Source: a virus
Length of the DNA stretch: 25,600 nucleotides
Virus record (IMG/VR): IMGVR_UViG_3300037071_002673
Coordinates: 1 to 25,600 of that record
Reading direction: 5' to 3' (one strand)
The notes beneath the pieces were generated by a model. It was given only the letters and a program-made list of their open reading frames with translations. It ran no database searches and was not told the origin of the DNA. Positions 1 to 25,600 of the stretch are shown here, one piece after another. Every line of letters starts with the position of its first letter. The stretch's first letter is position 1. Both the position numbers and the translations under genes were made by a program.

Positions 1-1
1 A

Positions 2-214
2 ATCGAAACGCTCGATGAGACGCGCGGCCTGTATCTCCAGGATAAGGACAATTCGGCGCTCAATCAGACCTACAACATTACCGGCCCCGCCATTGTGAAA
101 AGCGGCTACGTCGAACTGCCGGTTGTCTGGTCGAAGGGTAATTTGCCGCTGACCAGCCAGCGCATCTTGGTCACCATCATGAATCTGCCGCCTACGGCGA
201 CACCCGCGAAGTAA
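2..214 (+). CDS. C-terminal part of an unrecognised phage protein (5' truncated by window edge)
   Basis: An open frame runs from the first bases to a TAA at 212-214, giving at least 70 residues with no start inside the window. The visible C-terminus is polar and beta-rich, with alternating hydrophobic residues near VELPVVW and RILVTIMNLPP, and ends in a short Pro/Thr/Ala tail. This would fit a beta-sandwich structural or decoration protein, but I do not recognise a family. It lies 9 bases upstream of the next gene in the same operon. Its position before the portal makes a head protein possible, which is inference only. Confidence 0.6.
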   Translation: METLDETRGLYLQDKDNSALNQTYNITGPAIVKSGYVELPVVWSKGNLPLTSQRILVTIMNLPPTATPAK

Positions 215-223
215 GGATTCCCT

Positions 224-775
224 ATGGCCATCGACCTTAACAAACTGATGCCTGCGTCTACCGCCGAGGGCCACTATGGTGCCTACGAGCCGGAAAACGC
301 ATGGGACGGTGCTGGCGCGACAGTCAGGGTCTACGTGCTGATATTTGGCCACAACATCATGCAGATCGGCTGGACTGAAGGCCAGCCTACCAAGCTTCAG
401 GTACGCACGCGGAGACGTGATTACGCGGAGTGGGGCGACTGGACGCCGGTCGATTTACCAGCGCCACCGGAGCCGCCGGAAGAGGTCATTCCGGGGCCAG
501 CCCTTGCCGCGCTCGATCCTAACGAAGCGATGATGGGCAGCGCCGATTTGACACTGCGCGTGCTCGGCGAGAATTACGATGAGGGGTCCGTTATCGTCTT
601 CAATGGCGGCGATGAGGTGACGGCGTTTATTTCGGCGACGGAACTGCACACGGGGGTCAAGCCTTCGTTGGTGGGCGCGGCGATCGCCGTTCCCGTGCTG
701 GTGCGCAACGCCGATGGCCAGCAATCCGCAGTGCTAGACTTCACTTTCACGCCGCAACCAGAACCCGAGGAGTAA
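224..775 (+). CDS. Hypothetical phage protein with C-terminal IPT/TIG-like domain
   Basis: 183 residues. The ATG follows an AAGGA-type ribosome site by a few bases. The N-terminal part (about residues 1-75) is aromatic-rich and predicted beta. A proline-rich linker (about 78-92) follows. Residues 93-175 look like an immunoglobulin-type IPT/TIG fold: the pattern is Gly-Pro, then DP near the start, then LTLRVLGENY, a central VVFNGG-like strand, and a closing VPVLVRNADG strand. Such domains are common surface modules on phage capsid and tail proteins. The neighbours are an unknown truncated gene upstream and a small gene 3 bases downstream, then the portal, so a head decoration role is plausible. 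The family call rests on pattern recognition only. Confidence 0.75.
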   Translation: MAIDLNKLMPASTAEGHYGAYEPENAWDGAGATVRVYVLIFGHNIMQIGWTEGQPTKLQVRTRRRDYAEWGDWTPVDLPAPPEPPEEVIPGPALAALDPNEAMMGSADLTLRVLGENYDEGSVIVFNGGDEVTAFISATELHTGVKPSLVGAAIAVPVLVRNADGQQSAVLDFTFTPQPEPEE

Positions 776-778
776 ACG

Positions 779-1189
779 ATGACTGAGGAAACCCAAACCA
801 TCCAGCCGAAATACGGCCCCTATGTCGGTGGCCACATCACCGTGGCGAAGAAGATCGCCAAGAAGGCTATCGCCGATGGCTGGGCTGTCGATCCGTACGC
901 GCCGCCTGCCGAGGACGCGCCGTATGACGAAGCCAAGATACTGGCTGCAACCAACGCTGCCAATGCCGCAGCAGCCGAGTTGCGGGGCGAAGCACCTCCG
1001 CCGCCGGTAGAAGCCGCATCAGCGCCTGCGACAACGACAACGACCGAAACCGCGCCGCCTGCTGAACCGGCCACTACCGAAACGGTTGAAGAATCGAAGA
1101 AAAAGAAGCCGGAAGATCCGCTCAAGCGGTCGATGGAAGCGGAAGCGAGGCCGACTGGTGGCTATGAGACCCGGTCGCCCAAGAAGTGA
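779..1189 (+). CDS. Small phage protein with low-complexity Ala/Pro/Thr tail, directly before the portal
   Basis: 136 residues. The N-terminal 60 residues contain a short helical segment ending in AIADGWAVDPYAPP, a GWA-type motif I associate with small proteins near head genes of proteobacterial phages. From about residue 75 onward the chain is low-complexity: proline runs, a run of threonines, then a charged stretch with four consecutive lysines. The C-terminus is basic (SPKK). No catalytic motif or membrane segment is seen. The stop overlaps the portal start as GTGA, so the two are probably translationally coupled. Function is unknown; a head-associated or linker role is inference from position. 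Confidence 0.7.
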   Translation: MTEETQTIQPKYGPYVGGHITVAKKIAKKAIADGWAVDPYAPPAEDAPYDEAKILAATNAANAAAAELRGEAPPPPVEAASAPATTTTTETAPPAEPATTETVEESKKKKPEDPLKRSMEAEARPTGGYETRSPKK

Positions 1190-2628
1190 GCAGGAAAAAG
1201 CGGCCCAATACCAGCAAAGCGCTGGCCATCCGGCAACGTGCCACCGAAGGTGAGCCGAGGCCTGGGCCGTATCTTGTCACCAATCCGACCGGCGTCCTGC
1301 CCAACGAATGGGGGCAGTACTGGAATTATTGGCAGATGGGGTTTGACCCCATTGCCATTGGCACCAACGTCGTTGTCGAAGCGTGCGTCGATGCCTACGC
1401 GCAAACCATCGCAATGTGCCCCGGCGATCATTGGCTGCGGCAAGCTGACGGTGGACGCACGCGGGTAACGACTTCGGCGCTGTCGCGTATTCTGCGGCGC
1501 CCGAACGAATACCAGAGCCGCTCGGATTTCCTGCTTGGCCTGGGGCGCGACCTTTATATGGAAGGCAACACTTACGCACTGGCGATCAGAAACGCCCGCT
1601 TCGAAGTGGAGTCTCTCCACCCGTTCAATCCGAAGGTATCCATGCCGCTGGTCGGTCCCGGCGGCGAGATTTTTTACCAGTTGAACGGCAACAACGTCGC
1701 CGAGAAGATGATGGCAGGCTCGGCGATGCGGACGACGCACGGCCTCGTCGTGCCCGCGCGCGACGTGCTGCACGTCAAGCTGGAGCCTCGAGTAGGCGAG
1801 CCGCTGATCGGCGTTCCGCCGATCAAGCATGCGTCGGCCTCGATCGCAGCGCAGAACATGATCGGCGCGCAGCTTGTATCGTTCTTCGGCAACATGAGCC
1901 GCCCGTCCGGCGTGCTCTCGACCGACGCCAACCTGACCGTCGAACAGGTTACCGACATGCGGGCGCGCTGGAACGAGCAGGCCAAGGGCCTGAACGCAGG
2001 TGGCACGCCCATCCTGACCAACGGTCTGAAGTTCCAGCCGATGTCGGTGCCCGCCAAGGACGCCGAGATGTCGGCCCTCATGAAGTTGACGCAGGAAGAA
2101 ATCTTCATGGCGTACGGCGTGCCGCCCGCCATTCTCGGCTTTACCGACAAGTCGTCCTTCGCCTCGACCGAAGCGCTGATGCAGTTCTGGCTGGCCCGCA
2201 GCCTTGGCTTTGCGATCGATCACGTCGAAGTCGCTTTCGACCACTTCTTCGGTCTCAAGGGGTGGCCGGAAGAGTATGTCGAGATGGACACCAGCGTTCT
2301 GCTTCGTCAGCAGTTCAAGGACCGGATTGAGGGTCTGGCGCGCGGCGTGCAGACGGCGATCTTCACGCCGAACGAGGCCCGCCGTTTCGAGGATCTGCCC
2401 GACAAGCCCGGTGGCGACGATCCGCGCGTTCAGCAGCAACAGGTTCCGCTCGACTGGGGTGGTTTCGAATTTCAGCCGCCGGCGCCGGCGGCACCCGCCG
2501 CGACACCGGCCAAACCAGACGACGAAGAAGAGCCAAAGCCGAAGCCGGAAGACGATGCGAAGGACATGAAGAACCTCCTGCTTACCTTCGACACAGGGGA
2601 TCGGGAGTATGATCGCCAAACAGCTTGA
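1186..2628 (+). CDS. Phage portal protein, HK97 family
   Basis: 480 residues, close to the usual size for HK97-type portals. The portal forms the dodecameric ring at the capsid vertex through which DNA is packaged and to which the neck attaches. Recognisable family segments are the N-terminal VVEACVDAYAQTIA region, LRRPNEYQSRSDFL, the GNTYALAIRN strand, the LHVKLEP loop, the long helix around SIAAQNMIGAQLVSFFGN, and the C-terminal IFMAYGVPPAILGF and STEALMQFW motifs followed by IFTPNEARRFEDLP. The last 60 residues are Pro/Ala and Glu/Lys rich. The GTG start overlaps the preceding stop by 4 bases, and the end overlaps the collagen-like gene by 20 bases. The usual partners (terminase, protease, major capsid protein) are not beside it in this window. 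Confidence 0.95.
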   Translation: MSRKKRPNTSKALAIRQRATEGEPRPGPYLVTNPTGVLPNEWGQYWNYWQMGFDPIAIGTNVVVEACVDAYAQTIAMCPGDHWLRQADGGRTRVTTSALSRILRRPNEYQSRSDFLLGLGRDLYMEGNTYALAIRNARFEVESLHPFNPKVSMPLVGPGGEIFYQLNGNNVAEKMMAGSAMRTTHGLVVPARDVLHVKLEPRVGEPLIGVPPIKHASASIAAQNMIGAQLVSFFGNMSRPSGVLSTDANLTVEQVTDMRARWNEQAKGLNAGGTPILTNGLKFQPMSVPAKDAEMSALMKLTQEEIFMAYGVPPAILGFTDKSSFASTEALMQFWLARSLGFAIDHVEVAFDHFFGLKGWPEEYVEMDTSVLLRQQFKDRIEGLARGVQTAIFTPNEARRFEDLPDKPGGDDPRVQQQQVPLDWGGFEFQPPAPAAPAATPAKPDDEEEPKPKPEDDAKDMKNLLLTFDTGDREYDRQTA

Positions 2629-4258
2629 GGATTTTGCCTACGGATTGGGCCAACGTTTCGCGGCATACCGCGAGCGCGTAGACGCGGCTTTGCGACTGTT
2701 CACTGCGGAACAGGAGGCAAAGCTTGCCAATGCCATGCTTACGCTGGAACGGGCCATTGCTGGCATAAGGAACGGCGTGGACGGCCAGCCCGGAGAAAAG
2801 GGCGACAAGGGCGACCAAGGCGAACGCGGCCTGCCAGGCGAGGCTGTACGGGGCGAGAAAGGCGATCCAGGCGAGCGCGGCCAGCCCGGTGAATCGATCA
2901 AGGGCGACAAAGGCGATCCCGGAGAATCGATCGTCGGTGAGCGTGGCGAGAAAGGTGACAAGGGCGACCAAGGCGAATCGATCGTCGGTGAGCGTGGCGA
3001 GAAGGGCGACCAAGGCGAACGCGGCTTGCCCGGAGAATCGATCGTCGGCGAACGCGGCGAGAAAGGCGATCCCGGCGATCGCGGCCAGCCCGGTGAATCG
3101 ATCGTCGGTGAGCGCGGCGAGAAAGGCGATCCCGGCGAGCGTGGTTTGCCCGGAGAATCGATCGTCGGTGAACGCGGCGAAAAAGGCGATAAGGGCGATC
3201 CCGGCGAGTCAATTGTTGGCGAGCGCGGCGAAAAAGGTGACCCCGGCGAGTCGATCGCTGGCCCAAAAGGCGAAAAAGGTGATCCCGGCGAGTCGATTGT
3301 CGGTGAACGCGGCGAAAAAGGAGATCCCGGCGAGTCGATCGTTGGCGATCGCGGCGAAAAAGGCGATCCCGGCGAGCGTGGATTGCCCGGAGAATCGATC
3401 GTCGGCGAAAAAGGTGACAAGGGCGACCAAGGCGAACGCGGATTGCCCGGAGAATCGATCGTCGGCGAGAAAGGCGATCAGGGCGAGAGGGGTCTACCCG
3501 GAGAATCGATAGTCGGTGAACGTGGCGAGAAGGGCGACCAGGGCGATCGGGGCGAGCAAGGCTTGCCCGGTGAATCGATCGTCGGCGAGCGCGGCGAAAA
3601 AGGCGACCAAGGTGAGCGTGGCGAGCGAGGCTTGCCCGGAGAATCGATCAAAGGCGAGACCGGCGAGCGCGGCCCGCCGGGTGAATCAATCAAGGGCGAG
3701 AAAGGTGACGCTGGCGAATCTATCAAAGGTGACAAGGGCGATCGCGGAGATCAAGGGCTTCAAGGTGTCTTTCGAGCGCCGGAACCGTGGTCGGATAAGG
3801 TCCACTACACGGGCGATCTGGTCTTCCATGCAGGCTCGACGTTTTGCGCTCAGTGCGATACGGCGCGCCAGCCGCCACACGCGGACTGGGCGCCGGTTGC
3901 GTTGCGCGGCACGGACGGCCTGACCGGCGAACTGTGCGGCGCCTATGACCCGCAGCGGTCCTATTTCAAGATGGATAGGGTCTCCCAGAACGGCAGCGAA
4001 TGGATTGCCAAGTTCGATGCCCCCGGCGAACTTCCAGGAGACGGCTGGATGCTCGGCGCGCGTGCGGGTTCCCGTGGCCATCCGGGTAAAACCGGAGGAC
4101 AAGGCTTGAAGGGTGATAGGGGTGACCCTGGGATCGGCTTCCTGAAAATCTCCCGTCAGGACTGGTCGTACGTGATCGAATTGACCAACGGCGATACCAT
4201 CATGCTGGACATGGAACCGTTCTTCAGACGGTACGATGGGGAGACGCGCGGCGGATGA
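2609..4258 (+). CDS. Collagen-like phage structural protein with C-terminal carbohydrate-binding-like modules
   Basis: 549 residues. Residues 1-55 are a helical, coiled-coil-like head that could nucleate a trimer. Residues 56-386 are Gly-X-Y collagen repeats, highly charged (GEKGDKGD, GERGLPGE) and regularly broken by a GESIVG or GESIKG step in which four rather than two residues separate glycines. Residues about 391-434 and 445-485 each resemble a small CBM5/12-type carbohydrate-binding module, with W, Y..GD and PP..W positions in the first. A short second collagen stretch (about 488-511) and a beta-rich tail follow. The ATG lies 20 bases inside the end of the portal gene, and the stop overlaps the next start as ATGA. 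Collagen-like phage proteins are normally trimeric fibres. Position next to the portal suggests a head or neck fibre, which is inference. Confidence 0.85.
   Translation: MIAKQLEDFAYGLGQRFAAYRERVDAALRLFTAEQEAKLANAMLTLERAIAGIRNGVDGQPGEKGDKGDQGERGLPGEAVRGEKGDPGERGQPGESIKGDKGDPGESIVGERGEKGDKGDQGESIVGERGEKGDQGERGLPGESIVGERGEKGDPGDRGQPGESIVGERGEKGDPGERGLPGESIVGERGEKGDKGDPGESIVGERGEKGDPGESIAGPKGEKGDPGESIVGERGEKGDPGESIVGDRGEKGDPGERGLPGESIVGEKGDKGDQGERGLPGESIVGEKGDQGERGLPGESIVGERGEKGDQGDRGEQGLPGESIVGERGEKGDQGERGERGLPGESIKGETGERGPPGESIKGEKGDAGESIKGDKGDRGDQGLQGVFRAPEPWSDKVHYTGDLVFHAGSTFCAQCDTARQPPHADWAPVALRGTDGLTGELCGAYDPQRSYFKMDRVSQNGSEWIAKFDAPGELPGDGWMLGARAGSRGHPGKTGGQGLKGDRGDPGIGFLKISRQDWSYVIELTNGDTIMLDMEPFFRRYDGETRGG
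2774..3766 (+). repeat. Tandem coding repeats of the collagen-like domain
   Basis: About 1 kb of imperfect direct repeats encoding Gly-X-Y triplets. A recurring unit reads roughly GGCGAGAAAGGCGATCCCGG followed by a GAATCGATCGTCGG-type block that encodes ESIV. I count 18 interruption steps (one GEAV and seventeen GESI), separated by variable numbers of triplets. The unit length varies, so this is a coding repeat and not a CRISPR array or satellite. Such repeats can change copy number by slippage or recombination. Confidence 0.9.
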
Positions 4259-4806
4259 CCTACGAAGTTGTTGAGGTTGATAACGACACGCTGGCTAACG
4301 CTATGCTCGACATGGCGCGCTTTCATATGCGCGTCGATTTCTACGACGACGACGACCAGATCGTCGGCTTTCTGCAAGCCGCGATCGCGCTGTTCGAAAA
4401 CCATTCCGGCTGGCGCGTGTCGACGGTCAAGATCGCGTGGGAACCGGAGGTCGGTCCCAGCACGGTGCGCCTCGCATGCCCGCTTCAGCCTGCCAGCGCC
4501 ATAACGGTTATCGACAGCCTGATGGTCGATGTGACGAGCGAGTACAAGCTGTCCTCGAATGTCAACATGACCTCCGCCGTCTATTTTTCGCGGGTGGACA
4601 GAATGGTCATTCCGGCCGGCCTTCAGGTGGCCTTGACCGTTGGCTATGACGATCCGTTCAAGGTGCCGCCGATGGTGCGTAACTTGATTCTGCGGATAGC
4701 GTCCCATTTCTACGAGCACCGTGAGTCCGTCGATACGACTGGCATTTCAATCGTGCCCCAGTGGTTGAATGACTTGCTACTGGCGCACTGGATTCCACGT
4801 TGCTGA
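4255..4806 (+). CDS. Head-tail connector protein (gp6-like, phage head-tail connector family)
   Basis: 183 residues. The connector ring binds beneath the portal after packaging and begins the neck. The sequence has the family layout: an N-terminal helical part with DDDDQIVGFLQAAIALFENHSGWR, a central beta region ending in the LQVALTVGYDD strand, and a C-terminal helix PPMVRNLILRIASHFYEHRE, which is the most recognisable signature. It starts on an ATGA overlap with the collagen-like gene and ends 3 bases before the next ATG. The position directly upstream of closure, gp10-like and completion proteins matches the conserved neck gene order of siphoviruses. Confidence 0.88.
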   Translation: MTYEVVEVDNDTLANAMLDMARFHMRVDFYDDDDQIVGFLQAAIALFENHSGWRVSTVKIAWEPEVGPSTVRLACPLQPASAITVIDSLMVDVTSEYKLSSNVNMTSAVYFSRVDRMVIPAGLQVALTVGYDDPFKVPPMVRNLILRIASHFYEHRESVDTTGISIVPQWLNDLLLAHWIPRC

Positions 4807-4809
4807 TTG

Positions 4810-5292
4810 ATGATCGATCACCGCAAAACCAAGACGCAGGTGATGATCGTGCCGAACCCGGATTTCCGTCCCGGTTTGCCCGAGAATGCGTCGAACCAGC
4901 GGCTGGCCAATGCGGTGGTCAATCTGCGTGAATCGTCTGTCGTGACGATGGCGGCGCGCGGCGTGCTGAACGCTTCGCAAGTCGGCGCCGCGTTCAAGTT
5001 TCGCAACGCATGGGAAGTTGTCGAGGGCGCGCAGCGGCAATCGGTCGGCTTTGCCGAATGGGGCGACCACGGTGGCGGTGCACCTGCTTTATCAGAGCGT
5101 TACATGGCCGCGTCCGATGATTTGCGGCAATGCCGCAGCGTGCTTGGCCTGCACGGCTTCACGCTGGTTACCCGCGTGTGCGGCGAAGGCTATTCGATCA
5201 ATGATTTCTGTCCGTCGCGGCGGGCCAAGGACACCGCGACCGACATGCTGCGGGTCTACCTCGATCAACTTGCCCGGATGTGGGGCGTATGA
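4810..5292 (+). CDS. DUF6456-like phage protein, possible helix-turn-helix fold
   Basis: 160 residues from the ATG at 4810; a TTG at 4807 could add one residue. The middle (SSVVTMAARGVLNASQVGAA) matches the pattern of an SPxxxLxARGxLxxxQxxAG segment. The C-terminus (LRQCRSVLGLHGFTL, then VCGEGYSINDF, then AKDTATDMLRVYLDQLARMWG) matches the terminal helices of alphaproteobacterial DUF6456-type proteins, which resemble a recognition-helix fold. The family call is from memory of its pattern, not a search. It sits between connector and closure genes, so it may be a small structural or DNA-contacting neck factor, or a regulator carried within the late operon. No catalytic residues are evident. Confidence 0.7.
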   Translation: MIDHRKTKTQVMIVPNPDFRPGLPENASNQRLANAVVNLRESSVVTMAARGVLNASQVGAAFKFRNAWEVVEGAQRQSVGFAEWGDHGGGAPALSERYMAASDDLRQCRSVLGLHGFTLVTRVCGEGYSINDFCPSRRAKDTATDMLRVYLDQLARMWGV

Positions 5293-5360
5293 TGGTTGAT
5301 CGCGTGCATGGAATCTGCGATGTTTGGATATTCCCAGAAACCGTGAACCGAGATGCCTAA
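5289..5360 (+). CDS. Possible 23-codon mini-ORF bridging two neck genes
   Basis: An ATG at 5289 overlaps the upstream stop as ATGA. The frame reads 23 codons (starting MMVDRVHG and ending NRDA) to a TAA at 5358-5360, past the ATG of the next gene at 5353. It fills the otherwise empty 60-base gap between two genes in a region where genes usually abut. It may be a leader whose translation couples the flanking genes, or may be chance. There is no independent evidence that the peptide has a function. Confidence 0.3.
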   Translation: MMVDRVHGICDVWIFPETVNRDA

Positions 5361-5712
5361 TTACCGAGGCGGCGCAGGCCATTTCGATCATCGCTTCGCA
5401 TTTGATGAGCGCGAAGTGATCGATGACGGCTACGGCAATTTGGTTGCTGGCGACTTCAAGGAACGGTTTCAGATGCGCGCCGACATGATCGTCATGAAAG
5501 GTGGCGAGGATGTTATGGCAGCGCGCCTCGAGGGCATACAGCCGATCATCCTGCGGGTCCGCGTATGCGGGGAATCGAAGCAGATTACGACCGACTGGCG
5601 GGCGCGCGATGCTCGCACCGGAGAACTCTACAACATCATGACGATCACCAAGGACGCTTACTCGGGCAGTGTATTCGAGATGTTCTGCCGCAGCGGTGTT
5701 GCGATCGGCTGA
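5353..5712 (+). CDS. Phage head closure / head-tail adaptor protein (SPP1 gp16-like family)
   Basis: 119 residues, the usual length for the small beta-barrel head closure proteins that plug the connector and bind the tail. Family features are an N-terminal FDHRFAFDEREVIDDGYGN segment (a turn of the type DGYGN is common here), a central MVMKGGEDVMAARLEG helix-loop, a strand near PIILRVRV and a C-terminal TGELYNIMTITKD strand pair. The ATG has no strong ribosome site, and translation may depend on upstream reading. The stop overlaps the next ATG as TGATG. Position between connector and gp10-like genes supports the call. Confidence 0.85.
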   Translation: MPNYRGGAGHFDHRFAFDEREVIDDGYGNLVAGDFKERFQMRADMIVMKGGEDVMAARLEGIQPIILRVRVCGESKQITTDWRARDARTGELYNIMTITKDAYSGSVFEMFCRSGVAIG

Positions 5713-5957
5713 TGGCCTGGGTTCGCTTCGAAAAGGATTTCGACTGGAAGCCGAAGCCCGCCGTCACGCTTGGCTATCTCAAAGGTATGGTCGTCAGCGT
5801 TACCCGAAGCTGCGCCGAACAGGCCGTTGCGCGCGGCGTGGCGGCCTACGTGAAATCGCCTACGAGGCAAGAGCGTCATGGCATTTACCGCGAAGTGGGA
5901 AAACCGGAACTCGGTGATGGCCCGCCTGCGGGCGGTCGGGCCGAACATCGAAGTTGA
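5712..5957 (+). CDS. Small conserved phage protein between head closure and gp10-like genes
   Basis: 81 residues beginning MAWVRFEKDFDWKPKPAVT, a start I recognise as a recurrent short protein in the neck region of proteobacterial and GTA-related phages, with no assigned function. The ATG overlaps the preceding stop (TGATG). Its last 80 bases overlap the following gp10-like gene in another frame, so the C-terminal Gly/Pro-rich stretch is constrained by both reading frames. The first 45 residues form the recognisable part, with a helix ending near VARGVAAYVKSPTR. Membrane segments and cysteine motifs are absent. Confidence 0.75.
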   Translation: MAWVRFEKDFDWKPKPAVTLGYLKGMVVSVTRSCAEQAVARGVAAYVKSPTRQERHGIYREVGKPELGDGPPAGGRAEHRS

Positions 5958-6351
5958 GATGGCGAAGGCGCAGTTGGAGATCGCCAAGTCGCTCGCGGAG
6001 AAGATGCGCAAGCGGGCGCCGGTCGGTCTGGCGAAATGGCGCAAGCCGGGACGCAGGCCGGGGCATTACCGGCGATCGATCGTCGGCAAGAGGCTGAAGC
6101 CAGAGGATCTGGGAAAGGGCGGAACGCTTAAGGGCATGAAGTCTGGAACGACAGATCCTTTTGCGACCGGCATCTACGGGGAATTTATCTGGCACTGGAT
6201 TGAATTCGGCGTGCGTAAATCGCCAGCGCGACCGCATATCTTCCCGACCTACCGGGCGGAACGAAAGTACTTCAAGCGTAAATTGCAGGCCGTCCTGAAG
6301 AAAGGTCTGAAGAAGGCCACGGCTCCTGTACCAGTGGCGGCTGCGGCATGA
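5878..6351 (+). CDS. HK97 gp10-like putative tail component (neck / tail terminator-adjacent protein)
   Basis: 157 residues. The family members sit at the neck-tail joint of siphoviruses. Signature parts are the N-terminal helix with IAKSLAEKMRKRAPVGLA, then GHYRRSIVGKR, then the WHWIEFGVRKSPARPHIFPTYR core, in which GT/GV..sPARPF/H is the hallmark. The C-terminus is basic and Ala-rich. It begins 80 bases inside the preceding small gene and ends with an ATGA overlap onto the DUF3168 gene. Order and size match the standard closure, gp10, completion series. Confidence 0.88.
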   Translation: MAFTAKWENRNSVMARLRAVGPNIEVEMAKAQLEIAKSLAEKMRKRAPVGLAKWRKPGRRPGHYRRSIVGKRLKPEDLGKGGTLKGMKSGTTDPFATGIYGEFIWHWIEFGVRKSPARPHIFPTYRAERKYFKRKLQAVLKKGLKKATAPVPVAAAA

Positions 6352-6761
6352 GCATCGATTGCACGCTTGAACTTCAGGGGGCGATCCTCGCCCATCTGAA
6401 AGCGGACCCGGCTGTTTCGGCTCTGGTCAACGGGCGCATCTACGACACGGTCCCGCCCGAAACGCAGTTTCCGTACATCAGCTTCGGGCCAGTCGATGAC
6501 AACGAAGAGGATGCCGACTGCATCTACAGCAGCATGGTCTATCAGCAGATCGACGTGTGGTCGCGTGACGTCGGCTATCCCGAGGTCAAGCGCATCGCAG
6601 GCGCGGTGCGCGCCGCTCTGCACGACAAAGAGGTCGAACTGGCTCTGACGGAGAACGCTCTGGCCGATATCCGCCACCGGCAGACGACGACGGTCCGTGA
6701 CCCGGACGGGCTGACCAATCACTCGATCATGGGGTTTGAGGCGCTGATCGAGCGCCGCTAG
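6348..6761 (+). CDS. DUF3168 tail completion / tail terminator protein
   Basis: 137 residues. DUF3168 proteins are lambda gpU-like, capping the tail tube and joining it to the neck. Visible family marks are the N-terminal ELQGAILAHLKADPAVSALV helix with NGRIYDTVPP, then FPYISFG, a polar loop, YQQIDVWSRD with GYPEVKRIAGAVRAAL, and a terminal MGFEALIE strand. It starts on an ATGA overlap with the gp10-like gene. The gene ends with a TAG immediately followed by the ribosome site for the first major tail protein, marking the step to high-copy tail proteins. Confidence 0.88.
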   Translation: MSIDCTLELQGAILAHLKADPAVSALVNGRIYDTVPPETQFPYISFGPVDDNEEDADCIYSSMVYQQIDVWSRDVGYPEVKRIAGAVRAALHDKEVELALTENALADIRHRQTTTVRDPDGLTNHSIMGFEALIERR

Positions 6762-6779
6762 CCATCGAAGGAGAAAGTC
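6761..6779 (+). promoter_or_regulatory. Strong ribosome binding leader of major tail protein copy 1
   Basis: The sequence GCCATCGAAGGAGAAAGTC directly precedes the ATG and contains AAGGAG at good spacing. Almost the same leader, one base shorter, precedes tail protein copy 2 at 7500-7517. The leader was therefore probably duplicated with the gene. Confidence 0.8.
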
Positions 6780-7490
6780 ATGGCTGTTCCCGTCACTGCG
6801 AAATTTGGCAAGATGAGGTTGTTGCTCGGGGTTTTTCCCGATGTGACGGCCCCTCTTCAGGCTACAACGAACAGCAACCCGACGCGCTGCACGGTGCTGG
6901 TTGGCGACATCACCAAATTCAAGAACGGCAAGACGGTCGTTATCGCGGGTGTCACCGGCACCGGCATGACCGTGGCCAATGGCACCTGGACGATTACCAA
7001 CGTCAACAATCCCGCCAACACGTTTACGCTGGTCGGTTGCAATACGGCTGGCGCGGCTACGCCTGCGGCGGTTGTCGGCAACGCGACAACCAAGAACGAA
7101 GCCGGTGTTGTGACCTACGCGACACCATGCGGCCTGACGTCGAAGAACGCCACGATCTCCAAGAACCTCGCCGAGGTTTCGATCCCAGACTGCACCGACG
7201 AAGATGCGCCGATCTGGCTGGGACGTGATGTGCAGAGCCTGTCCTGCACGATTTCGGGCGACGGCGTTGCCGCGGCGGAATCGGTTCCGGCGTGGGATGT
7301 CGCGGCACTGTCGACGGACTCCGTGCCGATGAAAGTGGAACTGGAATTCGGTGTCGGCAACAAGGTGATCACCGGGCGCTTCCATGTCGACTCCGAGGCT
7401 TTCGCTGCCGACGCAGGAGGGCGCGTGACCCTTGCGATCAACGCGCAGAGCGACGGCGCCTGCACGGCTGTCTGGACCGCCACGCCTTAA
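6780..7490 (+). CDS. Major tail (tube) protein paralogue 1
   Basis: 236 residues. The protein is expected to form the hexameric rings of the tail tube. Its N-terminus (MAVPVTAKFGKMRLLLG) and C-terminal half (CGLTSKNATISKNLAE through AINAQSDG..CTAVW) match a GTA/lambda-like tail tube pattern. Between about residues 31 and 105 lies an extra beta-rich segment (GDITKFKNGKTVVIAGV, then NGTWTITNVNNPANTFTLVG) that resembles the module often labelled ubiquitin-activating E1 FCCH-like in phage proteins. A strong ribosome site precedes it. Two further paralogues follow in tandem. From about residue 122 to the end, copies 1 and 2 are about 95% identical by eye, while their inserts differ far more. Confidence 0.85.
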   Translation: MAVPVTAKFGKMRLLLGVFPDVTAPLQATTNSNPTRCTVLVGDITKFKNGKTVVIAGVTGTGMTVANGTWTITNVNNPANTFTLVGCNTAGAATPAAVVGNATTKNEAGVVTYATPCGLTSKNATISKNLAEVSIPDCTDEDAPIWLGRDVQSLSCTISGDGVAAAESVPAWDVAALSTDSVPMKVELEFGVGNKVITGRFHVDSEAFAADAGGRVTLAINAQSDGACTAVWTATP

Positions 7491-7499
7491 TCCAATCAA

Positions 7500-7517
7500 G
7501 CCATCGAGGAGAAAGTC
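7500..7517 (+). promoter_or_regulatory. Strong ribosome binding leader of major tail protein copy 2
   Basis: GCCATCGAGGAGAAAGTC precedes the ATG, with GAGGAG correctly spaced. It differs from the copy 1 leader by a single missing base. Copy 3 lacks any such sequence. Confidence 0.8.
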
Positions 7518-8219
7518 ATGGCCGTCCCAACAACCGCCAAATTTGGCAAAATGCGTCTTCTGCTCGGGGTATACCCCAATCTTGTCGTCAACCTTGTCAC
7601 CTGCACGAATACCAACCCGACGCGCTTCACCGTGTCGGCGGGTGACATAGCCAAGTTCAAGAACGGCAAACAGGTCACGATCGCGGGCATCATCGCGGCG
7701 GGCATGACCGTCGCCAACGGCACCTGGACAATTACCAACGTCAACAACCCGACTAACAACGTCACGTTGGTCGGCTGCAACACGGCGGCGGCGGGTGCTG
7801 CTTCCGGCGCGGTTGGCACTGCGACAGTCAAGGACGAGGCTGGCGTAGTCACCTACACGACGCCGTGTGGCTTGACCTCCAAGAACTGCACGATCAGCAA
7901 GAACCTCGCCGAGGTGTCCATACCGGACTGCACCGACGAGGACGCGCCGATCTGGCTTGGCCGTGACGTTCAAAGTCTATCCTGCACGATCTCGGGCGAC
8001 GGCGTTGCCGCGGCGGAATCGGTTCCGGCATGGGATGTCGCGGCGCTGTCCACGGACAGTGTGCCGATGAAAGTCGAGATCGAGTTCCCGGTTGGAATGA
8101 AGACAATCACCGGGCGTTTCCATGTCGATTCAGAGGCATTCGCCGCCGACGCGGGAGGGCGTGTGACGCTTGCGATCAACGCCCAGAGTGACGGTACCTG
8201 CACCGCTGTTTGGGCATAA
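7518..8219 (+). CDS. Major tail (tube) protein paralogue 2
   Basis: 233 residues, collinear with copy 1. The start MAVPTTAKFGKMRLLLGVYP and the C-terminal half are nearly identical to copy 1, including IPDCTDEDAPIWLGRDVQSL and ISGDGVAAAESVPAWDVAAL. Many of the DNA differences in that half are synonymous, but a block of about 38 bases around the GDGVAAAESVP codons is identical, which hints at gene conversion or recent shared ancestry. The N-terminal FCCH-like insert is more divergent. The protein ends CTAVWA, three residues shorter than copy 1. The strong leader implies high expression. It likely assembles into tube rings alone or mixed with copy 1. Confidence 0.85.
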   Translation: MAVPTTAKFGKMRLLLGVYPNLVVNLVTCTNTNPTRFTVSAGDIAKFKNGKQVTIAGIIAAGMTVANGTWTITNVNNPTNNVTLVGCNTAAAGAASGAVGTATVKDEAGVVTYTTPCGLTSKNCTISKNLAEVSIPDCTDEDAPIWLGRDVQSLSCTISGDGVAAAESVPAWDVAALSTDSVPMKVEIEFPVGMKTITGRFHVDSEAFAADAGGRVTLAINAQSDGTCTAVWA

Positions 8220-8225
8220 TCCCTT

Positions 8226-8942
8226 ATGGCGACTCCCGTCACTGCCAAGTTCAGCAAGATGCGGATTTGGCTGGGCGCGTATTCCGATCTGGTTGTTCCA
8301 GTGGTCTCGGTGTCGAATACGCTCCCGGCGATCTGCACAGTCAGTGCGGCGAATATCCCCAAGTTCATCGACGGCAATCAGGTGACCATTCTAGGCATCA
8401 CTGAGCCTAACGCTATGGACATAGCCAACGGCACTTGGGTGATCGCTTCAGCTAATGTCCCGCCCAATACCTTCACGCTGACCGGCGTGGATTGTACGGG
8501 CGGTGCATACCCGGCAACGATCGGCATTACCGCGACAGTCAAGAACGTGGCTGGCGGCGTCACCTACATGGCACCGTGCGGCCTCGTCTCAAAAAACTGC
8601 ACGATCAACAAGAATCTGTCGGAGCACGCCATTAAGAATTGCCAGAATCCATCCGCGCCAATGTGGCTCGGACGAGAGGTTGAAAGCCTCTCCTGTTCGA
8701 TTACGGGCGAAGGTGTCGCCGCTGCGGAATCCGTTCCCTACTGGCACACCGCCACGCTCTCGATCGCCAGCGTGCCGATGAAGGTCGAGGTGGAGTTCGC
8801 CATCGGCAGATCAACTATTACGGGGTTGTTCCACGTCACGTCGCAGGCGTTTGGCGCTGAAACCGGAGAGCGGGTTTCGCTCGGAATCAATGCGCAGTCG
8901 GACGGCGACTGCACCGCCGTATGGAGCACCACAGCCTTATGA
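8226..8942 (+). CDS. Major tail (tube) protein paralogue 3, divergent and weakly initiated
   Basis: 238 residues. It aligns end to end with the other two copies (MATPVTAKFSKMRIWLG at the start, GEGVAAAESVPYW in the middle, INAQSDGDCTAVW at the end) but is clearly more divergent throughout. The IPDCTDEDAP segment is replaced by IKNCQNPSAP. Only six bases separate the copy 2 stop from this ATG, and no Shine-Dalgarno sequence is visible, so it is probably translated by reinitiation at a lower level. That would fit a minor tube protein, for example at one end of the tail, which is inference. The stop overlaps the chaperone start as ATGA. Confidence 0.83.
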   Translation: MATPVTAKFSKMRIWLGAYSDLVVPVVSVSNTLPAICTVSAANIPKFIDGNQVTILGITEPNAMDIANGTWVIASANVPPNTFTLTGVDCTGGAYPATIGITATVKNVAGGVTYMAPCGLVSKNCTINKNLSEHAIKNCQNPSAPMWLGREVESLSCSITGEGVAAAESVPYWHTATLSIASVPMKVEVEFAIGRSTITGLFHVTSQAFGAETGERVSLGINAQSDGDCTAVWSTTAL

Positions 8943-9319
8943 GCCGCAGCGCTAAAATCACCGCGCCTTTCGCAGGCGAGGAACATGAATTCCGCATGGC
9001 CTTCGGCGATATCATGCGGCTTCAGGAGAAACTGGATCTTGGACCGTACGAGGTCGCCACACGCCTGCATGCCGGAACGTGGCGGGTTGAGGATGTGCGC
9101 GAAGTTATCCGCATCGGTCTGATCGGCGGCGGCATGGAGGTGCCGCGAGCAGCGCGAATGGTCAAGGATTTTGTCGAGGCCAATCCGATCCTCGAGAGCC
9201 TGGCGCTAGCCCAGGTCATCATGCAGGCAGGCCTTGTCGGCGCCCCGGATGAACCCGTGGGGGAATCGGCAGCGGCGGGAACACCGAACGAATCGACGAT
9301 CTCCCAAACGGCAAATTAA
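8939..9319 (+). CDS. Tail assembly chaperone, GTA gp10 / Phage_TAC_11-like
   Basis: 126 residues from the ATGA overlap start at 8939, preferred over an in-frame upstream ATG at 8921. The family pattern is clear: an N-terminal beta hairpin with FAGEEHEFRMAFGDIMRLQEKL, then GPYEVATRLHAGTWRVEDVREVIRIGLIGGG, then a helical stretch with VKDFVEANPI. Such chaperones bind the tape measure protein before tube assembly and occur between major tail protein and tape measure genes, as here. The last 25 residues are low-complexity (GTPNESTISQTAN). A second chaperone-like domain is open in the -1 frame just past this stop, suggesting a programmed frameshift of the lambda G/G-T type. Confidence 0.85.
   Translation: MSRSAKITAPFAGEEHEFRMAFGDIMRLQEKLDLGPYEVATRLHAGTWRVEDVREVIRIGLIGGGMEVPRAARMVKDFVEANPILESLALAQVIMQAGLVGAPDEPVGESAAAGTPNESTISQTAN
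9253..9319 (+). other. Window for a candidate -1 ribosomal frameshift in the chaperone gene
   Basis: The -1 frame has a TGA at 9250-9252 and is then open to 9552, so any -1 shift out of the chaperone frame must occur between 9253 and the TAA at 9317-9319. A run of five G at 9259-9263 (codons GTG GGG GAA) lies just inside this window and is the best candidate. It is not a perfect X XXY YYZ heptamer. No structure downstream was verified. Confidence 0.4.
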
Positions 9320-9372
9320 GAGCCGCCGTTTTCTACGGCGGCGGTGCCGTTCTGGGGTTCTCGCCGCAGCAA

Positions 9373-9552
9373 ATGGACGAGATGAGCATCTGGCAAGCCC
9401 AGACCGTGTTTGCGGGCTGGAACAAGGCGCACAACCCAGACGCCGAGAAGCCGGGTAACAAGCTGAGTGAGAAAGAAAAAGACGAAATTTGGGAATGGAT
9501 GCAGGAAAAGGAAATAGACGACAACACCGTGCAAAACGGACGCATTCAATGA
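9373..9552 (+). CDS. Second tail chaperone domain (T-like), probably expressed by frameshift
   Basis: The first ATG in this frame is at 9373 and would give 59 residues (MDEMSIWQAQTVFAGWNKAH and a charged Lys/Glu tail). The recognisable domain starts earlier, though. Codons upstream read GGGAVLGFSPQQ, matching the LGxSPxxxWxLTxxE pattern of small phage chaperones such as those beside GTA gp10. That upstream part contains no ATG, GTG or TTG, and no ribosome site precedes 9373. The domain is therefore likely made as a C-terminal extension of the upstream chaperone through a -1 shift, as in lambda gpG-T. Independent translation of the short form cannot be excluded. Confidence 0.6.
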   Translation: MDEMSIWQAQTVFAGWNKAHNPDAEKPGNKLSEKEKDEIWEWMQEKEIDDNTVQNGRIQ

Positions 9553-9553
9553 G

Positions 9554-9586
9554 GTTATCGGTCAACCCGGCGGTAACGCTCTTTTT
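9554..9586 (+). terminator. Hairpin followed by a T run, possible weak terminator or attenuator
   Basis: GTTATCG at 9554-9560 can pair with CGGTAAC at 9571-9577 (seven pairs, one G-T), with a 10-base loop. It is followed by GCTC and a run of five T at 9582-9586. It lies in the largest non-coding gap of the window, between chaperones and tape measure. The stem is short, so it would at most reduce read-through. Confidence 0.35.
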
Positions 9587-9625
9587 AGGTCTCGCGCCGG
9601 GGCCAGGACCAAGAGGACCGATTAG

Positions 9626-12600
9626 GTGGCAACCGACTCTGAAAAACTAATTTTAAGCATCTCGGCTGACGTCACCGCCGTCAAGCGTGCGCTCGCCAAG
9701 ATGTCGACCGACACCACGACTACCACCGATGGCATGGTTCGTGATTTCAAGAAGGTCGATCTGGCAGTCAAGTACTTCGCCGCCAACACGAACAAGGTCG
9801 GCGCGGCTATGCGGGACACGACTCGGCAGACGCAGGCCGCGACCGTCAATCTCACTGCCCAGATGAACGACATTGCCCAGCAATTCCAGGCGGGCACGTC
9901 GATGTATACCATCATGGCCCAACAGGGCAGTCAGGTGACGCAGGCGTTGCAGGCCGCCGGCGGCGGCATGCTTGGGTTTGCCAAGACGATCGGCGGCGCT
10001 CTCATGGGCATGCTGTCGCCGATGAACCTTGTGTCGATGGGCCTGATCGCGGTTACCGGCGTTGCCGTCTCATACTTCAAGGAGTGGATGGAAGGCGGCG
10101 AACTATCTGAAAAGGAGATGAAGAAGCAGGTCGATACGCTCTACCAGATAGCTGACGCTTATGGCGACCTGTTGCCCGCCGTCAAGAAATTCGCCGAGGC
10201 ACGAAGAGAGGCGGATGCGGCTGCGGATAGAAAGCAATCGACCGAACTGGCGATCGCCGAGGATTACAAGAAGCTTCAGCCTATTATCGATAAGCTTACT
10301 GCGTCGGTTAACGATTTCAACGCCGAGGTCGCACGCGGCAGCACGTCTCCTCAAGCCAAAGCTGGTATCGAGTCGTACATCCAAAATGTGAATGAACTGG
10401 TCACGGCGTTTCAAACGCACACCTTGACCGTTGAGGATGTGCAGCAAGTCTACGATTCACTGAACGACTCGTACCTGTCGAATACCGATGCTGCCGCCGG
10501 TCTGCGTACACAGTTGAACGAACTGATGCTCGTTGCGCGAGCGCAGGCCGAAGCCGATGCAAAGGCGCGCGAAGAGGCATCAGAGATTAATATTGAACGG
10601 AAGAAGGCGGCGGAGGACTACAAGAAGGCTATGAAGGAGATGCAGGGCATCTCCAAAAGTACTGCGACCGAAGTCGAGCATATTTGGCAAGTCTTCATCG
10701 AGATGATCAACAAGGCGCGGACCGAGGCCGAGAAGCTGCGGGCCGAGATTGAGCGCGACTATGCACTGGGCCGGCTAAACACCGAGTCGTTGGGCAATTT
10801 GGCTAGGGCGCAAGTCAGCAACGACATGGACGAGTACACAAGGCTCGTCATGGGCGCTGAATCAGGTGGAGATGCTAACGCTCAGAATGCCGTTTCGACA
10901 GCGAGTGGCCAGTTCCAGTTTCTGGATAGCACGTTCAAAAAATACATCCCGTATTTGCAATCGCTGCCTGAGTTCGCCGGGCTTACGGCGCAACAAATCA
11001 TGGCGCAGAAAAACAACATCGCGGTCCAGAAGGCTGCGTTCGAGAAATTCACGCAGGACAATGTCGAGTATCTCGACAAGCACAACATAGAGGTCAACAA
11101 CGCTACCAAATATATGGCGCATGTTCTTGGCGCTTCGGGCGCGCGGCAGTTGATGACTGCGGCCCCCGGTACGTCTGTCTCAAGCATCTTCGGCGCCAAG
11201 GCGGCGGGGGATAATCCCAGCCTGCTTGGCGACCGCACGGTCGAGCAATCGATCGCGGCGTTCTACAAGAAGATGCGGACCGAGGAAGCGACGATTACGA
11301 CGAAGGCTTCGCAACAGCGTGTCGATGACGCGCGCCAAGATGCCGAAATCCAAGGCAAGATCACCGACGCCTATGACGAGCAAGCCGCCGCCGAAGCGCA
11401 AAAGCTGAAGTACGCCGAACTGCGCCGCAACCTCGAACGCGACATGGAGGAAAAGGGCAGGGTGCCCACGGCGGAGCAGTACAAAGAGATCGAGGCGATC
11501 GCCAAGAAGCACGGCGAGACGGTTGGCCGCGAGGAAGGTACGAAAGCCGCCGAGAAAGAAGCCGAGGCGAAGAAAAAGGCGGATGAACAATCCGCGAAAA
11601 CGTTCGAAGGCGCGATGCGGCGGTGGAAGGAAGAGACCGATTCGATCAACGCGCAAGAAGAGGCCATCGGCAATCTCGGCAAGAACATAGACGAGACGAC
11701 GCGGAAGCGCGAGACAGCGCAGGCGGAACAGGCGATCCTTGCCGCAGCGGCGCGCGACGGGACAGCCGCCACCAAGGAAGAGGCCGCAGCGGCGAAAGAA
11801 GTCGCGGCGGCTTATGGTCTGGCGCAGGGAAAGAAGGAAGGTTTCAGGCTAGCGACCAAAGGGGCGGAGACCAGCGAATCGACGTTCGAAAGCGCGATAC
11901 GGAAATGGAAGGAAGAGACCGATTCGATCAACGCGCAGGAACAGGCGATCGGTAATCTCGGCGATGCCATAGACGAGGTGACACGCAAGCGAGAGGAAGC
12001 GCAGGCACTGACGGCGATCCTCGCAGCCGCTGCCCGCGACGGGACGGCGGCTACCGAGGAAGAGGCCGCAGCGGCGCGCGAGGTGGCAGCGGCTTATGGT
12101 CTGGCGCAAGGAGCCAAGGAAGGCTTCAAGGACAAGACCAAGGAGATGTCCACCGAACAGAAGGAATTTTTCACCTTCGTTGCGGATACCGCCAAGACGG
12201 CGCTTGGCGGGTTCATCAACGATCTGCGGGAAGGCGTCGATGCGGGCGAGGCGTTCTCGAATATGCTCGATCGAATTGTTGATTCCTTGATCAACATGGC
12301 GATCGAAACGCTGTTCAGCAAAGAGATACTAGGCACGCTGCTTGGTGGTCTTGGCGGTATCGGCGGTGGTATTGCCGCGCCTGGAGCGGCAGCGGGCGGC
12401 ACGGTCGGCATGGCTAGCCACGGCGACGGCAGATCATTCGCCCCATCGACATGGGCCGGTGCGCGGCGCTACGCGAAGGGTGGCATGGCGGGCCTGCGGC
12501 CAGGTGAAGTGCCGATCATCGCGCATAAGGGCGAGGTGATCATTCCGCGAGATATCGTGGATCGCAATCGCGGCAAAGTGGTCAACATGCTCGAGGAACT

Positions 12601-12898
12601 GTACCTGCGCAAGGGGTGGTCCGACGCACCGAAATTTGCGACCGGCGGCGTGGTAATGTCTTCACCGGGAGTGAATATGCCGACGCCTGCCGCAGGCAGC
12701 AACGCGGTTGTCGGCAGCACGATCGACAACAGTGTGCATCAGCAGAACAGCATGACGATCGACATGGCGCAGACCGGAGCGGTGGCGGCGAGCAACGAAG
12801 ACGCCAAGATTTTCGCGCTTAGAATCCAGAAGCTTGTGCAACTCGAAATGGTTCGCGAGAGCCGACCAGGCGGTCTGCTCCGCACTGGGAGGACATGA
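9626..12898 (+). CDS. Tail length tape measure protein with embedded lytic transglycosylase-like domain
   Basis: 1090 residues from a GTG preceded by AAGAGGA at 8 bases. The protein sets tail length inside the tube and is ejected with the DNA. Near residue 76 the LTAQMNDIAQQFQAG motif and the following Gln-rich helix match the prophage tape measure (TMP_2) family. A hydrophobic stretch follows at about 110-150, then long coiled-coil segments. Residues about 405-545 resemble an SLT/lysozyme-type fold: the AESGGDANAQNAVSTASGQF start has a probable catalytic Glu at 412, and KYMAHVLGASGARQL lies further on. Two 94-residue-spaced repeats lie at 659-838. The C-terminus has a Gly-rich hydrophobic part and the GEVPIIAHKGEVIIPRDIV motif typical of tape measures. 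The stop overlaps the M gene. Confidence 0.93.
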   Translation: MATDSEKLILSISADVTAVKRALAKMSTDTTTTTDGMVRDFKKVDLAVKYFAANTNKVGAAMRDTTRQTQAATVNLTAQMNDIAQQFQAGTSMYTIMAQQGSQVTQALQAAGGGMLGFAKTIGGALMGMLSPMNLVSMGLIAVTGVAVSYFKEWMEGGELSEKEMKKQVDTLYQIADAYGDLLPAVKKFAEARREADAAADRKQSTELAIAEDYKKLQPIIDKLTASVNDFNAEVARGSTSPQAKAGIESYIQNVNELVTAFQTHTLTVEDVQQVYDSLNDSYLSNTDAAAGLRTQLNELMLVARAQAEADAKAREEASEINIERKKAAEDYKKAMKEMQGISKSTATEVEHIWQVFIEMINKARTEAEKLRAEIERDYALGRLNTESLGNLARAQVSNDMDEYTRLVMGAESGGDANAQNAVSTASGQFQFLDSTFKKYIPYLQSLPEFAGLTAQQIMAQKNNIAVQKAAFEKFTQDNVEYLDKHNIEVNNATKYMAHVLGASGARQLMTAAPGTSVSSIFGAKAAGDNPSLLGDRTVEQSIAAFYKKMRTEEATITTKASQQRVDDARQDAEIQGKITDAYDEQAAAEAQKLKYAELRRNLERDMEEKGRVPTAEQYKEIEAIAKKHGETVGREEGTKAAEKEAEAKKKADEQSAKTFEGAMRRWKEETDSINAQEEAIGNLGKNIDETTRKRETAQAEQAILAAAARDGTAATKEEAAAAKEVAAAYGLAQGKKEGFRLATKGAETSESTFESAIRKWKEETDSINAQEQAIGNLGDAIDEVTRKREEAQALTAILAAAARDGTAATEEEAAAAREVAAAYGLAQGAKEGFKDKTKEMSTEQKEFFTFVADTAKTALGGFINDLREGVDAGEAFSNMLDRIVDSLINMAIETLFSKEILGTLLGGLGGIGGGIAAPGAAAGGTVGMASHGDGRSFAPSTWAGARRYAKGGMAGLRPGEVPIIAHKGEVIIPRDIVDRNRGKVVNMLEELYLRKGWSDAPKFATGGVVMSSPGVNMPTPAAGSNAVVGSTIDNSVHQQNSMTIDMAQTGAVAASNEDAKIFALRIQKLVQLEMVRESRPGGLLRTGRT
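11600..12136 (+). repeat. Two tandem internal repeats in the tape measure gene
   Basis: Two copies spaced by 282 bases (94 codons) start at 11600 and 11882. Both encode the pattern TFExAxRxWKEETDSINAQE, then AIGNLG, then ILAAAARDGTAAT, then EVAAAYGLAQG. By eye the proteins are about 83% identical over 82 residues. An insertion or loss of one unit would change the ruler length by 94 residues. Confidence 0.9.
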
Positions 12899-13287
12899 TG
12901 TTCGACGGCACCGTAGTATGCGCGGTTCCCGATACGCCGATTACGCGGGACGAAGAATGGCGGATCGATGTCGCGCAATTTGGCGATGGCTATGCCCAAC
13001 GAATTCTCGATGGCATCAATGCGCTGAATGTAAAATTCAATGTGACTTTTGAGGAGCGGCCAGCGGACGTCATCCAGTCGATGCTCGCCTATCTCCAGAA
13101 CCAAAGAGGCAATAGTTTCCAGTTCAAGGAACCGGCAACCGGCGTCCTATACGATGTCTGGTGCGATAAGTGGTCGGTCAATTGGACGATCCGCCGCTGG
13201 GACCATGCCAACCCGCTTCTCCCTCAAGCGTACTACTACGGCACGCTGTCGGCGGAGTTCGTCCGTTCCTATGGAGTGACCGGATGA
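12895..13287 (+). CDS. Minor tail protein M-like (lambda gpM family)
   Basis: 130 residues, near the length of lambda gpM (about 110). gpM-type proteins are part of the tail tip initiator. The pattern fits: ITRDEEWRIDVAQFGDGYAQRI, a central NVKFNVTFEE strand, then a QFKEPATGVLYDVWCDKW segment and the final strand. It begins on an ATGATG that overlaps the tape measure stop, and ends by an ATGA overlap with the L-like gene. Its place between H-like and L-like genes matches the lambda order and supports the assignment. Confidence 0.9.
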   Translation: MMFDGTVVCAVPDTPITRDEEWRIDVAQFGDGYAQRILDGINALNVKFNVTFEERPADVIQSMLAYLQNQRGNSFQFKEPATGVLYDVWCDKWSVNWTIRRWDHANPLLPQAYYYGTLSAEFVRSYGVTG

Positions 13288-13988
13288 GCGTCAAATCCGA
13301 TATTTCGCAACTGGCACCGATGTCGCTGGTGGAGATGTTCATCTACGACGATCGCGCGATCGGCGGGGGTAACGTTTTGCGCTGGCATTCCGGCACCAAG
13401 CCGGTCGGCAATATGCCGATCGTCTGGCAGCGCGCCACCTATGAACCGTTCCCAATCGAGGCGTCGGGATTTGAAGCCAATGCCGCTGGCAAGCTGCCGC
13501 GCCCGACGTTGAAGGCGTCAAACATCGGCGGCACGCTCGGGGCTTATGTCCGGGATCTTCAGGACGCGCTCGGTGCCAAGATCATCCGCAAACGGACGCT
13601 CGGCAAATATCTGGATGCGGTGAATTTTCCGGGCGGCAATCCGTATGCTGATCCGAATACCTATTTCCCCGACGAAATTTATTACATCGCCCGCAAGGCG
13701 ACGGAGAACGCGATCTTCATCGAAATGGAGTTGGCGGTTCCGTTCGATGTCGAGGGGGTGAAGTTACCGAGGTATCAGGTTCTGGCGAGCACCTGCCAGT
13801 GGGTCTACCGCAGCGCCGCCTGTTCCTATGTCGGCGGGCCGGTGCAGGACATTGACGGCAATCCGACCGGCGATTGGGCCAAGGACGAATGCCGCAAAAC
13901 CTTGGCCGCGTGCCGCGCCCGCTTCGGCGCGACCGGCACCTTGCGGACATCGGCTTTCCCCGCCTCGCTGATCGCGCGGTATACATGA
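13284..13988 (+). CDS. Minor tail protein L-like (lambda gpL family, Fe-S binding)
   Basis: 234 residues from the ATGA overlap start; an in-frame upstream ATG at 13170 lies inside the M gene and is unlikely. The N-terminal domain carries LVEMFIYDDRAIGGGNVLRWHSG and RATYEPFPIEASGFE. The C-terminal domain has four cysteines at 171, 180, 203 and 210, in STCQWVYRSAACSYVGG and KDECRKTLAACRARFG. In lambda gpL the equivalent cysteines coordinate an iron-sulfur cluster in the tail tip. All four are present here. The stop overlaps the K-like start. Confidence is high from motif and order together. Confidence 0.93.
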   Translation: MSVKSDISQLAPMSLVEMFIYDDRAIGGGNVLRWHSGTKPVGNMPIVWQRATYEPFPIEASGFEANAAGKLPRPTLKASNIGGTLGAYVRDLQDALGAKIIRKRTLGKYLDAVNFPGGNPYADPNTYFPDEIYYIARKATENAIFIEMELAVPFDVEGVKLPRYQVLASTCQWVYRSAACSYVGGPVQDIDGNPTGDWAKDECRKTLAACRARFGATGTLRTSAFPASLIARYT

Positions 13989-14692
13989 CGCCTGATGCCG
14001 CAACGATCACGGCAGCGCTCGAGCACGCCGCCGCCTGCCAGCCTATGGAAAGCTGCGGCGTAATCGTCGCGGACGGCGCGTTCCTGCCGGTTCCTAATCT
14101 GGCGAACGAGCACGGCCACTTCATCATGGACCGCCGTGCCTTCTGCCATATCAACATCAGCCGCAAGGTCACGGCGATCGTCCATAGCCACGTCGCCTAC
14201 CCGGCGGTGGCGGGCGAGACCGATCGCGTCATGTGTGAAAAAAGCGGTCTGCCCTGGATCATCGTTTCATGGCCGGACGGGCATTGGTGTTCGATCGAAC
14301 CGGAGGGTTTTGAGGCGCCGCTTGTCGGGCGGGAATGGGCGTGGGGGTCTAACGATTGCTTCGGTCTGATGCGTGACGCGCTGAAGGCTTTCACGGGGAT
14401 TGTGGTGCCGGATTACGATCGCGACTGGATGTTCTGGCGCGACGGCGGCAACGACATTGTCGAGAAGTTCGCGTCCACCGGCTATGTGGCAATGCCTAAA
14501 GGCACCAAGCCACGGCAGTGTGACGTGTTCGCGATGGCGTTCAGAGGCGACGTCGTTAACCATCTGGCGATGTTCCTCGAGCCGGATAAGATCCTGCACC
14601 AGCTTTACCGCCAATTGTCGGTGCGCGAACTCTACGGCGGCGTGTGGCTGGAACGGACGCGGCTGCATCTGCGCCATGAGAGGCTGCTCTGA
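13985..14692 (+). CDS. Tail tip protein K-like: JAMM (Mov34) plus NlpC/P60 domains
   Basis: 235 residues from the ATG overlapping the L stop. The N-terminal half is JAMM-like: Glu22 in MESCGVIV, then His67-Ser-His69 in VHSHVAYPAVAGETD, with Asp80. The expected Ser of H-S-H-x7-S-x2-D is Gly77 here, a departure from the usual motif. The C-terminal half is an NlpC/P60 cysteine peptidase fold with Cys125 in NDCFGLMRDA and His193 in NHLAMFLEP. Lambda gpK has the same two-domain layout and takes part in tail tip assembly. The peptidase half may cut peptidoglycan at entry, which is inference. Confidence 0.92.
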   Translation: MTPDAATITAALEHAAACQPMESCGVIVADGAFLPVPNLANEHGHFIMDRRAFCHINISRKVTAIVHSHVAYPAVAGETDRVMCEKSGLPWIIVSWPDGHWCSIEPEGFEAPLVGREWAWGSNDCFGLMRDALKAFTGIVVPDYDRDWMFWRDGGNDIVEKFASTGYVAMPKGTKPRQCDVFAMAFRGDVVNHLAMFLEPDKILHQLYRQLSVRELYGGVWLERTRLHLRHERLL

Positions 14693-15988
14693 ATGGGCAA
14701 GCTGGTCGCCGTTCATCTGCATGGCCCGTTGGCCGATCGCTTTGGCCCCTTGCATCATTTCGCGGTGCAGAATCCACGCGAGGCATTATACGCGCTCGAC
14801 GCCAACTATCCGGGGTTCATCGCGGCTTTTGCGGAGCATGAGCGCTACGGCGTTCTGGTCGACGACGATTGGCGCGAGGGCGAGAACGCAGCTATTTTGC
14901 CAGCGTCGAAAGAAATTCATTTTGTACCGGCGATAGAAGGCGAGGTGCCGTTCGTGGCGCTTGGCCTGACCGCTTTGTTTCCGGCTCTCAGCGCGACGGC
15001 GGCGACCATCATCGGAAGCTTGTTGGTGACGGGGTTGATGATCGGCCTCTCGTTGCTGTTCAGGCCGAAGAAGCCGCAGACAAAGGAAGCGGAGGAGATG
15101 GACGACAGCTACGTCTTCTCAGGCCCCGAAAACGTCAGTCAGCAGGGCGTGGCTGTACCGCTGATCTACGGTCGCGTGTACGCTGGCAGCGTGGTCGTGT
15201 CCGCCGGTCAGGACACTGTCGATGTGGCTACCACAACGCCTTCGTCGGGCGCGTCGAAGCCATCGTCCGGGAACAGCAGCAAACCGGCCTATAAAAAGCC
15301 GACCTATCGCGGAGGTCATGATGGACTGCTCCGCGCTCGGCGCGACATGATGACCGCGCCCATAACCTCCACCAAGGCGACGAGGGGCGTGCCTGTAACG
15401 TCCAAGAGCCTGCGCGCGTTAACGTCCAAGAGCGCGCCCGTGGCCGCGCAGATGTCGTTCGTCACGGCTAGCGCCGCCGTCGTTCCTCGCCAGTATTCGG
15501 TACTGGGTGTCTACGCTGTCGATGAAGGCATGCGGAGTTACCTCTACGGCTCGCCGATAATGGCCGGTTATATGGTCGAGAATCCGGCATCGCATGTCGT
15601 CATCGAAGAGCCTTACGAGGACTGGCCGAATTTGCTTAACGATGGTGCCGGCGTTGAGCATCTGCGTCCTACGCCGGTCGATGACTGGCCCGCGATCATC
15701 ACCGACCCTGTCTATGGATTCAAACCTGAAGGCTGGGTTCCGGTTAAAACGATATGGGCTTCCGAAGAAGACTACGCGAGCCGCAAGCAAGTCCTGGTTT
15801 GGCAACCGGACTATGAGACCGAGGACGCCGTCTACAACTGGAACATGGTTCGCGGCTTCTATGTGACCGAACTTCCAATTGTAAATCCAGGCGGTGTTCC
15901 CGGCGTCTTGGTAAACATAGTGCAGGAGGAACCCGAATGGATCGCTGGTGCAGAAGTAGAAATTCCAATCCAGAATCCGGCACCATGA
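14693..15988 (+). CDS. Tail assembly protein I-like (lambda gpI family) with long C-terminal extension
   Basis: 431 residues, about twice lambda gpI (223). Residues 1-90 are a ubiquitin-like beta-grasp region (VAVHLHGPLADRFG, LDANYPGF). Residues about 84-123 are hydrophobic and resemble two transmembrane helices. Residues 144-171 carry the family signature ENVSQQGVAVPLIYGRVYAG. The remaining 260 residues are not typical of gpI: a Ser/Lys/Pro-rich basic linker (about 180-270) and then an acidic, aromatic segment with many Trp and Tyr. The extension could be a second domain or a fused protein, and I do not recognise it. The ATG comes right after the K stop. Confidence 0.88.
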   Translation: MGKLVAVHLHGPLADRFGPLHHFAVQNPREALYALDANYPGFIAAFAEHERYGVLVDDDWREGENAAILPASKEIHFVPAIEGEVPFVALGLTALFPALSATAATIIGSLLVTGLMIGLSLLFRPKKPQTKEAEEMDDSYVFSGPENVSQQGVAVPLIYGRVYAGSVVVSAGQDTVDVATTTPSSGASKPSSGNSSKPAYKKPTYRGGHDGLLRARRDMMTAPITSTKATRGVPVTSKSLRALTSKSAPVAAQMSFVTASAAVVPRQYSVLGVYAVDEGMRSYLYGSPIMAGYMVENPASHVVIEEPYEDWPNLLNDGAGVEHLRPTPVDDWPAIITDPVYGFKPEGWVPVKTIWASEEDYASRKQVLVWQPDYETEDAVYNWNMVRGFYVTELPIVNPGGVPGVLVNIVQEEPEWIAGAEVEIPIQNPAP

Positions 15989-15998
15989 GCGCCTGAAA

Positions 15999-18900
15999 AT
16001 GGACGAAGAAAAAGACAATCTACGATCAAGGCAATACGCCCGGATTGTCGATTTGATCAGCGAGGGGCCGATCAGGGGCGTCGTCAATGGCTTGCAAGGC
16101 GTCATCCTGGACGGCACCCCGCTGCAATCGGCAACGACCGGCGCGTTGGCTTTCAACAACGTCAACGTGCAATTTGTCAACGGCTATCCGGCGCAACCTA
16201 TAATGTCGGGCTTCTACTCGCAGGAAGCCGAGACCTCCGTAAATCTGCAATTGAAGCAGGCGACACCGTTGCTGCGCTCCATCACCGCGCTCGATGCCGA
16301 TCGCGCCCGTGTCACGGTATCGGTTCCGGGTCTATCCAATACCAATACGAAGACCGGCGAGATCGACGGCAATCAGGTGCAATATCGCATCGAGGTCGCG
16401 CCGAATGGTCTCGGTTTCCAGATGGTCGGCGATTTCACCATCAGCGGCAAGACGATGTCGAAATACCAGCGGGCGCATGTCTTCGGGCTACCGGGCGTCG
16501 GGCCGTGGCAGATCCGTCTTAGCCGGTTAACGACGGACGAGCATACATCCGACCGTGTCGAGGATACCTACTGGGACAGCTACTCGACCATCATCGATGA
16601 CCGCGTGAATTACACGCGCCGCGCTTGCGTCGGTCTTCAGATCGATGCCGAACAATTCGGTACGCTGCCTAAGCGGACCTATCTGACGGACGGTTTGCTG
16701 GTCCTGATCCCGAATAATTACGACCCCTTCGCGGCGGTCAACTATGGCCCCTGGAACGGTGTGTGGGCGTTCAACTGGACGAATAATCCGGCGTGGGTCT
16801 TTTACGACCTGGTTGTCAATAACCGCTACGGACTTGGCAGTTTCATCTCGCCTGACATGGTCGACAAGTGGGCGCTCTACAAGGTAGCGGTCTTCTGCGA
16901 TCAGCGTGTGCCCGATGGCCGAGGCGCTTATGAGCGGCGCTTCACCTGCAACGTCCAGATCACCAGCCAACAGGAAGCGTTCGATCTGTTGGGCGAGATC
17001 GCCAGCATCTTCCGTGGCTTTGCTTATTGGGCCGGCGGGCAACTCGTAGCCGTCGCCGACGCTCCCGCAGATCCGATCGCCCAGTACTCCAACGCCAATG
17101 TTCTCGACGGTTCGTTTTCTTACGCCGGGGCTAACATTCGCGCCCGTCACACGCAGGCCTCGACCGCCTTCGCCGACATGACGATGCTAGGCGAGCAGCG
17201 CTTCGCAGTCGTTGAGAACCGCGCGCAGATGTCGCGCTTCGGCATCCAGTCGGCTGACGATCCGGGCTTCGGATCAACATCGGAAAGCCAGTCGATCAGG
17301 GCTGGAAAATGGGCGCTCTACACCGAGGAATTCGAATCCGAGGTTATCTCATTCAAGACCGGCTTGGACACGGCATGGGTCAGACCGGGCGACATCATCC
17401 GGGTCTCTGACGTTACTATTGCCGGTGACCGGATGGGTGGCCGCGTCGTCGGCCTGCACGCGGTATACAATACCGTGGTCCTTGTCGATCAGCGACCGCC
17501 AATGGTCAACGACAAGCGCTATGTTCTGTCGTGCATCATCCCGTCCGGCAATACCACCATCATCGTTACGCGCGATGCTTATCTGTGGACCGGCGCGCCC
17601 AACGGCATCTATATCACCGCGCCGTTCCCGGCGCCGCCGCTTGCCGATTCCGTGTTTGTTCTGAACGATCCTGTCGGCTTGCAACCAACCTTGTGGCGGG
17701 TCATCACCACCAAGCAGATCGAAAACGACAAATACGAAATCGAAGCGATGCGTCACTTCCCCGAGAAGTGGGGCTACATCGAGTACGGCATCGCTTTCTC
17801 GACACCGGACATTACCAACATTCAGCGTAAGCCACCGGCTTGCACCAACCTCGTTGTCAAGGAATATTTGATTCAGACGTCGCCGATATCGGTTGGCGTA
17901 AGGGCCAACTTTTCGTGGGAATCGAAATCGACGTCATTCGAAGTTGCGTACCGCAAGTCACCGGGAAACTGGACTGTCCAGCGCACTGACGGTCTGGCGA
18001 TCGACCTCCCCGTGGTCGAGGGCATGCATGATTTCCGCGTCACCGCGATCTCGCGCATCGGCATCAAGGGTGACCCGGCGACGATCAGCAAGGAAATCAT
18101 CGGGCGATTCGCCCTGCCCCCAGCGCCGAAGCAATTTAGAATCCACGTCATCGACGGCGTGGCCATGTTCGACTGGTTACCCGTCACGGAACTGGACGTC
18201 ATCATTGGTGGCTATTTTCAGTTGCGGCACACGGCGTCTCTGGCGGGTGCGACGTGGACGTCGGCGCAGGTCGTTATCCCGCGTGTTCCAGGTACGGCTA
18301 CCAGTTGCGAAGCAACCTACCAGCCCGGTACGTGGATGCTGCGGACCTACGACATCGTGGAACGCGCTTCGGCGACGTGGGCGCTGATCGTCGGCGTTCA
18401 GGAAGATACCCGCTACGTCCAGTGGGCGCGCATCTGCGAGAATCCCGACTGGCTGGGAAATCATAACAACACCGACATCCGCATGCCGCAGGAGTGGCTG
18501 ACGATCAAGACGGTCAACAGCGGTTACGTTGACGACCAGTTGGCCATGATCGACACCTGGACGGATATCGATAACACACCGATTCCTCCGGGGCAGGAGC
18601 CGGGACCGAACAACGGTGTCTATAGTTTCGTTGAACCGTTTGACGCGGGTTCGAATTTCTCGGTGCGGTTGAGCGCGGACATTCTGGCTTTTCCGTTCGC
18701 GGACCCCGGCGACTGGTTCGATGATCGCATGACCTACGCGGATACCTGGTCGAATTGGGACGATCTTGAAGGTGACTATGAAGGTCAGGTTAGCCTTCAG
18801 TTACGCATCACGAGTAACGATCCAACCGATCCAAATGCGCAATGGGGCGATTGGGTGTCGTTCACGTCCGGCGAGCATTACGGGCGCGGCTTTGAATTTC

Positions 18901-19208
18901 GCGCGCTGCTATCGGCACCGCCGGGGCAGAATCTCGGTGTCGAGACGCTCTGTATCCTTGGGGATTTCAAGAGCAAATACGATGAAGGCGGCGACGTTCC
19001 TTACCCCGGCGCTGATGTGATCATTTACTACCGCATCAAGTTTTTCAATGTCCCGGCGGTGGTCATCACGGTGCAGGACGCAATGGATACCGACCGCATC
19101 TGGCTGGTCGAAAAGGAGCGGGACTATTTCATCCTGCGCATAACCGATAACGCCGGGGTTCCTAACCAACAGATACGTTCCTTCGACTGGCACGCCAGCG
19201 GCTACTGA
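15999..19208 (+). CDS. Tip attachment / host specificity protein J-like (lambda gpJ family)
   Basis: 1069 residues. gpJ-type proteins form the central tip and contact the receptor. The N-terminus (RSRQYARIVDLISEGPIRGV, VILDGTPLQ) is the hallmark of the family. The middle part holds NPAWVFYDLVVNNRYGLG, RRFTCNVQITSQQEAFDLL, IASIFRGFAYW and the AWVRPGDIIRVSD strand. Residues about 620-800 look like fibronectin type III-like repeats. The C-terminus is beta-rich, ending SFDWHASGY, where receptor specificity usually lies. No frame disruption is seen. The gene starts 10 bases after the I stop, and a three-codon ORF lies in the gap. Confidence 0.95.
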   Translation: MDEEKDNLRSRQYARIVDLISEGPIRGVVNGLQGVILDGTPLQSATTGALAFNNVNVQFVNGYPAQPIMSGFYSQEAETSVNLQLKQATPLLRSITALDADRARVTVSVPGLSNTNTKTGEIDGNQVQYRIEVAPNGLGFQMVGDFTISGKTMSKYQRAHVFGLPGVGPWQIRLSRLTTDEHTSDRVEDTYWDSYSTIIDDRVNYTRRACVGLQIDAEQFGTLPKRTYLTDGLLVLIPNNYDPFAAVNYGPWNGVWAFNWTNNPAWVFYDLVVNNRYGLGSFISPDMVDKWALYKVAVFCDQRVPDGRGAYERRFTCNVQITSQQEAFDLLGEIASIFRGFAYWAGGQLVAVADAPADPIAQYSNANVLDGSFSYAGANIRARHTQASTAFADMTMLGEQRFAVVENRAQMSRFGIQSADDPGFGSTSESQSIRAGKWALYTEEFESEVISFKTGLDTAWVRPGDIIRVSDVTIAGDRMGGRVVGLHAVYNTVVLVDQRPPMVNDKRYVLSCIIPSGNTTIIVTRDAYLWTGAPNGIYITAPFPAPPLADSVFVLNDPVGLQPTLWRVITTKQIENDKYEIEAMRHFPEKWGYIEYGIAFSTPDITNIQRKPPACTNLVVKEYLIQTSPISVGVRANFSWESKSTSFEVAYRKSPGNWTVQRTDGLAIDLPVVEGMHDFRVTAISRIGIKGDPATISKEIIGRFALPPAPKQFRIHVIDGVAMFDWLPVTELDVIIGGYFQLRHTASLAGATWTSAQVVIPRVPGTATSCEATYQPGTWMLRTYDIVERASATWALIVGVQEDTRYVQWARICENPDWLGNHNNTDIRMPQEWLTIKTVNSGYVDDQLAMIDTWTDIDNTPIPPGQEPGPNNGVYSFVEPFDAGSNFSVRLSADILAFPFADPGDWFDDRMTYADTWSNWDDLEGDYEGQVSLQLRITSNDPTDPNAQWGDWVSFTSGEHYGRGFEFRALLSAPPGQNLGVETLCILGDFKSKYDEGGDVPYPGADVIIYYRIKFFNVPAVVITVQDAMDTDRIWLVEKERDYFILRITDNAGVPNQQIRSFDWHASGY

Positions 19209-19217
19209 GGAAGCGCG

Positions 19218-20066
19218 ATGTCTCAACATGATATGGTCCTCGACAACAACCCCGGCGCGACGTTCCGGGCTGATGCCAATGCCGCGCTGCTGGCGCTGGT
19301 GACGGTCAGTTCTGGCGCGACGGAGCCGCCGACCAAACGCGCCGGGATGTTCTGGCTCGATACGAGCATCACGCCGGATGGCCAATTGCGCATGCGCAAT
19401 CAGGCGAACAGTGCATGGGTGGCACCACCCGGCACCATTGGTTCCAACATGAAGCGGACGATCATTACGACGTCGCAGACATGGACCAAGCCTCCCGGTT
19501 TAAAGTGGCTGGACGTAATCGTCATCGGTGGGGGTGGTGGGACAGGCGCACCGCCGCTGACCGCAGCCGCGCAAGGGTCCGGCTATTCAGGCGGTGGTGG
19601 TGGCGGTGTTAGTACCAAGCTGTATGCGGCTTCCGCGTTGGGTGCGACGGTATCCATTACGGTCGGCCCCGGCGGCGCCGTGACACCCGCCGCAGGCAGT
19701 GCGTCGATCTTCGGCGGGCAGAATGGCGGTGGTGGTGGCGCGGGGATTCTTCTTGCGGCTGGCGTTCAGGGAGCCGCTGGCGGTGGTGCCGGTGGCTCGG
19801 CGAGCGGCGGCGATGTCAATATTCCTGGTTCAGCCGGGGGGATCGCATGGCGTCTCCTGACGGCGGCGTATTCGACTGGTGGCGATGGCGGCTCAAGTGC
19901 CTTAACCAATACGCTGGTAGGGAATATCACGACGACGACGGCACCTGGCACTGTCGGAACGTTTCCGGGTTGCGGGGCGCGCGGCGGGTGCAACGCCGCT
20001 AGCCAAGCCGCCGCCGTAGGCGCGGTCGGCGGTGCCGGGGCGGTTATCCTGATTGAATACTATTGA
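19218..20066 (+). CDS. Tail fibre with shared N-terminal anchor and Gly-rich C-terminal domain
   Basis: 282 residues. The first 67 residues (MSQHDMVLDNNPG to the NSAWV end) match the start of the collar-domain fibre at 20275, so this is probably a common attachment domain to the tail tip. Residues about 85-280 are glycine-rich, with GGGGG runs and beta segments (LYAASALGATVSITVGPGG, then ASIFGGQNGG). The pattern is like the Gly-rich distal adhesins of phages such as those of the T4 gp38 / S16 type, where polyglycine helices pack together. Receptor binding is inference. It begins 9 bases after J behind a GAGGAAGCG site. Confidence 0.82.
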   Translation: MSQHDMVLDNNPGATFRADANAALLALVTVSSGATEPPTKRAGMFWLDTSITPDGQLRMRNQANSAWVAPPGTIGSNMKRTIITTSQTWTKPPGLKWLDVIVIGGGGGTGAPPLTAAAQGSGYSGGGGGGVSTKLYAASALGATVSITVGPGGAVTPAAGSASIFGGQNGGGGGAGILLAAGVQGAAGGGAGGSASGGDVNIPGSAGGIAWRLLTAAYSTGGDGGSSALTNTLVGNITTTTAPGTVGTFPGCGARGGCNAASQAAAVGAVGGAGAVILIEYY

Positions 20067-20076
20067 GGAGAAGAAC

Positions 20077-20268
20077 ATGGCACGGTGGGCGATGGTACAC
20101 ACCGAATCTGGTTTCGTGGCTAATATGGTCGAGTGGGACGGCAACGTGAAAACCTGGAAGCCGCCACCCGGCTTCACGATGATCGAGGATAAGGAAGCCT
20201 ATGCCGGTCCCGGCTTCCGTTACGAGGACGGCAAGTTCACACCGCCCCCCGGCGGCGTGGTGGAGTAA
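20077..20268 (+). CDS. Small phage protein between two tail fibre genes
   Basis: 63 residues from the ATG at 20077, preceded by GAGGAG at 20065-20070; an in-frame ATG at 20053 overlaps the fibre gene and has no better site. The pattern MVHTESGFVANMVEWDG, then WKPPPGFTMI, then AGPGFRYEDGKFTPPP is one I know from short proteins beside tail fibre genes in proteobacterial phages, with a repeated Pro-rich strand-turn style. Its function is unknown, and fibre assembly or an accessory structural part is conceivable. It separates two fibres that share an anchor. Confidence 0.75.
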   Translation: MARWAMVHTESGFVANMVEWDGNVKTWKPPPGFTMIEDKEAYAGPGFRYEDGKFTPPPGGVVE

Positions 20269-20274
20269 AATAAG

Positions 20275-21171
20275 ATGGCCCAACATGACCTAGCGATTGA
20301 TAATGGGCCAGGCGTGGCGGTGCGTGTCGATATGGTGGCCGCGCTTCAAGCGCTGGTCACCATCTCTAGTGGTCCGCTTGAGCCGACGACCATGTTCGCC
20401 GGGATGTTGTGGCTCGACACGTCGGTCACGCCTAACGGCTCGATCAAGATGCGGAATCTGGCCAACACCGCTTGGACGTTTCCGTCGATCTATGGTGACG
20501 ATCGCGTCGGTGAGATCGCCTACTACGCGCGCCCGACGCCGCCAGCCGGATGGTTGAAGGCGAACGGCGCGATCGTTTCGCGAACAACCTACTCTGCTTT
20601 GTTTGCCGCGATCGGCACGCAATTCGGCATCGGAGATGGCGTCAATACGTTCCAGCTACCGGATTTGCGCGGGCGCTTCGTCCGGGCGTGGGACGATTCC
20701 GCCGGCGTCGATCCGTCGCGCGCCTTCGGTTCCACGCAGACCGACGACGTCAAGCATCACTCGCATACGGTGACCGTGACGGTGAACTCTGGTGGCGCGC
20801 ACGCCCACACCGCCACGACGGTAGCGGGAGGATCGCACGCGCACACCGCCTATACTGACGCGCAAGGCAACCACGGCCACAGTATCTTCGGTCCTTATTG
20901 GACAGGCAGCTATCTTGAACACGATGCGTCCGATGAAAGCGATCGTGGCGTTCACTCAACTTCTTATACCCACGGCTCCAGTGCTGCGGGCAACCACGGG
21001 CACAACATTACCGTTAACGCGGGCGGTTCACATTCGCACACCCTGACGACGTCTACCGATCCTGGGCACGCCCATACCGCGTCGGCGTCCGTACCGGCTA
21101 GCGGGGGCGTTACCGGCACCGAGACGCGCCCGACGAATGTCGCGATGCTCGCCTGCATTCGCTACGCCTGA
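20275..21171 (+). CDS. Tail fibre with tail collar domain and His-rich HxH tip
   Basis: 298 residues. Residues 1-67 repeat the anchor of the fibre at 19218. Residues about 80-150 are a phage tail collar domain: GEIAYYARPTPPAGWLKANG, then RTTYSALFAAIGTQFG, then FQLPDLRGRFVRAWDD. The next 110 residues contain seven HxH motifs (such as HHSH, AHAH, NHGH). In the T4 gp37 tip, seven HxH motifs of a trimer hold iron ions, so a metal-stabilised needle is likely here. The C-terminus (TRPTNVAMLACIRY) is the standard end of collar-type fibres. The upstream gap to the small protein is 6 bases. Confidence 0.92.
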   Translation: MAQHDLAIDNGPGVAVRVDMVAALQALVTISSGPLEPTTMFAGMLWLDTSVTPNGSIKMRNLANTAWTFPSIYGDDRVGEIAYYARPTPPAGWLKANGAIVSRTTYSALFAAIGTQFGIGDGVNTFQLPDLRGRFVRAWDDSAGVDPSRAFGSTQTDDVKHHSHTVTVTVNSGGAHAHTATTVAGGSHAHTAYTDAQGNHGHSIFGPYWTGSYLEHDASDESDRGVHSTSYTHGSSAAGNHGHNITVNAGGSHSHTLTTSTDPGHAHTASASVPASGGVTGTETRPTNVAMLACIRYA

Positions 21172-21182
21172 TAGGTGGTCCA

Positions 21183-21431
21183 ATGGAACTCAAGACCGGC
21201 GAACTGCAACCCAAGACAGGCGAAGAACCACTGTTCAAGCTTGGCGACCATGTTGAGAGTAATCCAGAAATAGTTAACAGCGGGGGGATCGGTACGATCA
21301 TTGATATTAGGAGCATCCGGCAAGTCGAAGGCCCCGACGAGATCACGTACCTGGTTATGTATGACGGCGGCAGCGGCGAGAAAGCCTGGTGGCCGGAACT
21401 CACGCTGACACTGACGGGCGACATAATCTAA
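21183..21431 (+). CDS. Small SH3-like phage protein, paralogue of the 23099 gene
   Basis: 82 residues. A GD.V start, a Gly-rich hairpin (SGGIGTIIDIR), an EITYLVMYD strand and a W.PE.TL end give a small five-strand SH3-like barrel pattern. The same pattern recurs in the protein at 23099 (GDRVE, TGGTVLEI, FEISYRIQYD, GWHPEG), so the two are probably paralogues. A TAGGTGG ribosome-like site lies upstream of the ATG. The role is unknown. The gene lies between the collar fibre and the spike. Confidence 0.75.
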   Translation: MELKTGELQPKTGEEPLFKLGDHVESNPEIVNSGGIGTIIDIRSIRQVEGPDEITYLVMYDGGSGEKAWWPELTLTLTGDII

Positions 21432-21449
21432 CCGCACGAAAGCTGACCG

Positions 21450-22775
21450 ATGGCAAACTGGTATGTCTGGTCTGGAGCGACCGCAGGCGGTCTTACGGGC
21501 GTCGATTGGGCCAACGCCTATATCTCGTTGGAAACGGCGGTGACCGGCAAGGTGGCTGGCGATGTTTTCTGGATTGCGCACGATCACATCCAGACGCAAG
21601 CATCGGCAGCGCTGACCATTACTTTCCCCGGAACAGCAGCGGCTCCGTGCAAAGTCTACTGCGTCAATCGTGCTGGATCGGTGCCGCCGGTTTCCGCCGA
21701 TCTCAGGACGACGGCGCAGATCAATACGACTGGGACCGCTACGATCACCGTAACGGGTACTCTCAGCGAATTCTATGGCGTCCGCTTTTCAGCGGGTACT
21801 TCCACCGGCACCTCCTCGCTTAGTTTGATCGGGGCCAGCTTTCTGGGGGTTTTCCGAAACTGTCATTTCCGGCTAGCTGGCACCTCAGTCTCGTCGCGCA
21901 TCACCTGCGGGACCAGTTCCGCGTCCATGTGCGTTCTGGACAATTGCACGGTTCAATTCGGCAGTACGTCTCAGCGGATGGCGTCCAGCGGTCGGGCTTA
22001 CTGGTTCAACACGCCTGTCTCTACGGCGCTTCAAGGCTCGGTTCCGATATTGGGCCTGTTCGCTAGTTCAGGAAACGGTACGTGGCATGTCGAAGGCGTC
22101 GATCTAAGCGTCCTTGGCGCGAACAAGCTTGCCGATGGCACATCCGCTTTCGCTGGAAACATCTTCATAAAGGATTGCAAGCTAGGTTCCGGGGGCGCTC
22201 TGGCTGCGGCCATACCGAGTTACGGCGCGCAGGAAGTCTATATAATTCACAGCGATAATGGCGACAGGAACTATCGCAACGAGAAACACAGCTACGCATG
22301 TTCGCTGACCACCGAGACGGCTATCGTCAGGGCCGGTGGTGCATCGGACGGCACCACGGCGATCGCGTGGAAATTCGTCACGGTGGCGACCGCTATCAAG
22401 GAAGCGGCGTTCATGTCCATACCGATCACGTTCTGGAACGATTCGACGGGGGGCGCGCCACGGATCATCACTATTGAAGGGGTCTGGGACGACGCCGCGA
22501 CTCCGCTAAACACGGATATCTGGCTCGAGGTGTCGTATCTCGGCACGAACGGTTTCCCGCTGGCAAAGTTTGTGTCGACCACGCTGGCGGATAATCTCGC
22601 TACGAGCGCCACGAATTATCCGCCAGGTGACGGAACGTGGACCGGCGGCATGATAATGACGTTCGCTATGTCGGTGACGATCACACCGATGGAGAAAGGC
22701 CCGGTCACCATTTACGTGCGCGCCGCCAAGCCATCGGCTACGTTCTACATCGATCCGCGACCAATCGTGACCTAG
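21450..22775 (+). CDS. Beta-helix-like tail spike or appendage protein
   Basis: 441 residues. The N-terminal region (MANWYVWSGATAG..GVDWANAY) is an adaptor-like start found on phage spike proteins. Residues about 90-270 show short repeated strand-turn rungs with Asn and Cys stacks (SEFYGVRFSAG, LGVFRNCHFRL, MCVLDNCTVQFG, GNIFIKDCKLGSG), typical of a right-handed parallel beta-helix. The final 150 residues look like a beta-sandwich (IPITFWNDSTGGAPRI, then DIWLEVSYLG). Catalytic residues for polysaccharide cleavage cannot be identified. A binding or depolymerase role is inference. No extra domain fusion is evident. Confidence 0.8.
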   Translation: MANWYVWSGATAGGLTGVDWANAYISLETAVTGKVAGDVFWIAHDHIQTQASAALTITFPGTAAAPCKVYCVNRAGSVPPVSADLRTTAQINTTGTATITVTGTLSEFYGVRFSAGTSTGTSSLSLIGASFLGVFRNCHFRLAGTSVSSRITCGTSSASMCVLDNCTVQFGSTSQRMASSGRAYWFNTPVSTALQGSVPILGLFASSGNGTWHVEGVDLSVLGANKLADGTSAFAGNIFIKDCKLGSGGALAAAIPSYGAQEVYIIHSDNGDRNYRNEKHSYACSLTTETAIVRAGGASDGTTAIAWKFVTVATAIKEAAFMSIPITFWNDSTGGAPRIITIEGVWDDAATPLNTDIWLEVSYLGTNGFPLAKFVSTTLADNLATSATNYPPGDGTWTGGMIMTFAMSVTITPMEKGPVTIYVRAAKPSATFYIDPRPIVT

Positions 22776-22785
22776 GAGGAAAGGA

Positions 22786-23106
22786 ATGAAGATAAACTTC
22801 GGAGAGACCATTACCCAGTACGACGGCTCGCCTGTCATCGATCAGGACGGCAAGCCGGTGACACTCAGCACCATCACGGTCAACGCGATGTCGCAGGTCA
22901 AGGAGGGCATGAGCGCCAATGACAAACTCAGGAACGCGCGGCTCGCCGAAAAAGCTTACGATGCTGAAGAGTGTGAAATGACCCCGGAAGAGGTGACAAT
23001 CATCCGGGCTGCTATCGGCGAGATGTACCCGCCGCTGGTCGTGCTCAAATCTTTCCGGTTACTCGGCGGCGAACCTTCGCTGCCCAAGGCGGTGGCAAAT
23101 GGTTGA
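22786..23106 (+). CDS. Small hypothetical phage protein after the spike gene
   Basis: 106 residues behind a very strong ribosome site (TAGGAGGA at 22773-22780). The N-terminus is a beta-hairpin type (ITQYDGSPVIDQDGKPVTLS) and the rest is helical (KEGMSANDKLRNARLAEKAY, then MTPEEVTIIRAAIGEMYPPLVVLKSFRLL). The DGKPVTL plus IG..Y.PLVV pattern recurs in small proteins of phage late regions with no known function. It overlaps the next gene by 8 bases. The strength of its ribosome site suggests good expression. Confidence 0.75.
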   Translation: MKINFGETITQYDGSPVIDQDGKPVTLSTITVNAMSQVKEGMSANDKLRNARLAEKAYDAEECEMTPEEVTIIRAAIGEMYPPLVVLKSFRLLGGEPSLPKAVANG

Positions 23107-23377
23107 CTCTAATGACTATCCTGACATCCCTGAAATCGTGACGCAGTGGAACGTCGGCGATCGCGTCGAACTCGCCAACAATCCAACCGGATCGACTGGC
23201 GGGACGGTACTGGAAATTGCCAACATCATGCGCGGCGAGAACACATTCGAAATCAGCTACCGTATTCAATACGATGAAGGTGGCGAGGGCTGGCATCCCG
23301 AAGGCGCGCTAGTTGCCGATGACGACGACACTCCTCCGCCCCCGGAAGGCGGGGAGGACGAACCACCGCCTGAGTAA
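23099..23377 (+). CDS. SH3-like phage protein with acidic tail, paralogue of the 21183 gene
   Basis: 92 residues. The core (about 15-72) is the same SH3-like pattern as the gene at 21183, in order: VGDRVE, TGGTVLEI, ENTFEISYRIQYD, GEGWHPEG. A Pro/Glu/Asp-rich disordered tail follows, which the first copy lacks. The start overlaps the upstream gene by 8 bases. Function is unknown; a structural accessory or protein-binding role is possible. I find no catalytic motif. Confidence 0.75.
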   Translation: MVDSNDYPDIPEIVTQWNVGDRVELANNPTGSTGGTVLEIANIMRGENTFEISYRIQYDEGGEGWHPEGALVADDDDTPPPPEGGEDEPPPE

Positions 23378-23379
23378 CG

Positions 23380-23859
23380 ATGACCGAACAACCGCCCCAA
23401 CCTCCCGTGCCGCAACAGCCGCCGGAAGGTTGGGTCGCGACCGTCGCTCATTTTGTCACCCACATGTCTTTGACGCAGGTGCTGATTCTGGCCTTGCTCA
23501 TGGCCATCCTGATTCCGTCATATCTGGTTTGGAGAGCGCTGAACGATCCGGCCATGCTAGGGCGGTTTCTCTCGTCCTATGAGGAAATCACCAGCGATAA
23601 GATCCCATGCATCTTGAGGATTGCTAGCCTGCAAGGCGGCGGCGATCAGTTCGCAATCTCTTCCGGCTTCGCGGCGCAGGGATCGGATCAGTGGGTGGTG
23701 TCCGTGATTATGGATCGAAGGCCCAGTGAAACCGAGATCGCGTCGTACTGCGAAACTATTCAATTGCTGATCGATTACATGCGAAGACCAGACGCCCCGG
23801 CACCGACCTTCCCGGACAGTGAAGATCCGATGATATGGCGATATCCGCCACCGCCGTGA
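23380..23859 (+). CDS. Hypothetical single-pass membrane protein
   Basis: 159 residues. The first 20 residues are proline-rich, and one strong transmembrane segment (about 31-52, TQVLILALLMAILIPSYLVW) follows. The remaining 105 residues are soluble with two cysteines (IPCIL and SYCET) and a Pro-rich end. Orientation cannot be shown, but an N-in, C-out anchor is likely. It begins a run of small exported and membrane genes to 24985, so a lysis-related or envelope role is possible. It lacks the long coiled coil expected of a typical Rz inner spanin. The stop overlaps the next GTG start. Confidence 0.65.
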   Translation: MTEQPPQPPVPQQPPEGWVATVAHFVTHMSLTQVLILALLMAILIPSYLVWRALNDPAMLGRFLSSYEEITSDKIPCILRIASLQGGGDQFAISSGFAAQGSDQWVVSVIMDRRPSETEIASYCETIQLLIDYMRRPDAPAPTFPDSEDPMIWRYPPPP

Positions 23860-24047
23860 GGGTTGTGATCGTGACGCTGGCGATGATGATTCCAGGCAAT
23901 TCGGAAGAGCCGGTGACTTTCACTGCCAGCCAGTGCCGCTTCCTACGTCAGCACGGCGTGGATGTGACGGACATCTGTTCACCGACAGAACCAGTGTCAA
24001 AACAGGATCGGCCAAGACCGCCGCCTAAGAAACCACCGAAGCGATGA
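23856..24047 (+). CDS. Small exported protein with two-cysteine motif, paralogue of the next gene
   Basis: 63 residues if started at GTG 23856, which overlaps the upstream stop as GTGA; the ATG at 23835 is 7 codons earlier. The GTG start is preferred because MRVVIVTLAMMIPG then aligns with MRYLIVLALLAGC of the next gene. A probable signal peptide is followed by SQCRFLRQHGVDVTDIC and a Pro/Lys-rich tail. The motif QCRFLxxxGxxxxxIC is shared with the neighbour. The family is not recognised. The lack of a lipobox cysteine separates it from its neighbour. The start choice decides the length of the signal peptide. Confidence 0.62.
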   Translation: MRVVIVTLAMMIPGNSEEPVTFTASQCRFLRQHGVDVTDICSPTEPVSKQDRPRPPPKKPPKR

Positions 24048-24571
24048 GATACCTGATCGTGCTGGCGTTGCTCGCTGGCTGCACGACGCCCGGTGTCGAA
24101 CTGAGCGATGCGCAGTGCCGGTTCTTGCAGCGGCGCGGCATTAATACGAACATCATATGTCGGCGTCATCCCGGCGCCACGCGAACGAAAGAGGCGGCAG
24201 CGGCAGCGCCGGAAAGAGGTGGCGCGCCGGTCACGCCGACAGGAGGGTCAGGTGGACGGTCTGCCGACAGTGGTGGCGGTGGTTCTGGTAGCGGCGGTGG
24301 TTCTGCTGGCGGTGGTTCTTCTGGCGGGAGCGGGGGCGGCAATCCGGGAGGCGGTGGCGGCTCGGGTGGTGGTGGTAGCGGAGGCGGTGGCGGAGGCGGA
24401 GGCGGCGGGGGTGGCGGCACGCCTGGCGGCGGTGACGGCGGCAACAGCGGTCACAACCCAGACGGCTCCACGGGGAGACCGGGTAATCCGGGGCAAGGAA
24501 ACAAACCGGATGCCAATCCGGGTCATCCCTCTGACGGCGACAAACCCGGCAACGGCAAGGGGCGAAAGTAG
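24044..24571 (+). CDS. Predicted lipoprotein with two-cysteine motif and Gly-rich tail
   Basis: 175 residues. The start MRYLIVLALLAGC has a lipobox (LLAG-C, Cys13), so lipid attachment after cleavage is likely. The mature start (DAQCRFLQRRGINTNIIC) repeats the motif of the preceding gene. Residues about 65-175 are almost only Gly, Ser and Asn, including a run of 13 glycines, and end basic (GKGRK). Glycine codons dominate the DNA here (GGT/GGC/GGA), making slippage likely. The short signal sequence recalls outer-membrane spanins, but those are usually shorter and Pro-rich, so the role is open. It overlaps the preceding gene by ATGA. Confidence 0.68.
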   Translation: MRYLIVLALLAGCTTPGVELSDAQCRFLQRRGINTNIICRRHPGATRTKEAAAAAPERGGAPVTPTGGSGGRSADSGGGGSGSGGGSAGGGSSGGSGGGNPGGGGGSGGGGSGGGGGGGGGGGGGTPGGGDGGNSGHNPDGSTGRPGNPGQGNKPDANPGHPSDGDKPGNGKGRK

Positions 24572-24769
24572 GTGAGCGATGATCTTGCTCGAGGCCTCAT
24601 CGTGGTCCTGCTTATCGGCTCCTTCATCGCGCTCATGGCCACCGTTCTGATGGGCATGATCAAGATTGAAAATCCTGAGATCGCTAAACTTATCGGCGCA
24701 GTTTTCGGTTATGTTACCGGGATGTTGTCCGCCGTGTTCGCGCATTATTTCCGCAAGAACGGAGTTTGA
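24572..24769 (+). CDS. Small membrane protein with two helices, possible holin
   Basis: 65 residues from a GTG directly after the upstream TAG. Two transmembrane segments (GLIVVLLIGSFIALMATVLM and AVFGYVTGMLSAVFAHYF) are separated by a short polar loop, with a charged C-terminal RKNG. Size and topology suit a class II-type holin that permeabilises the inner membrane, but no family signature is certain. No endolysin gene lies next to it in this window. The neighbours are small exported and membrane proteins. Confidence 0.65.
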   Translation: MSDDLARGLIVVLLIGSFIALMATVLMGMIKIENPEIAKLIGAVFGYVTGMLSAVFAHYFRKNGV

Positions 24770-24772
24770 CAG

Positions 24773-24985
24773 ATGCTCTCCGCCATTATCACCCTGACCC
24801 TCTACATCGTCGTCCTCCTGATCCTGTGGTGGCTGATCGACTACCTGCTGAAGTCGATTCCAGTTGCAGATCCACCCGCTCGGTTTATCCGAATCGGGGC
24901 GACCGTCGTGTTCACGCTGATCGTCGTGCTGCTGATCCTGAGATTGCTGGGAGTCGGCGATATCCCCATGCCTCGCCTAGCCTGA
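24773..24985 (+). CDS. Small two-helix membrane protein (Thivi_2564-like family pattern)
   Basis: 70 residues. Two long hydrophobic segments lie at about residues 5-26 (LTLYIVVLLILWWLIDYL) and 39-60 (RIGATVVFTLIVVLLILRLL), separated by a PVADPPARF loop. The WWL..YL..S.P and loop layout recalls small phage membrane proteins annotated Thivi_2564-like, with no known activity. It could act with the preceding protein as a holin pair, by position only. The ATG follows three bases after the upstream stop. Confidence 0.65.
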   Translation: MLSAIITLTLYIVVLLILWWLIDYLLKSIPVADPPARFIRIGATVVFTLIVVLLILRLLGVGDIPMPRLA

Positions 24986-25000
24986 CGGAGGAACTCAGCC

Positions 25001-25354
25001 ATGATGCCCGGTAATTTCCCGCTGACAATCTACCGCAGCGACACGGCTCGCTGGTCATTCACCTTGTGGTCCGATGCCGCGAAAACCATCCCAACGGATC
25101 TGACCGGCGCTACAGCGGCGGCGCATATTCAGCAGGCCAACACTTCACTGAAACCGCCTGTCGTGCTGACCTGCACGATCGCACCGCCGAACACCATCAA
25201 TATGATTCTGGTGTCCGACGTGACAGTCGGCACGCCAGCGCGCGGCCATCAGGGCCGATGGGACATGCAGGTAACCTTCCCGAACGGTGAGGTGCAGACG
25301 GTGCTCGCGGGTACGGTCGACATCGTCGGTGACGTTACGAGGATCGCGTCATGA
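25001..25354 (+). CDS. BppU-like N-terminal domain phage baseplate or fibre protein
   Basis: 117 residues. The ATG (with a second ATG next to it) follows a CGGAGGA site. The pattern FPLTIYRSDTARWSFTLW, then TDLTGATAAAHIQQ, then VTFPNGEVQTVLAGTVDIVGD matches small beta-sandwich domains related to BppU N-termini that anchor fibres to baseplates. In many proteobacterial phages a short protein of this type precedes a tail fibre gene. The next gene begins by ATGA overlap and carries collagen triplets, which supports a fibre-attachment function. Confidence comes from pattern and context, not a search. Confidence 0.72.
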   Translation: MMPGNFPLTIYRSDTARWSFTLWSDAAKTIPTDLTGATAAAHIQQANTSLKPPVVLTCTIAPPNTINMILVSDVTVGTPARGHQGRWDMQVTFPNGEVQTVLAGTVDIVGDVTRIAS

Positions 25355-25600
25355 ACCAAATCACGGTCATCGAGACCAATGGCGCAGAGGCGATCTACGT
25401 CGAGGCTTTCGATATGGTGGACGGCGTCGTTCGCGTCGATGTCATCTACCCGCCGCCCGCGATCAGTTTCGTTGAAATTCAGGTTCCCGGCATTCAGGGA
25501 CCGCAGGGACCGCCCGGTGAAAGCGATCTGCACAACGCGAAGCTGACCGGAATATCGACGCTCTACAGTGATGATCCCGGTGCGCTAGGCGTACAGCTCT
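25351..25600 (+). CDS. Tail fibre-like protein with collagen triplets (3' truncated by window edge)
   Basis: At least 83 residues are visible from the ATG overlapping the BppU-like gene, and the frame is open to the end of the window. The N-terminus (NQITVIETNGAEAIYVEAFD) is beta-rich, and residues about 49-57 begin collagen triplets (GIQGPQGPPGE). It then continues HNAKLTGISTLYS. It is probably another fibre with a short collagen stalk. Length and receptor-binding part lie outside the window. Confidence 0.8.
   Translation, partial: MNQITVIETNGAEAIYVEAFDMVDGVVRVDVIYPPPAISFVEIQVPGIQGPQGPPGESDLHNAKLTGISTLYSDDPGALGVQL

Follow-up and report, generated by a model that had tools for sequence, protein, structure and literature searches.

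The usual picture of a siphophage tail is a homopolymer: one tube protein builds the tube, and other proteins close its ends. Afp5 and Pvc5, tube initiators of contractile injection systems, are reportedly like Alg5. Alg5 itself is a tube-fold initiator that forms the tip-proximal layer of a contractile injection system. In SPP1, gp17.1 and a domain-bearing form, gp17.1*, are mixed in one tube at a ratio of about 3:1, the second form being a frameshift extension of one gene. In the Bacteroides T6SS, the tube-fold paralogues Hcp2 and Hcp3 assemble into a heterohexamer (9vne), so that both stand in one ring. Some actinophages (e.g. Damascus gp17 and gp19; cluster DJ) carry two annotated major tail protein genes per genome, which in Damascus are non-adjacent; the likeness to the present case is one of annotation.

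Two further systems are comparable in structure. T1 gp41 (PDB 9l0f) consists of a tube sandwich with an Ig-like outer domain (residues 16-94) inserted after the first strand, and a single tube protein has been described for this phage. The tail tube of the Rhodobacter capsulatus gene transfer agent (GTA; 6tba/6toa) is built of chains of 130-134 residues without an inserted domain.

We describe herein a viral stretch of 25,600 nucleotides (IMG/VR record IMGVR_UViG_3300037071_002673, positions 1 to 25,600; hereafter the window), in which three tail-tube protein (TTP) genes stand side by side. Since each is complete, with its own start and stop, an SPP1-type frameshift origin does not apply. Hcp2-Hcp3 belongs to a secretion system and the Alg5-type initiators to contractile systems; for the TTP array, mixed rings and a tip-proximal role of the third copy would be analogies. 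Sequences, trees and models support a triplication in this lineage, with all copies kept as constrained tube-fold proteins. No report of three TTPs in a siphophage was found in the open-access literature searched, which is not proof of absence.

A triple tail-tube array in a lambda-like tail module

The array and its neighbours are as follows.

6348..6761, + strand: tail terminator gene (137 aa), upstream neighbour of the array; Pfam PF11367, E 2e-35; PHROG 176 tail terminator, E 9e-21
6780..7490, + strand: TTP copy 1 (236 aa); Pfam PF06199, E 5e-16, residues 107-229
7518..8219, + strand: TTP copy 2 (233 aa); Pfam PF06199, E 6e-17; 82% identity with copy 1
8226..8942, + strand: TTP copy 3 (238 aa), the divergent copy; Pfam PF06199, E 1e-10
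8939..9319, + strand: tail-assembly chaperone gene, GTA gp10-like; Pfam PF11836, E 6e-22
9626..12898, + strand: tape-measure gene (1090 aa); PHROG 8892, E 9e-78; Pfam TMP_2, E 9e-13

The coordinates and lengths that a preliminary description had given for the three adjacent genes are exact, and its assignment of all three as tail-tube paralogues is borne out by Pfam and PHROG matches for every copy and by tube-like models of copies 1 and 3. In the tail-tube family (PF06199, Phage_tail_2; curated cut-off 23.8 bits), copies 1, 2 and 3 score 59.5, 62.3 and 42.3 bits, all above the cut-off, and copy 3, used as a query against its own record, retrieves all three genes (E 2e-159, 3e-83 and 5e-83). 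The ATG of the chaperone gene overlaps the copy 3 stop (ATGA), and the chaperone is of a family shared with the GTA. Lambda M-, L-, K- and J-like tip genes lie in the same module. Thus, terminator, TTPs, chaperone, tape measure and tip genes make up a lambda-like flexible tail module. The tape-measure gene contains an internal tandem duplication (11600-11859 and 11882-12141; 282-nt unit, 80% identical), which would add to tail length.

The same array occurs in two longer contigs from other assemblies, IMGVR 3300037070_000230 and 3300037119_007055, with 100% identity over more than 10 kb and no variants among the three contigs; window and contigs are one virus seen several times. An assembly artefact is ruled out by this recurrence, together with a distance of about 20% or more in DNA between the copies.

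The array has no counterpart among the sampled relatives. In total, 44 distinct TTP C-terminal sequences were collected from related loci, which came from the viral collection, a bacterial genome and two isolated phages; three of the sequences are the window's own and 41 come from other loci. At all 41 a single TTP is present (two of these loci end at a contig edge), nearly always directly between terminator and chaperone, and about 9 of the 41 carry the same domain insert. A survey of 385 bacterial genomes of the class to which one relative's host belongs, which covers the prophages of that class only, gave 53 Pfam TTP matches in 48 genomes and no tandem TTPs. An orthologue of copy 3 was not found elsewhere in the viral collection. 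In three relatives, the terminator and TTP genes are separated by gaps that might have concealed further TTPs; this was rejected, as the gaps, judged by eye, hold HNH-endonuclease-like genes on the minus strand (L015 4483-4911, L017 3412-4158 and L023 4261-4956).

Tube fold, inserted domain and inter-ring loop

The AF2 models of copies 1 and 3 (mean pLDDT 80.5 and 83.3) match GTA, monocin and lambda tube proteins at Z 9-11. The best match of the tube core is the GTA tail tube (Z 11 for copy 1 and 10.9 for copy 3). The models thus indicate that copies 1 and 3 adopt the tail-tube fold, and copy 2 is 82% identical to copy 1; a copy 3 without this fold would have spoken against the preliminary description, and the prediction went the other way. 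A sequence search of solved structures returned only chance-level matches, to G-protein beta.

For copies 1 and 3, Foldseek ranks T1 gp41 first or second, with a match that spans almost the full chain. Its insert occupies the same site as the TTP insert (about residues 20-110), and a lambda-like tip is found in both phages. On the other hand, sequence identity is 11-15%, and the full chains superpose loosely (rmsd about 14 A), probably due to a different angle between the domains.

The inserted domains lie at the following positions.

6837..7109, + strand: FCCH-like/Ig-like outer domain of copy 1 (about residues 20-110); absent in 149-aa relatives; model match to UBA6
7575..7847, + strand: the same domain in copy 2; by alignment and an insert HMM match at residues 21-111
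8283..8558, + strand: the same domain in copy 3; model residues 20-107 match UBA6

When the copies are aligned with the 149-aa relatives, residues ~20-110 of each stand out as an insertion that separates the first strand from the remainder of the sandwich, a feature that the preliminary description did not mention; the Pfam tube match covers residues ~104-229 only. The inserts of copies 1 and 3 match UBA6/UBA1 at Z 10-11 and about 2.2 A; against human UBA6, the values are Z 11.3 for residues 20-106 of copy 1 and Z 10.3 for residues 20-107 of copy 3, each with an rmsd of 2.2 A over 79 residues. The matched region of UBA6/UBA1 is the FCCH domain. No copy has a sequence match to E1_FCCH (PF16190) at E up to 1, so the insert is called FCCH-like in fold and not a member of that family. 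Residues 24-110 of copy 3 match PHROG 584 (E 2e-4).

Insert-bearing TTPs do not form one clade on the core tree (AU p 1e-8), which implies at least three events of gain, loss or exchange of the insert. Its sequence relatives are also found in ~610-aa phage proteins of PHROG 5107. In these 'amidase' proteins (at L052 3533-5362 and comparable loci) the FCCH-like domain occurs one or more times, and their label looks doubtful since the scanned members lack a Pfam match.

Across 20 aligned relatives, 58 positions of the tube core reach a conservation of 90% or more. Copy 1 departs from 3 of them, copy 2 from 2 and copy 3 from 9, which leaves copy 3 with 49. Cysteines 117 and 138 are invariant in the 23 aligned TTPs, copy 3 included, and the pair is compatible, as judged from sequence, with an inter-ring disulfide of the T1 type. 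That copy 3 is an assembly factor or a replacement tip or terminator protein, and not a tube subunit, might be suggested by its divergence and its place next to the chaperone gene, but it keeps the tube fold, and a terminator (PF11367) and the lambda-like tip genes are already present, so this explanation is hardly credible.

Three of the nine positions broken in copy 3 (P136K, D137N and D142S) fall within one loop, which holds 8 of the 58.

8622..8672, + strand: beta2-beta3 (inter-ring) loop of copy 3, EHAIKNCQNPSAPMWLG; net charge 0

In nearly all TTPs this loop is close to E[VI]xIPDC[DE][DN]PDAPxW, and its charge is -4 to -6 in copies 1 and 2 and all 20 aligned relatives (22 others); in copy 3 it reads EHAIKNCQNPSAPMW, with net charge 0. 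Copy 3 has thus lost the conserved acidic charge of the loop. In T1, a beta-hairpin (residues 114-134) joins adjacent rings, there by a disulfide, and in SPP1 removal of loop beta2-beta3 blocks self-polymerisation. Going by the order of elements, the TTP loop would correspond to the T1 hairpin; model confidence is low in this block (pLDDT 54-59).

Divergence, selection and history of the copies

Copy 3 was described earlier as the divergent member and is so, with 57-59% protein identity to either of the others, against 82% between copies 1 and 2. The preliminary description also took copies 1 and 2 to be nearly identical in the C-terminal half; this holds for the protein (94%), but not for the DNA (83%). 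For the pair, dN is 0.13 and dS 0.97 overall, and 0.06 and 0.85 in the core, and dS is as high in the C-terminal half (0.85) as in the N-terminal insert (0.94). The C-terminal likeness therefore reflects purifying selection, which is strong on copies 1 and 2, and not a recent duplication or gene conversion. Recent conversion between these halves was rejected on the uniform dS and a run-length P of 0.10.

In a related explanation, the tandem copies are a recombination store: shuffling of outer domains between them would vary the tail surface. The repeated gain or loss of the insert among relatives would fit, as would the junction of insert and core, where copies 2 and 3 share a run of 10 identical codons (P 0.014, uncorrected for the three tests made). 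However, copies 1 and 2 have no significant conversion tract and a uniform dS, and the three contigs hold no variants, making such a store very unlikely.

On the core tree, the three TTPs group in one clade (support 99/98), whose neighbours are TTPs that lack the insert; within the clade, copies 1 and 2 are sisters. The insert tree also unites the three copies, with weaker support (88/89). Triplication inside this phage lineage follows from this clade, and acquisition of copy 3 from another phage is not favoured. Terminal branches measure 0.036, 0.038 and 0.52 changes per site for copies 1, 2 and 3. In relative-rate tests with four outgroups, 23-29 core changes are unique to copy 3 versus 3-7 in copy 1 or 2 (chi-square 11.6-21.1). 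Thus, copy 3 evolves several-fold faster than its paralogues. In all copy pairs dN is well below dS; for copies 1 and 3, the NG86 estimates are 0.36 and 1.53 (dN/dS about 0.24), with dS near saturation for copy 3. The long branch together with a dN below dS marks copy 3 as a fast-evolving but constrained protein.

These values bear on whether the array is a redundant amplification in which one or two copies work and copy 3 is a relic heading for loss. Relatives get by with one copy, the array is present in one virus only, and copy 3 has a weak ribosome-binding site (see below). Nevertheless, intact frames and a dN/dS of about 0.24 at a dS of 1.5 are not expected of a relic, and the fold and most conserved residues are kept; this outcome appears improbable.

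Translation signals and a possible arrangement of the tube

The start regions of the copies differ, as ranked by anti-Shine-Dalgarno pairing among 32 start sites scored in the window, a few of which are uncertain.

6762..6779, + strand: strong Shine-Dalgarno region of copy 1 (AAGGAGA); -9.3 kcal/mol, 5th of 32
7496..7517, + strand: strong Shine-Dalgarno region of copy 2 (GAGGAGA); -8.7 kcal/mol, 6th of 32; repeat family D8
8204..8225, + strand: start region of copy 3 without a good Shine-Dalgarno; -2.4 kcal/mol, 26th of 32

In copies 1 and 2, the ribosome-binding site (GCCATCGA(A)GGAGAAAGTC) was duplicated along with the gene; copy 3 lacks this site. Copy 3 starts 6 nt past the copy 2 stop, a spacing which suggests that it may be translationally coupled to copy 2. 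Shine-Dalgarno strength is a poor predictor of protein level.

In the reading that we tentatively prefer, an ancestral single TTP gene with an outer FCCH-like domain was tandemly triplicated inside this lineage. The bulk tube most likely consists of copies 1 and 2, whose ribosome-binding sites are strong and whose tube cores have hardly changed; they would form the hexameric rings of a lambda-like flexible tail. Since most of their differences lie in the inserted domain, which faces outward, such a tube would have two surface types. Copy 3, presumably less abundant and altered in its inter-ring loop, would most likely provide a minority ring or a few rings at one end of the tube, next to the terminator or the distal tip, or else a sparse admixture. 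Taken as a whole, this reading falls a little short of an even chance. Among its parts, a mixed or zoned tube, as the preliminary description proposed, is plausible, with more in its favour for copy 3 than that description had to hand, and copy 3 may form a special ring. Faster evolution, loss of the acidic loop and a weak ribosome-binding site lend indirect support to a different placement of copy 3. As a point against this, copy 3 could simply co-polymerise, since 49 of the 58 conserved positions of its core are intact, as are both invariant cysteines.

A further explanation is that the three copies are interchangeable subunits, randomly mixed, with the divergence of copy 3 serving mainly to diversify the tail surface. 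All copies keep the family core and those modelled keep the fold, the insert is the most divergent part among the copies (45-66% identity), and mixed tubes are viable in SPP1. Against this, the core of copy 3, and not the insert alone, evolved fast, and the conserved acidic inter-ring loop was lost; we regard random mixing as rather unlikely.

A zoned flexible tube, made of three domain-decorated paralogues of which two form the bulk and one an end ring with a rewritten loop, is possible but more doubtful than the broader reading preferred above. If it were true, copy 3 would be a non-contractile counterpart of the tube initiators in contractile injection systems. By a rule of thumb of ~1.5 A per residue, a 1090-aa tape measure would give a tail of about 40 rings. 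A triplication with one fast-evolving, altered-loop copy would offer a ready-made test of how the end of a tube differs from its middle, and the array may also serve to test ring mixing and how a duplicated structural gene gains a new position in the virion.

Several other features of the genome were observed. A 549-aa protein (2609-4258), placed unusually between the portal and connector genes, contains many collagen triple-helix repeats (PF01391) and is built of many related ~60-nt repeats. On a longer contig, upstream of the window, an apparent protease-capsid fusion of 649 aa (L097 10574-12523; by eye) precedes the portal gene. Two small proteins (21183-21431 and 23099-23377) look alike by eye and are possible paralogues. 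Finally, two fibre-like proteins (19218-20066 and 20275-21171) have similar N-termini (MSQHDMVLDNNPG and MAQHDLAIDNGPG) and different C-terminal parts, Gly-rich in one and a Collar domain in the other, which suggests another duplicated tail module.
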